Origin: Mucilaginibacter roseus
GTDB taxonomy: Bacteria; Bacteroidota; Bacteroidia; Sphingobacteriales; Sphingobacteriaceae
DNA length: 64,000 nucleotides
Direction of reading: 5' to 3'
Assembly (NCBI RefSeq): GCF_021215455.1
Contig: NZ_JAJPWV010000002.1
Location: 372,001-436,000, forward strand
A program made the translations under genes and the position numbers. This document shows, piece by piece, positions 1 to 64,000 of the stretch. A model generated the notes under the pieces. The model made no database searches. It saw nothing but the letters and a program-made list of their open reading frames with translations, and was not told where the DNA came from. Position 1 is the first letter of the stretch; every line of letters begins with the position of its first letter.

Positions 1-1
1 A

Positions 2-931
2 CCCCGCTACCTGCTCTCCGGCAAATACGTTCAGTTTGCACTATTATTAATACTTACAAATTTGGTGCTGGGCCTTACCTCAAGATTGGTTGATATTTTT
101 ATAGCCTACCCTTATCTGGCCAAACATTACCTGGGCGAGTTTGGCGACCCATACAAGGGTGAGCCCCTAAGCAAGCTGTTTTTGCACCCGGTTTATTTCA
201 TCAACGCCTTTAAAAGCCTTAACCTGGTGGCCTGGTTTGGCATTGGTGTAAAGTACTTTAAAATGTGGCACGAGCGTAAGCAGGCCGCGCTCAAAGCCGA
301 GCTTGATGCGCTGAAAGGACAGCTTCACCCGCATTTTTTGTTCAATACGCTTAACAATTTGTATTCGCTTACACTGCAAAACTCGCCCAAATCATCAAAC
401 GCGGTACTGGGCCTGTCAGAAATGCTGCGGTATATGCTGTACGAGTGCAATACCGACCTGGTGCCCTTAGGCAACGAGGTGCGTATGTTGAAGCATTATA
501 CCGACCTGGAGAAATTACGCTACGAGGAAAGGCTCGACCTTACCTTTAATATTGATGGCGACCTGAACAATTTGTATATCGCCCCTTTGTTGATACTTCC
601 TTTTATTGAAAATACCTTTAAGCATGGCGCCAGCGAAAAGCTTGGACATAATTGGATCAACATCAATTTAACGGTGGATGGTAACGTTTTAAAATTAAAA
701 GCGTCTAATAGTAAACCGGAGCAGGTAAAAACCGATGCGGGTAAGCACTTTGGCAACATTGGCTTGCAGAATGTAAAAAAGCGGCTTGAGCTTTTGTACC
801 CGCAGCAGCACAACCTAAAAATTCTGGATGATGACGAAGCTTTTTTAATTGTGCTTGAACTAACGCTCACCCGGCGCGAACAAGCCCTACCTACAGCCAA
901 ACCACATGAAAATACGTACGCTTATAGTTGA
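2..931 (+). CDS. LytS-type sensor histidine kinase, 5' end outside window
   Basis: Membrane sensor kinase of the LytS/YehU type (His_kinase domain followed by an ATPase domain). The frame is open to the left edge, so the TTG at 62 is internal and the N-terminal membrane segments are mostly missing. Visible are the last hydrophobic helices, then the family phospho-acceptor motif HPHFLFNTLNNLYSL, and a GHKL N-box in PLLILPFIENTFKHG. The stop lies 26 bases inside the next gene, a LytTR response regulator, so the two are translationally coupled and almost certainly form a two-component pair. The signal sensed cannot be told from this fragment. Confidence 0.93.
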   Translation, partial: PRYLLSGKYVQFALLLILTNLVLGLTSRLVDIFIAYPYLAKHYLGEFGDPYKGEPLSKLFLHPVYFINAFKSLNLVAWFGIGVKYFKMWHERKQAALKAELDALKGQLHPHFLFNTLNNLYSLTLQNSPKSSNAVLGLSEMLRYMLYECNTDLVPLGNEVRMLKHYTDLEKLRYEERLDLTFNIDGDLNNLYIAPLLILPFIENTFKHGASEKLGHNWININLTVDGNVLKLKASNSKPEQVKTDAGKHFGNIGLQNVKKRLELLYPQQHNLKILDDDEAFLIVLELTLTRREQALPTAKPHENTYAYS

Positions 932-1634
932 TGACGAACCGCTCGCGATTGAGATAATAAGCAACTACCTGGAGAACTTTAATGATGTTGAAATAGCCGG
1001 CAAATGTGGTAACGCCATACAGGCCTTCCAGCTATTGCAGCAAAAACCTGTCGACCTGATGTTTCTGGACATTAAGATGCCGGGGCTTAATGGTACCGAT
1101 TTTTTGCGCAGCCTTAAAAACCGCCCTAAAACCATATTTACCACTGCCTACAGCGAATACGCGCTGGAAGGATTTGAGTTAGATGCCGTGGATTATCTGA
1201 TGAAACCCGTATCGTTCGACCGTTTTTTACGTGCCATGGATAAGGTTTATCAACTACACGATAACCGCGGCACCACACGCCTGGCACACGAAACCCCGGT
1301 TGGCGACCAGGAAGCATTTTTATATATCAAGGTTGACCGCAAAACCATCAAGCTCAACATCAACGCCATTTTGTGGATTGAAAGCATACGCGATTACGTA
1401 AAGGTGGTAACCGCCGACCACGTGTACATCAGCAAACAAAAAATAAGCTTTTTGGAAGAAATGCTGCCCGATATGCACTTTGTGCGCATACACCGGTCGT
1501 TCATCGTATCATTATCAAAGATCAACTCCTTTTATGCCTACAGCCTCGAAGTGAATGGTCATGAACTCCCCATTGGCCGGAATTACAAGCAGGATGTGCA
1601 GAAGAAGTTAAAGGCGGAGCAATTGTTTTTTTAA
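906..1634 (+). CDS. LytTR-family response regulator
   Basis: Response regulator of 242 residues: an N-terminal receiver domain and a C-terminal LytTR DNA-binding domain. In the receiver the acidic pocket is D9-D10, the phospho-acceptor is D55 (FLDIKMPG), and T80 and K100 (YLMKP) complete the active site. The LytTR part begins near residue 140 and has the usual ILWIES and FVRIHRSFIVS blocks. It overlaps the end of the LytS-type kinase gene and should be phosphorylated by it. LytTR regulators bind direct repeats upstream of targets; no target site was identified here. Confidence 0.95.
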   Translation: MKIRTLIVDDEPLAIEIISNYLENFNDVEIAGKCGNAIQAFQLLQQKPVDLMFLDIKMPGLNGTDFLRSLKNRPKTIFTTAYSEYALEGFELDAVDYLMKPVSFDRFLRAMDKVYQLHDNRGTTRLAHETPVGDQEAFLYIKVDRKTIKLNINAILWIESIRDYVKVVTADHVYISKQKISFLEEMLPDMHFVRIHRSFIVSLSKINSFYAYSLEVNGHELPIGRNYKQDVQKKLKAEQLFF

Positions 1635-1639
1635 ACAAA

Positions 1640-1662
1640 AAAGCCCGGCTTAACCGGGCTCT
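1640..1662 (-). terminator. Rho-independent terminator for the fucosidase gene
   Basis: A 7-bp perfect stem (AGCCCGG at 1642-1648 with CCGGGCT at 1654-1660) has a 5-base loop. On the minus strand it is followed by a T-rich run. It lies between convergent genes and may also serve the plus-strand regulator gene. Confidence 0.75.
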
Positions 1663-1676
1663 ACAGCAATAAATTC

Positions 1677-3089
1677 TTATCTTCTTTCATCAAACACCTG
1701 GAACTCGGCTATTGATGGGTTTTCTTTGTATCCTTCTATCTGGATGCGTACTTTGCTGCCCCACACACGATTGAAACGGTGGAGTTTTACACTCTCAGGG
1801 TTATCACCGTTTACTATCTGTTTCCAGGCCGCGCCGTCCCAGTATTGCAGTTTGTATTTGTTGATGTTGGCTTTTGATTCGAACACTACGATGGTGTTAA
1901 AGCTCTTGTCCTTTTTAAAATCAATCTCGAACCAGGGTTCTTTAACCCGCGGGTTTGACTGCCATGACGAATGGTAATCATCATCATTAGCAAAGTCCAT
2001 AATATTCATATCATCGCTCCAGCTTGAGTTGGCCGGTGCATTAATGGCAATGTTGCTGGCAATGATCGGGTCTTCCAAAGGTGAAAGTTTGGTAGTCGCA
2101 CCTTCGTTTTTCCACAGCTTGCCTACTTCTTTCAGGCTGGCGAGGGCGTTGTCATCAATCAAACCATCACGGTTTGGCGCAACGTTCAGGATAAAGTTAC
2201 AGCTTGCCTCGTTCAGGGGTTTGATCAGCTCGTTAACTATTTTATGCGGCTCGCGTACCGGCACGGTCGGGAAATCCTCTTTCCAGAACCAGGCACTATT
2301 GATAGGCAAACAAGCCAGGGTTGGCATACGCTTAACATCCTTTGCCATACGCTGACCGGCACCCATTTCGTAGGTTTTAATGTCGGTGTAATACAAACCA
2401 TCACCCGGATATTTGGCACCGTTTAAATCCATCACCAAACATTCAGGCTGCAATTTTTTGATCAGGTTATAAATGTCCTCAAAAGGCACGTCATCGTATG
2501 ATATACGCGACCATGGGGCATCCCAACCGTCAATAATCAGCGCTTCTATTTTTCCGTATTTGGTCAAAAGCTCGGTCAATTGGGTTTTGATCATCTCAAT
2601 ATCCTGCGGCTCTATCTGGTGCGGGCGAATCTTATGATGGGTATCCAAAATAGAATAATAGAGCATCACCTTGAGGCCATTGGCACGGAAGGCATCCACA
2701 TATTGCTTTACCACGTCCTTTTTGTACGGACTGTTCATTACGTTGTAATCGGTACTCTTGGTATCCCAAATACAAAAACCGCTGTGGTGCTTGGTGGTTA
2801 GGCATCCGTAGGTCATGTTGGCTGACTTAGCCGCCTTTGCCCACTGGTCGGCATTGAGTTTTTTAGGATTGAACAACGCAGGCGAAGCCTCCGGGTCAGG
2901 CCAGTCGGCATTCCAATACGTAGGCATATTAAAGTGGATGAACATACCGAAACGCAGGTCGACAAACTGCTGTTGCAGTTGGTTCAATTTACTGCCCGAT
3001 GCACTATTACCTGTTTGCGCGCGAAGCACTACAGGCAGCATCAGCACAAAAAAAAGTGAGAGAATGGATTTTACTTTTGTGTATTGCAT
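1677..3089 (-). CDS. Alpha-L-fucosidase, GH29, with C-terminal F5/8 type C domain
   Basis: Secreted or periplasmic exo-glycosidase predicted to release alpha-L-fucose from glycans. It has 470 residues with a signal peptide (cleavage near residue 25, after VVLRAQ). The GH29 barrel carries FGMFIHF (47-53), the TTKHHSGFCIWDT block (98-110) and the likely nucleophile D187 in LIIDGWD. From about residue 340 the sequence resembles a discoidin (F5/8C) carbohydrate-binding domain, with a FEIDF strand and the closing AEFQVF strand. There is no SusC/SusD pair next to it. The acid/base residue varies within GH29 and was not assigned. Confidence 0.93.
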   Translation of the reverse strand: MQYTKVKSILSLFFVLMLPVVLRAQTGNSASGSKLNQLQQQFVDLRFGMFIHFNMPTYWNADWPDPEASPALFNPKKLNADQWAKAAKSANMTYGCLTTKHHSGFCIWDTKSTDYNVMNSPYKKDVVKQYVDAFRANGLKVMLYYSILDTHHKIRPHQIEPQDIEMIKTQLTELLTKYGKIEALIIDGWDAPWSRISYDDVPFEDIYNLIKKLQPECLVMDLNGAKYPGDGLYYTDIKTYEMGAGQRMAKDVKRMPTLACLPINSAWFWKEDFPTVPVREPHKIVNELIKPLNEASCNFILNVAPNRDGLIDDNALASLKEVGKLWKNEGATTKLSPLEDPIIASNIAINAPANSSWSDDMNIMDFANDDDYHSSWQSNPRVKEPWFEIDFKKDKSFNTIVVFESKANINKYKLQYWDGAAWKQIVNGDNPESVKLHRFNRVWGSKVRIQIEGYKENPSIAEFQVFDERR

Positions 3090-3210
3090 TTTAAGTGAGG
3101 TTAATAAAAAACCAAATTACCTGAATTGCAGCACTCCGCCATTAAGTATTTTTGGCAATTTGATAAACCCTTTTACCATCAGACTGACTCATCCCGACTC
3201 TGCTGCGCTG

Positions 3211-3300
3211 GTTTCCCCTCTCTACCTGCGGTAGAGAGGGGAAACAATTGTTATTATAAAGCCCTACACCTTGGGGAGGGTTGGGTGGGGTGCTATTTAC
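3211..3300. repeat. Copy A of a composite dispersed palindromic repeat
   Basis: It contains a perfect 16-bp inverted repeat (3211-3226 with 3230-3245, 3-base loop TGC), about 15 bases of AT-rich DNA, then a G-rich unit at 3255-3292. That unit read on the minus strand (CACCCAACCCTCCCC, then GGGCTTTA) matches units at 5870-5902 and 61565-61600. It ends against the stop codon of the GT39 gene. No gene is visible in 3090-3292. Confidence 0.7.
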
Positions 3301-4900
3301 CAAACGGCGGCCTGCCGGTTAACTGTTTATACAGCGGCAGATCATTACGCTCCTGCGCCGGTACATGGAATTTTTTGCAGTAGTACACCTGTAGGTGCAG
3401 TTCATCGCGGCCATTACGCGTAATGGCAATATCAGGCAGTTGCTCAACCGAATCAAAAAACGGCTTAACATCATTGTCCACATTTACCTGGTGGCGCTGG
3501 CCTATTACCACGCAATCATAACCTTTTAATTTATTGGGATCAACCAAAAAAGCCATGTTACGCGGATCGTTATTAAAACAGATGATATCCTTTTTGCCTT
3601 TCAGCGCCCAGTCAACCTTGCCGGTTAGCCACCAACGTGGCGCACCTGCAAACAGGCGGTCGTTATTAAACCAGCCTTCTTTTTCAAAGCGTTTGTAAAT
3701 ATCATCATAGTCGATGCCTTGTATAGTCGGGTCGTCGGTATCGCCGGCCAGGCCTACTATCCATTTAGGCCCATAACTTTGCCAAAAACCGGTAACCATG
3801 TGTAAGCTCAATACAGTAATCACAATCACCGTAAACCCGGTTGAGAACCGCAGCCAGCGGCGGGTGGAACGGGCTTGTTTAGCATCACTATTCAGGTTTT
3901 TATCGATAACATAACCCAGCGGCATAAACAACATCATATAGCCGGGAGCCTGCCAGTGAAAGTGATACTGCAGATCGGCCCAAAGGGTTACTACGGTAAA
4001 AAATATGATCGGCAAAACCGATGTCCAGAAAACGAAGCTGTAAGCGATGGAAGTATTACGCTCCTTGTACGAGCGGATGAATTGCCTGATGATGGGTACC
4101 CAAACCCAGGGCAACAGCCACAGAGCCTGTCCCCCAATGCTGCGCAAAAACCATTCGGGATGCAGTTTAAACTCGCCACCATCACCCGCGCGCGAGCCCT
4201 GAAAAACGAAGGATGCCCAATCGTTCTTATAGTTCCACCAGATAACCGGTAAGGCGATAATGAGCGTTAACAGCACTGCCAGGTATGGCCCGGGATGGCG
4301 AAGCCAGTGGCGCTGGTTTTTGTTAGCCACCACAAATAGAAACACCCCGGCAAACAGGAATAGTACGTGATATTTGCTCAGCGTAGCGAGGCCCATTAGT
4401 ACTCCTACCCAAAGCCAGCCCATGTACGCGTTGCGCGATGAAGCCTGCTCCTGGTTAATATCCATTACACGGGCTATGTAGTAGGCGGCGGCCATCCAAA
4501 AGAACATGAGCGGCGCATCAGGCTGAAACCAGCAGGCAATGGCCACGGTAAATACCGCGCTCAAATTCATAATGGCAACGGCCCAGAAACCGGCTTTGGC
4601 ATTAAACAACTTTCGCGACAACAAAAACAAAAACCAGCTTGTGCCTGCAAACAGTATTACCGCCGGGAAGCGGAGCGCGAATGTACTCAGCCCTAAGATT
4701 TTGATGCTTAACCAGCTCAGCCAAAAAAACAGGGGCGGCTGGTCGAAATAACTTAATTCAAGACTTAACGCGCCACGAAAATAGTACGATTCGCCAATAC
4801 CCAGACCGGTGTAGGCGGCAATTAGTATACGTACAACAAAGGTTATAGCTATCAGTATCAGCGTATAGCGGGCCGCGTTTTGTTCGGTAAGCTTTTTCAT
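3293..4900 (-). CDS. GT39 (PMT_2/ArnT-like) membrane glycosyltransferase
   Basis: Integral membrane protein of 535 residues with about ten hydrophobic helices in the first 370 residues and a soluble C-terminal region. It resembles the dolichyl/undecaprenyl-phosphate-dependent GT39 family (PMT_2 domain), which transfers a sugar from a lipid carrier on the outer face of the inner membrane. The second family signature is clear (SYFDQPPLFFWLSW). The first signature, usually DExYY with a catalytic Asp, reads GESYY near residue 37, so the Asp position appears to be Gly. The acceptor is unknown. It is divergent from the sigma-factor gene, with 183 bases between them. Confidence 0.85.
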   Translation of the reverse strand: MKKLTEQNAARYTLILIAITFVVRILIAAYTGLGIGESYYFRGALSLELSYFDQPPLFFWLSWLSIKILGLSTFALRFPAVILFAGTSWFLFLLSRKLFNAKAGFWAVAIMNLSAVFTVAIACWFQPDAPLMFFWMAAAYYIARVMDINQEQASSRNAYMGWLWVGVLMGLATLSKYHVLFLFAGVFLFVVANKNQRHWLRHPGPYLAVLLTLIIALPVIWWNYKNDWASFVFQGSRAGDGGEFKLHPEWFLRSIGGQALWLLPWVWVPIIRQFIRSYKERNTSIAYSFVFWTSVLPIIFFTVVTLWADLQYHFHWQAPGYMMLFMPLGYVIDKNLNSDAKQARSTRRWLRFSTGFTVIVITVLSLHMVTGFWQSYGPKWIVGLAGDTDDPTIQGIDYDDIYKRFEKEGWFNNDRLFAGAPRWWLTGKVDWALKGKKDIICFNNDPRNMAFLVDPNKLKGYDCVVIGQRHQVNVDNDVKPFFDSVEQLPDIAITRNGRDELHLQVYYCKKFHVPAQERNDLPLYKQLTGRPPFGK

Positions 4901-5083
4901 TTAATGGAGCAGCAATGGTGTGATGGTGTCCTGCGTTTTAACTGCAATATTAGCAACTAATTATTAAAGTAAATGTAAAATATCCTGCTTGCAGCCCTCG
5001 GCATTTACAGCGTATATCAAATTAGTTTAAATTAGCGGGTGATAGTTGGCCGCTAACTTACACATCATACTAAAAGCGATAAT

Positions 5084-5620
5084 ATGGCAGCGTTTAATAA
5101 CACAGCTCAGAACCGGGAGCAGCTTTTCAGCAAACTATATAAAAGCGCCTTCCCGGCGGTGGCGGCCTACGTTAGCAAAATGGGCGGCAGTTTTGATGAA
5201 GCCAAGGATGTTTTTCAGGATGCGCTGATAGCTTATTATGAAAAGATACTGATTAACGGCACAGTTATCAATACTACCGAAAATGGCTACCTGTTTGGTA
5301 CCGCTCGCAACCTGTGGCTACAACGATATCGCACCAAAAGCCGGGAGCAGCCTTTGGAGGCACATGCTGACGATGTCACCGGTGATGACGAAGCTATCCC
5401 ATCAACCAATAAACTGCTTGCCTACCTGGCCACCGCCGGCAAAAGGTGCATGGATATGCTGAAGGCCTTTTACTATGACAAGCTGGATGCGGAGGAAATA
5501 GCCACAACATTCGGCTATTCGGGCGTGCGCTCGGCAACCGTGCAAAAATATAAGTGCCTCGAAAAAGTGCGCGATACCGTTAAACAAAATGCCTTACAGT
5601 ATGCGGACTTCATTGAATAA
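5084..5620 (+). CDS. ECF-type RNA polymerase sigma factor
   Basis: Sigma-70 family protein of 178 residues. The region 2 pattern is DEAKDVFQDALIAYYEKI (core binding and -10 recognition), followed by ENGYLFGTARNLWLQRYR. The region 4 helix-turn-helix lies near residues 125-165 (LDAEEIATTFGYS, ATVQKYKCLEKVR). ATG at 5084 gives the usual length; an upstream ATG at 5046 is in another frame. The small downstream gene overlaps its end, the usual arrangement for a sigma factor and its partner. The target promoters are unknown. Confidence 0.88.
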   Translation: MAAFNNTAQNREQLFSKLYKSAFPAVAAYVSKMGGSFDEAKDVFQDALIAYYEKILINGTVINTTENGYLFGTARNLWLQRYRTKSREQPLEAHADDVTGDDEAIPSTNKLLAYLATAGKRCMDMLKAFYYDKLDAEEIATTFGYSGVRSATVQKYKCLEKVRDTVKQNALQYADFIE

Positions 5621-5867
5621 CATCAAACTTACCGAGGAGTATCTCGCCGGAGAATTGCCCACCGGCGATAAGCTGCTTTTTGAAGCCCGGATGCTGCTTG
5701 ACCATGATATGCTAATGAATGTAAAGGCACAGCAACAAGCCGTTGAACTGGTTAAACAATACAGCCGCGAGCAATTAAGGTTGGAGATCGATACGGTACA
5801 TCAATCGCTTTTTAATAATAAACAGCATCGCACGTTCGCTAAGCGGGTGATGGATCTTTTTAAGTAA
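5601..5867 (+). CDS. Small hypothetical protein coupled to the ECF sigma factor
   Basis: Soluble protein of 88 residues from ATG 5601; an ATG at 5589 would add four residues. The start lies inside the sigma-factor gene, so translation is coupled. The N-terminus LNNIKLTEEYLAGEL followed by a helical, charged remainder (LFEARMLLDHDML) suggests an all-helical fold. There is no zinc-binding Cys/His motif and no membrane helix, so it is not a typical anti-sigma factor by sequence. A role as a cytoplasmic sigma partner is inferred from position only. Confidence 0.7.
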   Translation: MRTSLNNIKLTEEYLAGELPTGDKLLFEARMLLDHDMLMNVKAQQQAVELVKQYSREQLRLEIDTVHQSLFNNKQHRTFAKRVMDLFK

Positions 5868-5950
5868 ACCCACCCCAACCCTCCCAAAGGGAGGGCTTTA
5901 AATAAAAAACAGAAGTCCTCCCCCTGGGGCAGGATTTAGGAGGGGTAAAC
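5868..5950. repeat. Copy B of a composite dispersed palindromic repeat
   Basis: It is made of two G/C-rich units around an AT-rich core: CCCACCCCAACCCTCCC with GGGAGGGCTTTA, then AAGTCCTCCCCC ending in AGGAGGGGTAAAC. The outer ends are roughly complementary (ACCCACCCC against GGAGGGGT). The same two units, in opposite orientation and with a different core, occur at 61496-61602. It fills the gap between the sigma partner and the ClpP gene. Confidence 0.75.
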
Positions 5951-5960
5951 ACACACCATT

Positions 5961-6650
5961 ATGAATTACACTAACGAATTCCGCAGTTATGCGGTGGGGC
6001 ACCTTCGTGCCCAAAAATCAGGGGTTGATGCTTATATCAATCACATCAACTCCATGCAGCTACCTGTGGCTACCACCCCTTACATTATGGAGGAACGGCA
6101 ATTTAATGTAGCACAGATGGACGTTTTTTCGCGGTTGATGATGGACCGGATCATCTTCCTGGGCTCGGCGATTGACGATCAGACCGCTAATATTATACAG
6201 GCACAATTGCTTTTCCTGCAATCAGCCGATGCCAGGCGGGATATACAATTGTATATTAATTCACCGGGTGGCTCGGTATATGCGGGGCTGGGTATTTATG
6301 ATACTATGCACTTTATATCGCCCGATGTAGCTACCATTTGTACGGGGATGGCGGCATCCATGTCGGCCATATTGTTATGTTCCGGCGCGCCGGGCAAACG
6401 TGCTGCGCTGAAACATTCGCGGGTGATGCTGCACCAGCCATCAGGCGGCGTGCAGGGCACACAGGCCGATATTGAGATAACCGCCCGCGAAATAGCCAAG
6501 ATCAAAAAAGACCTGTACACCATCGTAGCCAACCACAGCGGACAAACTTACGAAAAGGTACACCAAGTATCAGACCGTGACCACTGGATGATAGCCCATG
6601 AGGCCAAAGAGTTTGGCGTGATAGATGAGATACTCGGCGAAAAAAAATAA
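5961..6650 (+). CDS. clpP: ATP-dependent Clp protease proteolytic subunit
   Basis: Serine peptidase of family S14, 229 residues, forming the barrel that degrades substrates unfolded by ClpX or ClpC. The catalytic triad is readable as S133 (GMAASMSA), H158 (MLHQPSGG) and D207 (SDRDHW). The oxyanion region INSPGGSVYAG is also present. The N-terminus EERQFNVAQMDVFSRLMMD matches Bacteroidota ClpP. No clpX or tig lies beside it, unlike the usual tig-clpP-clpX order, so this may be a second, stand-alone copy; that needs the rest of the genome. Confidence 0.95.
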   Translation: MNYTNEFRSYAVGHLRAQKSGVDAYINHINSMQLPVATTPYIMEERQFNVAQMDVFSRLMMDRIIFLGSAIDDQTANIIQAQLLFLQSADARRDIQLYINSPGGSVYAGLGIYDTMHFISPDVATICTGMAASMSAILLCSGAPGKRAALKHSRVMLHQPSGGVQGTQADIEITAREIAKIKKDLYTIVANHSGQTYEKVHQVSDRDHWMIAHEAKEFGVIDEILGEKK

Positions 6651-6695
6651 GTGGCATCATACTTGTATGTCTCTACGTAACAAATACATATTACC

Positions 6696-6881
6696 ATGAA
6701 CGTACTTAAATTTATTGCAATAGGTGCAGCCGTAGCTTATGGTGTAAGCTACCTTACCAAACGTGACGCTAACGGTCACTCAATAGTTGACGATGTTTTA
6801 GACAAAGCCCCTGATTGGGCTAACAGTCTGAAAAAATACGGACAAGACGCATTGGAAAAAGCGAAAGCAAAAGCGGTATAA
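6696..6881 (+). CDS. Small hypothetical protein with N-terminal hydrophobic segment
   Basis: A 61-residue protein with a short hydrophobic N-terminus (FIAIGAAVAYGVSYL) and an amphipathic, Lys/Ala-rich C-terminus (ALEKAKAKAKAV-like). The arrangement resembles YtxH-like small membrane-associated proteins, but no family can be assigned. It starts 45 bases after clpP and ends before a strong terminator, so it could be co-transcribed with clpP. The coding sequence is intact and the terminator placement supports a real gene. Confidence 0.65.
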   Translation: MNVLKFIAIGAAVAYGVSYLTKRDANGHSIVDDVLDKAPDWANSLKKYGQDALEKAKAKAV

Positions 6882-6905
6882 TTAACGCGTCCGTTATAAA
6901 ACAAG

Positions 6906-6940
6906 AAAGCCTGCTGATCAGTCAGCAGGCTTTGTTGTTT
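6906..6940 (+). terminator. Strong bidirectional terminator
   Basis: A perfect 12-bp stem (6906-6917 with 6922-6933) has a 4-base loop and is followed by TTTGTTGTTTT. It sits between the small plus-strand gene and the convergent GH92 gene; the A-rich left arm lets it act on both strands. Confidence 0.85.
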
Positions 6941-6950
6941 TAAATAGGGT

Positions 6951-9221
6951 TTACTTTGCAGACACCGAGAATGGTTTATCACCCTCAGCAACACCGCGAG
7001 AAGTGTTGGGTTTACTATCCATCAACAGGTTAAATGTGCCGCCTTTCATCATATCGCCATAAGTAATATAGTTCTGTGTGTGAGCTTTACCGTTCAGTTT
7101 GGCTGATTGTACATACACATTAGCCTGGCTGTTATTGGTAGCATCTATCACGAATTTCCTACCATTTTCGAGCGTGATGGTAGCTTTTTTAAATACCGGG
7201 CTGCCTATCACGTATTGATCCGTGCCCGGGCAAACGCTGTATAAACCCAGCGCGCTCAATACATACCATGATGAGGTTTGCCCCTGATCTTCATCACCCG
7301 GATAACCATCCTCGGTAGCATTATACAACTTGCTCATAATGTTGCGCAGGTGATATTGCGATTTCCAGGGCTGGCCTGCATAATTGTACAGATAAGCCAT
7401 GTGCTGTATAGGCTGATTGCCATGCGCGTACTGCCCCATGTTGATCATGGCCATCTCCGTCATCTCATGTATCGGGCCGCCGTAGGTGCCTACCTTGAAT
7501 TTATTAGGCTCGGTAAACACCGAATCGAGCTTGGCTACGAATTTCTGATCGCTGCCGATAAGGCCTGTTAAGCCTTTAATATCATGAAAAACCGACCATA
7601 CCCAATGCCATGGCGCACCCTCGGTAAAGGGGCCGCCCCACTCTATAGGGTCAAAATTGGCAGACCATTGGCCATCCCCATCCCTGCCCTGCATAAAGCC
7701 GGTTGCCGGGTTAAATACATTTTTGTAGTTATACATTTGCCTTGCAAAAACGCCCTCGTAGAATGGGTTATTGGTCATTTTAGCTAACTGGTAGCCGCAA
7801 AAATCATCATAAGCATATTCCAAAGTTTTGGCTGTTGCTTCGCGATATTTTGGGTATGGTACGTAGCCCAACTCGAAGTATTCCTTCCAGCCGTCCCGTC
7901 CGTTTGCTGGGCCCCACGGGCCTTTGTTAAATGCTTCATGACGGTAGGCTTCCAACGCTTTTTTCGGGTCGAACGTACGGATGCCCTTTGCCCAGGCATC
8001 GGCAAATAATGATATGGCGTGATTACCGATCATACTACCCGCCTCGCCGGGGAACGACCATGATGGCAGCCAGCCGCATTGATCATACGCTGCCAGCATA
8101 GCCTGCATGTATTGCCCGTGCATTTTAGGGTACATTAAAGCATTTAGCGGAAACTGCGCGCGAAAAGTGTCCCAAAAGCCGGTATCGGTGTACATATAGC
8201 CCTCATGTACCTTGCCATCATACGGACTAAAGTAGTAAGGCTTCCCATTTTTATCATACTCAAAAAACTGGCGCGAGAACAGGCTCGCTCTGAAAAAGCA
8301 TGAGTAAAAAGTAGCTTTTTCCTCCTCCGTGCCACCCTCAACCAAAATACGGCTCAGGTGCTTGTTCCATACCTTTTGGGCGGCAAGTTTGGTAGCCTCC
8401 AGGTTTTTATCCTTACCCAATTCGCGTTGCAGGGTCAGGTCGGCCTGCTCAGGGCTTACGTAGGATGATGCCGCTTTTGCCTGCACCGAGCGTTTGCCAC
8501 TTTTGAACTGTACATAAACGCCCACCTTTTTGCCTTGTATAGCCGTTTCGGATGGGTTGATCTTGTCGTTCTCCTTTGTCCAGGTGCCGCAGGCCACTAT
8601 CGGCGAATCAAATATCACCTCGAAGTAGCTTTTAAAATTATCCGTTAAGCCACGGCCATTATGTACCCAGCCGGTTATCCTTTTATTTTTTATATCGATT
8701 TTGATATCGCTTTGCTCGGTATAGCCATCCAGCACCAAAAAGTTATCACCTTCGCCGGTAAAGCTGAAACGCAGGTGCGCCCCACGCTCGGATGGTGAAA
8801 TTTCGGTAGTAATGCCGTTGTCAAACTTAACCTTGTAATAGTTGGGCTTGGCTACCTCGTTGGCATGGCTGAATTTCAACGCGCGGGCATCCTCATTAAC
8901 CACCAGCTTACCGGCTACCGGCATCAGGGAGAAAACGCAGTAATCATTCGTCCACGAGCTGCATTGGTGCGCCTGCTGAAAGCCGCGTATGGTTTCCTTT
9001 TTGTACTGGTATTTCCAGCCATCGCCGTTGTTACCGGTTTGGGGTGTCCAGGTGTGCATACCAAAGGGTAAGGCCGTTGTAGGATAAGTGTTACCACGCG
9101 TTAGCCTATGTTCAGAATTGGTGCCCTGTAACGTATTTACATACTTCACCAGGTCGGCATCCTGCGCAAATGCCGTGTTTACGGCACATATTGCTAATAT
9201 GCCGGCTTTAATAAGTTTCAT
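6951..9221 (-). CDS. GH92 alpha-mannosidase, exported
   Basis: Calcium-dependent exo-alpha-mannosidase family, 756 residues from the chosen start. A longer frame begins at 9326, but the ATG at 9221 opens directly with a signal peptide (MKLIKAGILAICAVNTAFAQ) and is preferred. GH92 landmarks are the N-terminal beta-sandwich start (VNTLQGTNSEHRLTRGNTYPTT split around G), FWDTFRAQFPL, ADAWAKGI and the catalytic-region block DEDQGQTSSWYVLSALGLY. Members act on N-glycan or yeast mannan linkages in the periplasm. Linkage preference cannot be read from sequence. It is divergent from the leader/S10 unit. Confidence 0.94.
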   Translation of the reverse strand: MKLIKAGILAICAVNTAFAQDADLVKYVNTLQGTNSEHRLTRGNTYPTTALPFGMHTWTPQTGNNGDGWKYQYKKETIRGFQQAHQCSSWTNDYCVFSLMPVAGKLVVNEDARALKFSHANEVAKPNYYKVKFDNGITTEISPSERGAHLRFSFTGEGDNFLVLDGYTEQSDIKIDIKNKRITGWVHNGRGLTDNFKSYFEVIFDSPIVACGTWTKENDKINPSETAIQGKKVGVYVQFKSGKRSVQAKAASSYVSPEQADLTLQRELGKDKNLEATKLAAQKVWNKHLSRILVEGGTEEEKATFYSCFFRASLFSRQFFEYDKNGKPYYFSPYDGKVHEGYMYTDTGFWDTFRAQFPLNALMYPKMHGQYMQAMLAAYDQCGWLPSWSFPGEAGSMIGNHAISLFADAWAKGIRTFDPKKALEAYRHEAFNKGPWGPANGRDGWKEYFELGYVPYPKYREATAKTLEYAYDDFCGYQLAKMTNNPFYEGVFARQMYNYKNVFNPATGFMQGRDGDGQWSANFDPIEWGGPFTEGAPWHWVWSVFHDIKGLTGLIGSDQKFVAKLDSVFTEPNKFKVGTYGGPIHEMTEMAMINMGQYAHGNQPIQHMAYLYNYAGQPWKSQYHLRNIMSKLYNATEDGYPGDEDQGQTSSWYVLSALGLYSVCPGTDQYVIGSPVFKKATITLENGRKFVIDATNNSQANVYVQSAKLNGKAHTQNYITYGDMMKGGTFNLLMDSKPNTSRGVAEGDKPFSVSAK

Positions 9222-9358
9222 AAAAAGTGATTGGTTAGAACAGTATAGTTTAATTCGCCCTAAAATACAGCTATCGCCCTTAAAACCATCACCCTCAACG
9301 TAAAATATTGATGACGGTATACCCAATTAATAAATACTACAAAATTGATAGATTTTAT

Positions 9359-9389
9359 TTTGAACTATGAAACAGAGCTATTACATTTG
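9359..9389 (+). promoter_or_regulatory. Canonical Bacteroidota sigma promoter for the cysteine leader
   Basis: A -33 box TTTG at 9359-9362 and a -7 box TACATTTG at 9382-9389 are separated by exactly 19 bases, the textbook TTTG-N19-TAnnTTTG arrangement. The expected transcription start is near 9394-9396, only a few bases before the leader ATG at 9401. It is the best promoter match I found in the window. Confidence 0.8.
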
Positions 9390-9400
9390 CACTATCTGAT

Positions 9401-9475
9401 ATGACTACTCAAAATATCATAGGTTCAATAATGCGAATGCCTCTGTGCCAAGGGGTCATGTGTTGCTGCTGTTAA
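9401..9475 (+). CDS. Short leader peptide ending in four cysteines
   Basis: A 24-codon ORF (ATG 9401, TAA 9473-9475) starts about six bases after a predicted transcription start. It ends in Met followed by four consecutive Cys codons (TGT TGC TGC TGT) and the stop, with one more Cys at codon 16. Such runs of one amino acid just before a stop are typical of attenuation leaders that sense the charged tRNA of that amino acid; poly-Cys uORFs are known in mycobacteria. The S10 peptidase gene begins 61 bases after the stop. No translation evidence is available here. Confidence 0.6.
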   Translation: MTTQNIIGSIMRMPLCQGVMCCCC

Positions 9476-9504
9476 TTCCCCTTCGGCACGCTGCTACACA
9501 GCAA
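9445..9504 (+). promoter_or_regulatory. Competing RNA hairpins over the cysteine codons
   Basis: GTGCCAAGGGG (9445-9455) pairs with CCCCTTCGGCAC (9478-9489) with a single bulged C; the loop contains the four Cys codons. The last two Cys codons (TGCTGT, 9467-9472) can instead pair with ACAGCA (9498-9503), and GCTG/CAGC (9490-9502) can form a local stem. A ribosome stalled on Cys codons would melt the first stem. There is no T-run after it, so control of translation or a pseudoknot is as plausible as termination. Confidence 0.45.
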
Positions 9505-9536
9505 TTCTCATTACAAAAACTTACTGATATTTTTCT

Positions 9537-11009
9537 ATGTTCGCTTCTTCCCGTCTACACGTATATATTTTTCGCCTGGCTTATTTTGCGCTTATCGCAG
9601 CTGTTTCGGTAACACTTTTCAGCTCGTGGGGCGCTGCACCAAGCAAATTAACCTTTGCCCACGCAGCCGGTGCATCAGCACTAAAAACCACCGTTTCGGC
9701 ACATACCATTAAGCTTGGCGGCAATCAATTAAACTACACCTCTACAGCCGGTTACCTGCAGGTTGCTGATGGCCGTTTTGGCGCCAACATATTTTACACT
9801 GCCTATAAGGTGAACGATGGCCAGCCAAATCGACCGGTTACTTTTGTGTTTAACGGCGGTCCCGGCTCGTCATCCATATGGCTGCACATGGGCGCTTTCG
9901 GCCCGGTACGCAGCACTCCTGGAAAGGCCGGTTACCAAACCAACCCCGACAGTTGGCTTGGCTTCACCGATTTGGTATTTATCGATCCCGTCGGCACAGG
10001 CTACAGCCGCCCTGCCGACGGTACTGATGCACGCCGCTTTTACGGCTACCATGAGGATGTACGTATTATAGGAAATTTTATAAGCCGGTACCTGGCATAT
10101 AATAACCGGCAGCAACGCCCTGTGTTTTTAACCGGCGAAAGTTATGGCGGCGCACGTGCCGTAGGACTGGCTTCGTATTTAGCTGATGAGCAGCATGTAG
10201 AAGTAGCCGGACTAACTCTGATCTCGCCCGCGCTGAACTACCGTTTGATCAGCTTTAAGGATAAAAACACGGCAGCCTACCCGCTATACCTGCCAAGCTA
10301 CGCGCTGGCAGCGCAATATCATCAGCGTTTAATCGCGGAATGGCAGGCATTGCCCGGCAGCGAATTGTATAGGATAGCAGAGAATTTTAGCACGACTACC
10401 TATAGCCGTTTTTTAGCCTCCGGCGATACCATAACACAAACTATTACTGATACATTACGATTGTTAACCGGCTTGCCCGAACATACCATCCGCGGCTTAA
10501 ACGGCCGTATACCCGACCATGTATTTACCCGCTTGGTTTTGAACAACAACCGTGTTGGTATTTTTGACGCAAGAACAAGCGGGGCAAACAATAAGGCCGA
10601 TCCAAGTTCGGCACGCTTGAGGGCGGTGTTTCCGCAGGCATTTAAAACTTATGTTGAGGATGAGCTGAAGTACCGTAACGCACTCCCCTACCTGGCCACT
10701 ACTGCAACGCCAAACTGGAATTACGGCCCCGCTGCCGAGGGTAGTTATTTAAATGTATTGCCTACCTTAACCACATTGCTTTACAAGCATAAGGCTTTGA
10801 AAGTAAATATAGTATCAGGCTATTATGACCTGGCTACACCAGTAGCCACCATCAATGCATCGGTAAAACAGCTATTGGCTAACCAAGCCTTTAAAACAAG
10901 GGTAAACGCGCATTACTACCAATCAGGCCATATGCCTTATATCGATGATGAGGTCAACCACCAATTCTCGGCCGATAGCCGCGGTTTTTATGCCGCAACT
11001 TTAAATTAG
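9537..11009 (+). CDS. Serine carboxypeptidase, family S10, exported
   Basis: Alpha/beta-hydrolase peptidase of 490 residues that removes C-terminal amino acids. An N-terminal hydrophobic segment (residues 12-32) is a signal peptide or anchor. The oxyanion motif is FNGGPGSSS (105-113). The triad is S202 (TGESYGG), D431 (GYYDLATP) and H465 (SGHMPY). Bacteroidota carry many such S10 proteins of unknown substrate. It lies downstream of the cysteine-rich leader ORF and its stop overlaps the end of the convergent mannonate dehydratase gene by four bases. Confidence 0.92.
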
Positions 11010-12208
11010 ATTTGGCTACGCAATATGCCCAGTTCAAGTCCGCGTAGTTCGGCCAAGCCCCTGAGCCTGCCGATTGCTGAATAGCCCGGGTTAACTTTTT
11101 TATCCAGATCATCCAGCATTTGGTGCCCATGATCGGGGCGCACAGGTATAGATAGGTTTCGCTGTTTCATTACCTGCACCACCTCTTTAATTACAGCATA
11201 GATATCTGTATCGCCTTCCAGGTGGTTATCTTCAAAAAAGTCGCCATCGGCATTGCGTTTGACATTACGCAGGTGTAAAAAGTTGATCCTCTCGCCAAAC
11301 TGCTTCACCATTTCAGGCAGATCATTATCTGCCCGTACACCGAATGACCCGGTGCAAAAGCATAAACCATTGCTTAGCGAGGGCACGGCATTAAAAATAT
11401 ACTCCAGATCGGCAGCGGTGCTCACCACACGGGGCAGCCCTAAAATAGCATACGGCGGGTCGTCCGGGTGTATAACCATCTTCACGCCGCATTCATCAGC
11501 TACAGGAATTACCTGCTCCAAAAAATAAATCAGGTTAACACGCAAACGGTCTGCATTAATATCTTCATAGGTTGATAGCGCATCCCTGAAATTGTCTATG
11601 GTAAAATGCTCTTCGCTGCCCGGCAAACCGGCAATAATATTGGCTACAAGCTTTGCCTTTTCGGCATCATTCATTTGCTCAAGTCGGCCGGCAGCGCGCT
11701 GTAGTTCGTGAGCGGTATAATCATTTTCGGCACCCTTACGTTGCAGCATCAACACGTCAAAAGCGGTGAAAGCGGCCTTTTCAAAACGAAGGGCCCGGCT
11801 ACCATCTTCCACCTCATAGTCCAGGTCGGTACGCGTCCAGTCAAGCACGGGCATAAAATTGTAGGTAACGATCTTTATACCGCATTGCGCCAGGTTCCGC
11901 ATAGAGGTTTTATAGTTGTCTATCAACTCCTCAAATCCGGGCGCCTGGGTTTTAATGTACTCATGCACGGGCAGGCTTTCAACCACGTTCCATTCTAAAC
12001 CGGCATCGGCAATCAGTTGTTGCCGCTTCCTGATCTCCTCAATCGGCCAAACAACACCATTTGGAATATGATGCAGGGCGGTAACAATACCGCTACAGCC
12101 AGCCTGCCTGATGTCCTGCAAACTAACCGGATCGGCCGGACCAAACCAACGCATGGTTTGCTGCATACGGATACCTGTATTTTTGTAGGAAGCGAATTGA
12201 GGTTGCAT
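11006..12208 (-). CDS. uxuA: Mannonate dehydratase
   Basis: Converts D-mannonate to 2-keto-3-deoxygluconate in hexuronate catabolism. It has 400 residues; E. coli UxuA is about 394. Recognised by [18 protein letters not shown], the TALHHIPNG block, metal-binding [17 protein letters not shown] and the C-terminal RPDHGHQ. An alternative start at 12166 (MQQTMRWFG) would match the E. coli N-terminus more closely and has AGG seven bases upstream, so the first 14 residues are uncertain. No uxaC, uxuB or kdgK is adjacent; the gene stands alone among other sugar genes. Confidence 0.95.
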
Positions 12209-12326
12209 AGATGATTAGTTTATAGCGTATTTAATGATGAAAAAATCGTTTAAACGTTTCTTAAATCAGCGGATCGAATATAGTAATTTCAATAAATTAG
12301 GGCGATAATATCATCGATACTTCAAC

Positions 12327-13328
12327 ATGATTTATTTACTAAGCAACCGCCGGATATTTTTAAAGTTCATCATCAGCCTTGCTGTAATCCTGGCTGTAGC
12401 TACGGCAACTTTAAGCGCACAAAACATTGAGACATACGGCGTTTATTACGCTACCGGCAAGTATCAGGATAAAATTTTGCTAACGCTGCGTAAGTTTTTA
12501 AAGGATGGCGAAAAGTGTTACCTGGCAGTTGACCTGAACACATTGAGAACGCAGGTGATTAATGCGTCAGCATTAACAGTACAGACTGAAAGCTGGCAAA
12601 CCATAGCAGCCGCTAACGCCGCCACACCCTATTTTAAAGCTATCACACGTGCTGGTGAACAAGCCCTACCAATGCAGGATGCCGGTATTGTTCAAGGGTT
12701 TACCAGGGAAAAAGGCGTAAACCTTACTATCGATCTTTGCCCATCGCACAAACCGCTGGATCGCGTTATCTTCACTTCACTTATCAGCGAGTTTAGCAAA
12801 ACAGAAAAACCGGTACCGCTTTCGTTGTCCATATCGGGCAGGTTTATGCTTACCCACCGGGCTGATATTGAATGGCTGAAAAGTCTGGAAAAAGCAGGCA
12901 AACTTTCGATAACCTGGATAAACCACACCTATAACCATCATTACAGCCCGGGTGTGCCTTTGCAGGAAAATTTTCTGCTTAAGCCCGGTACGGATGTACG
13001 CTTTGAAATACTCGGCACGGAGATAGCCATGTTGCAACACGGCCTGGTGCCTTCGGTATTTTTTAGATTTCCGGGATTGGTATCTGACAAGGCCATGGTT
13101 GATAAGGTGCTTTCTTTCGGACTAATACCCATTGGCAGCGATGCATGGCTGGCTAAGGGGCAGCAAGCCGCGCCGGGCAGCATAGTGTTAATACACGGAA
13201 ACGGCAACGAACCAATCGGCGTTAACGATTTTCTACAATTGCTGCGCAGCGAAAAAAAATCGGTTATTAGTCGCCAATGGCTGCTTTACGATCTGCGCGA
13301 GAGCCTGCAAGATGAATTTGAGAATTAA
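12327..13328 (+). CDS. Exported polysaccharide deacetylase-like protein
   Basis: Protein of 333 residues with a signal peptide (hydrophobic 9-30, ending LSAQ). From about residue 130 it resembles a NodB-homology fold: LTIDLCPS (133-140) at the position of the TFDD motif, an HxxxH pair H200/H204 in INHTYNH, FRFPG (motif 3), and a late VLIHGNG strand. The first motif keeps D136 but has Leu instead of the second, metal-binding Asp. Activity as a deacetylase is therefore uncertain. The first 110 residues match nothing I recognise. Confidence 0.72.
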   Translation: MIYLLSNRRIFLKFIISLAVILAVATATLSAQNIETYGVYYATGKYQDKILLTLRKFLKDGEKCYLAVDLNTLRTQVINASALTVQTESWQTIAAANAATPYFKAITRAGEQALPMQDAGIVQGFTREKGVNLTIDLCPSHKPLDRVIFTSLISEFSKTEKPVPLSLSISGRFMLTHRADIEWLKSLEKAGKLSITWINHTYNHHYSPGVPLQENFLLKPGTDVRFEILGTEIAMLQHGLVPSVFFRFPGLVSDKAMVDKVLSFGLIPIGSDAWLAKGQQAAPGSIVLIHGNGNEPIGVNDFLQLLRSEKKSVISRQWLLYDLRESLQDEFEN

Positions 13329-13341
13329 GCGGCCTTTTGAT

Positions 13342-13851
13342 TTACAGCTTTACTACCAGAAAATTGTTTATTTCTTTTCCATCAACAACTAAAGCGCTGT
13401 ACTCGCGGTCAGTTATCTCCATTTTACTTACGCGATAGTAAAATGGTATACATGTACTACCTTTTTCTTTTGTAACGGTGTATGATAACACAGCGCTGCC
13501 CACATTTTTAATAGCTACTTCATAATTAAAAACGCCGGCTTCTTCAAGGATTACGGAAAAACCAATTGTACCGTTGGATATCGGGTCAGTTGTTTCAGGG
13601 TTCGCTATTCGCCAATTTTTCACAGGGTTGCCGGTTTGCTTATCGGTTACGGTTACATCTGCATCGACTATATTTTTTGTTAAAATCAGATTTTCGCCCG
13701 TTGTTTTATCTGTAAATTTTAATAAAATTCTGGGGGGTGCCCATTGGCCTGCCAGCGTACTACAATCAATTACCTCTTTATCTTTTTTGCTACAGGCAAC
13801 AAGTATCACCGCCAAAATTAGTGCAAATGCAAAGTGTAAGCGTTTTTTCAT
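13342..13851 (-). CDS. Hypothetical lipoprotein
   Basis: A 169-residue protein with a lipobox ending at C20 (LVAC) followed by SKKDKE. The rest is beta-rich with paired late strands (YRVSKMEITDREYSALVV). No catalytic motif is seen and no function is assigned. Its 3' end converges on the deacetylase-like gene with 13 bases between. Confidence 0.75.
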   Translation of the reverse strand: MKKRLHFAFALILAVILVACSKKDKEVIDCSTLAGQWAPPRILLKFTDKTTGENLILTKNIVDADVTVTDKQTGNPVKNWRIANPETTDPISNGTIGFSVILEEAGVFNYEVAIKNVGSAVLSYTVTKEKGSTCIPFYYRVSKMEITDREYSALVVDGKEINNFLVVKL

Positions 13852-13958
13852 AACTGGTATTTTTTAAGGTCCGGATTTGTCAGAGCAATTTAACCATCTT
13901 TTTTTACAATAACGAAATTTTCAACTGCCAGACAGATTTTATGTCCGGCAGTTAAATG

Positions 13959-14606
13959 CTATTGATGTGCCTTAAGCCACTCTAATCGCCGTTGATCGGG
14001 TAAATGGGTAACTTTAAAGTTCTCAAATTTAGCTTCAAACCCGTTGCCGTCCGGGCTGGCTGCCATCAGGCCTACCATCACCGGTTTATTGTCCTGCAGC
14101 GGCGCATTGCGTGTCATGATGTAGTTTTTGTCGTCCAGCGAGTAAAATATCTCTACTGCATCCAGCCTGCGTACTACCTTGATCCATATAAACGGCGGAA
14201 CTTTATCCAGCGTTAATACGCTCCAGTCGCTTTTGCCATGTGTAACTACGGTGCTTACGTTAAATTTACCATCTACAAACTCAACCCCCGTTTTAATGTA
14301 GTTTTCATGATCGGTACGTATCATCAAGCCCATTTGGTCAAAACGTGCCTTGTAAGCGCCGGTAAGTTTAACCTTGGCCTCAAATTCGCCGCCGTATAGG
14401 CTGTAGTAAAAAGGCGCATCGTCAACCGTAAAGCCGTAGTGCGATATGCGCCAATAATCGCTTTTGGGCGTTACCTGCATAATCAGCGCGTTATTTTTAA
14501 TATCCCAGCGTTCGGGCTCATTATACCATTGCATCTTCTCGAGGCTTTGGGCATTAGCTTGATTTAACCCACATAAAAGGGCTATGCTAAACAGAAGTTT
14601 CTTCAT
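13959..14606 (-). CDS. Exported DUF1349 domain protein
   Basis: A 215-residue protein with a signal peptide (cleavage after ANAQ near residue 20). The body is a concanavalin-like lectin/glucanase fold of the DUF1349 type, also found at the C-terminus of some beta-xylosidases. Characteristic segments are DQMGLMIRTDHENYIKTGVE, FIWIKVVRR and VGLMAASPDGNGFEAKF. It probably binds or hydrolyses carbohydrate, but DUF1349 proteins lack an established activity. It is divergent from the LuxR-type regulator, with 57 bases between starts, so the regulator may control it. Confidence 0.82.
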   Translation of the reverse strand: MKKLLFSIALLCGLNQANAQSLEKMQWYNEPERWDIKNNALIMQVTPKSDYWRISHYGFTVDDAPFYYSLYGGEFEAKVKLTGAYKARFDQMGLMIRTDHENYIKTGVEFVDGKFNVSTVVTHGKSDWSVLTLDKVPPFIWIKVVRRLDAVEIFYSLDDKNYIMTRNAPLQDNKPVMVGLMAASPDGNGFEAKFENFKVTHLPDQRRLEWLKAHQ

Positions 14607-14663
14607 ATGTTCGTAAAGGTAATTACCTGTTAAAAATTGTTCAATGGTTATAAATCACCATAT

Positions 14664-15410
14664 ATGCGCAATCTGCTTGATATAAAACTATTCTCGCAAA
14701 ACTTTGATACAGCCGATGCCGCGCAACAGCTGGAAAATGCCCGCAGCATAGCCCAATTATATACAGGGCTTGAAAACGGAATCAGCGTACTGAGCGATAT
14801 GAACACGCGTAAAAGCTACCTGTACTATGGTTCGCTGGCTGAGCAGATCGGGCTTGAGCGCAAGGCAGACAGCATTGACACCATTTGGGAAGACGACCTG
14901 CTTAACCGCGTACACCCGGATGATCTGCAAAAGAAATACCGCCTTGAGTTCAGTTTTTTTAAATTGCTGCAAGCGATGCCGGTAGCTGAACGTACTGAAT
15001 ACGGGCTGATAACACGCCTGCGCATACGTACTGACGACGGGCAATATCTTACGATACAGCACCGGCTCATCTACATCGGCAGCTCGGCTAACGGGAGTAT
15101 ATGGCTGGCGCTTTGTTTGTATAACCGCGTTTATAACCATCCCGGGTTCGATGCCCCTTCGGGCGTAATTATTAATAACCGCACCGGCAAAGTAATTGAT
15201 GATGATGGGCAAAAGTTCAAAGGCCTGTTGTCGCTGCGCGAGAAGGAGATTTTGCAACTAATTAAACTCGGACGGCGCAGCAAAGAAATTGCCGAACAAT
15301 TATCGCTCAGCATCAACACCGTAAACCGTCACCGGCAAAACATATTTGAAAAGCTCAACGTAAGCAACGCTATGGAAGCCTGCCGAATGGCCGATTACCT
15401 GGGTTGTTGA
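14664..15410 (+). CDS. LuxR-family transcriptional regulator with PAS-like sensor
   Basis: A 248-residue protein from ATG 14664; a TTG at 14637 would add nine residues. The C-terminal LuxR helix-turn-helix is clear (LSLREKEILQLIKLGRRSKEIAEQL and SINTVNRHRQNIF, split for length). The N-terminal 170 residues include a PAS-like alpha/beta region (VLSDMNTRKSYLYYGS, LTIQHRLIYIGS). There is no receiver domain or membrane helix, so it likely senses a cytoplasmic ligand or redox cue. Candidate targets are the divergent DUF1349 gene and the exported protein downstream. Confidence 0.85.
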   Translation: MRNLLDIKLFSQNFDTADAAQQLENARSIAQLYTGLENGISVLSDMNTRKSYLYYGSLAEQIGLERKADSIDTIWEDDLLNRVHPDDLQKKYRLEFSFFKLLQAMPVAERTEYGLITRLRIRTDDGQYLTIQHRLIYIGSSANGSIWLALCLYNRVYNHPGFDAPSGVIINNRTGKVIDDDGQKFKGLLSLREKEILQLIKLGRRSKEIAEQLSLSINTVNRHRQNIFEKLNVSNAMEACRMADYLGC

Positions 15411-15534
15411 TATCGCCCAAACAGACTGACAGGGAAGGTTGGATTAATTGATTTGTATACTTTGGCAAAGTCAAGCATCAGGCGATGCGCCATTTGTATC
15501 AACCAAACAATTAAATTAAACATACATCAGCATT

Positions 15535-17229
15535 ATGCTAATACCTCGCCGCAACTTACTTAGTCGTTTATCCGCTTTAAAAATTATAGGGCTATGGCCG
15601 TTTGTGCTTGTACTGAGCATATTTAATGGCTATCAGGCATTTGGTCAAAAATCGGCTAAAAAAAGTGCGGCGGAACCGAAGATCATCAACATTGTAAACT
15701 TTATACGCGATATTGAACCTCGTGATGCCGCCATAACCAAAGATGTGCTTTACCAAACTGTTGTTAACCAGATAAACCTGATGAAACAGCATAACCTCGG
15801 CGGTACATTTTTGCTGCAATACGATGCCTTGATTGACCCGCGTTACCAGGCCCTGCTTAAAACCTTACCCCAAAACAGCTTTGAAATTGGCGCCTGGTGG
15901 GAGTTACCGCAACCGCTTATTGAGAAAGCGGGTATAAAATGGCGCGGTAAGTATGCCTGGGACTGGCACTCGGACGTGGGTTTTTCGGTGGGCTATACCC
16001 CAGCCGAACGCGAAAAGATTATAGACGTTTACTTTGCTGATTTTAAAAAGATATTCGGCTACTATCCAAAATCCGTAGCGGCCTGGGTTATTGATGCGCA
16101 CTCGCTCAATTATATGTACGATAAGTATAAAATTGTAGCTTCGGCAAATTGTAAAGATCAGGTGGGTACTGATGGGTTTACCCTTTGGGGCGGCTATTGG
16201 AACCAGGGTTATTACCCGAGCCGGGTTAACGCCTACATGCCGGCACAGCATGCAGATAAGCAGCTGCCGGTACCCGTGTTCCGGATGCTGGGCAGCGACC
16301 CTATCAGGCAATATGCTGATGGCACCTCGGTAACTACCCTTGAGCCTGTATACACCCACGCCGGTGGTAACGAGCAGTGGATAAACTGGTTTTTTAACAC
16401 CTTCACAAATGATCCGTCGCTGGGCTTTAATTACACGCAGGCCGGCCAAGAAAACTCGTTTACCTGGGCAGCTATGCAAAAGGGTTTGGAGTGGCAAATG
16501 CCCATTATCGCCCGGCTAAAAAAAGAAGGTAAAGCACGTGTGGAAACCATGGCTGCCTCGGGCGCGTGGTTCAGCAAAACCTACAAAGTAACACCGGCAA
16601 CTACATTTACGGTAAGTAAGGATTTGGGCGAAAGCAATAAGAAAACCATTTGGTATAACAGTCGCTTTTACCGCACTAACCTGCTTTGGGAAGATGGCAC
16701 CCTCCGTATAACGGACATACACCTTTTTAATGAAGCCGTACCCGACAAATATCTGAAGAGCGTAACCACTGTTAACAAAAGTTTCTTTTACACGCTGCCT
16801 GTGGTTGATGGTTTTCAGTGGGGCAGCAAGGGAAAACCAGAGGGCTTCAGGCTAATGGCCGGCGCCAAAGGCAGCGAAACCCAAGTAAAGGGCGGCGACC
16901 CGGTGTTTACAAACGTTAACACAACAACCGCAAGAGCTACATGGCCGGTTAATAAAGGCGTTTTCGAAATTGAAATGCAGGAAAATGCCTTAGTCATCAC
17001 CGCAAAAAATAATCCTGCAGATAATTGGTATATCGAACTGCATGTAGCCAATGGCGCTAAAACCGCTTTTACAGGCGTGGAAAAGAGCGTTGCCTTATAC
17101 GAGTTTGATGGGCACACCTACAAATTATCAACTTCAGCGGGAACTGTAGAACAAACAGGCAACGGCGGCCTATACCGCATTAAACCGAAAAATAATCAAA
17201 TTGTATTATTGCTTTCGGATGTAAAGTGA
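15535..17229 (+). CDS. Large exported protein, possible carbohydrate-active barrel
   Basis: A 564-residue protein with a signal peptide (hydrophobic 16-36, ending AFGQ). Residues 47-340 look like an alpha/beta barrel: NIVNFIRDIEPRD at the start, FEIGAWWELPQP, KYAWDWHSDVGFSVGYTP, SVAAWVIDAHS and VPVFRMLGSDP. Paired acids and histidines after strands recall glycoside hydrolase/deacetylase-like barrels. The remaining 220 residues are beta-rich, as in glycosidase C-terminal sandwiches. I cannot place it in a numbered GH family. Its position downstream of a LuxR regulator and near glycan genes suggests sugar-related work. Confidence 0.75.
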   Translation: MLIPRRNLLSRLSALKIIGLWPFVLVLSIFNGYQAFGQKSAKKSAAEPKIINIVNFIRDIEPRDAAITKDVLYQTVVNQINLMKQHNLGGTFLLQYDALIDPRYQALLKTLPQNSFEIGAWWELPQPLIEKAGIKWRGKYAWDWHSDVGFSVGYTPAEREKIIDVYFADFKKIFGYYPKSVAAWVIDAHSLNYMYDKYKIVASANCKDQVGTDGFTLWGGYWNQGYYPSRVNAYMPAQHADKQLPVPVFRMLGSDPIRQYADGTSVTTLEPVYTHAGGNEQWINWFFNTFTNDPSLGFNYTQAGQENSFTWAAMQKGLEWQMPIIARLKKEGKARVETMAASGAWFSKTYKVTPATTFTVSKDLGESNKKTIWYNSRFYRTNLLWEDGTLRITDIHLFNEAVPDKYLKSVTTVNKSFFYTLPVVDGFQWGSKGKPEGFRLMAGAKGSETQVKGGDPVFTNVNTTTARATWPVNKGVFEIEMQENALVITAKNNPADNWYIELHVANGAKTAFTGVEKSVALYEFDGHTYKLSTSAGTVEQTGNGGLYRIKPKNNQIVLLLSDVK

Positions 17230-17249
17230 TTATTGCGTTATAAGAACTG

Positions 17250-17480
17250 TTACAACACAGCGTTATGGCCGGCAGTGGCAACAGCCTCAATTACCGCGTC
17301 AATCAGGTGCTGGGCCATGGTGAAATAGTTTGTCGGGGCATTGCGCCAACCGGCATCTTGTTTAACGAGTGTATACGAGGTGTTATACATACTGATGCGT
17401 ATTTCTTGTTCGGAATGCTGAACGATGGTAAAATAAAATGATCTGTTTTGGGTATGCGCGGCTAACTTCTCGGTACTCAT
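17250..17480 (-). CDS. Small hypothetical protein
   Basis: A 76-residue protein from ATG 17480 (MSTEKLAAHTQ). A longer frame from 17561 is less likely, because its extra residues are compositionally odd and a TATATTTG -7 box lies inside it. Segments SFYFTIVQHSEQEIRISMYN and a C-terminal helix with TAGHNAVL suggest a small alpha/beta protein. No family is recognised. Confidence 0.6.
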   Translation of the reverse strand: MSTEKLAAHTQNRSFYFTIVQHSEQEIRISMYNTSYTLVKQDAGWRNAPTNYFTMAQHLIDAVIEAVATAGHNAVL

Positions 17481-17660
17481 AATGGCGCAAATATAGCTCA
17501 AAAGGCACGTTTTATGTTGATTCAGCGATGCCGATTTATAAACAATCGCTACGTAAACCATTAAAAGAATTCCTAAACAAACCGACCTACAGCACTCAAA
17601 ACAAGAATATTAAAAAGGCGTGGAACGGTTGTTGCCTATTATTTGTAAACATCTATAACT

Positions 17661-17771
17661 ATGGCAACTAAAAAGAAAAAAGATCCATGCTGGTCAGGGT
17701 ACAAGAAGGACGGAACGAAAAAGAAAGACGGAAAAACAGTACCCAATTGCGTAAAGGCATCGTCGAAGTAG
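17661..17771 (+). CDS. Tiny basic CWxGY...VPNCV protein
   Basis: A 36-residue ORF too short for most gene callers (ATG 17661, TAG 17769-17771). It has a lysine-rich start, then DPCWSGYKKDGTKKKDGK and TVPNCVKASSK. The C-W-x-G-Y spacing followed by V-P-N-C-V recurs, from memory, in small bacterial and phage proteins of unknown function, which argues that it is real. A strong terminator follows 20 bases later. The two cysteines could form a disulfide or bind metal. No function is known. Confidence 0.6.
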   Translation: MATKKKKDPCWSGYKKDGTKKKDGKTVPNCVKASSK

Positions 17772-17790
17772 TTAATTAGCTTTATAACAA

Positions 17791-17825
17791 AAAGGGTGCA
17801 CGTTAATAACGTACACCCTTTTTGT
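17791..17825 (+). terminator. Terminator after the tiny CWxGY protein
   Basis: A 15-bp stem with one mismatch (17791-17805 with 17807-17821) is followed by TTTTTG. It directly follows the 36-residue ORF, supporting a short independent transcript. Confidence 0.8.
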
Positions 17826-17878
17826 TTGGCTTTTGGATTGAATTATATTTCGAATTAGATTTCTCCTCTACTATTAAT

Positions 17879-18121
17879 TCATCTTTGCGGTTGCTTGCCT
17901 GCTGTATCAGCTAATCCGGTAGCTGGTTGATCACGCTTACCTCCCGGTTGTGTTTTACTTCCGCTTGTATCTGCCGAACTTGAGCCGCTGGTATCTTTTA
18001 AAGTGTTCTCCCGGGTTTGCTTCTTGATCTTCTTTTGACGACCGCCAGACGTTTGCGCGCTTGCCGACATGCTTCCAAAACTGATTACCGTTCCAAGAAG
18101 TACTGCTGCTAATGTTTTCAT
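17879..18121 (-). CDS. Small exported Gly/Ser/Thr-rich protein
   Basis: An 80-residue protein with a signal peptide (residues 1-22, ending ASAQ). The mature part is low-complexity and basic, rich in Ser, Thr, Gly, Asp and Lys (TLKDTSGSSSADTSGSK), and probably disordered. No domain is recognisable. Confidence 0.65.
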   Translation of the reverse strand: MKTLAAVLLGTVISFGSMSASAQTSGGRQKKIKKQTRENTLKDTSGSSSADTSGSKTQPGGKRDQPATGLADTAGKQPQR

Positions 18122-18274
18122 GTGATGCCTTTATGTCAAAAACATCACAGTAATTAAAATGTTTAATTAAAAAGAAACTTCATTCCAATTCTATATAATT
18201 GGAAATCCATCAAGGATTTTGAGCTAAAATTGGAGCATTATCCATAAGGAGTAAGGCACTATATAGACACCAAA

Positions 18275-18309
18275 ACTAAAAAAGCCCCATATCAATTGAT
18301 ATAGAGCTT
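18275..18309 (-). terminator. Terminator downstream of tRNA-Arg
   Basis: On the minus strand a 14-bp stem (arms 18296-18309 and 18282-18295, two G-U pairs, tight loop) is followed by TTTTTTAGTTTT. It begins 14 bases past the tRNA 3' end. Confidence 0.7.
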
Positions 18310-18322
18310 AGTACAATTTTAC

Positions 18323-18399
18323 TGGTGATCCCGTTTGGATTCGAACCAAAGACCTACTGCTTAGAAGGCAGTTGCTCTATCCAGCTGAGCTACGGGACC
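18323..18399 (-). tRNA. tRNA-Arg (anticodon TCT), CCA encoded
   Basis: A 77-nt cloverleaf on the minus strand. The acceptor stem GGTCCCG pairs with CGGGATC (one G-U); D stem GCTC/GAGC; anticodon stem ACTGC/GCAGT with loop CTTCTAA giving anticodon TCT; T arm TTTGG-TTCGAAT-CCAAA. The discriminator A is followed by an encoded CCA. It decodes AGA and, by wobble, AGG. Confidence 0.96.
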
Positions 18400-18423
18400 G
18401 GCCTGCGTTTTTATTTCGCGGTG

Positions 18424-18455
18424 CAAATATGCTAAATTATAGTGGATTTGGCAAT
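18424..18455 (-). promoter_or_regulatory. Promoter for tRNA-Arg
   Basis: On the minus strand ATTG (18452-18455) and CATATTTG (18424-18431) are separated by 20 bases, one mismatch from the TAnnTTTG -7 box. They lie 25-56 bases upstream of the mature tRNA 5' end. Confidence 0.5.
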
Positions 18456-18491
18456 GCTTAAAACAGCATCATTTTTATCTAAAAAGTGTAT

Positions 18492-18575
18492 AAAAAAATA
18501 AAGTCCCCTTACACTCGCTGCTTGGGGACTTCAAACCTAAACCTTATCACATTAGTAAGCATAAAACTTACTCTT
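18492..18575 (-). ncRNA. Candidate small RNA with intrinsic terminator
   Basis: An 80-nt minus-strand transcript is suggested by a perfect TATGTTTG -7 box at 18577-18584, a hairpin AGTAAG/CTTACT (18567-18572 with 18554-18559), a linker of about 22 bases, and a terminator stem of 8 bp or more (18524-18531 with 18501-18508) followed by TTATTTTTTTAT. It has no ORF. The -33 element is weak. The terminator is 265 bases past the end of the phosphodiesterase gene, rather far to belong to it. Confidence 0.4.
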
Positions 18576-18584
18576 GCAAACATA

Positions 18585-18795
18585 ATAAATCAGTGTAGTA
18601 ATTACACCATAAAAATGTAAAAAACTTATTATAATAATATTAATACAACCGCAATGAATATTTAATGAGTTTTGGCAACGTTACATTTATTAAATAATTA
18701 TAATAATGTATTATAATAACCGTTATAAATACATTTATAATAAAAATCTACCTTATAAATTTCAGCTTCAAAAAATCAGGCGAGTAGCCTAATAC
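18585..18795. other. Very AT-rich intergenic stretch
   Basis: About 210 bases dominated by TTATAATAA-like runs between the candidate small RNA and the phosphodiesterase gene. No ORF, clear repeat unit or structured element was found. It may act as promoter or UP-type DNA for the small RNA. Confidence 0.5.
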
Positions 18796-20058
18796 TTAGG
18801 GCTTAACCAATATTTTGCGTGCTATTTTACCATCGCCGTCCGTTTGTTCATTCGGCGTAAGGCGTAGTATCGAGGTGATTACGTTGTAGACGTTAACGTT
18901 ATTAAACGAACCCGTTTTAACTCCCTTTTTAAATGAAGGCCCCCATGCTATAAACGTAGCGTGCACATCTTTAACCAAATAAGGATCAAGCCCGTGCCAA
19001 CCGGGGTTAATATGCGTTTTACCCATGTACCTGAATACATGCGGCCAAGTTGGTTTCAATAAAATATCACCTATCCGGTTATACCGGTCGTCCTTAGCTC
19101 CGTAATGAAGCTTTGCAGGCATGTCCTTTTTAAGGATAACCTGGTAATTTTTAGCACCGGCTTTGAGCTTTTTATAAGTAGCCTGCACATCAGCGCCAGG
19201 TTTTGCGTACAATTCAACCAAAATGCCGTCGCCGGCTACAACAAATTTGCTGGTGTCAACCGCAGGTAGTTCCATTGGGTGTTGGTTATCAACGCTGGTC
19301 ATGCCATGGTCAGACACGAAAATAAAGTTAACATCCAAACCTGTGCGTTTGGTTACCTTTACCAATTCATTTACAACAGAATCTACATAATGTACAGCGG
19401 CTCCGGTTTCTTTGGAGTCCGGACCATATTTATGGGCCGCATCATCAACATTTGACATGTAAAAGGTAATCAGATGCGGCCGTTTTTCTTCCGGCAGGCG
19501 CAGCCACTCACCCACCTGCGTTATACGTTGGTGAATAGGTATCAGGTTGTTATAGTTGTAGTAATAAGTAGGATTAATGCCCTGTATAGGGGCTTCTGCA
19601 GCTACCCAGTAAAAACTTGCTGACAGTATTTGCTGCTGCTCTGCCAATACCCAAAGCGGCGTACCACCATACCAGCTGCTATCAGCTACGGCCTTTTTAT
19701 CATTATTGTTATAGCGCTTGCCGGTTTTGGGATCGTAAAAATTATTGTGCACCAACCCACTATGTGATGGATATAGGCCGGTTACAAGGGCATAATGATT
19801 GGGAAAGGTGAGCGACGGGTAAGACGGTATCATTGACGCGGCCCTTACGCCGCTATCGGCAAAGGCAAGCAGATGCTCGGCCTTGAATTTATTGGCAAAA
19901 TCATACCTGAACGCATCAGATGATATCAGGATAACATAGGGCTTCTTTTGCTGTGCAATACTGTTTTTTCGCCCTGCAACAACCTGCTGCGTAGTATCAG
20001 TTTGGGCGTAGCTGCTTGTAAAAAGCAGTAAGAACGACAATACAAAGAGGTACTTCAT
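18796..20058 (-). CDS. ENPP-type nucleotide pyrophosphatase/phosphodiesterase, exported
   Basis: Alkaline-phosphatase superfamily enzyme of 420 residues that hydrolyses phosphodiester or pyrophosphate bonds outside the cytoplasm. The start at 20058 (MKYLFVLSFLLLFTSSYAQ) begins the signal peptide; the ATG at 20076 overlaps a TAAATTTG -7 box and is unlikely. Zinc-site residues are seen in SSDAFRYD, the Thr nucleophile context PSLTFPNH, DDAAHKYGPDS, FVSDHGM and the late PGWHGLDP histidine. Close relatives include phytase-like and nucleotide-degrading ENPPs; the substrate is not determinable. Confidence 0.9.
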   Translation of the reverse strand: MKYLFVLSFLLLFTSSYAQTDTTQQVVAGRKNSIAQQKKPYVILISSDAFRYDFANKFKAEHLLAFADSGVRAASMIPSYPSLTFPNHYALVTGLYPSHSGLVHNNFYDPKTGKRYNNNDKKAVADSSWYGGTPLWVLAEQQQILSASFYWVAAEAPIQGINPTYYYNYNNLIPIHQRITQVGEWLRLPEEKRPHLITFYMSNVDDAAHKYGPDSKETGAAVHYVDSVVNELVKVTKRTGLDVNFIFVSDHGMTSVDNQHPMELPAVDTSKFVVAGDGILVELYAKPGADVQATYKKLKAGAKNYQVILKKDMPAKLHYGAKDDRYNRIGDILLKPTWPHVFRYMGKTHINPGWHGLDPYLVKDVHATFIAWGPSFKKGVKTGSFNNVNVYNVITSILRLTPNEQTDGDGKIARKILVKP

Positions 20059-20104
20059 CGCCGCAAATTTACCCAAATAACATTAAGCAAACGTTAAGTG
20101 CTCA

Positions 20105-20521
20105 TCAGTTCATCTTATTATTTTCAGCAAAACCTTTGAGCATTATAACGGCGGCATTCATTTTATCAGTATCTAAAAAAGCATCGCCTTGCGGATTGAT
20201 GTAACCGTCAAACTCTTCAAGCACATCGGCATTTACCGAGGCAAACCCCATTGACCACTCCGGGAAGTTACGCGTGATGAGCGGCCCCGCGGCGAGCTCT
20301 ATTACGTTACGGTGCCTATCGTCAAGCAGTATGCGGCGATAGGTGCGCATCACCTCTTCTTTTTCGCCCTCAAGCACTTGCATAAAAGTACCATCGGCGT
20401 AAAGCAACATGCCGGTGATCCGGTTCACTACATTGTTATCCCGGCTGATAGACAATATCTCAGCCAACTCAAAATCATTAAGTAAGGTAGTTGCTGTACT
20501 GAGATAGATTATATTGAACAT
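20105..20521 (-). CDS. Single-domain BLUF blue-light sensor
   Basis: Flavin-binding photoreceptor of 138 residues. The photocycle residues align with AppA spacing: Y6 (IIYLS), N30 in RDNNVVN, Q48 (FMQVLEGE) and W89/M91 (FPEWSMGF). An output domain is absent, so it must signal through a partner. It follows glgB in the same orientation, but the glgB terminator hairpin ends within a few bases of its ATG. That makes its own promoter, readthrough or terminator control a real question. ATG 20521 is the conserved family start. Confidence 0.93.
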   Translation of the reverse strand: MFNIIYLSTATTLLNDFELAEILSISRDNNVVNRITGMLLYADGTFMQVLEGEKEEVMRTYRRILLDDRHRNVIELAAGPLITRNFPEWSMGFASVNADVLEEFDGYINPQGDAFLDTDKMNAAVIMLKGFAENNKMN

Positions 20522-20523
20522 AA

Positions 20524-20569
20524 ATAAAAAGCGGGTAAGTACTCATATTAACAGTAAAAACCCGCTTTT
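20524..20569 (-). terminator. Terminator after glgB, abutting the BLUF start codon
   Basis: A 10-bp perfect stem (20560-20569 with 20527-20536) has a 23-base loop and, on the minus strand, a T-run reaching within two bases of the BLUF ATG. The right arm also has T-rich DNA on the plus strand. Confidence 0.65.
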
Positions 20570-20587
20570 GTTACGTTTTAGCAATAA

Positions 20588-22684
20588 TTAAGGCATCCGC
20601 TTCAAATAAATAGCGCCCAGCGGCGGTAGCGAAAGGCTTGCCGACTGCGGTTTGCCATGCCATGCCACCGCCTCGGTTTGCACCTGGCTATTAGTGGTGC
20701 TGCCACTCCCCCAGTACGCGTGCGCATCAGAATTAAATATCTCCTGCCAGGTGCCCGATGCCGGTAAACCTATGCGATAATTCTCGCGTACAACCGGTGT
20801 CATATTCAATATAACAATGATCTCGTTAGCCGGATCGTGGCCTTTACGGGCATATACCAAAACCGAATCTGTTGCGTTACCGCCATCAACCCACTCAAAG
20901 CCGCTCCAGTCAAACGCTTTTTCGTACAGGGCAGGCTCGCTGCGGTAAATATGGTTAAGCGCTTTCACGGTTTCTTTTATACCCTGATGGCAGTCATACT
21001 GCAAAACATGCCAATCCAGCGAGTATTGGTAATTCCACTCGCGGCCCTGGCCAAACTCGCCGCCCATAAACAATAATTTTGTACCCGGATGCGTAAACAT
21101 GTAGCTATATAATAAGCGCAGGTTGGCAAATTTCTGCCATTCATCGCCCGGCATTTTGTTCAGCATGGATTGCTTGCCGTAAACTACCTCATCGTGCGAG
21201 AAAGGCAGCATAAAATTTTCAGTAAAAGCATATATAGTGCTAAAGGTTATTTGCCCATGATGATACTTGCGGTACACCGGATCATTAGCAAAATACTTCA
21301 GCGTATCGTGCATCCAGCCCATCATCCATTTCATACCGAAGCCTAAACCGCCTAAGAATGTTGGTTTACTTACCCCGGTAAACGAGGTCGACTCTTCGGC
21401 AATGGTTTGCACATCCGGAAAGTGGGCGTAAACTGCCTCGTTAAATTCTTTTAAGAATGATATAGCCTCGAGGTTTTCGTTACCCCCGTAAATATTGGGC
21501 TCCCATTCACCATGGTTACGCGAATAATCAAGGTACAGCATGGATGCCACTGCATCCACACGTAAACCGTCAGCATGGTAACGGTCTAACCAAAACAAAG
21601 CATTACTGATCAGGAAAGCCTTTACCTCGTTACGGCCGTAATTAAATATATATGATTTCCAGTCAGGATGGTAGCCTTTGCGCGTATCGGCATGCTCATA
21701 TAAGTGCGAACCATCAAAACGGTAAAGCGCATGCGCATCCCCAGGGAAGTGTGATGGCACCCAGTCCAAGATTACGCCGATACCCTCATTATGCAGTCGC
21801 TCAATTAATTCCATCAGTTGTTGCGGTGTGCCATAACGTGCCGAAGCAGCGAAGTAACCGCTTACCTGGTAACCCCAGCTCGGATAGTAAGGGTGCTCCA
21901 TAATCGGCATAAACTCTACATGGGTAAAGCCCATGTCCTTAAGGTATGGTACCAGCTTATCGCCCAGCTGCGTATAGCTCAAAAACTCATCAGGGCTTTC
22001 CGGGTTACGTGCCCATGAGCCTACATGCATTTCGTAAACAGAGTACGGCTTATCCAACGCGTTATGCTCACGGCGTGTACTCATCCATTGCTTGTCTGTC
22101 CACTCGTAATAAGTGTCAGCCACAATAGATGCCGTATGCGGCGGCAATTCCCAGCGCAAAGCGAATGGGTCACTTTTTTCAAGCTCTTCGCCGGATGATG
22201 ATTTTATAAAATATTTGTAGGTTTCGCCCACGCCTACATTCGGAATAAAACCTTCCCAAATGCCCGAACTATCCCAACGTACCAGCAACTGGTGCGAACC
22301 ACGGTTCCAGCCGTTAAAGTTGCCTATTACCGATACGTATTGCGCATTAGGCGCCCAAACCGCGAAATAAGTGCCAACTACGCCGTTATGTTCAACCACG
22401 TGCGAGCCAAATTTTTCGTAAAGTTTATAGTGTTTACCGGCTTTAAACAAGGAAACATCAAACTCTGTAAAACGGCTGTACGGCTCAACTGCCTTAAATG
22501 GATGTGAGGCAACCGGAACTTGTACATCTGCATTAACAGCACTTTCGGTTTCGGGTCTACGCTCAGGTGCAGCCTCGCTAACTTTTGCCGATGCTGATTT
22601 GGCGCTTGCCCTGGTAGCTTTTTTTACTTTTTGGGTAGTAACGTCGGTTATTTCTGACTCGGTTTTCTTGGTTTGTTTTGCCAT
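20588..22684 (-). CDS. glgB: 1,4-alpha-glucan branching enzyme
   Basis: Forms alpha-1,6 branches in glycogen; 698 residues. Order: a Lys/Ala/Ser-rich N-terminal tail (1-60, likely disordered), CBM48 (about 95-190, TYFAVWAPNAQYVSVIGNF), then a GH13 barrel with D377 (GLRVDAVAS), E430 (IAEEST) and D498 (FSHDEV), and a C-terminal beta domain. The basic tail is longer than in standard enzymes. No glgA or glgC is nearby; the GH31 and GH13 genes upstream are in the same direction but separated by terminators, so they form a theme rather than one operon. Confidence 0.96.
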   Translation of the reverse strand: MAKQTKKTESEITDVTTQKVKKATRASAKSASAKVSEAAPERRPETESAVNADVQVPVASHPFKAVEPYSRFTEFDVSLFKAGKHYKLYEKFGSHVVEHNGVVGTYFAVWAPNAQYVSVIGNFNGWNRGSHQLLVRWDSSGIWEGFIPNVGVGETYKYFIKSSSGEELEKSDPFALRWELPPHTASIVADTYYEWTDKQWMSTRREHNALDKPYSVYEMHVGSWARNPESPDEFLSYTQLGDKLVPYLKDMGFTHVEFMPIMEHPYYPSWGYQVSGYFAASARYGTPQQLMELIERLHNEGIGVILDWVPSHFPGDAHALYRFDGSHLYEHADTRKGYHPDWKSYIFNYGRNEVKAFLISNALFWLDRYHADGLRVDAVASMLYLDYSRNHGEWEPNIYGGNENLEAISFLKEFNEAVYAHFPDVQTIAEESTSFTGVSKPTFLGGLGFGMKWMMGWMHDTLKYFANDPVYRKYHHGQITFSTIYAFTENFMLPFSHDEVVYGKQSMLNKMPGDEWQKFANLRLLYSYMFTHPGTKLLFMGGEFGQGREWNYQYSLDWHVLQYDCHQGIKETVKALNHIYRSEPALYEKAFDWSGFEWVDGGNATDSVLVYARKGHDPANEIIVILNMTPVVRENYRIGLPASGTWQEIFNSDAHAYWGSGSTTNSQVQTEAVAWHGKPQSASLSLPPLGAIYLKRMP

Positions 22685-22741
22685 ATTAAAATGCCTTCTT
22701 CAGGCTGTTGTTCCCTGTAGTGGGATGGGATGATCGATGCT

Positions 22742-22749
22742 CAAATATA
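22742..22749 (-). promoter_or_regulatory. -7 promoter box upstream of glgB
   Basis: TATATTTG on the minus strand matches TAnnTTTG and lies 58 bases before the glgB start. No convincing TTTG -33 box is at the right distance. Confidence 0.4.
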
Positions 22750-22809
22750 TCATAATTGAACATACTTGAAACACCTTTGTTTTAGCGCAAATAGCTATCC
22801 GCATAAAAT

Positions 22810-22852
22810 AAAAAAGGAGCTATCTGCTGTTGCAGATAACTCCTTTTTTATA
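22810..22852 (-). terminator. Terminator after the OmpA-like gene
   Basis: A long stem (AAAAAAGGAG and TATCTGC against GCAGATA and CTCCTTTTTT, small internal mismatch, 4-base loop) is followed on the minus strand by TTTATTTTATGC. It lies 14 bases past the OmpA-like stop codon. Confidence 0.85.
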
Positions 22853-22865
22853 AGCGTTTTAATTT

Positions 22866-23768
22866 TTATTGCTGCGGGGTAGTTGTTGGCTGCGTAGTAC
22901 CCTGCTGGCCTTGCTGATCAGGCGCTTTGCCTATCAAATCCATAAACTGATCCAGTTTTGGCGTGATGATGATCTGCGTACGGCGGTTTTTGGTTTTACC
23001 GGCCTCGGTGCTGTTATCAGCGATCGGGTTATACTGACCACGGCCACCGGCGGTTAAACGTTTAGGATCAACTCCGTAATTGTTTTGCAATGCCTGTACT
23101 ACTGAGGATGCACGCAAGGCACTCAAATCCCAGTTGTTACGTATGTTTTTTTGTGCAATAGGCACATTATCCGTATTACCTTCAATCAGCACATCGTAAT
23201 TATTGTAATCTTTAATGATCTTGGCAATCTTGCTCAGGGTTTCACTTGATTTATCAGATATTTCATAGCTGCCTGATTTGTACAGCATATTATCAGACAA
23301 TGAAATGTAAACCACACCTTTCAGCACCTTCACATCCACGTCGCGCATTTCCTGCTGGTTTAATGAACGGGTCAGGTTATTAGTAAGCACCATGTTAAGC
23401 GAGTCGCTTTTGTTTTTGGCGTTAACCAACTGCTGTATGTAACGGTTTGAGGCATTGATCTCGTCAACCAGTTTGGAGATGTTAAGGTTACCCTGCCCGC
23501 TTGAGGTTAAACACTTATCAAGCGCGGCCTGTAATTGCTTGTTGTTGGCCCGTTCTGTAGCTATCTGATCGGTCAAATTTTCAACCTTGTTAGTGGCCAC
23601 CGCGAGGTTTCGCTCGGTAGTAAGGTATTTCATCCGCATGGATTTGGTATTACTATCCAGGCGGTTATAATCTGTTTGCAGCTGTTTGTATTTTTTGCTG
23701 CTTACACAACCCTGGCCAATTACTGCGGCAAGCAGCAGCACAGGTATTGTTGTTAATGATAGTTTCAT
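22866..23768 (-). CDS. OmpA-family lipoprotein with coiled coil
   Basis: A 300-residue envelope protein. The start at 23768 (MKLSLTTIPVLLLAAVIGQ) puts the lipobox just before the Cys of GQGCVSS; the upstream ATG at 23804 would spoil the signal. Residues 25-130 are a coiled coil (QLQTDYNRLDSNTKSMRMKY). The C-terminal OmpA domain binds peptidoglycan: VLIEGNTDNVP, NWDLSALRASSVVQAL and the GGRGQYNPIADN loop. The tail is Gln/Thr/Pro-rich. It probably links the outer membrane to the cell wall. Confidence 0.92.
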   Translation of the reverse strand: MKLSLTTIPVLLLAAVIGQGCVSSKKYKQLQTDYNRLDSNTKSMRMKYLTTERNLAVATNKVENLTDQIATERANNKQLQAALDKCLTSSGQGNLNISKLVDEINASNRYIQQLVNAKNKSDSLNMVLTNNLTRSLNQQEMRDVDVKVLKGVVYISLSDNMLYKSGSYEISDKSSETLSKIAKIIKDYNNYDVLIEGNTDNVPIAQKNIRNNWDLSALRASSVVQALQNNYGVDPKRLTAGGRGQYNPIADNSTEAGKTKNRRTQIIITPKLDQFMDLIGKAPDQQGQQGTTQPTTTPQQ

Positions 23769-23901
23769 GGCGTATATATTTTTTTGTGATAAAATATTTA
23801 ACAATACTATTCAACTAATATTATGCCATAAAGTTTTAAAAGGCTAATTATACACTTGAATTACATATTTACGAGACAGATAAAACATGTTGTATTAAAT
23901 T

Positions 23902-23938
23902 AAAAATGGCCGGCGTTGTCGGCCATTTTTAATTATTT
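23902..23938 (-). terminator. Terminator after the GH31 gene
   Basis: A perfect 11-bp stem (23902-23912 with 23920-23930) with a 7-base loop ends eight bases before the GH31 stop. The minus-strand tail is AATTTAATAC, so the arm Ts provide most of the T-run. Confidence 0.75.
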
Positions 23939-23945
23939 ATCGGTA

Positions 23946-26402
23946 TTATTTGCTTATCTGTAAAATATTGAACGTTTTGGTGTATTTAAACTCCAGCACT
24001 TTTTCATCACCTATTGTAAAATCGGTTATATCCTTGCCATCAATAGTTATGGTTGCTGGTACAAACGGCAGGCCGATCACCCTGAAATGATAGCCATCAT
24101 AACGTGGTGTGTAAAGCCCTTCCATGCTTTGGTTAAGCGTTAACGAGCTTTCGTCGCCATTCACCACAAACTTTTTCTCGGAATAAATATCCTGCTCGTA
24201 AGCGAACGATTCGCCGTGATCTTCAAAGAAGAACGAGTTGGCTTCGTAATCGCTGTAATACACATTCAGTTTTACTTCCTCAACAGGTTTTTCGCCTACA
24301 TACTGCATTACCGGGTATTCAGGTATCACCGAACCTGCCTTAACAAATATCGGAATGGTTTCGAGCGGTGTAGGCACTTCTACCTCTTCGCCGCCGGTCT
24401 CAACCTCATTTGTCCAGAAGTTGTACCATTTGCCTTTAGGCAGATACACCTTGCGGCTTTTTTGGCCGGGCTCCAACACCGGGCAAACCAGTATCTTGTC
24501 GCCATAGGTAAATTCATCCTGGCGGAAGTGGTTCTTCAACACATCCTGCTCCTGCATTACTACCGGGCGCAGTATAGGGAAACCATAACGGTGATGCTCC
24601 CAGAATGCCGAGTACATGTACGGCAACAGGCGGTACCTCAGTTCAATAAAGTTACGGTTGATGGCCGTAAACGGCTCGCCGAAGCTCCAGGGCTCGCGCT
24701 CCTTGGTGTCACCGGCGGAGTGCGCGCGCATAAACGGCGAGAATGAACCTAATTGAATCCAGCGGGTAAATAGCTCGCCATCGGGTTCGCCACTGAAGCC
24801 GCCAATATCAGTACCGCAAAACGGTATACCCGACATAGACAGGCGCTGGCACTGTATGTTACCTAAACGCAAATGTTCCCACGAGGCTACGTTATCACCC
24901 GTCCATACCGAAGCGTAGCGTTGCAAGCCCGAATAGCCCGCGCGGGTGATGGTAAATGGTCGTTTGTTCTTTAATATTTTGCGCATCCCCTCGTAAGTAG
25001 CGCGCACCATTTGCATACCGTACACGTTGTGCGCCTTACGGTGCGAACCGCGGTAGCCATCATAATCGTGCCTTACATCGGCAGGGAAGGTGCCTGAGCC
25101 AAATACGGCAGGCTCGTTCATATCATTCCAAACACCGGCAACGCCATAGTCGATCAGTTCGTCAAACAAACCGCCCCACCACTCGCGCACTTCGGGGTTG
25201 GTAAAATCCGGAAACTGGCAGCGGCCCGGCCACACGTGGCCTTCCATATAATAATCATCGCTGCGGCGACAAAAATATTTCTTCTCCTTACCCTCTTTAA
25301 ATACCGGGTAGTTATCATCCACACGGATACCCGGATCAACAATAACCACCGTTTTAAAGCCCATTTCGGCGGCGTCGGCAATCATCTTCTTCGGGTCAGG
25401 GAAATAACGGCGGTTCCAGGTAAAGCAGCGGTAACCATCCATATAATCTATATCCAGGTAAATGGCATCGCACGGTATCTTATTCTCACGAAAACCTTTG
25501 GCCACCGCACGGAATTTGGCTTCGGGATAATAGCTCCAGCGGCATTGGTGGTAGCCCAGCGCCCATAGTGGCGGCATGGGGTGCGTACCAGTAAGCAGGT
25601 GGTAACTTTTTACCACGTCCATCATGTGCGGACCATGAATGTAGTAGTATTGCATTTCGCCGCCATCAGCCCAGAAACTGGTTTTGGTTCTGTCTTCGCC
25701 GCCGAAGTCGAAATGCGCTTTAAAAGTATTGTCAAAGAAGATACCATGGGCAATACCCTCATTTACACTGATGTAAAACGGAATGCTGCGGTAAAGCGGA
25801 TCTTGGTTCCAGGCGAACGAATAGGCATCGGTATTCCAGTTCACCAGGCGCTTACCACGCAGATTAAGTTCGGTTGGCTTATCTCCAAGACCGAAGAAGT
25901 TTTCGTCGGGATGGCATTCTTTAGTTGAAAACACATAGTAACCACCAAACTGGGTGTTCTCCTCCCAGTGCATGGCTTTGGCATCGCTGCTGGTAATTAC
26001 GTTATTTTGATCAGAGAAGGATATAAAGAAATCGGATTTACGGATGTGGCAGTTTACTTTAGCGGTTGATACCCTAAACTCCTTATCATCCTCGGTGAAC
26101 TGCACCGGAATATTTTTAGGTTTGAGCTTAGGTACCGCGTATGAAAAATCCTCGAGGAAAACGCCGTGCGGAGCCAGCCTTACACGCATGATCTCCTCGT
26201 TTACTACGATCAGCTCCACCTTGGCATCACCATCGGTAAAGTAATATTTGCTGCCCGAGCCAACGCCGTGTGTAGGTACACCCAGGTATTTTTTGGTTAT
26301 CGGCTTAATACCATCGGCCGGGTTATTCAGGTGCCTAAACCCTTCTTCCTCTTCAACAAACTCGTTGAGTAACTCTTTTGGGTTAAGTATATTATCTTCC
26401 AT
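23946..26402 (-). CDS. GH31 alpha-glucosidase
   Basis: Family 31 glycoside hydrolase of 818 residues, acting on alpha-linked glucosides such as maltooligosaccharides. Order: N-terminal beta-sandwich (about 55-270), barrel with nucleophile D427 (GVWNDMNEP) and the acid/base region CGTDIGGFSGEPD, then C-terminal sheets including a DUF5110-type domain. No signal peptide is seen (starts MEDNILNPKELL), so it is probably cytoplasmic and degrades imported or stored alpha-glucan together with the GH13 enzyme upstream and GlgB. Xylosidase members share the fold; glucosidase is preferred from context. Confidence 0.92.
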   Translation of the reverse strand: MEDNILNPKELLNEFVEEEEGFRHLNNPADGIKPITKKYLGVPTHGVGSGSKYYFTDGDAKVELIVVNEEIMRVRLAPHGVFLEDFSYAVPKLKPKNIPVQFTEDDKEFRVSTAKVNCHIRKSDFFISFSDQNNVITSSDAKAMHWEENTQFGGYYVFSTKECHPDENFFGLGDKPTELNLRGKRLVNWNTDAYSFAWNQDPLYRSIPFYISVNEGIAHGIFFDNTFKAHFDFGGEDRTKTSFWADGGEMQYYYIHGPHMMDVVKSYHLLTGTHPMPPLWALGYHQCRWSYYPEAKFRAVAKGFRENKIPCDAIYLDIDYMDGYRCFTWNRRYFPDPKKMIADAAEMGFKTVVIVDPGIRVDDNYPVFKEGKEKKYFCRRSDDYYMEGHVWPGRCQFPDFTNPEVREWWGGLFDELIDYGVAGVWNDMNEPAVFGSGTFPADVRHDYDGYRGSHRKAHNVYGMQMVRATYEGMRKILKNKRPFTITRAGYSGLQRYASVWTGDNVASWEHLRLGNIQCQRLSMSGIPFCGTDIGGFSGEPDGELFTRWIQLGSFSPFMRAHSAGDTKEREPWSFGEPFTAINRNFIELRYRLLPYMYSAFWEHHRYGFPILRPVVMQEQDVLKNHFRQDEFTYGDKILVCPVLEPGQKSRKVYLPKGKWYNFWTNEVETGGEEVEVPTPLETIPIFVKAGSVIPEYPVMQYVGEKPVEEVKLNVYYSDYEANSFFFEDHGESFAYEQDIYSEKKFVVNGDESSLTLNQSMEGLYTPRYDGYHFRVIGLPFVPATITIDGKDITDFTIGDEKVLEFKYTKTFNILQISK

Positions 26403-26574
26403 TTAAAATAATCAGTAAGTGCTACAAAAATGCGCATTGCGTAACTTAAACGCAATATAAGGTTTTCAACCGTTACCCGGACATTTTTTAAACAAGGCAA
26501 TTTGATTTTTTTGAGCTGCGTTAACAGGAGTTTAAGCTGGTGTTAGCCTTATGTATTGCAAAAGCAACGAAGTC

Positions 26575-28284
26575 TTAGAATGACAGCAAAAATCCATTTG
26601 TAGCCGCAATTTTTAGTTGCATACCGTTATAGATATTATCCGTTTCAAACGTTTTTTCTAAAAGCAGATCAACGAATTTCACCCTATCCGTAATCCCAAG
26701 CTTTTCTGCCAGGTCATCAGGCAATTTTACGTTTATATCTATTGCATGGCGGTTAAAGTTTACTACTACCAGCACCCGCGCGTTGGTGGTATAGCGCAGG
26801 TAAATATATAGCCGGTTATTAAAGCCCGGCTGATGCTCATTGGCCATCATCAGCTCATAAAATTCTCCCTCTCGTAAGGCTTCGTTATTGCGTACGGCAT
26901 TAAGCAATTTGCTATAAAATTCGCGTAACCGCACCTGACTTTCATGTAATTGCGCGCCATTGTAAGCGTGGTTGTTCATCCATTTTTGATGCTCAGGCAT
27001 GCCCCAGTAATCAAATATAGTGGTGCGGCCATCGTCGCCGCTAAAACCTGACGCGCCATGCGCAGGCTCGCCTACCTCCTGCCCGAAGTAGATCATCACC
27101 GGGCCGGTGGAAAGCGTAGCACTAACGATCATGCCCGGTAGGGCCAGCCAGGCATCGCCCGCAAATGGCGCCGAGGCTATACGCTCTTCATCATGGTTTT
27201 CCATAAAGCGCAGCATCCGCTCGTCAAACCCGCGGGTTTGATGGTTCCATACGGCGTTAATGTCCCAAGTGCTCGCGTTCCACTCGTTGCGGGTCAGGCG
27301 TTTTACAGCATCGTATAAACCCACCTTATCATACAGGTAATCAAACCTGCCATTATACAGATAATTATAATATTCGTTGGGATTGTAGGCTTCGCCGATA
27401 AAGATCACCTCCGGGTAACGCTGCTTCATTTCGGCTATCAGCCAGCCCCAAAACTCAAAGGGAACGTACTCCACCATATCGCAACGGAAACTATCTATCC
27501 CCTTATCAGCCCAGTACGACAGGATGTGCAGCATTTTATGCCACAGCGGCGGCACCGGGTTAAAATGGGTTTGGTATCCGGATACATAATCAACCCCATA
27601 ATTCAGCTTAATGGTTTCAAACCAGTTGTTGATTGACGGGTATGCGTTAAATACGTTGTCGCCGGTGGCCTTGGCGGGGTTCTCTTCAAACCGCCCGTCC
27701 TTTAGCTCACTTGCAAACTCATCGCCACCAGGGTTATAACCTGCCGGTATTACCAGCGGCTGGCCGGGTATATAATAAAAATCGTTAGTGGCCGAAAAGG
27801 CTACCGTGTTGTCATCATCCTCACCAAAATCGCGAACGCCTGCCGGTTTCATGTCCGAATGGTAAGTACGCGCTACGTGGTTGGGCACAAAATCCATAAT
27901 CACTTTTAAACCGGCAGCGTGACTTCGGATTATCAGCGCCTTAAACTCCTGCACACGATTAGGCACGTCAACCGCCAGGTCAGGGTCAATGTCATAATAA
28001 TCCTTAATGGCGTATGGCGACCCTGCCCTACCCTTCACTACATCCGGATCATCGGGCGCTATACCATGGGCGGAGTAATCCGTCATGGTGGCATGTTCAA
28101 TTACACCGGTGTACCAAACATGCGTAAAGCCCATCTTTTTGATCTCGCTCAGTGCCTTCTCATTAATATCGTTCAGCTTTCCGCAGCCATTCTCTTCTAT
28201 CGAACCATAATATTTTCGGGTAGCGTTGGTGTTGCCGAACAGCCTCGGCAGTAGTTGATATATGGTGAGTTTGTGGTCGCTCAT
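26575..28284 (-). CDS. GH13 alpha-amylase family enzyme, cytoplasmic
   Basis: A 569-residue enzyme on alpha-1,4-glucans. The GH13 regions are DFVPNH (131-136), nucleophile D269 (SFRCDMVEY), acid/base E298 (FIGEAYNP) and D365 (FMENHDEE). The C-terminal beta domain holds VLVVVNFNRHAIDINVKLPD. No signal peptide is present, so it acts inside the cell. The YYDIDPDLAVDVPNRVQEFK segment before region I is typical of Bacteroidota amylases. It lies upstream of the GH31 gene with 172 bases between, where I found no terminator, so the two may be co-transcribed. Confidence 0.93.
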   Translation of the reverse strand: MSDHKLTIYQLLPRLFGNTNATRKYYGSIEENGCGKLNDINEKALSEIKKMGFTHVWYTGVIEHATMTDYSAHGIAPDDPDVVKGRAGSPYAIKDYYDIDPDLAVDVPNRVQEFKALIIRSHAAGLKVIMDFVPNHVARTYHSDMKPAGVRDFGEDDDNTVAFSATNDFYYIPGQPLVIPAGYNPGGDEFASELKDGRFEENPAKATGDNVFNAYPSINNWFETIKLNYGVDYVSGYQTHFNPVPPLWHKMLHILSYWADKGIDSFRCDMVEYVPFEFWGWLIAEMKQRYPEVIFIGEAYNPNEYYNYLYNGRFDYLYDKVGLYDAVKRLTRNEWNASTWDINAVWNHQTRGFDERMLRFMENHDEERIASAPFAGDAWLALPGMIVSATLSTGPVMIYFGQEVGEPAHGASGFSGDDGRTTIFDYWGMPEHQKWMNNHAYNGAQLHESQVRLREFYSKLLNAVRNNEALREGEFYELMMANEHQPGFNNRLYIYLRYTTNARVLVVVNFNRHAIDINVKLPDDLAEKLGITDRVKFVDLLLEKTFETDNIYNGMQLKIAATNGFLLSF

Positions 28285-28343
28285 GTTTTTTAGATATAGA
28301 ATTATCCTTTGCTAAGATATATTTTTTGAATGATTCGTACTGT

Positions 28344-28390
28344 TCTCTACCTTGAGATAAACCTCTCCATTCACTATTAACCACTCACTA
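28344..28390. repeat. Short degenerate CACTATT tandem motif
   Basis: CATTCACTATTAACCACTCACTATT in the divergent gap between the GH13 and thermonuclease genes contains two copies of TCACTATT about 15 bases apart. It resembles the low-complexity, 7-9-base-periodic intergenic DNA seen elsewhere in this window. Confidence 0.35.
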
Positions 28391-28421
28391 TTTCCTACCT
28401 TAGCCCCCCGTTTAATACCTT

Positions 28422-28994
28422 ATGAAAAATATACGCCTGCTCATTGTATTTCTGCTGGTAGCCATTGCCGGTTGTAACCCTTTACCCGAGGATACTTACA
28501 AGGTGGTAAAGATAAAAGATGGTGACACTATTGAACTGTTAAGCCACGATCTGCAGAACATAACCGTGCGCTTAGCAGGCATCGATTGCCCTGAAAAAGC
28601 GCAGGCCTTCGGCACGGCGGCAAGGCAATACACCGCGCAATTATGCTTTGGGCAAAATGTTACGCTTAATGGCAGCGATAAGGACCGTTATGGCCGTACC
28701 GTGGCTTATGTAATATTGGCCGATGGACGTAACCTGAACCACGAACTGGTAAAAAATGGATATGCCTGGGAGTACAAAACCTACTCCAAAGACCCGGAAC
28801 TGGCCCGGCTTGAACAATATGCCCGCCAAAACCGTTTAGGCTTATGGCAGGATGCAAACCCGGTTGAGCCCTGGAACTTCCGCCGTAACAAGTCAAAAAA
28901 CAAGAATAAAAAACCGCGTAAAAAGCGGAGGCACAAACAAGAGGAAACAGTATCTTTAGTTAGCCTTTACAACATAACTGATGAAGTTTTTTAA
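28422..28994 (+). CDS. Thermonuclease-like lipoprotein (SNase domain)
   Basis: A 190-residue staphylococcal-nuclease-fold protein, predicted to cut DNA/RNA in the envelope with calcium. The lipobox ends at C18 (AIAGC). Active-site residues are visible in KDGDTIEL, VRLAGIDCPE (Arg and Glu) and DRYGRTVAYV. The C-terminus is a Lys/Arg-rich tail (NKSKNKNKKPRKKRRHK), which could bind nucleic acid. Its last 14 bases overlap the start of the penicillin acylase gene, so the two are coupled. Confidence 0.9.
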   Translation: MKNIRLLIVFLLVAIAGCNPLPEDTYKVVKIKDGDTIELLSHDLQNITVRLAGIDCPEKAQAFGTAARQYTAQLCFGQNVTLNGSDKDRYGRTVAYVILADGRNLNHELVKNGYAWEYKTYSKDPELARLEQYARQNRLGLWQDANPVEPWNFRRNKSKNKNKKPRKKRRHKQEETVSLVSLYNITDEVF

Positions 28995-31419
28995 AGCTTT
29001 ACTTTCACTCGCCGTTACCGTTGCGCTGCTTTGGGCGCTGCAAACCAATTTTGGCAGCATACCTGCCATTGCACCTTTGCTTAACCCCGTAAGCGGCTTT
29101 TGGCAAAATGCCGAGAGCCGTACCGAAATTGAGAACGATGAGCTGCAACTGCCCGGCCTTACCGACGAGGTGACCATCAAATTTGATGAACGCCGCATAC
29201 CGCACATCTTTGCCAAAAACAACCACGACCTGTATTATGCACAAGGCTACATTACCGCGCGCGACAGGCTGTGGCAAATGGATATTCAAACCCGCAGCGC
29301 TGCCGGACGATTGTCTGAAATTGTGGGCGATAAGGCACTGGAGCGCGACCGCACAGCCCGCCGCATGGGTATGGGCTACGGCGCTGAAAATACGCTGAAG
29401 TGCATTATGAAGGATAGCGTGATGAGCAAGGTGATCAATGCTTACACTGATGGCATTAACGCTTATATAGCCGGACTGGACGAAAAAGATTATCCGCTGG
29501 AGTTTAAGCTGATGGGCTACAAGCCTGAACCATGGAAGCCTATTAACTGCGCTTTTTTGTTAAAGCTGATGTCGCAAACGCTGGCGGGTGGGTCTGACCA
29601 GTTTGCCATGACCAATACCCTGCAGCTTTTCGGGGCAGATGTAATGCGGGAGCTGTTTCCGGACAGGCCAGTGCGCGATGAACCGATCATCCCGGCAGGC
29701 ACCAAATGGAACTTTAAGCCGCTTACTGTCCCCCAACCCTCAAAAAGCTTTATAGCGCAGATGAACGCCGCCGCAAAACCGCAGCAAAAGGTAGAAGGCA
29801 TTGGCAGTAATAACTGGGCCATCAGCGGCAGCAAATCAGCCAATGGCTACCCCATTCTGGCTAATGATCCGCATTTGAATTTAACCCTTCCGTCCATCTG
29901 GTATCAGGTGCAATTGAGCGCGCCGGGAGTAAATGTTTATGGTGTATCTCTACCTGGGGCGCCTTGCGTGGTTATCGGCTTTAACAACAAGGTAAGCTGG
30001 GGCGTAACCAACGTTGATGCCGCCGTGCTGGACTGGTATCAGATAAAATTCAAGGATGCCGCAAAGAACGATTACTGGTATAACAACCACTGGAACAAGG
30101 TAACCCGCCGTATTGAAGAAATTGCCGTGAAAGGTAAGCCTAACGTTTACGATACCGTTTTGTACACACACCATGGTCCGGTGGTTTACGAAACAGCGGC
30201 TAAAAAAAGCAAAAATGCGCCAGCATATATTCCCGTTGGTAATGCGTTAAGGTGGATAGCGCACGATGAGTCAGACGAGTTCAAGACCTTTTACCTGCTT
30301 AACCGTGCTACCAATTATGCCGACTACCGCAAGGCTTTGCAATACTATTCGGCACCGGCGCAGAACTTTATTTTTGCGGATGTAAATAAGGATATCGCCA
30401 TCACCCCTAATGGTAAAATTCCGCGTAAATATTTTGAGCAAGGCAAATACATTATGGATGGCAGCGACCCGGGGAATGATTGGAATGGTTTTATACCTTA
30501 CACCCACAATCCAACGGTAAAAAATCCGCCGAGAGGTTTTGTAAGTTCGGCTAACCAGTTCAGTACCGATAAAACTTATCCGTATTACATTAACTGGCAG
30601 TTTGCGGGTTATGAGCGCGGCAAGCGCATTAACGATCGCCTGGCGACTATGCAGCGCGCCACCGTGGATAGCCTGCGTGCTTTACAGTTAGATGAATACA
30701 GCATTGTAGCGCAGGACGTTTTAAGCACCATGCTTAACTACCTGGATACTACCAAACTCGATGAATCGCAGCTACAGGCTTATCAAATTGTAAAAAGCTG
30801 GGATAAACATTATGCCGTAAACTCGGTAGGGCCAAGTATTTTTGATGGATGGTGGCGAAAGTTTTACGCCATGACCTGGAACGATCAGTTTAACAGCAGC
30901 AAAATGCCGCTACGCATGCCCGACAGGGATGTTACCGAACAACTACTCATCAAACAACCTAAATCAAAATGGTTTGATAACCAGCGCACGCCGGCTATTG
31001 AAACTGCTGCTGATGTGGTTAACCGCGCGTTTATTGAAACGGTTGATAATTTGGTACGTGATCATGGCAAATCAGCCCAAAACTGGTTATGGGCCAAAGT
31101 AAAACCGTTTGAAGTGGCACACCTTGCAGGCCTGGATGGTTTTGGCTCGGGTAACTTCGCCACGCCGGGCACAGGACTAACCGTTAATGCTTTGGTTGAC
31201 GGGCATGGCCCGTCATGGCGCATGGTGGTGCAATTAGGGCCGCAGGTAAAGGGCTACGGTATTATTCCGGGCGGGCAGTCGGGCAACCCGGGTAGTTTTT
31301 ATTATGACGATATGCTGAGCACCTGGCAGGCGGGTAAGCTGGACGAACTGCTTTTCCTGACTGCACCACGCGAACCATCAAAACGCATAAAAGCTGAATT
31401 GAAGCTGACCGTTGATTAA
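28981..31419 (+). CDS. Penicillin acylase family protein (Ntn-hydrolase)
   Basis: An 812-residue self-processing amidase of family S45 with an N-terminal hydrophobic anchor (5-24). The precursor should cleave before S276 in EGIGSNNWAISG, giving alpha and beta chains. Other family blocks are YAQGYITARDRLWQMD (alpha chain), ILANDPHLNLTLPS and WGVTNVDAAVLDWYQ. Natural substrates in this family include acyl-homoserine lactones and other amides; penicillin cleavage is not implied. It is translationally coupled to the thermonuclease gene. Confidence 0.93.
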   Translation: MKFFKALLSLAVTVALLWALQTNFGSIPAIAPLLNPVSGFWQNAESRTEIENDELQLPGLTDEVTIKFDERRIPHIFAKNNHDLYYAQGYITARDRLWQMDIQTRSAAGRLSEIVGDKALERDRTARRMGMGYGAENTLKCIMKDSVMSKVINAYTDGINAYIAGLDEKDYPLEFKLMGYKPEPWKPINCAFLLKLMSQTLAGGSDQFAMTNTLQLFGADVMRELFPDRPVRDEPIIPAGTKWNFKPLTVPQPSKSFIAQMNAAAKPQQKVEGIGSNNWAISGSKSANGYPILANDPHLNLTLPSIWYQVQLSAPGVNVYGVSLPGAPCVVIGFNNKVSWGVTNVDAAVLDWYQIKFKDAAKNDYWYNNHWNKVTRRIEEIAVKGKPNVYDTVLYTHHGPVVYETAAKKSKNAPAYIPVGNALRWIAHDESDEFKTFYLLNRATNYADYRKALQYYSAPAQNFIFADVNKDIAITPNGKIPRKYFEQGKYIMDGSDPGNDWNGFIPYTHNPTVKNPPRGFVSSANQFSTDKTYPYYINWQFAGYERGKRINDRLATMQRATVDSLRALQLDEYSIVAQDVLSTMLNYLDTTKLDESQLQAYQIVKSWDKHYAVNSVGPSIFDGWWRKFYAMTWNDQFNSSKMPLRMPDRDVTEQLLIKQPKSKWFDNQRTPAIETAADVVNRAFIETVDNLVRDHGKSAQNWLWAKVKPFEVAHLAGLDGFGSGNFATPGTGLTVNALVDGHGPSWRMVVQLGPQVKGYGIIPGGQSGNPGSFYYDDMLSTWQAGKLDELLFLTAPREPSKRIKAELKLTVD

Positions 31420-31499
31420 TTAAACCCTCGGCCGTATAATCACTCTAAATTAAAACCCCGGCGTGCTATTTGCGTTAGGGGTATAGCTATAATAAACAC

Positions 31500-32177
31500 A
31501 TGAAAAAATATATCATACTCGCGTTACTGATCACCGTACAGGCTTATGGCGCCTTTGCCCAAAAGGACGGCGATGCCAAAACTATTTTAAACGAACTGAG
31601 CAAGAAATACCGCTCCTACAGCTCTATAAAAACTGATTTTACACTAACGGTTGATAACAAGCAGGCAGGTATGCAAAACACTCAAACCGGTACGCTGATA
31701 TCAAAAATACAGGGCAATAAATTCAGGGTGAGCCTGTACCAGCCTACAGGTAAAAAGCAGGTGATTGATCAGGAGATCATTAGTGATGGCAAAACCCAAT
31801 GGACTTACATGGTTGATGAAAAAGAGGTACAAGTAAACGATGCCGGCCAGGGCGATGATGCCTTTAACCCTGCGCAGATATTTACCATTTACGAAAAAGG
31901 TTATAAATACATTTACAATGGCCTTCAAAAGCAGAACGGCAAAACATACCAGGTAATTGACCTGACCCCGGAAGCCGAAAAAGCGCAGTTTTTCAAAATC
32001 AGACTGATGATTGATAAGGTAAAAAAACAGATCTATAACGTACTGGTGTTTGACCGTAACGGCTCACGCTATAACTATACGCTAAAAACCACTACCCCTA
32101 ATGCACCGGTAGCCGATGCTTACTTTAGCTTTGACGCAAAGAAACACCCGGGTGTTGAGGTGGTTGACCTGCGATAA
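31500..32177 (+). CDS. lolA: LolA-like periplasmic lipoprotein carrier
   Basis: A 225-residue protein with a signal peptide (ends AFAQ near residue 21). The LolA fold is indicated by ILNELSKKYRSYSSIKTDFT, GTLISKIQGNKFRVSL, ISDGKTQWTYMVDEKEVQV and a C-terminal KIRLMIDK strand. It carries lipoproteins from the inner to the outer membrane, fitting a genome with many lipoproteins; two follow directly. It has its own strong terminator. Confidence 0.85.
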   Translation: MKKYIILALLITVQAYGAFAQKDGDAKTILNELSKKYRSYSSIKTDFTLTVDNKQAGMQNTQTGTLISKIQGNKFRVSLYQPTGKKQVIDQEIISDGKTQWTYMVDEKEVQVNDAGQGDDAFNPAQIFTIYEKGYKYIYNGLQKQNGKTYQVIDLTPEAEKAQFFKIRLMIDKVKKQIYNVLVFDRNGSRYNYTLKTTTPNAPVADAYFSFDAKKHPGVEVVDLR

Positions 32178-32197
32178 AAGCAGACTATAAAAACTTT

Positions 32198-32236
32198 AAA
32201 CGCATTATAATCAATAAATTATAATGCGTTTTTTTA
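32198..32236 (+). terminator. Terminator after lolA
   Basis: A perfect 13-bp AT-rich stem (32198-32210 with 32219-32231) with an 8-base loop is followed by TTTT. A TATATTTG -7 box at 32235-32242 overlaps the T-run and may be the promoter of the next lipoprotein genes. Confidence 0.85.
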
Positions 32237-32337
32237 TATTTGCAGAACTTAAATCTTATGAATCCCCCTATTTCATAATGTGTAACATGCTATTGTTAAC
32301 TATTGCTGAATTGTGAAATAATAATATCTAATTTACC

Positions 32338-33219
32338 ATGAAAAAACCATTACTACTTTGTAGTGTACTGGCTTTACTCCTTTTTGCCTGTAAAAAGGGC
32401 AGTAAGGATACGCCCCCTCCAACTGATGAGAAAAAGTATGCTGTAACATTCAATGTTTCTGATTTCTCGCAAGACTATGGTCCGCTGGAATCTGCCAAAC
32501 AAAAGAAAGGGCTTAAACTCAATGCTGACTCATCATCAACAGAAAGATTAGTTTACCAGCTTTTTAAAGAAGGCGGTACAGGCTTTATCGCCTATAAAAA
32601 CCTGCTTAGAGGAGACGCTGGATTTGGAACATTCTCAGAACAACTTACACCCGGAAATTACATTGCAGCGTTTGTTGGCAGTTCAAAGTATCTTCAAAAC
32701 AGCGGGGACAAAAAGACTTTTACATACCTTGGCCCATGGGGCGAAATATTTACTAAACGTGTATCTTTTACCGTATCGTCAGCACCTGTTAATACATCTG
32801 TTCAGCTTGACCGTGTTAATAACCAACTGGTTTTAAATATTGAAGATGCTATACCGGCAGATGTAAAAAAGATAGAATTTTCATACACCGATAATTTTGC
32901 GCTTAATGTAACGGCAAGTGGCAACGGCTTTACAAATGCAAATACCAGAACGGTAACGGTATACGTAACCTCGGCCGAAGTTGGTAAAACCAATTACAAA
33001 ATCGCTGTAAACACTTGTTATAACGCGGCATCAACCGTAACCATTAGGTACTTTAAAAATGATCCCAATGTTCCTTATGGCATAAAAACGGTTCCGAATG
33101 TAATACGTAAAACCAACTACCGCACAACTGTATCGGGCAAGTTATTTACCCCGGGCAATGCCGGCTTTACTGTTGACCTTGATGATACCTGGGATGAACC
33201 TGTAAACGGTGAATTTTAA
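32338..33219 (+). CDS. Lipoprotein, first of a tandem related pair
   Basis: A 293-residue protein with a lipobox ending at C18 (LLFAC) then KKGSKD. After a short linker the mature part opens with KKYAVTFNVSDF, and it continues with repeated beta strands (NYIAAFVGS, KRVSFTVSSAPV). The next gene has the same layout and opening (KKYAVTFGVNGF, NYIAVIIGG, KKISFTVSNSPF). They are diverged tandem duplicates. The repetitive beta layout recalls fimbrillin-like or adhesin lipoproteins, but no family is established. Function unknown. Confidence 0.8.
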   Translation: MKKPLLLCSVLALLLFACKKGSKDTPPPTDEKKYAVTFNVSDFSQDYGPLESAKQKKGLKLNADSSSTERLVYQLFKEGGTGFIAYKNLLRGDAGFGTFSEQLTPGNYIAAFVGSSKYLQNSGDKKTFTYLGPWGEIFTKRVSFTVSSAPVNTSVQLDRVNNQLVLNIEDAIPADVKKIEFSYTDNFALNVTASGNGFTNANTRTVTVYVTSAEVGKTNYKIAVNTCYNAASTVTIRYFKNDPNVPYGIKTVPNVIRKTNYRTTVSGKLFTPGNAGFTVDLDDTWDEPVNGEF

Positions 33220-33229
33220 CAATAAGCAG

Positions 33230-34114
33230 ATGAAAAAGAATTTAATACTTTTAACTATTATAAGCTTAGCCTTTTTTGCGTGTAAAAAAGACAGGGCTAC
33301 CACATCAGGCACTGATACTGATGGCAAAAAATACGCTGTAACCTTTGGCGTTAACGGGTTTGACCAGGTAACTGAACCAATAGGCACTAAAGCCGGTAAA
33401 AAAACATTGGCTGATACGTCAAATATCAGAAAGATTGCTTCGCTAAGCTACGTTCTGTATAACACAAATGGCAAAAAAATTAAAACCAAAAATTACAAAA
33501 ATACTGAAGTAGAGTTTGGCTCTATAAGGGATAGTTTACCGCAAGGTAATTACATTGCGGTTATAATAGGTGGCGATTTTTTTATTAATGGTGATGTAGC
33601 AAATGCGGGTATTACTTTTTATAAAAAAATCTCTTTTACAGTTTCCAACAGCCCCTTTTCTCAATCGGTAACGCTTGAAAGGATGAATGCGGGGCTACAG
33701 GTAATTGTTGAAGATACTGTACCTGCCGGTGACTATCCCCGGTCATACAGAATATCGGTAAATGACTATAGTACCTTTTCGATATTTAATTATCAACCTT
33801 TGAGCACAACCTTCATAGCCAGATCATATTTAAAAGAAACATCACAGCGGGATACGATCGATATTGGCACTATTCCATCGATATTGAATACGGTTACTCC
33901 AATGACGGTGACCGTTGGAGCATACCGGAACAGCAACGGAACATCTGTTATCGCTTTAAAAACTATTGGCAATGTGATGTTCTATCGTAACAAAAAGACT
34001 ATACTTCGTGGCAAACTTTTCAACAATGACACTACGGGCACCGGCAACGCAGGGTTTAAAATCTCTTTTAATAATACTGAACTCAATATAGACAGTACCA
34101 AATACGGTTTTTAA
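33230..34114 (+). CDS. Lipoprotein, second of a tandem related pair
   Basis: A 294-residue protein from ATG 33230 (MKKNLILLTIISLAFFAC), ten bases after the previous stop. An in-frame upstream ATG at 33209 would add seven residues before the signal and is rejected. The lipobox ends at C18. It parallels the preceding paralogue along its length, including a C-terminal RGKLFNNDTTGTGNAGFKIS that matches GKLFTPGNAGFTVDL there. It is probably co-transcribed with that gene. Base composition is lower in G+C than the surrounding metabolic genes. Confidence 0.8.
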   Translation: MKKNLILLTIISLAFFACKKDRATTSGTDTDGKKYAVTFGVNGFDQVTEPIGTKAGKKTLADTSNIRKIASLSYVLYNTNGKKIKTKNYKNTEVEFGSIRDSLPQGNYIAVIIGGDFFINGDVANAGITFYKKISFTVSNSPFSQSVTLERMNAGLQVIVEDTVPAGDYPRSYRISVNDYSTFSIFNYQPLSTTFIARSYLKETSQRDTIDIGTIPSILNTVTPMTVTVGAYRNSNGTSVIALKTIGNVMFYRNKKTILRGKLFNNDTTGTGNAGFKISFNNTELNIDSTKYGF

Positions 34115-34130
34115 CAAAATTGAATCTATA

Positions 34131-34166
34131 AAAAAAAGCGGTGCTCAAAAAGCGCCGCTTTTTTTG
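34131..34166 (+). terminator. Terminator after the tandem lipoproteins
   Basis: A 15-bp stem with one G-U pair (34131-34145 with 34151-34165), 5-base loop, ends in seven Ts. Confidence 0.88.
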
Positions 34167-34228
34167 TGCTTGTTAAACCTTTTATGTTTAGCTTTATCAA
34201 AACCTTATAAACCAACCAATCTTGTATC

Positions 34229-34819
34229 ATGAAAAACCTTTTCCTTTTTGCTGTATTAATTTGCTTAATCACAAATGCAGCCTTCGCACAAAGCAATACT
34301 CCATCAGCTAATTATAATTTCCATGACTTGTCAGTCCTGAAAATGCTGCCCAAGCAAAGCCGTGATAGTTTGATCCGCGCGATGCGTAAATCAAACAAGG
34401 AGCTCGCTAAACAAAAAACCGTGGATGTAAATGGCAAGTCGTCCGGAGGAAAGATAGCCAAATTAACAAAAGACTATTACGGCCAGATGTCGGCTATGAT
34501 GATTCAGGTTTTGGAAAATCCGGATGATGCCACAACCAGGCTTAACGAACGCAAATTTGAACGCCTGCAATCAAAATTCGAATTTGAAATGGAGTTGTAT
34601 ACCGAGGAGCAAAATTACCTGCAGGAACGTAAACAGATCATAGACGACTTTAATAGCGAAGACTTTGAGGATGCCGAAGACCGCCGTGATGCGCGTAAGG
34701 ACATGAAGGAAGAACTTAAAGACCTGGAAGAAGATTATAAGGACACTATAAAAGACTTAAAGGACGAACGTAAAGACCAACTGGAAAAAGAAGCCGAGCG
34801 GGATAGCGAAGACGTTTAA
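34229..34819 (+). CDS. Exported, highly charged coiled-coil protein
   Basis: A 196-residue protein with a signal peptide (ends AFAQ at residue 21). The mature protein is helical and extremely charged. From about residue 115 it becomes an acidic/basic coiled coil (DRRDARKDMKEELKDLEED, KDLKDERKDQLEKEAERD). No catalytic motif is present. It might be a periplasmic chaperone-like or structural protein; this is a guess from shape alone. Confidence 0.75.
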   Translation: MKNLFLFAVLICLITNAAFAQSNTPSANYNFHDLSVLKMLPKQSRDSLIRAMRKSNKELAKQKTVDVNGKSSGGKIAKLTKDYYGQMSAMMIQVLENPDDATTRLNERKFERLQSKFEFEMELYTEEQNYLQERKQIIDDFNSEDFEDAEDRRDARKDMKEELKDLEEDYKDTIKDLKDERKDQLEKEAERDSEDV

Positions 34820-34821
34820 TA

Positions 34822-35376
34822 TTAAATGTCTGCCTGTTGAATTGCTTTTAACACGCGGTTAAGCCGATCATCAACCGTAGTATCACCGGTAATGCGCAGC
34901 ACAGGGCAATTAAGCGATTGAAGCCAGCTTAGCTGATTTTGCAGGGTACGGCTGCTGGGTGCGGTATTATCATCGTACCCGGCAGCCCAGTTCATAAAAT
35001 CAACAAACTGGCGGTTGCGGGTGGCATCGCTAAAAATAATATCTCCATACCGCTCATGCTCACGTTTTTTAAGGCGTGCCATGCGTAATTGCGGTGGTAA
35101 CTGTAAAAACACCACCATATCAAAATTAACATGCTCCAAAACGCCCCAGTTCATCACAGGGCCGCCCAGTATCCAATTGCCATGGCTGCGCAAATCATGT
35201 AATAGCATTTGGTTACGATTGGCCGCCTGGCGCCTTATAGTAAAAGGCGATGCATGGCCTGCATTATCCCAATAATAATCATCGCTATCTATATAAGCAT
35301 AACCGGTTGCATTGGCCAGTGCCCGGCCAAGCGTAGTTACACCGGCGCCCGAAGCTCCCATTATATTGATGCGCAT
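34822..35376 (-). CDS. P-loop nucleotide kinase-like protein with unusual Walker A
   Basis: A 184-residue protein from ATG 35376 (MRINIMGASGAGVTT); a longer frame from 35418 is less likely. It resembles adenylate/shikimate-kinase-like P-loop proteins: Walker A at residues 7-15 and DMVVFLQLPPQLRMARLKKRE after the core. The Walker A reads GASGAGVTT, with Val at the position of the usual Lys. A related group with GASGSGTTT exists, so the gene may be active with a changed loop. The substrate is unknown. It converges on the coiled-coil gene with two bases between. Confidence 0.78.
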   Translation of the reverse strand: MRINIMGASGAGVTTLGRALANATGYAYIDSDDYYWDNAGHASPFTIRRQAANRNQMLLHDLRSHGNWILGGPVMNWGVLEHVNFDMVVFLQLPPQLRMARLKKREHERYGDIIFSDATRNRQFVDFMNWAAGYDDNTAPSSRTLQNQLSWLQSLNCPVLRITGDTTVDDRLNRVLKAIQQADI

Positions 35377-35493
35377 ATTGCTTTTATGTTTACCGATGCA
35401 AAATTGCAGTTTTATCATGCAAACGAAAACTTTTTCGCAAACATATGGTGCTTAACCTTTCTTTATTATTTTTGACAGAATACGTCATTTGCC

Positions 35494-35766
35494 ATGCTAA
35501 CGCTAACCACCCATACGCTCGAAAAACTGGAGCTGCTGCTCAAAAGCGGCGGTTACAGGGTGCGTTATGAAAAAGGCAACTTTAAAACCGGGGCCTGCTT
35601 GCTGCAAAACAGCAAAATGATTGTAGTAAACAAGTTCTCGAACCTGGAGAGCCGCATACAATCGTTGGTTGAACTGCTGCGCGAATTAGAGATTGACCAT
35701 AAACAACTGGACGATAAGCAAATTGCTTTTTTACACCAGCTTAAACAAACCAACCTGCAACTGTGA
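35494..35766 (+). CDS. Small conserved hypothetical protein coupled to MBL hydrolase
   Basis: A 90-residue protein with an N-terminal helix (TLEKLELLLKSGGY), beta strands carrying GACLLQNSKMIVVNKF, and a C-terminal helical part (VELLRELEIDHKQLDD). No catalytic motif. Its TGA overlaps the GTG start of the next gene (GTGA), so the two proteins are likely made together and may work together. Confidence 0.78.
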   Translation: MLTLTTHTLEKLELLLKSGGYRVRYEKGNFKTGACLLQNSKMIVVNKFSNLESRIQSLVELLRELEIDHKQLDDKQIAFLHQLKQTNLQL

Positions 35767-36527
35767 CCATTACTTTTTTAGGAACCGGAACTTCGCAGGG
35801 TGTACCTGTTATTGCCTGCCAGTGCGAGGTATGTAAATCGCATGATCCGCATGATAAGCGCCTGCGCAGCTCTATATTGATTGAAACCGAGGGCAAAACT
35901 ATTGTAATTGATTCGGGGCCCGACTTTCGTTACCAGATGCTGCGTGCCGATGTACAACACCTGGATGCTATTATTTTTACGCACGAACATAAGGATCACG
36001 TGGCTGGTATGGATGACGTACGAGCATTCAATTATCTGCAGCAAACCCCTACTGACGTATACGCCATCGAAAGGGTGCAGCAGGCGTTAAAGCGTGAATT
36101 CATTTATATATTTGATAATGCAGGCTATCCCGGCATACCGCAAATAAATCTGCATACAATTAATAAAGACGAGCAATTTCATATTGGCAGCCTTGCAATA
36201 ACCCCAATCGAAGTATTGCATTATAAATTACCCGTACTGGGTTTCCGCATCGGCGATTTCACTTATATCACCGACGCTAAAACCATCGCCCCCCAAGAAG
36301 TGGAAAAAATAAAAGGCACCAAAACACTGGTAATAAACGCGCTTCAAAAGCAAACCCATATATCGCACTTTACTTTTGATGAGGCTATCGCTTTTGCCCA
36401 AACCATTGGCGCGGAGAAAACCTATTTCACCCACATCAGCCACCGCTTGGGCAAACATCACATTATATCGCAGGAATTGCCGGACGGTATTGAGCTGGCT
36501 TATGATTCCCTGCAGCTACACTTGTAA
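35763..36527 (+). CDS. PhnP-like metallo-beta-lactamase fold hydrolase
   Basis: A 254-residue phosphodiesterase-like enzyme. GTG is the start, overlapping the previous stop. Zinc ligands lie in FTHEHKDHVAGMDD, preceded by VIDSGPDF, and later in THISH. The Cys-rich start CQCEVCKSHDPHD resembles the extra zinc site of PhnP. PhnP cleaves cyclic ribose phosphates from C-P lyase, but no phn genes are here, so the substrate is open. Confidence 0.88.
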   Translation: MTITFLGTGTSQGVPVIACQCEVCKSHDPHDKRLRSSILIETEGKTIVIDSGPDFRYQMLRADVQHLDAIIFTHEHKDHVAGMDDVRAFNYLQQTPTDVYAIERVQQALKREFIYIFDNAGYPGIPQINLHTINKDEQFHIGSLAITPIEVLHYKLPVLGFRIGDFTYITDAKTIAPQEVEKIKGTKTLVINALQKQTHISHFTFDEAIAFAQTIGAEKTYFTHISHRLGKHHIISQELPDGIELAYDSLQLHL

Positions 36528-36540
36528 CCGCCTTATTTTT

Positions 36541-37146
36541 TTAAGGCGTAAATTCTACCTGCTTTACTAAGTAAGCTTTACCAAAGTTTGCAGGATCATG
36601 CACAACAGTTGCCTTTATTGATTTCCATTTAGGTAATTGCCCGTTATTTCGCACTTCCTCAACGTTTGTCCATATCTTCTCGAGTTCAGCTTCAATGTTA
36701 TTATCGGCATAAGTAAACTGTAACTTATCCCGCACAAAGTAATAGTTACTACCTGTTTTATTTAGCCTGATAACCGGCCCGCCAGGAACATAAGATACAA
36801 TCATCGGTATGGTGAAAGCTTCATCACCATTGTATTGCTCCTTGCTTTCTATCTTAACAAAATCATACCAGTAAGCCGGGCCATCAGCCGGTGGATTTTC
36901 CTCGTAATGGAACCTCGCTTTTACCTTGTAATTGTATCCGGGTTCGCGAGCATCAAATCCAGACAACGATGCCTCAGCAGATTTACTGTTGCTGGCCAGC
37001 AATAAAACATCCTGATCGGCACCGTAACGATGGTCAACCAGCAAGTCAACTTCTTGGCCGTTCTTCAGCTTTAGCGGGCCATAGGTAGCCTCTTTTTTGC
37101 ATGAAAACAGGGTTGCCGCAATAAAGATTAGTAAAAGCTTTTTCAT
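36541..37146 (-). CDS. Hypothetical lipoprotein
   Basis: A 201-residue protein with a lipobox ending at C16 (LFSC) followed by KKEATYG. The rest is beta-rich, with paired aromatic strands (YNYKVKARFHYEENPP, YWYDFVKIE) and a C-terminal YLVKQVEFTP. No family was recognised. Confidence 0.72.
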   Translation of the reverse strand: MKKLLLIFIAATLFSCKKEATYGPLKLKNGQEVDLLVDHRYGADQDVLLLASNSKSAEASLSGFDAREPGYNYKVKARFHYEENPPADGPAYWYDFVKIESKEQYNGDEAFTIPMIVSYVPGGPVIRLNKTGSNYYFVRDKLQFTYADNNIEAELEKIWTNVEEVRNNGQLPKWKSIKATVVHDPANFGKAYLVKQVEFTP

Positions 37147-37229
37147 AGAGGATAATGGTATTGGTTATATATTACAATACGGCTTAATAACAATAAGCGC
37201 TACAACCATCCGTATAAAAAGCGTTAAAA

Positions 37230-37262
37230 ACAACAAAGCCGGCTTTTGGCCGGCTTTGTATT
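37230..37262 (-). terminator. Terminator after gapA
   Basis: A perfect 11-bp stem (37233-37243 with 37249-37259), 5-base loop. The minus-strand tail is TGTTTTTAACG. It ends the pfkA-kinase-gapA transcript. Confidence 0.88.
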
Positions 37263-37279
37263 ATAAAAGGGTACGGCAA

Positions 37280-39129
<1,850 letters not shown>

Positions 39130-39132
39130 TAA

Positions 39133-40119
39133 TTATATTGAGAGTATCTCCATCATCTGCATCAAATCCTCTTCCAGTTTAAATTCGTGCTGATTAAGCG
39201 CTTCCTCAAGTGATGTTAATACGATGTGGTTAGCCTGCAGGCCTACCATTTTTTGCGTTTGGCCGGCCACCATGGCGTTTACCGCGGCAAAACCTAAACG
39301 GCTACCCAAAATACGGTCGAAACTGCTTGGGCTGCCACCACGCTGTAAGTGGCCCAGTATAGTTACTTTGATATCGTAATTTTTAACTTCCTTCTCAACC
39401 GCCTTGGCAATATCATATACGCCACCGTGCTTATCGCCCTCGGCAACAATTACAATACTGGATGATTTTTTATTGTAATGGCCCGCTTTAAGGCTAACGA
39501 TCAGCTCTTCGATAGCAGTCTCCTTTTCAGGCAGTAAGATAGCCTCGGCACCGCATGATATACCTGCACGCAGCGCTATAGCGCCCGAATCGCGGCCCAT
39601 CACTTCGATAAAGAACAAACGGTCGTGCGCATCGGCAGTATCACGAATTTTGTCAATAGCCTCAATAACCGTGTTGGTAGCGGTATCAAAACCTAAAGTA
39701 TAGGTTGAGCCATAAAGGTCGTTATCAATTGTACCAGGCACGCCAATTACCGCAATATCAGGGTATTTTCTCGAGAAACGCAGCGCTCCGGTAAAGGTAC
39801 CATCGCCACCGATAACCACCAACCCGTCAATACCGCGGGCTTTTAAATTCTTATAGGCCAGCTCCATACCTTCATCGGTACGGAATGGCAGGCAACGCGC
39901 GGTTTTTAAGATGGTACCACCCAGGTTAAGTATGTTACTAACCGAGCGGTTGTTCATGTCGTACATGTTATTGTCAATAAGGCCCTGGTAACCCTGCCTT
40001 ACGCCAACTACCTGTAATCCATTATATAACGCGGTTCTGACAACGGCCCTTATACAAGGGTTCATGCCCGGGGCGTCGCCGCCGGATGTCAGAACTGCTA
40101 TCTTTGAAAGTTTTTGCAT
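39133..40119 (-). CDS. pfkA: ATP-dependent 6-phosphofructokinase
   Basis: Phosphorylates fructose 6-phosphate with ATP, the committed glycolytic step; 328 residues. Motifs: TSGGDAPGMN (11-20), IGGDGTFTG (103-111), PGTIDND with D132/D134 in the active site, and MGRDSG. The Gly after D106 and G129 are the ATP-type residues rather than the Asp/Lys of pyrophosphate-dependent enzymes. It is the first gene of the pfkA-gapA operon and divergent from the NUDIX-derived regulator. Confidence 0.96.
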   Translation of the reverse strand: MQKLSKIAVLTSGGDAPGMNPCIRAVVRTALYNGLQVVGVRQGYQGLIDNNMYDMNNRSVSNILNLGGTILKTARCLPFRTDEGMELAYKNLKARGIDGLVVIGGDGTFTGALRFSRKYPDIAVIGVPGTIDNDLYGSTYTLGFDTATNTVIEAIDKIRDTADAHDRLFFIEVMGRDSGAIALRAGISCGAEAILLPEKETAIEELIVSLKAGHYNKKSSSIVIVAEGDKHGGVYDIAKAVEKEVKNYDIKVTILGHLQRGGSPSSFDRILGSRLGFAAVNAMVAGQTQKMVGLQANHIVLTSLEEALNQHEFKLEEDLMQMMEILSI

Positions 40120-40152
40120 TGCGTTTATTTGGTTCGATATTACGGTACGAAG

Positions 40153-40175
40153 ATAGTGTGTGCACTTTACACCAT
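40153..40175. promoter_or_regulatory. Candidate operator between pfkA and the NUDIX regulator
   Basis: An imperfect inverted repeat ATAGTGT-N9-ACACCAT (6 of 7 matching) is centred in the 124-base divergent gap. NrtR-type regulators bind palindromes of about 21 bp in such places. A near -7 box (TATCTTCG, minus strand) overlaps it. Single site; no second copy was found. Confidence 0.35.
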
Positions 40176-40243
40176 TAAATTTATTTTTATTTTTTTGTTT
40201 ATTATTAACGCATATCTTTATCCTATTGTTATAAACTTATATT

Positions 40244-40969
40244 TTGGAAACAGTACTACCTAAATTCGACTCCGTATTCTCTATCGACTGTGTGATTTTT
40301 GGTTTCGAGGCCGGCGAGTTGAAGATATTGCTTATTGAGCGGAATGAGGAGCCTTTTAAAGACTGGTACGCCCTGCCCGGTAACTTTGTTGAGCAGAACG
40401 AGAGCATTGACGATGGCGCCAAACGTATTTTGTATGAGCTTACCGGCCTGCGCAACATGCCTATTAAACAGCTGCATACCTTTGGCGAGGTTAACCGCCA
40501 CCCACAGGGCCGTGTAATTACTGTAGCCTACTTTGCCCTGATACGTATAAGTGGCCAAAAGGACCTTACCCCTGTTACCCAATATGCCCGTAAAGCATTC
40601 TGGATACCGGTTAACGAAATGCCAAAACTGGCTTTTGACCACACCGAAATTTTCCGTAGTGCATTCAGCAAGATCAGGAAACGGTTAAACTATCAGCCAA
40701 TCGCATTTGACCTGCTGCCTGAAAAGTTTACTTTAACCCAACTGCAATCATTGTACGAGATCATCCTGAACAAAAAACTGGATAAGCGTAACTTCCGCAA
40801 AAAAATGCTTAGTTATGGCTTTTTAAAGGAGCTGAGCGAAAAACAAAAAGGTGTATCGTACCGCGCGGCCAAGCTGTATAAATTTGATCGCCGCAAATAC
40901 AATAAAATATTCCAGAACGATTTGAATATGGATGCGCTACCTGCCGCCGCCGCATCAGAAGAAAAATAA
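40244..40969 (+). CDS. NUDIX-derived transcriptional regulator (NrtR/AraR-like)
   Basis: A 241-residue protein with an N-terminal NUDIX domain (about 10-145) and a C-terminal winged helix (LSEKQKGVSYRAAKLYKFDR). The NUDIX box (46-69) has lost the catalytic REx2EE pattern and reads KRILYELTGL, so it likely binds ligand without hydrolysis, as in NrtR and Bacteroides AraR. The only usable start is TTG 40244 because TAA lies four codons upstream. It is divergent from pfkA and probably controls sugar catabolism. The ligand could be a sugar or sugar phosphate. Confidence 0.86.
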   Translation: METVLPKFDSVFSIDCVIFGFEAGELKILLIERNEEPFKDWYALPGNFVEQNESIDDGAKRILYELTGLRNMPIKQLHTFGEVNRHPQGRVITVAYFALIRISGQKDLTPVTQYARKAFWIPVNEMPKLAFDHTEIFRSAFSKIRKRLNYQPIAFDLLPEKFTLTQLQSLYEIILNKKLDKRNFRKKMLSYGFLKELSEKQKGVSYRAAKLYKFDRRKYNKIFQNDLNMDALPAAAASEEK

Positions 40970-40982
40970 ATATTCGTTACAA

Positions 40983-41020
40983 AAAAAATCCCGCTCCATA
41001 ATTGAAGCGGGATTTTTTAT
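40983..41020. terminator. Bidirectional terminator
   Basis: A perfect 13-bp stem (40983-40995 with 41006-41018), 10-base loop, T-runs on both sides. It separates the convergent NUDIX-regulator and kinase genes. Confidence 0.88.
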
Positions 41021-41033
41021 GCTTAAGCACCTG

Positions 41034-41894
41034 TTATAATTGGCTTGGAGCCAGTTCAAGGTGATATTTTACCAGGTCATCTATAGGTGAGCGGATGATC
41101 TTACCTACCGTCATGCCATTTTCGGCTACTACCTCTTCTAACACGTTACGGAAGTTATAACCTACCGAACCAATACAATTGAAGGTATATTTTTGATAGT
41201 CGGGATATTGCGTTACTACGTTCTTAAAGAAATCAACAAATGACGAACGTACCAGGTTACGAGAGTACTCGATATGCACGTTATTATCGTACACAAACTT
41301 GCTGAAGCTCGCGCAAAAACGGTTAGCCAGCGGTTTGGTGTACACCTGCTCATTCACGTCATCAGGTGTAAGTTTAAAGGTTTCCCAAAAAAGCTTACGC
41401 ACAGCCTCAGGCATATAACCACGTAGGTAATCAACCAGCAGCTTTTTGCCGATGTGGCAACCACTGCCTTCGTCGCCTAAAATATACGCGCCTGAGTCGA
41501 TATTCTGGATAATGTTCTTACCGTCGTAAGTACAGGTATTCATACCTGTGCCTAAAATAGCGGCAAAACCTTCGGTATGGCCAAGCAACGCACGTGCAGC
41601 AGCCAGCAAATCATGACCGATGTTTACTTTGGCTGATGTAAATACAACCTGCATCGACTCTTTTATCTGGTTACGCTTCTCCTCTGTTGAACAGCCTGCA
41701 CCATAGTAGTTAACCTCGGTGATTTTGTCGATCTCCAGGTCGGTAGGCAGGTTTTCGCGCAGCGAGTTGATCACGTATTCCTTGCTTACGAAGTAAGGGT
41801 TATAACCTTCGGTATTAAAATATACTTTTTTGCCTTCCTCATTTACCAGGCACCAGTTAGTTTTAGTTGAGCCGCCATCGGCAATAATGATCAT
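41034..41894 (-). CDS. BadF/BadG-type ATPase, N-acetylglucosamine kinase-like
   Basis: A 286-residue ASKHA sugar kinase-like protein. Motifs are intact: phosphate-1 ADGGSTKTNW (5-14), phosphate-2 AAILGTGMNTCTYDG, and adenosine-site segment SGAYILGDEGSGCHIG. Most similar to eukaryotic-type N-acetylglucosamine kinases; a role in amino-sugar recovery from cell wall or glycans is likely. It is the intact counterpart of the degenerate gene in the pfkA operon. Confidence 0.88.
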   Translation of the reverse strand: MIIIADGGSTKTNWCLVNEEGKKVYFNTEGYNPYFVSKEYVINSLRENLPTDLEIDKITEVNYYGAGCSTEEKRNQIKESMQVVFTSAKVNIGHDLLAAARALLGHTEGFAAILGTGMNTCTYDGKNIIQNIDSGAYILGDEGSGCHIGKKLLVDYLRGYMPEAVRKLFWETFKLTPDDVNEQVYTKPLANRFCASFSKFVYDNNVHIEYSRNLVRSSFVDFFKNVVTQYPDYQKYTFNCIGSVGYNFRNVLEEVVAENGMTVGKIIRSPIDDLVKYHLELAPSQL

Positions 41895-42205
41895 AAGTGT
41901 TTTTTATTGATTAGAAATTGCGGTAAATGTATAATTAACTTATTGTAAAACGAACACTTTGACCACCAAAAAAAGCTTTTTTTGATTTAAAATTAGAAAA
42001 CAGCTTGAAAAAGCGCTATAAGTAAAACGTTTTAAACAAATAATATTATACTTAAAACTTCAAATATAACGTTTATATAACCAACTCGCAACACAACAAG
42101 CAGCTTGGCTTGCAGGGCTTTATAACCACTTGATAAAAAGCTTAAAATTTGCTATTTTTAAACCTATTGAAAGCCTGATTGTTTAATAAATAAAACCTTT
42201 ATAAA
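41895..42205. other. AT-rich divergent intergenic region
   Basis: 311 bases between the kinase and the exported 163-residue protein. It holds a 16-bp A7GCT7 palindrome (41968-41983) and, for the minus-strand gene, a TACATTTA near-match to the -7 box. No ORF or RNA gene was seen. Confidence 0.5.
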
Positions 42206-42697
42206 ATGAAAAAGTTACTGTTTATGCTACTGTTTACCAGCGCAGTAGCCTTTACTACATACGCACAAAAACTACCGGCGTTAGACAGGTACGACCTGGA
42301 AACCGAAGAAGGTGCCATCGACGCCGATTCGATAGCCCTGCCTGTAGCCGATTACCTGTTTAAAGTACCTGCTATTAAGGACGACCCCACCCGTTTGCGC
42401 GCCATGAGCTTTTTGAACAAGTGGATGGAAGAAACGCCCAGCTTTGAGTTTATATTGGATGAAGACATTATGGCCAATTTTGAGGATGATAAGGATTTAA
42501 CCGACCTGTACATGGCCGCGCTTACCAAATATCAGCTTCAAAACCCGGATATCGAGGATGACCGAAAGATATCGATCGGAGCGCTGAAAATATTGCTGGA
42601 CTATGCTGATAATGACGACAATTACGTGTTGCTTCGCGATGATATGAACCGGCTGATGTCCGCCTATAAAGATGGCCGGCTGGAACAGGCCTTGTAA
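42206..42697 (+). CDS. Exported acidic helical protein of unknown function
   Basis: A 163-residue protein with a signal peptide (ends TYAQ at residue 21). The mature part is acidic and helical (ETEEGAIDADSIALPVADYL, LNKWMEETPSFEFILDEDIM). No motif is recognised. It is monocistronic, ended by a strong hairpin. Confidence 0.72.
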   Translation: MKKLLFMLLFTSAVAFTTYAQKLPALDRYDLETEEGAIDADSIALPVADYLFKVPAIKDDPTRLRAMSFLNKWMEETPSFEFILDEDIMANFEDDKDLTDLYMAALTKYQLQNPDIEDDRKISIGALKILLDYADNDDNYVLLRDDMNRLMSAYKDGRLEQAL

Positions 42698-42708
42698 TAT
42701 TTAAACAG

Positions 42709-42748
42709 AACAATAAAGGGAAGCGAAATGCTTCCCTTTATTGTTTAC
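42709..42748. terminator. Bidirectional terminator, 16-bp perfect stem
   Basis: 42709-42724 pairs perfectly with 42730-42745 around a 5-base loop. It overlaps the surE stop codon by one base and ends both convergent genes. Confidence 0.88.
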
Positions 42749-43485
42749 AAGCCTACGGGCTGTGTTTTTATCATTTGCTTAAGTTCATCTTCATTCGTCA
42801 AATCGAGCCGTAATGGGGTGATGGATACCAGCCCGTTATCAACCGCCCAACGGTCTGTACCCTCATCGGCAGGTTCAAGCGGTGTTACGGTAAACCAATA
42901 ATGCTTGCGGCCTAATGGATCGGTACCGGGTATAACAGTACCATCATACAAACGAACTGATTGCCTTGTCCAGGTTATATCAGTTGGATGCTCCGGGAAA
43001 TTCACGTTGTATAAAGCAAGCTTATCGTCTTGCAGTAACGAGCCCAAAACCTTTTCGACAAAAGGTTCAAGCGCTTTAAAATCGGGTTCAGTTTTGCCAA
43101 CCGGCGTGCTTAGCGCAATGCCTTTTATACCGAATAATACCGCCTGTTTTGCTGCTGCCAGCGTGCCGGAGTGCCACATGGAGTTACCCAAATTTGGCCC
43201 CATATTAATACCTGACAGTACCACATCTGTTTTTGACCAAAGGTGTGTGCCTAAAGCCACACAATCTGCCGGGGTACCGTTAACCCGGTAAGCTTCAATA
43301 CCCGGAAATTCTATCGGCGATTTCTTATAGCTCAACGGCCGTGAGTGCGTAACTGCATGGCCCATTGATGACTGCTCCACATCCGGAGCTACTACCCTTA
43401 CCTCGCCAAACTTACTTGCTATTTGTGCCAGAGCCGCTATGCCCGGGCTATATATTCCATCATCATTGGTGATTAATATTCGCAT
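42745..43485 (-). CDS. surE: 5'/3'-nucleotidase SurE
   Basis: Metal-dependent survival-protein phosphatase on nucleoside monophosphates; 246 residues, typical length. Motifs: ILITNDDGIYSPGI (metal Asp pair D8-D9), VRVVAPDVEQSSMGHAV with the Ser ligand, NGTPADC, and SGINMGPNLG. It stands alone, divergent from the lipid kinase gene. Confidence 0.96.
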   Translation of the reverse strand: MRILITNDDGIYSPGIAALAQIASKFGEVRVVAPDVEQSSMGHAVTHSRPLSYKKSPIEFPGIEAYRVNGTPADCVALGTHLWSKTDVVLSGINMGPNLGNSMWHSGTLAAAKQAVLFGIKGIALSTPVGKTEPDFKALEPFVEKVLGSLLQDDKLALYNVNFPEHPTDITWTRQSVRLYDGTVIPGTDPLGRKHYWFTVTPLEPADEGTDRWAVDNGLVSITPLRLDLTNEDELKQMIKTQPVGL

Positions 43486-43566
43486 AACATTTAACAGTTA
43501 GTTTATTATTTCAACCACAAAACAAAAGGTATGTTTTAATTGATTGTTACTTTAAACCACGTACAA

Positions 43567-44463
43567 ATGCCGAAAGTTAAATTATTGCATAACCCCCGCG
43601 CGGGTGATAAAGCGCATTCAAAAGAAAACCTGTTAGCGCTTTTTGCTGATGAAGATTTTGAATGTGATTATTCATCTATTAAGGAAGACGGCTGGGAACA
43701 GATCACCAATGATACCGAGATGATTGCCATAGTGGGTGGCGACGGTACTGTACGTAAAGCGGCCAAAGCTATATTAAAAGAGGACGTGCAAGCACCGCAC
43801 CTCATCGGCCTTTTACCCTTTGGCACGGCAAACAACATCGCGAAAACCTTAAAGATTGAAGGCGAAGTTCAGGATATCATCCACTCCTGGCATAACAAAA
43901 ACAACGCGCCGTTTGACGTAACCTACGTTAGCGGACTGGCAGAGCGTGTGTTGTTTTTAGAAGGATTTGGCTACGGTATTTTCCCGCAACTGATGCGTGA
44001 AATGAAACTGGTGGACAAAACGAAACTCGACACCCCGGAGAAAGAAATAAAGAAAGCGCAGGAAGTGCTGCGCGATATTGTACTGAACTACGAAGGGCGC
44101 GAATGTATAATTACCACGGGCAACGAAACAATTAGCGGGTGTTACCTGCTGGTTGAGGTGATGAACATCTGCTCGATAGGCCCGAACCTGAAGCTTGCTC
44201 CGCAAGCCTCGCCGGGCGACGGTATGCTTGAGCTGGTGCTATTGCCTGAAAAACAGCGCCGCCAGTTTGCCGACTACCTGCAGCACCTTATTGATGGTAA
44301 CGATTGCCCGGCCTTCACTTTTGAAACTTACACAGGCAATAGTTTTACTCTTACCTGGATGGGCACTGATCTGCATGCCGATGATGAGCTGATTGATTAC
44401 ACACAACCCGCAAAAGTTAAGCTTGAAGTGCAGCCGGGAAACCTGCAGTTTTTAGTACCGTAG
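43567..44463 (+). CDS. Diacylglycerol kinase-like lipid kinase (YegS/BmrU type)
   Basis: A 298-residue DAGK_cat family enzyme phosphorylating a lipid or sphingoid. Start ATG 43567 (MPKVKLLHNPRAG); a TTG at 43540 adds nine residues. Motifs: LHNPRAGDKAHS at the N-terminus, the nucleotide-binding VGGDGTVRKAAK, LLPFGTANNIAKTL, and the C-terminal segment APQASPGDGMLELVL with its metal Asp. Sphingobacteria make sphingolipids, so a sphingoid substrate is possible. Confidence 0.88.
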   Translation: MPKVKLLHNPRAGDKAHSKENLLALFADEDFECDYSSIKEDGWEQITNDTEMIAIVGGDGTVRKAAKAILKEDVQAPHLIGLLPFGTANNIAKTLKIEGEVQDIIHSWHNKNNAPFDVTYVSGLAERVLFLEGFGYGIFPQLMREMKLVDKTKLDTPEKEIKKAQEVLRDIVLNYEGRECIITTGNETISGCYLLVEVMNICSIGPNLKLAPQASPGDGMLELVLLPEKQRRQFADYLQHLIDGNDCPAFTFETYTGNSFTLTWMGTDLHADDELIDYTQPAKVKLEVQPGNLQFLVP

Positions 44464-44550
44464 GTTATGATACCTAAAAGTAGGTATGGCGTATCTCAAA
44501 ATTGATTTATAGCTTTAGGTGCATGAAGCCTTAACCCTATCTGATAAATA

Positions 44551-44600
44551 AAAAAGCAGAAAAAGCCCGCTGAAAGCGCCGCTCCTTCTGCTTTTTTTAT
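44551..44600. terminator. Bidirectional terminator
   Basis: An 11-bp outer stem (44551-44561 with 44586-44596) with a weaker inner stem and T-runs on both sides. It separates the lipid kinase from the sigma/anti-sigma pair. Confidence 0.8.
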
Positions 44601-44609
44601 GTAGATATA

Positions 44610-46016
44610 TTATTTTTTACGTGCCTGAAAATTCAGCTTGAGGTTTATACCACCGGCGCCAAATTTTATCTGTTGCGCGCCTAAACCGTCCAGCGGATAT
44701 TTAACAAAAGGCTCAATAACCAAGCGGTTACTTTTACCCAGCGGATAACCTACACCGAAAGCTACGTTAAGCGTGCGGGCAAAATAAAAGTTACCGAAGC
44801 CCTGCTCTATTTTTTCGTTAACCACTCGGTTATCATCCCTGGTGATAGATGAATAGCTGTACCGGTAATTATAGCTCTGGTTGAGGAAAGTGCCCGAGCT
44901 AACACCTGCCGATATGTAAGTATCATTTTTATCCGGATCGAATTCGAACTTTAAATTCAGCGGAACATCTAAACCCACTAAACTGGCATTATAGTTCTGC
45001 AAGGCAGGCGGCGCTATCGAGGTATTAAAGCCTTTTTCATCAGCGGCTCTTAACGAATTGGCAACCATAGATGCATCTGCCGCTACTGCAGGCAGCTCGG
45101 CCGGGCTGCTTACATTATAATTAAATGAGTTTTGCGCGATAGAAACCCCTGTGGACAGCTTCAGGTTTTTTGATATCCTGAAATCAGACGATACACCAGC
45201 GCCTACATTCACCCGGTTATCGCTGCCCTTGGCGTAGTTAACATAAGTTGCAGCGTACACGCCAAAATTCACCAGTTTATCGTCTTTCTGATCCTGCTTT
45301 TTCTGCGTATTGTTTGCATAATCGCGGGCAAATAAGCGGTCTATCGGTTTTTGGTTAGCTTCGTCGGGCTGTTTAACAAACGGCGGTTTGACTACATCAG
45401 CCGTTGTAGCCGGTTTTTGGGCCGGAACGGTTGCTGAAGCATACTGCTCCACAGCCGCCTGCGAACGCGGAGTACTGATCACACTGTCTTTTTTCCCCCT
45501 ATTAACAGTTGATTCCATGGGGCCATCGGCCACAAGGTTGTTTTCAGTAGCTCCGCGCTTATACGCAGTTACAGCTTGTTTATTGTTTATTGCCCGTTGG
45601 CTCATTGCCAATACCGGTTCGCCAGGTGTAAAACCACCGGCAATGTTAGTATTGTTGTTATTTTGATTGACCTTGCCGGTTGTGGTTTGTGGTACTTCGC
45701 TACCTTTTTTAACCGGCTCCGCCTCAATGCGCTCTGCCGTTTGGGGCTTACCGGTTTTAGGTTTAACCGGCTTGTTAAGCGCAATTGCGTCCGATTCATC
45801 GGCCTTATCAAACCGTAACCATAACCCTATACCTAAACACAGCAAAATAACCGCGGCGGCAGAGATCCACCACAACCTCGTAACGCCGCGCTTATTTGCA
45901 GGCGCCGGAAACTGCTGCCTCAGCAGCATCCAGCCTTCGTCAGCGCCGGCATCGTCATATTGATCGAATACCTCACTGATGCGCCTTTTTAAGTCGTCCT
46001 CAAACTCTTCTTTCAT
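44610..46016 (-). CDS. Dual-membrane anti-sigma-like protein (TM helix, linker, OM barrel)
   Basis: A 468-residue protein. Residues 1-46 are an acidic cytoplasmic segment (FEDDLKRRISEVFDQYDD). Residues 47-68 form one membrane helix (LWWISAAAVILLCLGIGLWL). Residues 69-247 are a Lys/Pro/Gln/Asn-rich flexible linker. Residues 248-468 are an outer-membrane-barrel-like domain of alternating strands ending in IKFGAGGINLKLNF. It overlaps the ECF sigma gene by four bases (ATGA). This layout matches the dual membrane-spanning anti-sigma factors (Dma) reported in Bacteroides thetaiotaomicron. Homology is judged from architecture, not alignment. Confidence 0.8.
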   Translation of the reverse strand: MKEEFEDDLKRRISEVFDQYDDAGADEGWMLLRQQFPAPANKRGVTRLWWISAAAVILLCLGIGLWLRFDKADESDAIALNKPVKPKTGKPQTAERIEAEPVKKGSEVPQTTTGKVNQNNNNTNIAGGFTPGEPVLAMSQRAINNKQAVTAYKRGATENNLVADGPMESTVNRGKKDSVISTPRSQAAVEQYASATVPAQKPATTADVVKPPFVKQPDEANQKPIDRLFARDYANNTQKKQDQKDDKLVNFGVYAATYVNYAKGSDNRVNVGAGVSSDFRISKNLKLSTGVSIAQNSFNYNVSSPAELPAVAADASMVANSLRAADEKGFNTSIAPPALQNYNASLVGLDVPLNLKFEFDPDKNDTYISAGVSSGTFLNQSYNYRYSYSSITRDDNRVVNEKIEQGFGNFYFARTLNVAFGVGYPLGKSNRLVIEPFVKYPLDGLGAQQIKFGAGGINLKLNFQARKK

Positions 46017-46564
46017 AAGTTTGGCTCCTCCTTACTTAAAATATTTCTCAGCTTCTCTTTTGCCCTGCTCAGGTATACTCGCGATGAGCTAACCGGTATA
46101 TCTAACATCTTGCTGATTTCGTCATGGTTATAACCATCAATCTCATACAAATTAAAAATGGTGCTTTGTATCTCGGGCAATAGATTGAGCAGGTTCAATA
46201 TGTCCTGCGCATTCATTTTACCTATCACCGTAGCACCCTGACCGATGGGCGGTGCCTCATCAATATCAGTATTGACCATAAATTTTAGGCCTTTGCGCCG
46301 TTGGTCAATTGCCGTGTTGACAACTACCGTGCGCAGCCAGGCCTTAAATGGCTTATCATCGTTATAAGTATGTATGGCGTTAAAAACTTTTATAAATGCG
46401 TCATTAACTACCTCCAACGCGTCATCTCGGTTAATGCTGTACCTCAAACTAACACCCATAGCATAGCCATAGAATTGCTTATACAGCAACTCCTGGTATT
46501 TCAGGCTGCCTTTTTTACATTGACTGATGAGCTCACTCTCAGCAATGCCTTTGGTTAGATGCAT
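46013..46564 (-). CDS. ECF RNA polymerase sigma factor
   Basis: A 183-residue sigma-70 family protein from ATG 46564 (MHLTKGIAESELISQCKKG). A GTG at 46627 could add 21 residues, but family members begin near the chosen ATG. Region 2: DDALEVVNDAFIKVFNAIHTY, then KAWLRTVVVNTAIDQRR. Region 4: IFNLYEIDGYNHDEISKMLD and SRVYLSRAKEKLRNIL. It shares ATGA with the downstream dual-membrane protein, its probable anti-sigma factor. The lipoprotein gene upstream may belong to the same unit. Confidence 0.9.
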   Translation of the reverse strand: MHLTKGIAESELISQCKKGSLKYQELLYKQFYGYAMGVSLRYSINRDDALEVVNDAFIKVFNAIHTYNDDKPFKAWLRTVVVNTAIDQRRKGLKFMVNTDIDEAPPIGQGATVIGKMNAQDILNLLNLLPEIQSTIFNLYEIDGYNHDEISKMLDIPVSSSRVYLSRAKEKLRNILSKEEPNL

Positions 46565-46640
46565 TAACTGTTTAGACGGATTATTTGTGTATTCCCTTTG
46601 GGGGAAGGTAAAGGTAATTAATGACACAATTAATCAGCTC

Positions 46641-47093
46641 TTAATTAGCCGTTTTGTTAAAATCATAAATCCAACGGGTAGTATCCGGGTTTGAACCACG
46701 TGCTACCTGAAATTTAGTGCCGCTGTAGTAATACGCGTAAGTACCAACCAAATGGCTTCTTTTTGATGTATCAGAGTACGTTTTGTCGGTAAACCTGATG
46801 TATGAGTAATCATAAGCGAAGTTACCATTGCTGTTAGCGTGAACTTTAACGCTGTCGGTACGCAAAGTGTAACCACTATCGGCTTTTAAACGCAGGGTTA
46901 CCGGTATTTTCTTTGCAGTATCAAAACCGGTACCATTGGTTTTTCTTTTTAGGATGTAATATGAACCTTTAAAGTTACCTGTAAGTTCAGCTAACGGGGT
47001 TACATCATCATTGTTGTTTTTTAAACAACCAGTGCTTAATACGCCAATCAACAAGGCGCCTACGGCCATCACATTAGTCAGTTTTCTTTTCAT
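46641..47093 (-). CDS. Hypothetical lipoprotein next to the sigma/anti-sigma pair
   Basis: A 150-residue protein with a lipobox ending at C23 (LSTGC) and a LKNNNDD linker. A beta-barrel-like small fold is suggested by GNFKGSYYILKRK, YIRFTDKTYS and a final TTRWIYDFNK. It lies 76 bases upstream of the sigma gene, same strand; it may be a target or member of that regulon (inference). Confidence 0.72.
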   Translation of the reverse strand: MKRKLTNVMAVGALLIGVLSTGCLKNNNDDVTPLAELTGNFKGSYYILKRKTNGTGFDTAKKIPVTLRLKADSGYTLRTDSVKVHANSNGNFAYDYSYIRFTDKTYSDTSKRSHLVGTYAYYYSGTKFQVARGSNPDTTRWIYDFNKTAN

Positions 47094-47159
47094 TTTTCTT
47101 AAGCTTTTATACCATTACGGCAGCTTAAAGTAAAACGATACAAAGGGCCGAAAAAAACT

Positions 47160-47963
47160 TTACAACTTTTTCGCCTCGTTCCAAAAAACATCCATTTCGG
47201 CCAGGGTCATGTCATGCAGTTTCTTACCCTGCTCGTTGGCTTTGGTTTCGAGGTATTGAAAACGTTTGATGAATTTACGGTTGGTTTTTTCTAACGCGTC
47301 TTCAGGGTTAATATTGATGAACCGGGCGTAGTTGATTAATGAGAATAACAGGTCGCCAAATTCTCCCTCTGCTTTTTCATGGTCGAAGTCGCGGTGATCT
47401 TCCGGGTTAAACTCCTGCTTAAACTCACGCATTTCTTCTTCAACCTTTTCCCACACCTGGCTTTTATCTTCCCAGTCAAAACCCACGCCGCGGGCTTTCT
47501 CCTGTATGCGCGACGCCTTTACCAGCGCCGGTAAAGATGAGGGTACGCCCCCTAACACTGATTTATTGCCTTCTTTTAGTTTGATCTGCTCCCAGTTGCG
47601 CTTAACGGCGGCTTCATCCTCGGCTTCTATATCGCCATAAATATGCGGATGACGGTTAATCAGCTTATCGCTAATGCCGTTAAGTACGTCGGTAATATTA
47701 AAATCATTGGTTTCTGATGCGATGCGCGAATAAAAAACCAGGTGCAGCATAATATCCCCAAGTTCCTTTTTCACCTCCTGTAAATCGCCGCTTAATATGG
47801 CGTCCGAAAGTTCATAGGTTTCCTCAATGGTAAGGTGCCTGATGCTCTCGATGGTCTGCTTTTTATCCCACGGACAATTTTCGCGCAAATCATCCATAAT
47901 TTTTAGCAGTCGTTCAAAAGCAACGGCCGGCGTAGCACCGGTAACAGGCGGATTTAAAGGCAT
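47160..47963 (-). CDS. mazG: Nucleoside triphosphate pyrophosphohydrolase MazG
   Basis: A 267-residue house-cleaning NTP pyrophosphatase with two MazG domains. The first has CPWDKKQTIESIRHL, EETYEL and ELGDIMLHLVFY; the second has FKQEFNPEDH and EGEFGDLLFSLINYAR. The E-E-x-x-E and D metal residues are present. The protein removes non-canonical NTPs and, in E. coli, moderates the stringent response. Confidence 0.95.
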   Translation of the reverse strand: MPLNPPVTGATPAVAFERLLKIMDDLRENCPWDKKQTIESIRHLTIEETYELSDAILSGDLQEVKKELGDIMLHLVFYSRIASETNDFNITDVLNGISDKLINRHPHIYGDIEAEDEAAVKRNWEQIKLKEGNKSVLGGVPSSLPALVKASRIQEKARGVGFDWEDKSQVWEKVEEEMREFKQEFNPEDHRDFDHEKAEGEFGDLLFSLINYARFININPEDALEKTNRKFIKRFQYLETKANEQGKKLHDMTLAEMDVFWNEAKKL

Positions 47964-47997
47964 AATGCTGTGTTTTGAGCAAAGGTAGAGGTTATTT

Positions 47998-48104
47998 CGG
48001 AGTTCGGAGTGGTAATAGCGGAATTGTTTTTATTTCGAATTTCGGATGTTCAATTTCGAATTTAAATTTTAGAGTTTAGGATTAATAAATTAGCGTTTAG
48101 GTTT
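47998..48104. repeat. Low-complexity TTCGAATTTCGG-type periodic DNA
   Basis: The gap before mnmD contains repeated TTCGGAGTTCGGAG and TTTCGAATTTCGG words with degenerate copies. It resembles other periodic intergenic DNA in this window and has no coding signal. Confidence 0.4.
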
Positions 48105-48788
48105 TTAGATTTTCTCCTTCACCGCTCTCAGCATTTCCCTTTTACCCGGTGCTCCGGGCGCTTTTTCAACCTTTAAACCGAGGGCTTTAATGCTGCGTTT
48201 TAAATTACCGGTAATGGCGTAGGTAACAAATACGCCGCCTGGTTTTAAAAATTGCAGGGTATGGGCAATTGCGGTTTCATCCCACATTTCGGGTTGATGA
48301 ATTGCGGCGAAGGCATCAAAGTAGATCACATCAAACTGCCTGGCCGATGTAAATTCCAGTAGCTTGGTATGCGCTATTCTGAGGTTACAATATTCATTCA
48401 ATTGAGCTTCAGCTTTTAAGGCATTGGTGTAAGCGGCTGTAAACTGTTGCCATAATTGTGGCGAGCAATAGGCGTTATAGCCGGTTTGCTCAAGCATCTC
48501 CTGTGTAAGTGGATAAGCCTCAATGCCTGTGTAATTAAGTTGAATTTGCTGCGCAAAGCAGAAATCTGCACTGAGTAAAAAGTTCAACCCCGTACCAAAA
48601 CCAACCTCAAGTATAGATACCTCTTTACCATCTCCGCCCGCCAAACAATACCGCAACCCGGAGTTCAGAAAAACATGCTGACTCTCCTGCAAAGCGCCAT
48701 GTTTGGAGTGGTAATTCTCGCCCACGGCAGGGTTATAGATGGTTTTGGAACCATCGGCAGTGGTAACTATTTGAAGTTCTTGATTCAT
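48105..48788 (-). CDS. mnmD: tRNA U34 methyltransferase MnmD
   Basis: A 227-residue SAM-dependent methyltransferase that makes 5-methylaminomethyl-2-thiouridine at the wobble position of some tRNAs. Motifs: YHSKHGALQESQHVFL, SAM loop ILEVGFGTGLNFLL, and FDVIYFDAFAAIHQPEMWD. It corresponds to the MnmC1 half of E. coli MnmC; the FAD oxidase half is absent, as is common in Bacteroidota. Confidence 0.92.
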   Translation of the reverse strand: MNQELQIVTTADGSKTIYNPAVGENYHSKHGALQESQHVFLNSGLRYCLAGGDGKEVSILEVGFGTGLNFLLSADFCFAQQIQLNYTGIEAYPLTQEMLEQTGYNAYCSPQLWQQFTAAYTNALKAEAQLNEYCNLRIAHTKLLEFTSARQFDVIYFDAFAAIHQPEMWDETAIAHTLQFLKPGGVFVTYAITGNLKRSIKALGLKVEKAPGAPGKREMLRAVKEKI

Positions 48789-48825
48789 CGTTGAAAGATC
48801 ATAGTAATTTCAGAGATGCCATGAA

Positions 48826-50166
48826 CTATGAACCAGCTACCATTGCCTCTTTTATCCGCTCCCCGTAATCGAACACCGGTACATTAGTTACAACTGCCTC
48901 AATAATGCTGCTTGCCGCGGCCGAGCGGTAGCCCGCAGCGCAATGCACTACAATGGGTTTGCCGGTTGGTATCTCGTTTACACGTTCGCGCAACTCGGGT
49001 AAAGGGATAGCTACGGCGTTCGCAAACACTTTGCCTTTTGCGGTTTCGGCGGTGTTGCGCACATCTATTATGGTGTAGTTGTTTTGATTGGCCACCAAAT
49101 CATCGGTAAAGTCCGCATCCTGTGCAAGTTCGCCGTTTAATTGAGTTGTGGCGGCTATGATATTTTTTTCGTACCCTATTTTAGCCGCTTTGGCAATGGC
49201 TTCGTTGATGCAATGTTCACTGGCGGCAATCAGATAAAATTGTTCGTCGGGGCCCACTATGGAGCCCAGCCACGTTTCAAATTTCTCGCCATCCTGTAAG
49301 TTGATGGCACCGGGTAAATGGCCTTGCTTAAAGTGTTCGGCCGGGCGGGTATCTATTATCAGTGCATCTTTTTGAGCGTTGATACTATCAACTATTTTAA
49401 TGGCTTCAATACCCGGCTTAAATGCAGGTGCGCCGGTCTTGTTAGTTTCCACATCGTAACCAAAGTATTTAGGTACAAAGGGCTGATCGGCAATTAACAG
49501 CTTCACAAAATCATCTTCTTCCATGCGCTGCAAGGCATAATTTTCACGCACTTCGCGGCCGATGGTACTCTGCAAATCAGCACTCATATTTTTACCGCAT
49601 AACGAGCCGGGACCGTGTGCCGGGTAAACGGTAACGTCCTTAGGCAGCGTCATCAATTTATGGCGCGTGGTATAGTACATCTGGCGTGCCAGCTCTTCCT
49701 TTTTAGCGGTGATGTTGCCTGCACTCTCGCGCAGATCAGGGCGGCCAACGTCGCCTACAAAAAGCGTATCGCCGGTAAATATTGCGGTATCTTTTCCGTT
49801 CTCATCCTCTACCAAAACACAAATAGAATCAGGCGAGTGCCCGGGGGTATTGATGGCCTTCAGTTTGATATCCGCCAGATCGATCACATCGCCATCATCA
49901 AAGGTTTGGTGCGGGTATTCGGCACCCGCATGTTTGCTGATGTACACGGTGGCCCCGGTAGTTTGGTGTATCTCCAAATGCGAGCTTACAAAGTCGGCAT
50001 GCAGGTGGGTTTCTATTACTCCTACTATTTCGGCTTCATGCAGCGCGGCAAGGTCATAATACTGCTGCGGGTTGCGGGCAGGATCAATAACCACCATTTT
50101 ACCGGCGCGAATAATGCCATACGAGGCGTGGGCCAGGCCCTTGTCATAAAATTGATTGATGAACAT
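48826..50166 (-). CDS. Persulfide dioxygenase-like MBL protein with two rhodanese domains
   Basis: A 446-residue protein from ATG 50166 (MFINQFYDKGLAHASY); a -7 box TATCTTTG ends about ten bases upstream, and the ATG at 50205 is rejected. The N-terminal ETHE1-like domain has ETHLHADFVSSH, NTPGHSPDS and FTGDTLFVGDVGRPDL. Rhodanese 1 (about 280-350) has no catalytic loop, with ASEHCINEA instead. Rhodanese 2 has an active loop VVHCAAGYRSAAA. It probably oxidises glutathione or other persulfides in sulfide detoxification. Confidence 0.9.
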   Translation of the reverse strand: MFINQFYDKGLAHASYGIIRAGKMVVIDPARNPQQYYDLAALHEAEIVGVIETHLHADFVSSHLEIHQTTGATVYISKHAGAEYPHQTFDDGDVIDLADIKLKAINTPGHSPDSICVLVEDENGKDTAIFTGDTLFVGDVGRPDLRESAGNITAKKEELARQMYYTTRHKLMTLPKDVTVYPAHGPGSLCGKNMSADLQSTIGREVRENYALQRMEEDDFVKLLIADQPFVPKYFGYDVETNKTGAPAFKPGIEAIKIVDSINAQKDALIIDTRPAEHFKQGHLPGAINLQDGEKFETWLGSIVGPDEQFYLIAASEHCINEAIAKAAKIGYEKNIIAATTQLNGELAQDADFTDDLVANQNNYTIIDVRNTAETAKGKVFANAVAIPLPELRERVNEIPTGKPIVVHCAAGYRSAAASSIIEAVVTNVPVFDYGERIKEAMVAGS

Positions 50167-50252
50167 AGTCGGCGCAAAGATAGGTTTTGCCGTATAATAA
50201 AACATATTACTATCAATAGTACAATTAAGTTTTACAAAGCAATAGCGTAAAA

Positions 50253-50285
50253 CAAAAAGCCCGGCAACATATATATTGCCGGGCT
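50253..50285 (-). terminator. Terminator after the M13 peptidase gene
   Basis: A perfect 10-bp stem (50258-50267 with 50276-50285), 8-base AT loop, minus-strand tail TTTTGTTTTACG. Confidence 0.88.
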
Positions 50286-50305
50286 ACTTTGATACAATTT
50301 TAACA

Positions 50306-52351
50306 TTACCAAATTTTAGCTCTGTCTTCAGGCTTTTTATACATCTTGTCGCCGGGTTGAACGTTGAAAGCCTTGTACCAGGCATCAATGTTGGTTAACG
50401 GCGCGTTGGTACGATGCTCCTCCGGAGAGTGTGGGTCCGTAAGGATGCGCTGCGCGGCGGTTTCAGCCAACTGCTTGCTGCGCCATACTTGCGCCCACGA
50501 CAGGAAGAAACGCTGATCGGGCGTAAAACCGTCAATCTTTTCGCCGCTTTGGCCCTGCTTGGTTTTCTTCCACGCATCATAAGCGATGCTTAGTCCGCCC
50601 AAATCAGCAAGGTTTTCGCCAAGGGTAAGGCGACCGTTTACGTGCATGGTATCTAACACGGTAAGGGCATTGTATTGCTCCACCACCTTATCGCTGCGTT
50701 GCTTGAATTTGTCGGCATCGGCGGCAGTCCACCAGTCGCGCAGAGTGCCGTCGGCATCATACTTACGGCCCTGGTCGTCAAATCCGTGAGTGATCTCGTG
50801 CCCGATAACCGCGCCAATGCCACCGTAGTTAATGGCATCATCAGCCTTAAAATCAAAGAATGGAAAGCGGAGGATACCTGCCGGGAAAACGATCTCATTA
50901 TTTACCGAGTTGTAGTAAGCGTTTACGGTCGGCGGTGTCATCCCCCAGCGGGTTTTGTCAACCGGTTTACCCAGGCGTGTCACCATATAGTTATATCGCC
51001 ATATTGAAATATTGCGCAAGTTACCGGCATAATCATTACGGTTGATGTTCAGGCCATCATAAGTTTGCCATTTATCCGGATAACCTATTTTAACCGTAAA
51101 GGCATTCAGCTTTTTAAGGGCGCGCGCCTTGGTTTCGTCGCTCATCCAATCCAGGTTTTTAATGTGCTCGGCGTAGGCCACTTTCAGGTTGTTCACCAGC
51201 TTTTCCATATACTGTTTTGCCGCAGCCGGGAAATACTTATCTACGTAAAGTTGACCTAACAACTCACCCAGGCTGCCATCAACCAAAGCAGACATGCGCT
51301 CGCTACGCGGCGCCTGTACCTTTTGGCCACTAAGCACCTTGTTAAACTCAAAGTTTGCCTTTACAAACGGCGAGCTTAATGATCCTGCCGCGCCTTTAAG
51401 CACGTTCCATTTCAGGTACACCTTTATGTCCGCAATCGGGGTGGCGGTCAGTAATGAATCAACCGTCTTCATAAATGCCGGGTTTGATACCAGCATAGAA
51501 TCCTGTCCCGGGGTTTTCAGCTTTGGCAGCAAGGCAACCCAATTTAAGTTAGGTGTAGTTTTACTAAAATCGGCAACCGTAAACTTGTTATAGGTAGCGT
51601 TCGGGTCGCGCATGGCTACGCGGGTTAGCTGGGCATTGGCCAGAGTTTTTTCTATTTGCCAGATAGATTCGGCGTTTTTTTCCGCGGCATCAGCGGCAAC
51701 ACCGGTTAAACTGAAAAGTTCAACAATATATTTTTTATATGCTTCCTGAATTTTCTGGCTACGGGCGTCGTTCTTCAGGTAATAATCACGATCAGGCAAC
51801 GTAGTTCCGCCCTGGCCAAGGCTTACAATGTATTTAGTTGGATTTTTTGAATCCTGCCCTACACCAAAACCAAATAGCGGACTACCCAAACCATTAACAC
51901 GCTGAAAAACCAGTTCGTTAATAACACCCTGTACAGAGGCAATTTTATCAATACGTTTCAGGTCAGTTTTTATAGGCGTGTACCCTTTCCTTTCAATAGC
52001 GATGCTGTCCATTGCGCTGGCATATAAATCGCCGGTGCGTTGTTTTACGCTACCCTTTGGATGATTACTTTGCTTGCTTACCTCATCCAGTATGCTGATC
52101 ATGTTATCTGTACTCTCCTGCCTCAGCATAATAAAGCTGCCCCAGCGGGTTTGCTTGGCGGGTATTTCGTTACGTTTTACCCAGCCGCCGTTGGCATATT
52201 CAAAAAAGTCATCACCGGGTTTAACGGCGGTGTCCATATTGTCGGTATCAATAAATTTTTGAGGCTGATTATTGCCGCCGCTTTGGGCAAACGTGGCAGA
52301 GGAAGCGCATAGCAATGCAGGGAGTGCTAAACTCAGGTACTTTAATTTCAT
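50306..52351 (-). CDS. M13 family zinc metallopeptidase (neprilysin-like)
   Basis: A 681-residue exported endopeptidase of the PepO/neprilysin family; signal peptide ends ATFAQ near residue 23. Zinc motif HEITH in VIGHEITHGFDDQG, third ligand in GENLADLGGLSIAYDAW, substrate motif NAYYNSVNNEIVFPAGIL, and a late FFLSWAQVWR. The C-terminal Trp replaces the usual CxxW ending (DRAKIW). It cleaves small peptides in the periplasm. Confidence 0.94.
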   Translation of the reverse strand: MKLKYLSLALPALLCASSATFAQSGGNNQPQKFIDTDNMDTAVKPGDDFFEYANGGWVKRNEIPAKQTRWGSFIMLRQESTDNMISILDEVSKQSNHPKGSVKQRTGDLYASAMDSIAIERKGYTPIKTDLKRIDKIASVQGVINELVFQRVNGLGSPLFGFGVGQDSKNPTKYIVSLGQGGTTLPDRDYYLKNDARSQKIQEAYKKYIVELFSLTGVAADAAEKNAESIWQIEKTLANAQLTRVAMRDPNATYNKFTVADFSKTTPNLNWVALLPKLKTPGQDSMLVSNPAFMKTVDSLLTATPIADIKVYLKWNVLKGAAGSLSSPFVKANFEFNKVLSGQKVQAPRSERMSALVDGSLGELLGQLYVDKYFPAAAKQYMEKLVNNLKVAYAEHIKNLDWMSDETKARALKKLNAFTVKIGYPDKWQTYDGLNINRNDYAGNLRNISIWRYNYMVTRLGKPVDKTRWGMTPPTVNAYYNSVNNEIVFPAGILRFPFFDFKADDAINYGGIGAVIGHEITHGFDDQGRKYDADGTLRDWWTAADADKFKQRSDKVVEQYNALTVLDTMHVNGRLTLGENLADLGGLSIAYDAWKKTKQGQSGEKIDGFTPDQRFFLSWAQVWRSKQLAETAAQRILTDPHSPEEHRTNAPLTNIDAWYKAFNVQPGDKMYKKPEDRAKIW

Positions 52352-52411
52352 CTGTGGTCAGTTGTTGTGAAATTAAAGTTATGCAAATGCTATTTAATTA
52401 TGCAATTGCGG

Positions 52412-52498
52412 TTACCGGTTAAACCAGTTGATCAGGAACTCAAGCCCTGACTTTTTTAACATCTCGTGTACAAACCTGTTGAACGACAGTGCTTTCAT
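52412..52498 (-). CDS. Possible 28-residue peptide
   Basis: A minus-strand ORF (ATG 52496-52498, TAA 52412-52414) encodes a short amphipathic peptide (FNRFVHEMLKKSGLEFLINW). The upstream TAAGTTTTG differs by one spacing base from a -7 box. It lies alone in the M13/valS gap, 60 bases upstream of the M13 gene. Chance ORFs of this size are common, so confidence is low. Confidence 0.25.
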   Translation of the reverse strand: MKALSFNRFVHEMLKKSGLEFLINWFNR

Positions 52499-52558
52499 GT
52501 TAATCAAAACTTATGTATTGTATATAACTGCGTAATTGTAAAAATATTGTGCGGGTGT

Positions 52559-52656
52559 TAGTCCATAGTCAATGGACCATAGACCATGGTGCTTTGAAAG
52601 TCGTTTGAATAATATCTATCAGCAACTATGGACTATGGTCCATAGACTATTGACTA
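52559..52656. repeat. Long imperfect inverted repeat built on CTATGGACCATAG
   Basis: Left arm 52559-52590 and right arm 52625-52656 pair over 32 bp with four mismatches, leaving a 34-base loop. Each arm itself contains smaller palindromes (ATGGACCAT, CTATGGTCCATAG). No coding potential and no T-run after it. It precedes valS by 44 bases and may be transcribed into a stable hairpin in its leader. Confidence 0.7.
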
Positions 52657-52685
52657 AAAACAAATGACAATAACCGAAGGATTAT

Positions 52686-52693
52686 TATTTTTG
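52686..52693 (+). promoter_or_regulatory. -7 promoter box of valS
   Basis: TATTTTTG matches TAnnTTTG and ends six bases before the preferred valS ATG at 52700. That implies a leaderless or very short-leader mRNA, and argues against the ATG at 52664. A clear TTTG -33 box was not found. Confidence 0.4.
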
Positions 52694-52699
52694 CGCACT

Positions 52700-55450
52700 A
52701 TGAGTAAATATCAGCCACAGGAATTTGAAGATAAATGGTATAGCTACTGGTTGCAGCAGCAGTTTTTTAAATCGGTACCCGACGAACGCGAGCCTTACAC
52801 TATTGTAATACCGCCGCCAAACGTTACCGGTGTGCTGCACATGGGCCACATGCTTAACAATACCATTCAGGATGTGCTGATACGCCGCGCCCGCATGAAA
52901 GGCAAAAACGCCTGCTGGGTACCGGGTACTGACCACGCCAGCATTGCCACCGAGGCTAAGGTGGTGGCCATGCTCAAAGATAAAGGCATCAGCAAAAAAG
53001 ACCTCACCCGCGACGAATTTTTAAAATACGCCTGGGAGTGGAAAGAAAAATACGGCGGCATCATACTCGAGCAGCTTAAAAAACTGGGCGCATCATGCGA
53101 TTGGGACCGCACCGCCTTTACCATGGACCCGCACATGAGCGAGGCCGTTATTGATACTTTTATCAATCTGTACAAAAAAGGCTGGATATACCGCGGTGTA
53201 CGTATGGTTAACTGGGACCCTCAAGGCAAAACCGCCGTTAGTGACGAGGAAGTTATCCGCAAAGAGGTAAATCAGAAACTTTATTACATCAACTACAAAG
53301 TAGTTGGGTCCGAAAGTCAGAAAGACGGAAAGACCGAAAGTCACGAAGATGAAAAGCCGCAGGTTGTAATTGGTGATGATGAAAAGCAAGAAGTACTTGC
53401 GGTTCAAGACGAGCTACTTCCGGACTTACCGACTCCCGTACTTACGGACTCTAAAGACTACTTAACCATCGCCACCACCCGCCCTGAAACCATTATGGCG
53501 GATAGCGCGATTTGCATCAACCCGAATGATGAGCGTTACACGCACCTGCATGGCAAAAAGGTGTTAATACCGCTTATTAACCGCGAGATACCGGTTATAC
53601 TGGATGAGTATGTGGATATGGAGTTTGGTACCGGTTGCTTAAAGGTTACCCCGGCGCACGATTTGAATGACTACCAGCTTGGCCAGAAACACAACCTGCA
53701 GGTTATTGATATTTTAAATAACGACGGTACGCTGAACGAAAGCGCGCAGATATTGGTTGGTATAGACCGCTTTGCCGCCCGTAAAAAGATAGCGGTGATG
53801 CTTGAAGAAGCCGGATCATTAGCTAAAACAGAAGATTATAAATCGCAGATAGGTTTTTCGGAACGTACCGACGCCGTTATCGAACCCAAGCTATCTATGC
53901 AGTGGTTCTGCAAAATGAGCGAGATGGCCAAATCAGCGCTTGATGTGGTAGTGAATGGTGAAGTAAAGCTGATTCCCGAAAAGTTTATCAACACCTACCG
54001 CCACTGGATGGAGAACGTGAAAGACTGGAACATCAGTCGCCAGCTTTGGTGGGGCCAACGCATACCGGCCTGGTACAATGAGAAGAATGAATGGGTGGTT
54101 GCCAAAACCGAAGAGGAAGCAAAAGCTGAATTTGAAAAGGCAGGCTTAACCTATACCGAACTGCGCCAGGAAGACGATGTGGTTGATACCTGGTTCTCGT
54201 CGTGGTTATGGCCAATATCGGTATTCAACGGTATTGCCGAGCCTGGTAACGAGGAAATAAACTACTACTACCCTACCAATGATCTGGTAACCGCACCCGA
54301 GATTTTATTCTTTTGGGTAGCACGGATGATTATGGCGGGTTTGGAATGGCGCCAGGAAGTGCCGTTCCGCAACGTATACCTTACCGGTATTGTGCGCGAT
54401 AAGTTGGGCCGCAAAATGTCCAAATCATTAGGCAACTCGCCCGACCCATTGGACCTTATTGAGAAATACGGTGCCGACGGCGTGCGTATAGGCATGCTGC
54501 GCTCATCACCTGCCGGTAACGATTTGATGTTCGACGAGGAGCATTGCAAATGGGGCAGCAGCTTTGGCAACAAAATATGGAATGCCTTTTTGTTAGTTAA
54601 AGGCTGGGAAGTTGATGATAGCCTGGAATGCCCTAACAACATTGCCATTGAGTGGTTTAAAAGCCGCTTTAACCAGGCCCTGGTTGAAATTGAAGATAAT
54701 TTTGGGCAATACCGCCTGTCAGAAGCGTTGATGAGCACCTATAAACTGGTTTGGGATGATTTCTGCGCGTGGTACCTGGAAATGATAAAGCCAGCCTATC
54801 AAAAACCTATTGACCGCCATACGTATAATGTTACCATCAGCTATTTTGAAGATATTTTGAAATTGCTGCATCCGTTTATGCCGTTCATCACCGAGGAGTT
54901 GTGGCATGATAAATTGTTTGGCGAACGTGGGGAAAAAGATTGCTGCATTGTGGCGCAAATGCCTGCAAATGGGGAAGTAAATACACAGCTGATTAGTGAC
55001 ATTGATGTAGTAATATCAATTATAGGGCAAGTACGAAATGTGCGAAGCAAAAATCAGCTATCACCCAAAGAAAGTTTACAACTTTCAGGAAAAATAAACT
55101 CAGGTATTGACTACAGCCATTACATCGGCGTAATCCAAAAGCTTGCCAACGTTAGCGAGTTCAGTTTTGTTGATGCCAAGGTTAACGGCGCGGTAGCCTT
55201 TATGGCCTACACCGACGAATTTTTTGTACCGCTTGAGTTAAATATTGATGTTGAAACCGAAAAGAAACGTCTTGAAGATGATAAGGTATATCTTACAGGT
55301 TTCCTTAAATCCGTAAATGCCAAGCTAAGTAATGAAAAATTTGTCGCCAACGCCAAGCCCGAAATCGTTGAAAACGAGCAGCGCAAAAAGGCCGATGCCG
55401 AGGCCAAGCTGGCCGTGGTAGAGGCAAGCCTTGCAGCTTTGGCTAACTAA
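52700..55450 (+). CDS. valS: Valyl-tRNA synthetase with an internal repeat-derived insert
   Basis: Class I synthetase charging tRNA-Val; 916 residues from ATG 52700 (MSKYQPQEFEDKWYSYW). HIGH-type motif in PNVTGVLHMGHMLN, KMSKS in GRKMSKSLGNS, tRNA-binding C-terminal coiled coil (about 850-916). Residues 203-253 (SESQKDGKTESHEDEKPQ onward) interrupt the editing-domain entry between YKVVG and DYLTIATTRPETI. That DNA is palindromic repeat sequence. The insert is in frame and charged, so the enzyme is probably functional with a flexible loop. Confidence 0.97.
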   Translation: MSKYQPQEFEDKWYSYWLQQQFFKSVPDEREPYTIVIPPPNVTGVLHMGHMLNNTIQDVLIRRARMKGKNACWVPGTDHASIATEAKVVAMLKDKGISKKDLTRDEFLKYAWEWKEKYGGIILEQLKKLGASCDWDRTAFTMDPHMSEAVIDTFINLYKKGWIYRGVRMVNWDPQGKTAVSDEEVIRKEVNQKLYYINYKVVGSESQKDGKTESHEDEKPQVVIGDDEKQEVLAVQDELLPDLPTPVLTDSKDYLTIATTRPETIMADSAICINPNDERYTHLHGKKVLIPLINREIPVILDEYVDMEFGTGCLKVTPAHDLNDYQLGQKHNLQVIDILNNDGTLNESAQILVGIDRFAARKKIAVMLEEAGSLAKTEDYKSQIGFSERTDAVIEPKLSMQWFCKMSEMAKSALDVVVNGEVKLIPEKFINTYRHWMENVKDWNISRQLWWGQRIPAWYNEKNEWVVAKTEEEAKAEFEKAGLTYTELRQEDDVVDTWFSSWLWPISVFNGIAEPGNEEINYYYPTNDLVTAPEILFFWVARMIMAGLEWRQEVPFRNVYLTGIVRDKLGRKMSKSLGNSPDPLDLIEKYGADGVRIGMLRSSPAGNDLMFDEEHCKWGSSFGNKIWNAFLLVKGWEVDDSLECPNNIAIEWFKSRFNQALVEIEDNFGQYRLSEALMSTYKLVWDDFCAWYLEMIKPAYQKPIDRHTYNVTISYFEDILKLLHPFMPFITEELWHDKLFGERGEKDCCIVAQMPANGEVNTQLISDIDVVISIIGQVRNVRSKNQLSPKESLQLSGKINSGIDYSHYIGVIQKLANVSEFSFVDAKVNGAVAFMAYTDEFFVPLELNIDVETEKKRLEDDKVYLTGFLKSVNAKLSNEKFVANAKPEIVENEQRKKADAEAKLAVVEASLAALAN
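53307..53457. repeat. Periodic palindromic repeat translated inside valS
   Basis: The left arm (53307-53342) has four 8-9-base units of the GTCCGAAA type (TCCGAAAG, TCAGAAAG, ACGGAAAG, ACCGAAAG). The right arm (about 53415-53456) carries the reverse-complement family (TTCCGGAC, TTACCGACT, TTACGGACT). About 70 bases separate them. The reading frame stays open through the whole element. Confidence 0.7.
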
Positions 55451-55464
55451 TTGCATATATAATT

Positions 55465-55504
55465 AATCGGAGACGGGTTTACCCCATCCGTCTCCGATTT
55501 TTTT
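55465..55504 (+). terminator. Terminator after valS
   Basis: A perfect 12-bp stem (55465-55476 with 55488-55499), 11-base loop, followed by Ts to 55504. It lies 15 bases before the hybrid kinase start. Confidence 0.88.
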
Positions 55505-55519
55505 GAACGCATAGTATCC

Positions 55520-57319
55520 ATGAGCAACCGGCCCGGTTTTTTAAATTTTTCGCTGAAACGAATTTTGCACAACGAGCAATCCCTGCTCGATCAGGCACGT
55601 ATTAAGTTACTTTATTACGGCCTCATATTCGTGATGGTGTCCATGTTGCTATTGCTGGCCAGCGTTAATTATAGAAGCCAGCCGGCCATCGTTATTTCAT
55701 CAACCGTATTGCTTATTAGTGTGGCAGGTATGTTTAAGTACCTTACCTATAAGCCGGATTGGGCTACCATATCGCACGGTATGCTGATCATAGGCACGCT
55801 TATCAACCTCGAAAACGTTTTTATTACCCTGCAGGATGTGAACATGATCACCGTACAGATCGTCACCCTGATCGTGCTGTTCTCCTTTTACATGCTGGGC
55901 CATAAGTGGGGTATATTTTATTCGCTGGCCAACCTGTTGCCTGTACTCAGCTTTTTTGTACTGCAATACGAAACAAGTTACATCATCAACTTTAAGCCCG
56001 AAAAAATTGAGCAATCAACGGTGATCATCTGCGTGTTCGCCAACTTTTTGCTTACCATATACCTCATCAGCCATTTTTACCATGCCTTCGTTATGAGCAT
56101 GCGTCAACTCAGAAACGTGGGTGATGAGCAAAGCCAGCTTAATAATAAATTGGAAATGGCCATGCACAAGGCTGAAAAGTCGTCACACGCCAAGTCGGAG
56201 TTTTTGTCGACCATGTCGCATGAGATACGCACGCCGCTAAATGCGGTTATCGGCATGACGAACCTGCTCCTCATGAACCAGCCGCGGCAGGATCAGAAAG
56301 AGAATCTGGATATCCTTAAATTTTCTGCATCCAACCTGCTCTCCATCGTGAACGATGTACTTGATTTTAATAAGATAGAATCGGGTAAGGTATCGTTTGA
56401 AAGCATACGCATCAATTTACCCGAGCTGCTTAATAACATTTGCGGCGGCTTTACCCTCAAGGCCGAAGAAAAAGGCTTGCTCTTTAAGTTGGATATTGAT
56501 AGCCGCCTACGCAACAAAGTGTTTTTTGGCGACCCAACCCGCATCACCCAGATTATTTTTAACCTGGTAAGCAATGCCATTAAGTTTACTCAACAGGGAA
56601 ACGTTTGGGTACGCGCCACTTGTATTGAGGACAGGCATAATACCAGCACCGTACTGTTTTCGGTAAAGGATACCGGTATAGGCATCGCTCCAAACAATCT
56701 CGAAGCGATATTTGAACCCTTCGCGCAGGAAAATATTACGGTTACGCGCCAGTACGGCGGCACAGGCCTGGGTCTGGCCATTGTGAAGCGATTGTTGGAA
56801 CTGCAGGGCTTGCAATTAAACGTTAACAGTAAACCGGGTGTAGGTTCGGAGTTCTCTTTCCAGATGCAGTTTGACGTATCAACCGAGGTAGCCGAGCCGG
56901 TGGAAACGCCTAACCCGGTGCCCGACGCTAACGACCTCAGCCACCTGCAAGTTTTAATAGCCGAGGATAACATGGTGAACGTAATGCTGATGAAAAAGCT
57001 GCTCTCCAAATGGAAGATTGTACCCACCATTGCCGAGAACGGCGCGCTGGCCGTACAGAAATTACAATATGGTAATTTCGATATCGTGCTGATGGATTTG
57101 CAAATGCCCGTTATGGACGGCTTTGAGGCAGCGCGCGAAATACGCAAACTTGCTGACCCTAAAAAATCAGGCACTCCTATTATAGCCCTTACCGCATCGG
57201 CCTTGTTTGATATACAGGAGCAGGTATATGCGTCGGGCATGAACAACTACGTATCAAAACCATTTAAGCCGGAAGACCTGTTTGAAAAGATGCAGAACCT
57301 GGTATCAGTAGCCAGCTAA
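55520..57319 (+). CDS. Hybrid sensor histidine kinase with receiver domain
   Basis: A 599-residue membrane sensor. Residues 30-190 hold about six hydrophobic helices with little periplasmic sequence. A dimerisation domain carries H234 in MSHEIRTPLNAVIG, the ATPase domain has the N-box LVSNAIKFTQQG and the G-boxes DTGIGIA and TGLGLAIVKRL, and the C-terminal receiver has D526 (LMDLQMPVMDG) and a KPF lysine. No response regulator is adjacent, so it may act through a phosphorelay partner elsewhere. The stop overlaps the convergent gene by four bases. Confidence 0.93.
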   Translation: MSNRPGFLNFSLKRILHNEQSLLDQARIKLLYYGLIFVMVSMLLLLASVNYRSQPAIVISSTVLLISVAGMFKYLTYKPDWATISHGMLIIGTLINLENVFITLQDVNMITVQIVTLIVLFSFYMLGHKWGIFYSLANLLPVLSFFVLQYETSYIINFKPEKIEQSTVIICVFANFLLTIYLISHFYHAFVMSMRQLRNVGDEQSQLNNKLEMAMHKAEKSSHAKSEFLSTMSHEIRTPLNAVIGMTNLLLMNQPRQDQKENLDILKFSASNLLSIVNDVLDFNKIESGKVSFESIRINLPELLNNICGGFTLKAEEKGLLFKLDIDSRLRNKVFFGDPTRITQIIFNLVSNAIKFTQQGNVWVRATCIEDRHNTSTVLFSVKDTGIGIAPNNLEAIFEPFAQENITVTRQYGGTGLGLAIVKRLLELQGLQLNVNSKPGVGSEFSFQMQFDVSTEVAEPVETPNPVPDANDLSHLQVLIAEDNMVNVMLMKKLLSKWKIVPTIAENGALAVQKLQYGNFDIVLMDLQMPVMDGFEAAREIRKLADPKKSGTPIIALTASALFDIQEQVYASGMNNYVSKPFKPEDLFEKMQNLVSVAS

Positions 57320-57774
57320 AGCTCATTAAACCCCGGCAGATCGGGGATGAACCGGTAGCTCCCTGCCTCATGATCCACCGTGCAATAATAGTGGTTTAAA
57401 CCATTAGTAACCGCCAGCAAGCTTACCTTGTGTGCCATATTATAACGCGCAATCTGGTCAAACACTTTCTGATCAATTGCTACCGACGGTGCTTTGCATT
57501 CCACCATTAAAATGCGCGCTCCGTCGCGGTTAAACACCACAATATCAGTACGGCGGCTCATGCCATTCAGTTTAAGGCCACCTTCTAACCGCATCAAAGC
57601 TTTTGGGTATTGCTTTTGGTTGATGAGGTATTGTACAAAATGCTGCCGCACCCACTCCTCGGGCGTTATGATGATGTGCTTCTTGCGCAACTCATCAAAC
57701 AGGGTAAGCTGCCCGTTAGCTTCGGTAATTTTAAATGGGTATGGCGGCAGGGCCAGCGGTTGCAGCAAACTCAT
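57316..57774 (-). CDS. HSDR_N-type nuclease-fold protein, stand-alone
   Basis: A 152-residue protein resembling the N-terminal domain of type I restriction HsdR. It has a PD-(D/E)XK-like arrangement: RTDIVVF, then ILMVECKAP with the E-x-K pair. The N-terminus contains RKKHIIITPEEWVRQHFVQY, typical of Bacteroidota single-domain versions. No methylase or specificity gene is nearby, so it is not part of a restriction system here. Its biochemical role is not established. Confidence 0.85.
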   Translation of the reverse strand: MSLLQPLALPPYPFKITEANGQLTLFDELRKKHIIITPEEWVRQHFVQYLINQKQYPKALMRLEGGLKLNGMSRRTDIVVFNRDGARILMVECKAPSVAIDQKVFDQIARYNMAHKVSLLAVTNGLNHYYCTVDHEAGSYRFIPDLPGFNEL

Positions 57775-57893
57775 ATATCAGGTACACACAAAAATTTAGC
57801 GCCGCAAGGTACAAAAACCTTTAAAGTTATTTAAAATGCCGACGTAGCAGCCTCGGCTTTGCCATTTGTAATGCTTAATTTTGACGCTACGAT

Positions 57894-58916
57894 ATGACTG
57901 CTACTGATATTTTAAAGGACCTTAAAAATCGAAAGTTCAAGCCCCTGTACCTGCTGCATGGCGAGGAGCCTTATTATATCGACCTGATTAGCAACTATAT
58001 TGAGCACAACGCGCTGCCCGCCGCTGAACGCGGCTTTAACCAAACCGTACTATACGGCAAGGATACCGACATCATGACCGTGCTTAACGCCGCCAAGCGT
58101 TACCCCATGATGGCCGACCACCAGGTGGTACTGGTAAAAGAGGCGCAGGAAATGAAGTGGGGTAAGGATGATGACGACAAAAAGCATATTAACCCGCTGC
58201 TGGCCTACCTTGAAAACCCGCTGCCGAGCACCATACTGGTGTTTTGCTACAAGTACAGCAAGTTTGATAAGCGCAAAAAAACCTATAAGGCAATAGACAA
58301 GAACGGGCTGGTATTTGAGTCCGCCAGTTTGTATGACAATAAGATACCCGGCTGGATAGAGGGTTTTGTACAGGAGAAAGGCTACCGCGCTAATCAGCAG
58401 GCTACCAATATGCTGGCCGAATACTTGGGTAACGACCTGTCCAAAATTGCCAACGAGCTGGAAAAGCTGATGCTGAACGTGCCGCGGGGCGAAGAAATTA
58501 CGCTAAAACATATTCAGGATAACATCGGCATCAGCAAGGAGTATAATGTATTTGAATTACAGGCTGCGCTTGGTAAAAAAGATGTGCTGAAAACCAACCA
58601 GATCATCAACTACTTTGAGGCCAACCCCAAGGCCAACCCTATTGTGCTGCTGTTTGGCAACCTGAACAACTACTTTAGCAAGGTGCTGGTTTACCATTAC
58701 GTAAAGGATAAAACCCCGCAAAACCTGGCCAAAGAAATGGGCGTGAACCCCTATTTTGTAAAGGATTACGAGCAAGCCGCCCGCAATTACAATTTTGCCA
58801 AAACCATGCAGATCATCGGCCTGCTGCGCGAGTACGACCTCAAAAGCAAAGGCGTAGAATCAAATTTGCCCCCGGGTGAGTTAATGCGGGAGTTGATGTT
58901 TAAGATTTTGCATTGA
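57894..58916 (+). CDS. holA: DNA polymerase III subunit delta
   Basis: A 340-residue clamp-loader subunit that opens the beta clamp. Family marks: FKPLYLLHGEEPYYIDLI at the N-terminus, VVLVKEAQEM, WIEGFVQEKGYRANQQA, MLAEYLGNDLSKIANELEKL, and the C-terminal LLREYDLKSKGV. A -7 box TAATTTTG at 57876-57883 lies ten bases upstream of ATG 57894. Confidence 0.94.
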   Translation: MTATDILKDLKNRKFKPLYLLHGEEPYYIDLISNYIEHNALPAAERGFNQTVLYGKDTDIMTVLNAAKRYPMMADHQVVLVKEAQEMKWGKDDDDKKHINPLLAYLENPLPSTILVFCYKYSKFDKRKKTYKAIDKNGLVFESASLYDNKIPGWIEGFVQEKGYRANQQATNMLAEYLGNDLSKIANELEKLMLNVPRGEEITLKHIQDNIGISKEYNVFELQAALGKKDVLKTNQIINYFEANPKANPIVLLFGNLNNYFSKVLVYHYVKDKTPQNLAKEMGVNPYFVKDYEQAARNYNFAKTMQIIGLLREYDLKSKGVESNLPPGELMRELMFKILH

Positions 58917-58921
58917 AAAGA

Positions 58922-59665
58922 TCAAGCTCTTTTGCCTAAATTACTAAAAGTAAGATTAGGGAAAAAGCCAAGCATAATATTACTATCTTGACCTCTGTAC
59001 AAATTATCTGATAAATAAAGCTTTACAAGGTTATTTAACATCAACATAGGTTCAATAGAATTACTTTTGAGAGATACATAGAGAACCAAAACTTTAAGCT
59101 TTGTAAGTGTTGTTAGAAAGTCTAACGTATCCATTTTAACACGTGGACTGTTAACACTACCTGTTATAACTAAACTTTCAAGCCAAACCAATTTGCCTAA
59201 AACGGAATAATCCGTGATGCCCTTTGTATTTTCAAGCTCCAATGATTGCAAAAAGTTCAATTTATTTAAACCATTAAGTTTAAGTAATCCGGGCGTTGAC
59301 CCAAGATGAAGATGCTTTAGCTTAAACAGGTTATCGATAGGTGATAGATCAGTAATCCTACTCCATTTTATATAGAGGCCTTCCAGGTTGGGCATTTTAC
59401 AAATAGATTCGAAAAATTCCTGATCTATTTGATGCTCCACGAATAAATATTTTACATTAAACAATTTTGGCAACGTCATTTTCCAGGCATTTCGTAATTC
59501 CTTCATTCTGGACGGGCTTAGTGAACGTATTTCGTTATTCAACCTTGATGTCGAAATTGAAAGCCATTCTGTATCGTATATAGCTATGTCATCAATATTC
59601 AATGTTTGCCATAATGAGCTTTTAAAAGCCCATACGCCCAGTTCTATTTGTTTATCTGTTAACAT
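58922..59665 (-). CDS. Leucine-rich-repeat protein in AT-rich DNA
   Basis: A 247-residue protein with about six leucine-rich repeats between residues 85 and 235 (LKHLHLGST, LQSLELENT, LESLVITG, LKVLVLYVS, LVKLYLSDN). There is no signal peptide, so it is probably cytoplasmic. Two 60-base lines that I counted inside it were 27 percent G+C, against roughly half in neighbouring genes. That supports recent acquisition. Its 3' end meets holA with five bases between. The binding partner is unknown. Confidence 0.8.
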   Translation of the reverse strand: MLTDKQIELGVWAFKSSLWQTLNIDDIAIYDTEWLSISTSRLNNEIRSLSPSRMKELRNAWKMTLPKLFNVKYLFVEHQIDQEFFESICKMPNLEGLYIKWSRITDLSPIDNLFKLKHLHLGSTPGLLKLNGLNKLNFLQSLELENTKGITDYSVLGKLVWLESLVITGSVNSPRVKMDTLDFLTTLTKLKVLVLYVSLKSNSIEPMLMLNNLVKLYLSDNLYRGQDSNIMLGFFPNLTFSNLGKRA

Positions 59666-59712
59666 ATCTCTTTTTCAAGTAAGTGTTTTACTATACTTTT
59701 GCCGAATATAGA

Positions 59713-59720
59713 TAACTTTG
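59713..59720 (+). promoter_or_regulatory. -7 promoter box of the EVE-domain gene
   Basis: TAACTTTG ends eight bases before ATG 59729. It overlaps the possible alternative coding start at 59699, which argues for the downstream ATG and a near-leaderless mRNA. Confidence 0.4.
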
Positions 59721-59728
59721 AATTACAC

Positions 59729-60133
59729 ATGAACTACTGGTTAGTAAAATCCGAACCGTTTAAATATAGCTGGGAAAAATTCAATGAGGATGGCCGTACC
59801 TTTTGGGATGGCGTGCGCAATTACCAGGCGCGTAACAACCTGAAAGGTATGCAAGAGGGTGATCTGGTGATGTTTTACCATAGCAACGAGGGTAAGGAGG
59901 TTGTGGGCATTGCCAAGGTGGTTAAGGAGTTTTACCAGGACCCTACAACTGATGATGCCAACTGGGTGGTGGTTGACCTGTCGCCGGTTGAGGCGCTGAA
60001 GAAACCGGTTACCCTGGAGCAGATCAAGGCCGACGAACGCCTGAAAGATATTGGGTTGATACGCCAGGGCCGCTTGTCGGTTATGTCGCTCAAACCCGAG
60101 GAGTTTGACCGTATTGTTGAATTAGGCAGCTAA
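59729..60133 (+). CDS. EVE domain protein
   Basis: A 134-residue PUA-like protein from ATG 59729. Family blocks: MNYWLVKSEPFKYSWEKF, FWDGVRNYQARNNLKGMQ, GDLVMFYHSN, and GLIRQGRLSVMSLKPEEFD. EVE proteins bind modified bases in nucleic acid (human THYN1 is a relative). It is 16 bases upstream of the DUF72 gene, probably in the same transcript. Confidence 0.92.
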   Translation: MNYWLVKSEPFKYSWEKFNEDGRTFWDGVRNYQARNNLKGMQEGDLVMFYHSNEGKEVVGIAKVVKEFYQDPTTDDANWVVVDLSPVEALKKPVTLEQIKADERLKDIGLIRQGRLSVMSLKPEEFDRIVELGS

Positions 60134-60149
60134 TATAAAACCTACACCT

Positions 60150-61067
60150 ATGGAATTTGGCCGTGTAACTCCTGAAGCGCTTCCCGAAGTAAACTTTAAA
60201 CTGAAAGAAGATCCGCCGATCACTATTGACACCTTAGCGGCCTCAAATCGCAAAGGCGATTTGCAGGTACACGTAGGTTGTGCCAAATGGGGCCGTAAGG
60301 AATGGGTAGGCAAAATATATCCGCCCAAAACCAAGGATGCCAACTTTTTGGATGAATACGTTAAGCACTTCGACTGCATTGAACTTAACGCCACCTTTTA
60401 CCAGGTTTACGGTGCCGAAACCATTGCCAAATGGCGTGATAAGGCGGTTATTAACCCTGATTTCAGGTTTTGCCCTAAGTTTTCGCAAAGCATCAGCCAT
60501 ATCCGCCGGTTAAAGAATGCCGAAGAAATTACAACCAGCTTTTACGAGGGCATAACCGCCTTTGGCGATAAACTCGGCCCGCTGTTTTTGCAATTGAGCG
60601 ATAACTTTACACCCAAGAGCTTCCCCGAATTAAAGGCATATTTGGAACACCTGCCCACTGATGTGCCGGTGTTTGTGGAGCTTCGGCATAAGGATTGGTT
60701 CGCCGTACCTGAGAATGCCGAAAAGATTTTTAACTTGTTTAAGGAACTCAATATAGGCGCGGTAATAACCGATGCCAGCGGCCGGCGCGATTGTGTGCAC
60801 ATGCACCTGCCTACGCCGCACGCCTTTATCCGCTTTGTGGGTAACAGCCTCGACCGTACCGACTATCTGCGGGTTGACGAGTGGATAGACCGTATTAAGC
60901 AGTGGGCCGATAAGGGGCTGCAATCCGTATGGTTTTTTATGCACCAGCATGATGAACGCTACTCGCCCGAGCTGAGCGATTATGTATCCGACCAATTCAA
61001 CAAAAAATTGGGATTGAACCTGATGCGGCCCAAATTTATCGGCAAAGACAAGGGATTATTTGATTAA
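60150..61067 (+). CDS. DUF72 (YecE-like) protein
   Basis: A 305-residue TIM-barrel-like DUF72 protein. Marks: HVGCAKWGRKEWVGKIYPP, FDCIELNATFYQVY, RFCPKFSQSISHIRRL, FVELRHKDWF and SVWFFMHQHDE. Its biochemical function is not known; the conserved acidic and aromatic residues suggest an enzyme. It is likely co-transcribed with the EVE gene. Confidence 0.92.
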   Translation: MEFGRVTPEALPEVNFKLKEDPPITIDTLAASNRKGDLQVHVGCAKWGRKEWVGKIYPPKTKDANFLDEYVKHFDCIELNATFYQVYGAETIAKWRDKAVINPDFRFCPKFSQSISHIRRLKNAEEITTSFYEGITAFGDKLGPLFLQLSDNFTPKSFPELKAYLEHLPTDVPVFVELRHKDWFAVPENAEKIFNLFKELNIGAVITDASGRRDCVHMHLPTPHAFIRFVGNSLDRTDYLRVDEWIDRIKQWADKGLQSVWFFMHQHDERYSPELSDYVSDQFNKKLGLNLMRPKFIGKDKGLFD

Positions 61068-61411
61068 GCTGATTGAGGGCGTTCAACCGCCCTGCGCACC
61101 AATCTGCCTGTAAGCGCGGCAAATCCACCCAGCAAGCCACCAATAACTACCGTCACCAACAGTAAATACAGCCAGTGCGGCAGGTGGAACAGGGTAGCCA
61201 TGCGGGTAGCTAAAATATTATCGTTAGGCAATGTTTTAAGCAAGGCGAATGCCAGCCAGGCCAGTCCCACCCCTGCAAACCCGGACCAGAACGCGCTGCC
61301 GCTCGTTTTGACAAAGTAAGCTACCAGCAATGCTATCGGCACGGCAACCCACCAGGGCAGGAATAAGCCACTGATGAAGGTTAGTGCGAGTATGATGGCG
61401 AATAGTAACAT
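61064..61411 (-). CDS. Small multi-pass membrane protein
   Basis: A 115-residue protein with about four hydrophobic segments (LLFAIILALTFISGLFL, VAVPIALLVAYFV, AFWSGFAGVGLAWLAFALL, WLYLLLVTVVIGGLLGG) and a basic C-terminus. No family is recognised. Its stop overlaps the DUF72 stop by four bases, tail to tail. Confidence 0.75.
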   Translation of the reverse strand: MLLFAIILALTFISGLFLPWWVAVPIALLVAYFVKTSGSAFWSGFAGVGLAWLAFALLKTLPNDNILATRMATLFHLPHWLYLLLVTVVIGGLLGGFAALTGRLVRRAVERPQSA

Positions 61412-61495
61412 GATGTTTTTAATTATGTTTTTTCATTGCGAGTGATAGCAAGGAATCTGCCCGCATTCATAGCATGGCGGTAGATTTTTCCTCGT

Positions 61496-61602
61496 AAAAC
61501 CCCTCCTAATCCTCCCCAAGGGGGAGGACTTTGAAAAGTACCTCATTACGAGGCTTAGTATCTAAAGCCCTCCCTTCGAGAGGGTTGGGGTGGGGTTACT
61601 CC
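61496..61602. repeat. Copy C of a composite dispersed palindromic repeat
   Basis: In opposite orientation to copy B: AACCCCTCCTAATCCTCC through GGGGGAGGACTTTG, a spacer of about 30 bases, then TAAAGCCCTCCCTTCGAGAG to GGTTGGGGTGGGGTT. The end units match copy B base for base over long stretches, while the spacer differs and contains its own CCTCATTACGAGG hairpin. It reaches the ftsK stop codon. Confidence 0.75.
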
Positions 61603-64000
61603 CCTTTACCCGACAATGCCTCCAAATGGCGCTCTAAACTATATTCATCCGGGTACAACACATCGCGTGCCTTACTGCCTTCAAACGGGCCAACAATGCC
61701 TGCGGCTTCCAGTTGGTCAATAATACGGCCTGCACGGTTGTAGCCCAGTTTAAGCTTACGCTGTATCAGTGAGGTTGAACCTTGCTGATGCAGCACGATC
61801 AGGCGGGCGGCATCCTCAAACATCGGATCGCGGTCGTCCGGATCAAAATCTTTTGGCCCGCTGTTGTCGTCGCCATCCCCTACATATTCAGGCAGCATGT
61901 GCGCTGTTGGATAACCCCTCTGATCACCGATGTATGATGATATCTTTTCTACCTCCGGCGTATCCACAAAGGCGCACTGTAAGCGGATCAGATCACTTCC
62001 TGTTGACAGTAGCATATCACCACGACCGATCAACTGATCAGCGCCGCCTGCATCCAGGATAGTACGTGAATCGATTTTCGAGAGTACCCTGAACGCCAGC
62101 CTGGCCGGGAAGTTGGCCTTAATGGTACCGGTAATAATATTAACCGATGGCCTTTGCGTAGCAATAACCAGGTGAATACCCACCGCACGAGCCAGCTGCG
62201 CCAAACGGGCAATCGGCATCTCCACCTCTTTACCGGCGGTCATCATCAGATCGGCAAACTCGTCGACTATGAGTACAATGAATGGTAGGAAACGGTGTTT
62301 CTCCGGGTTAGGTATTTTACGGTTGATGAACTTGGCATTGTACTCCTTCAGGTTACGCACTTGCGCATCCTTTAGTAAGTCATAACGCTGATCCATCTCG
62401 ATACATAGCGAGTTCAGCGTATTAATCACCTTTTTAGTATCAGTAATGATTGCGTCCGCCTCATCAGGCAATTTGGCCAAAAAGTGGCGCTCTATTTTAC
62501 GGAACAGCGTTAACTCCACCTTTTTCGGGTCGACCAATACGAATTTCAACTCCGCCGGATGGCGCTTATACAGTAACGATACTAATATAGCATTGATACC
62601 AACCGACTTACCCTGACCGGTAGCACCCGCCACCAGTAAGTGAGGCATCTTGGCCAAATCGGCAATAAATACTTCGTTAGAGATAGTTTTACCCAATGCA
62701 ATAGGCAGATCCATGGTGGTATTCTGAAACTTCTCAGTAGCCAGTACCGAACGCATAGATACCATTTCCGGGTGCTGGTTAGGCACCTCAATACCAATAG
62801 TACCCTTGCCCGGCATCGGCGCAATGATGCGGATGCCCAGGGCGGCGAGGCTCAGGGCGATATCGTCCTCCAGGTTCTTGATCTTGGAGATACGCACACC
62901 CGGCGCCGGGATAATCTCGTACAGTGTAACTGTTGGGCCAATGGTCGCCTTTATCTTATCTATCTCGATATTATAATGATTAAGTGTTTCAACGATCTTA
63001 TTTTTATTGGCTTCGAGCTCCTCGGCATTAACAGCTATTTTGTTGGTACCGTAGTTTTCCAACAACTCCAGCGGTGGATATTTATAGCTAGCGAGGTCGA
63101 GCGTTGGGTCGAATGTACCGAACTGCTCAACCAGGTCATTCGCTTTGTCCGAGTCGCTTTTCTCAATGTTCAATACAGCCGTAGGGCGTTCTGTTTCAAC
63201 AGTTAAAGGTATCTCCTCTTCTTCCTCCGGCTCATGTATTATGCGCTCGTTCACTACCGGGTCAGGCGTAAGTACTACCGTTTCGTGGAAAACAGGTACT
63301 TCCTGCACTACCGGCTGGGGTCTTACCGGCTCAGTTTTTGGCACATTAGCCGCCAGTTTATCCCGCAGCGTTCCGTGGTTATTAGCGCGTGGCCATTCCA
63401 CCGGCGCTGATGGTTCTTCGTCTATCAAATCTACCGGTTCGGGCACTACATCCGGCACAGCCTCCGGCTTCACCTTTTGCTTGCGCTCCGGTAACTTAAA
63501 ATCGAGGTTATAAGCAATTATCAGTACGGTTAACGCGGCAAATACCAATATCCCCAAAACGCCGGTCTGCCCTATCTGCGCTTCCAATAAGCGGTTGCTC
63601 CAAAAACCGAACTGCCCTTCCAGGTAATGCGGGGTATCCCTGATGAACGAATGAAAAAAGCCGAACGCTATTGACAAAAATACGATACAAAATAAAGTAT
63701 AGGCCAGCATTTTACTTGTAGAGAACAAGCGCACCTTGAACAGCATGCGGTACCCCATCACAAAAAACACAAAAACAAACAGGAACGACGCTACGCCAAA
63801 CCATTCAAAAATAAACTGGTTGGCCAGCAAGGCTCCAAATTTACCCAGCCAGTTATCAACCACCGGGTCAATATTTTTCAGGGCGAGTTCCTGCGTGGTT
63901 TTAAAGAGGTTGTCCCAGCCGCCATTGGCTTTTGATACGTAGCTCTGATCCTCCTGCCAGGTAAAGAGGTATGAGGTAAAGGCCGTTAAAAAGAATAGCG
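61596..64000 (-). CDS. ftsK: FtsK/SpoIIIE DNA translocase, 5' end outside window
   Basis: Chromosome-segregation motor at the septum. The frame continues to the right edge (TSYLFTWQEDQSYVSKAN beyond the GTG at 63863), so the start is not in the window. Visible: membrane helices at the N-terminal part, a Pro/Glu-rich linker, Walker A GATGQGKSVGINAI, Walker B IVLIVDEFADLMM, and the C-terminal gamma winged helix (GYNRAGRIIDQLEAAGIVG). Standard Bacteroidota FtsK. Confidence 0.97.
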   Translation of the reverse strand, partial: LFFLTAFTSYLFTWQEDQSYVSKANGGWDNLFKTTQELALKNIDPVVDNWLGKFGALLANQFIFEWFGVASFLFVFVFFVMGYRMLFKVRLFSTSKMLAYTLFCIVFLSIAFGFFHSFIRDTPHYLEGQFGFWSNRLLEAQIGQTGVLGILVFAALTVLIIAYNLDFKLPERKQKVKPEAVPDVVPEPVDLIDEEPSAPVEWPRANNHGTLRDKLAANVPKTEPVRPQPVVQEVPVFHETVVLTPDPVVNERIIHEPEEEEEIPLTVETERPTAVLNIEKSDSDKANDLVEQFGTFDPTLDLASYKYPPLELLENYGTNKIAVNAEELEANKNKIVETLNHYNIEIDKIKATIGPTVTLYEIIPAPGVRISKIKNLEDDIALSLAALGIRIIAPMPGKGTIGIEVPNQHPEMVSMRSVLATEKFQNTTMDLPIALGKTISNEVFIADLAKMPHLLVAGATGQGKSVGINAILVSLLYKRHPAELKFVLVDPKKVELTLFRKIERHFLAKLPDEADAIITDTKKVINTLNSLCIEMDQRYDLLKDAQVRNLKEYNAKFINRKIPNPEKHRFLPFIVLIVDEFADLMMTAGKEVEMPIARLAQLARAVGIHLVIATQRPSVNIITGTIKANFPARLAFRVLSKIDSRTILDAGGADQLIGRGDMLLSTGSDLIRLQCAFVDTPEVEKISSYIGDQRGYPTAHMLPEYVGDGDDNSGPKDFDPDDRDPMFEDAARLIVLHQQGSTSLIQRKLKLGYNRAGRIIDQLEAAGIVGPFEGSKARDVLYPDEYSLERHLEALSGKGE

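Follow-up and report, generated by a model that had tools for sequence, protein, structure and literature searches.

The S10 carboxypeptidase-family gene of Mucilaginibacter roseus is preceded by a short open reading frame ending in four cysteine codons which, as comparison between genomes indicates, is a genuine leader ORF and a member of a widespread leader family. We regard it as probably a cysteine-sensing translational attenuator that acts on S10 in cis through a ribosome queue, where the sensing and the sign of the response are what we infer. The initial annotation of this DNA had picked out the ORF, and its observation is real and wider than it supposed. Across related genera, leaders of the same kind stand before the same few genes, which suggests an undescribed adjustment of expression to cysteine supply, and for the family as a whole a cysteine-sensing function is the best-supported reading of the comparison. 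Poly-Cys leaders were known already from Actinobacteria and Rhodobacterales, whereas the Bacteroidota leaders and their S10, PhyH and metY targets appear to be new, as judged from the open-access literature. The features of the locus are listed below, with positions counted in the window, i.e., the whole 64,000-nucleotide stretch of DNA that was analysed.

9359..9362, + strand: TTTG, the -33 element of a Bacteroidota-type promoter (window sequence and S10 orthologues)
9382..9389, + strand: -7 element TACATTTG, 19 nt after the TTTG
9401..9475, + strand: leader ORF MTTQNIIGSIMRMPLCQGVMCCCC followed by the stop, 24 codons, ending in MRMPLCQGVMCCCC and the stop; ATG at 9401, TAA at 9473-9475
9411..9438, + strand: 5' strand of helix P0, leader codons 4-13 (fold and covariation)
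9431..9439, + strand: AUGCGAAUG box, Met-Arg-Met with a CGA Arg codon (invariant or near-invariant columns of alignment A1)
9440..9445, + strand: 5' arm of the conserved in-frame hairpin (covariation)
9450..9455, + strand: 3' arm of the conserved in-frame hairpin (covariation)
9445..9489, + strand: stem of the initial annotation, 9445-9455 with 9478-9489 (minimum free energy (MFE) fold; weak across species)
9461..9472, + strand: four Cys codons, TGT TGC TGC TGT, then TAA (window sequence and S10 orthologues)
9504..9533, + strand: 3' strand of P0, ending 3 nt short of the S10 start codon (fold and covariation)
9537..11009, + strand: S10 serine carboxypeptidase-family gene, 490 aa, putative regulated gene (Pfam and PDB relatives)

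The promoter (TTTG-N19-TACATTTG) and the 24-codon ORF at 9401-9475 with its terminal Met and four Cys are both present as the initial annotation had described them. With the leader ATG beginning 12 nt beyond where the -7 element ends, a very short 5' end is predicted. All the S10 orthologues (14/14) have TAnnTTTG at a distance of 37-69 nt ahead of the MRM codon; by eye, the -33 element of these reads TTTG in ten and TTG in two, with neither in the remaining two (L112, L115). The gene that follows belongs to Peptidase_S10 (PF00450, E 1.1e-23 in a Pfam search), its relatives of solved structure in the PDB are serine carboxypeptidases, and the N-terminus suggests that the enzyme is exported. Its ATG at 9537 is separated from the leader stop by 61 nt, and on the other side of the leader is a divergently oriented gene of glycosyl hydrolase family 92. 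We know of no link between S10 and sulfur.

An ORF of this kind could in principle be a chance product without function. Cys-rich ORF ends in a loose sense (at least three Cys in the last nine residues) are indeed common, occurring in 6.7% of random 330-nt window segments and upstream of 6/38 window ORFs. Under a strict rule (CCC or four Cys among the final six residues of an ORF) the frequency was 1.5% of random 330-nt window segments, and only one of the 38 mechanical ORFs of at least 200 aa, that of S10, had such an end in the 330 nt upstream. The chance explanation is contradicted by the comparison across genera, where leaders are kept ahead of the same genes, and we consider it next to impossible; at S10 itself, retention of the leader in the orthologues settles the question. 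A search of 301 family genomes with the leader peptide found it identical in two other genomes and at 83% identity in a third. S10 protein matches at E <= 1e-60 were found in 26/149 genus genomes (29 loci), and a poly-Cys leader stands at most 250 nt upstream in all 14 of the closest orthologues (L103-L116) and in 16 of the 29 Mucilaginibacter S10 loci. In L103-L116 the leader ends are of the type MRM(P/S)xxxxxMC(C/S)CC before the stop, or near it; L118 and L120 have an S10 leader with a longer spacer. No leader was found within 250 nt of ten distant S10 paralogues. In three further loci (L117, L119, L129) S10 comes just after what looks like the end of a PhyH gene, and such a leader is again present at a greater distance; in two of the three it is followed by PhyH (L138, L132). 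The adjoining S10 and PhyH genes of these three loci suggest a common pathway. The initial annotation had expected the Cys run to be kept while the rest of the ORF drifts, and this was borne out at S10, PhyH and metY.

The family extends well beyond S10. A search of 301 genomes of the family with a 15-base core returned 62 places, 14 of which (9 outside the genus) were dropped as chance. With R1, a covariance model built from 24 core sequences, matches were obtained in 79/149 genus genomes at E <= 0.1 (about 100 places, inspected to E about 0.003 together with three weaker ones) and in 68/399 family genomes at E <= 0.001, corresponding to 73 places in 5/25 genera. Among the 21 of these 73 places that lie outside the genus, 20 were inspected (G164 left out), and every one of the 20 had a Cys-run ORF, 19 before PhyH and one before an AhpC-TSA gene. 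The leader rule held for 54 of 59 model hits; the other five (L168, L170-L173) read MRMPFPKKVMVCCC before the stop. A Cys run without a start codon at L189 is probably chance. Downstream of 114 distinct pooled leaders we found PhyH (59), metY (16), S10 (11), AhpC-TSA (7), TonB-type (6), porin-like (1) and other genes (14, of which 7 outside the genus), the TonB and porin names having been assigned by eye. In the window's own genome, a search for Cys runs gave eight places including the window leader, which was also the sole match there to the type-A leader model; at another of the genome's loci, L005, a Cys-run ORF ends 20 nt ahead of an ORF. PhyH was not detected in this genome at E <= 1e-5, an empty result that is weakly informative for this search.

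Taking the best 80 of 356 PhyH relatives, from Pedobacter, Mucilaginibacter, Flavobacterium and MAGs, 76 of these closest named loci have an ORF within 330 nt upstream with at least three Cys in its last nine residues. The remaining four, all from Flavobacterium (L264, L270, L272, L288), have a Cys-run ORF without a stop before the PhyH start, which by eye it overruns in another frame. In Flavobacterium and one Pedobacter group the Cys run follows directly after MRM, without the hairpin. AhpC-TSA genes were seen 167-227 nt downstream of a poly-Cys leader in L075, L078, L079, L081, L084, L186 and L208, with a carbonic-anhydrase-type gene (by eye) also following in L075, L079, L081 and L084. TonB-type receptor genes and one porin-like gene, again by eye, follow poly-Cys leaders in L065, L069, L073, L182, L185, L191 and L188.

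A link to sulfur metabolism is provided by metY, the homocysteine/cysteine synthase gene (TIGR01326), whose product was found in 58/61 Mucilaginibacter genomes at E <= 1e-150. Upstream regions were inspected in 50 of the 58, and 48 (28/30 and 20/20) have a Cys-rich leader end, most commonly CICMCCCC before the stop, while the other two end in RRCC. The metY leader of the window's own genome (L314) reads MKILFSIPENIVQHNQYGLNPYCCMCMCCC before its stop. Every Mucilaginibacter metY locus that was scanned (8/8) has a SAM riboswitch ahead of the leader. Across the class (119 genomes) we inspected 25 metY loci besides that of this genome: 10 have a Cys-rich ORF end and 15 lack one by the same criterion, and a SAM riboswitch was detected in 13 of the 18 scanned. 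Of the ten with a Cys-rich end, all nine that were scanned (each but L364) also have the riboswitch, one of them from the same genus, so the tandem arrangement of riboswitch and leader is not confined to Mucilaginibacter. The SAM-I riboswitch as such (RF00162) is shared at metY, where the poly-Cys leader comes as an addition behind the aptamer. In the window's own genome, L314 on contig C1 runs from SAM riboswitch to poly-Cys leader to metY and thus has two amino-acid sensors on one mRNA. Rfam at gathering score detected no leader family over the leaders at 12 loci including the window locus (L009), nor was a SAM riboswitch found on the window S10 transcript when L009 was scanned. The 12 loci gave a single Rfam match, to a SAM riboswitch beside an S10 leader in L014 (1253-1357, minus strand).

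The Cys runs reach eight residues, and some leaders precede TonB-type receptors or a porin-like or AhpC-TSA protein. CutF-like upstream ORFs are copper-responsive, and a Cys-rich nascent or released peptide might likewise sense metal or redox state in place of tRNA-Cys charging. We find this very unlikely, given the association with metY and its SAM riboswitch and the variation in Cys number and neighbours among leaders (CSCCC, CCYCCC, CGCCY); moreover, with the Cys codons at or near the stop, these residues would presumably not yet have left the exit tunnel when translation terminates.

Translation of the leaders is supported, but not proven, by constraint at the level of codons and by pN/pS values below 1: 0.29 in Flavobacterium (13 leaders), 0.52 and 0.48 in two Pedobacter sets (11 each) and 0.59 at metY (21). 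A third-position excess is clear in Flavobacterium and in the second Pedobacter set (pN/pS 0.48), slight in metY and absent from the Pedobacter set with pN/pS 0.52, and part of the coding signal could stem from constraint on the RNA. The spacer between MRM and the Cys run varies by whole codons (+1 in L111 and L169; -1 in L175, L176 and L180). One count of these spacers relied on a pattern restricted to lengths of 18 or 21 nt and, taken alone, does not test the frame. Within the last nine codons of 103 leaders, cysteine is encoded by 355 TGT and 152 TGC. At the MRM box there is conservation of the nucleotides as well: arginine is encoded there by CGA in 102/104 MRM leaders (among 115 distinct leaders examined), and CGA makes up 25/828 Arg codons of the downstream PhyH genes; in the box it may act either as a slow codon or as an RNA signal.

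Two RNA elements covary. The first is the in-frame hairpin of six pairs between the MRM box and the Cys run, which is paired in 79.9% of the cells of the 24-row alignment A1. Cells with changes on both sides number 24, against a shuffled mean of 11.0 (0/500) and at most 13 in slid controls; five pairs changed on both sides, a value reached by 87/500 shuffles. Permutation of the duplexes gave 0/20000 both in S10 (10 leaders) and in PhyH (46 leaders, reduced from 54 by identity), and RNAalifold predicted no structure on the core alignment A1. The second element, P0, pairs leader codons 4-13 (9411-9438) with 9504-9533 in the fold of the window leader. It was spotted in four printed folds and then tested on ten divergent S10 leaders, chosen by leaving out the near-identical or near relatives L104-L106 and L116. 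Cognate duplexes had a mean of -12.8 kcal/mol against -8.7 kcal/mol when permuted (0/20000; p 0.0001 in a second test), p-values that ignore phylogeny. Single-sequence z-scores ranged from -1.1 to -4.2 over the ten leaders and were -1.3, -3.0, -2.6, -2.9, -4.2 and -3.0 in the six beyond the four that had suggested the helix; in L108 the cognate duplex was no better than non-cognate ones. The PhyH set from Mucilaginibacter and Pedobacter gave no sign of P0 (p 0.18), nor did a search of the metY leaders find a P0-like helix. Ten closely related Flavobacterium PhyH leaders have a helix of like place, with a mean z of -2.83.

These elements take the place of the competing stems with the Cys codons that the initial annotation had put forward. 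The window leader folds well as a single sequence (9391-9540, z -3.47, with 0/200 shuffles as good), and its MFE structure does include the proposed stem of 9445-9455 with 9478-9489; across species, however, pairing of the pre-Cys segment with the region after the stop was weak (a permutation p of 0.03 for S10 and of 0.50 for PhyH). Likewise, TGCTGT at 9467-9472 is by inspection complementary to ACAGCA at 9498-9503, as had been claimed, but this pairing is absent from the MFE fold and gave permutation p-values of 0.10 in S10 and 0.76 in PhyH for the Cys codons against downstream sequence. What covaries is the hairpin before the Cys run and, for S10, P0. The wider proposal that a Cys-codon leader controls the downstream gene is well supported by our comparison, but the mechanism of competing stems is not supported in the form proposed.

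A leader with hairpins resembles an attenuator of transcription, so that classical attenuation at an intrinsic terminator, or termination by Rho governed by translation of the leader, has to be weighed as well. Rho is one of the possibilities proposed for the terminator-less actinobacterial cys leaders in the portion of that report considered here (PMC1262725). A ribosome-mediated transcription attenuator has an intrinsic terminator between leader and gene, and no terminator-like site was found in 9200-9600. At metY, the consensus from RNAalifold on 28 loci was weak and placed a hairpin downstream of the leader stop; by eye, the 28 aligned sequences show no U-tract behind this hairpin on the way to metY. 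Control by termination thus appears improbable to us. An ACACGT...ACGTGT-like hairpin can be seen just after the leader stop in metY leaders such as L309 and L314.

In the modelled fold, the leader ORF of S10 pairs with the S10 initiation region, and a helix that hides this region with one strand made of leader coding sequence has the layout of a translational attenuator. Conservation of the ORF, constraint on its codons, covariation of the hairpin and P0 and the gene associations emerge from the comparison, and the mechanism we propose adds to them a presumed translation, cysteine sensing, ribosome queue and sign of response. The leader (9401-9475) would be translated, with its Cys codons tying ribosome transit to charged tRNA-Cys, and in the free mRNA P0 would mask the S10 initiation region. 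When cysteine is short, ribosomes would stall at the Cys codons, trailing ribosomes would come to lie over codons 4-13, P0 would open and S10 would be made; when cysteine is plentiful, the leader would be cleared and P0 would close between ribosomes. S10 would then be one of a cysteine-leader set together with metY (after its SAM riboswitch) and the PhyH-type dioxygenase gene.

The queue is suggested by the geometry. A ribosome covers about 30 nt. On this footprint, one stalled at the first Cys codon would span about 9446-9476 and the next about 9416-9446, and because this second ribosome covers most of the 5' strand of P0, we propose that a queue forms at cysteine shortage. When one ribosome was masked at the first Cys codon, mean accessibility of the S10 start in 16 leaders was 0.468, compared with 0.464 for the free RNA and 0.466 with the ribosome at the stop, and in the S10, metY and PhyH sets a single stalled ribosome never shifted mean start accessibility by more than 0.02. 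As a single mask leaves the S10 start unchanged, a queue or another step is needed.

The same architecture could also work with the opposite sign. P0 lies inside the leader ORF, which means that leader translation must open it, and with the S10 start 61 nt past the leader stop, finished translation of the leader might promote S10 by coupling or reinitiation, so that plentiful cysteine would raise S10 and shortage lower it. The four Flavobacterium leaders that lack a stop ahead of the PhyH start agree with such coupling. For metY, however, a cysteine/homocysteine synthase gene with a like leader in 48/50 genomes, one expects induction by shortage; this association favours that sign, and we judge the reverse response to be unlikely.

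Induction of S10 by cysteine shortage may belong to a larger scheme, in which Bacteroidota have a widespread cysteine-leader regulon of their own, composed of a near-invariant AUGCGAAUG box with the rare CGA, an in-frame hairpin that covaries in Mucilaginibacter and Pedobacter, the Cys run, a helix hiding the S10 start without a Shine-Dalgarno sequence, and at metY a two-input switch that combines methionine status, through the SAM riboswitch, with cysteine status. This broader proposal we find plausible but still somewhat doubtful. If it holds, one ribosome-based sensor tunes sulfur metabolism, an S10 carboxypeptidase and a PhyH dioxygenase in several genera; sulfur supply would be the first functional lead for the latter two enzymes, and the leaders would offer a natural system in which to study how translation is attenuated in bacteria not dependent on Shine-Dalgarno sequences.

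Among known systems, poly-Cys leaders have been described at actinobacterial cys/cbs operons (PMC1262725), which, as far as that account goes, likewise have Cys runs near the stop codon and no conserved terminator, with different genes. The polycysteine leaderless sORFs of mycobacteria (Canestrari et al. 2020, as cited in PMC13236596, PMC9094748 and PMC9031893) are summarised in PMC9031893 as attenuation in which cysteine sets ribosome speed. In these citing accounts they are also short ORFs with contiguous Cys codons before regulated genes, and the sulfur/cysteine genes downstream of them are matched in this genome by metY but not, as far as is known, by S10. In contrast to them, the Bacteroidota leaders belong to another phylum, have a covarying hairpin, P0 at S10 and the AUGCGAAUG box, target S10, PhyH and metY, and stand in tandem with a SAM riboswitch at metY. 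The uORFC-8-2 motif upstream of cysS in Rhodobacterales, which its authors read as ribosome-mediated attenuation (PMC8632094), also combines RNA structure with a uORF that contains Cys codons in tandem; in the description consulted it differs by having two Cys codons, cysS as its target and a U-run terminator, where the window leader has S10 as its target and no terminator-like site was found. A Cys run near the stop that is conserved across species, the general mark of Cys-codon leader peptides, is found in the window leader. For Bacteroidota, a Flavobacterium psychrophilum transcriptome gave strong clues of leader-peptide attenuation at amino acid biosynthesis operons, in a passage that leaves cysteine unnamed (PMC9723704), and part of a Bacteroides map report notes short ORFs reminiscent of leader peptides (PMC7366714). 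In agreement with the initial annotation, which knew of no case in this phylum, our searches of open-access articles turned up no account of a cysteine leader from Bacteroidota.

A further element may act at some of these promoters. In L112, L115 and L116, a palindrome-like stretch (TCTAT/TCTAC..ATAGA) is visible by eye downstream of the -7 element and ahead of the leader's start codon, and the same stretch occurs in Flavobacterium and Pedobacter PhyH loci, e.g., L263 and L251; it is perhaps the operator of a transcription factor.
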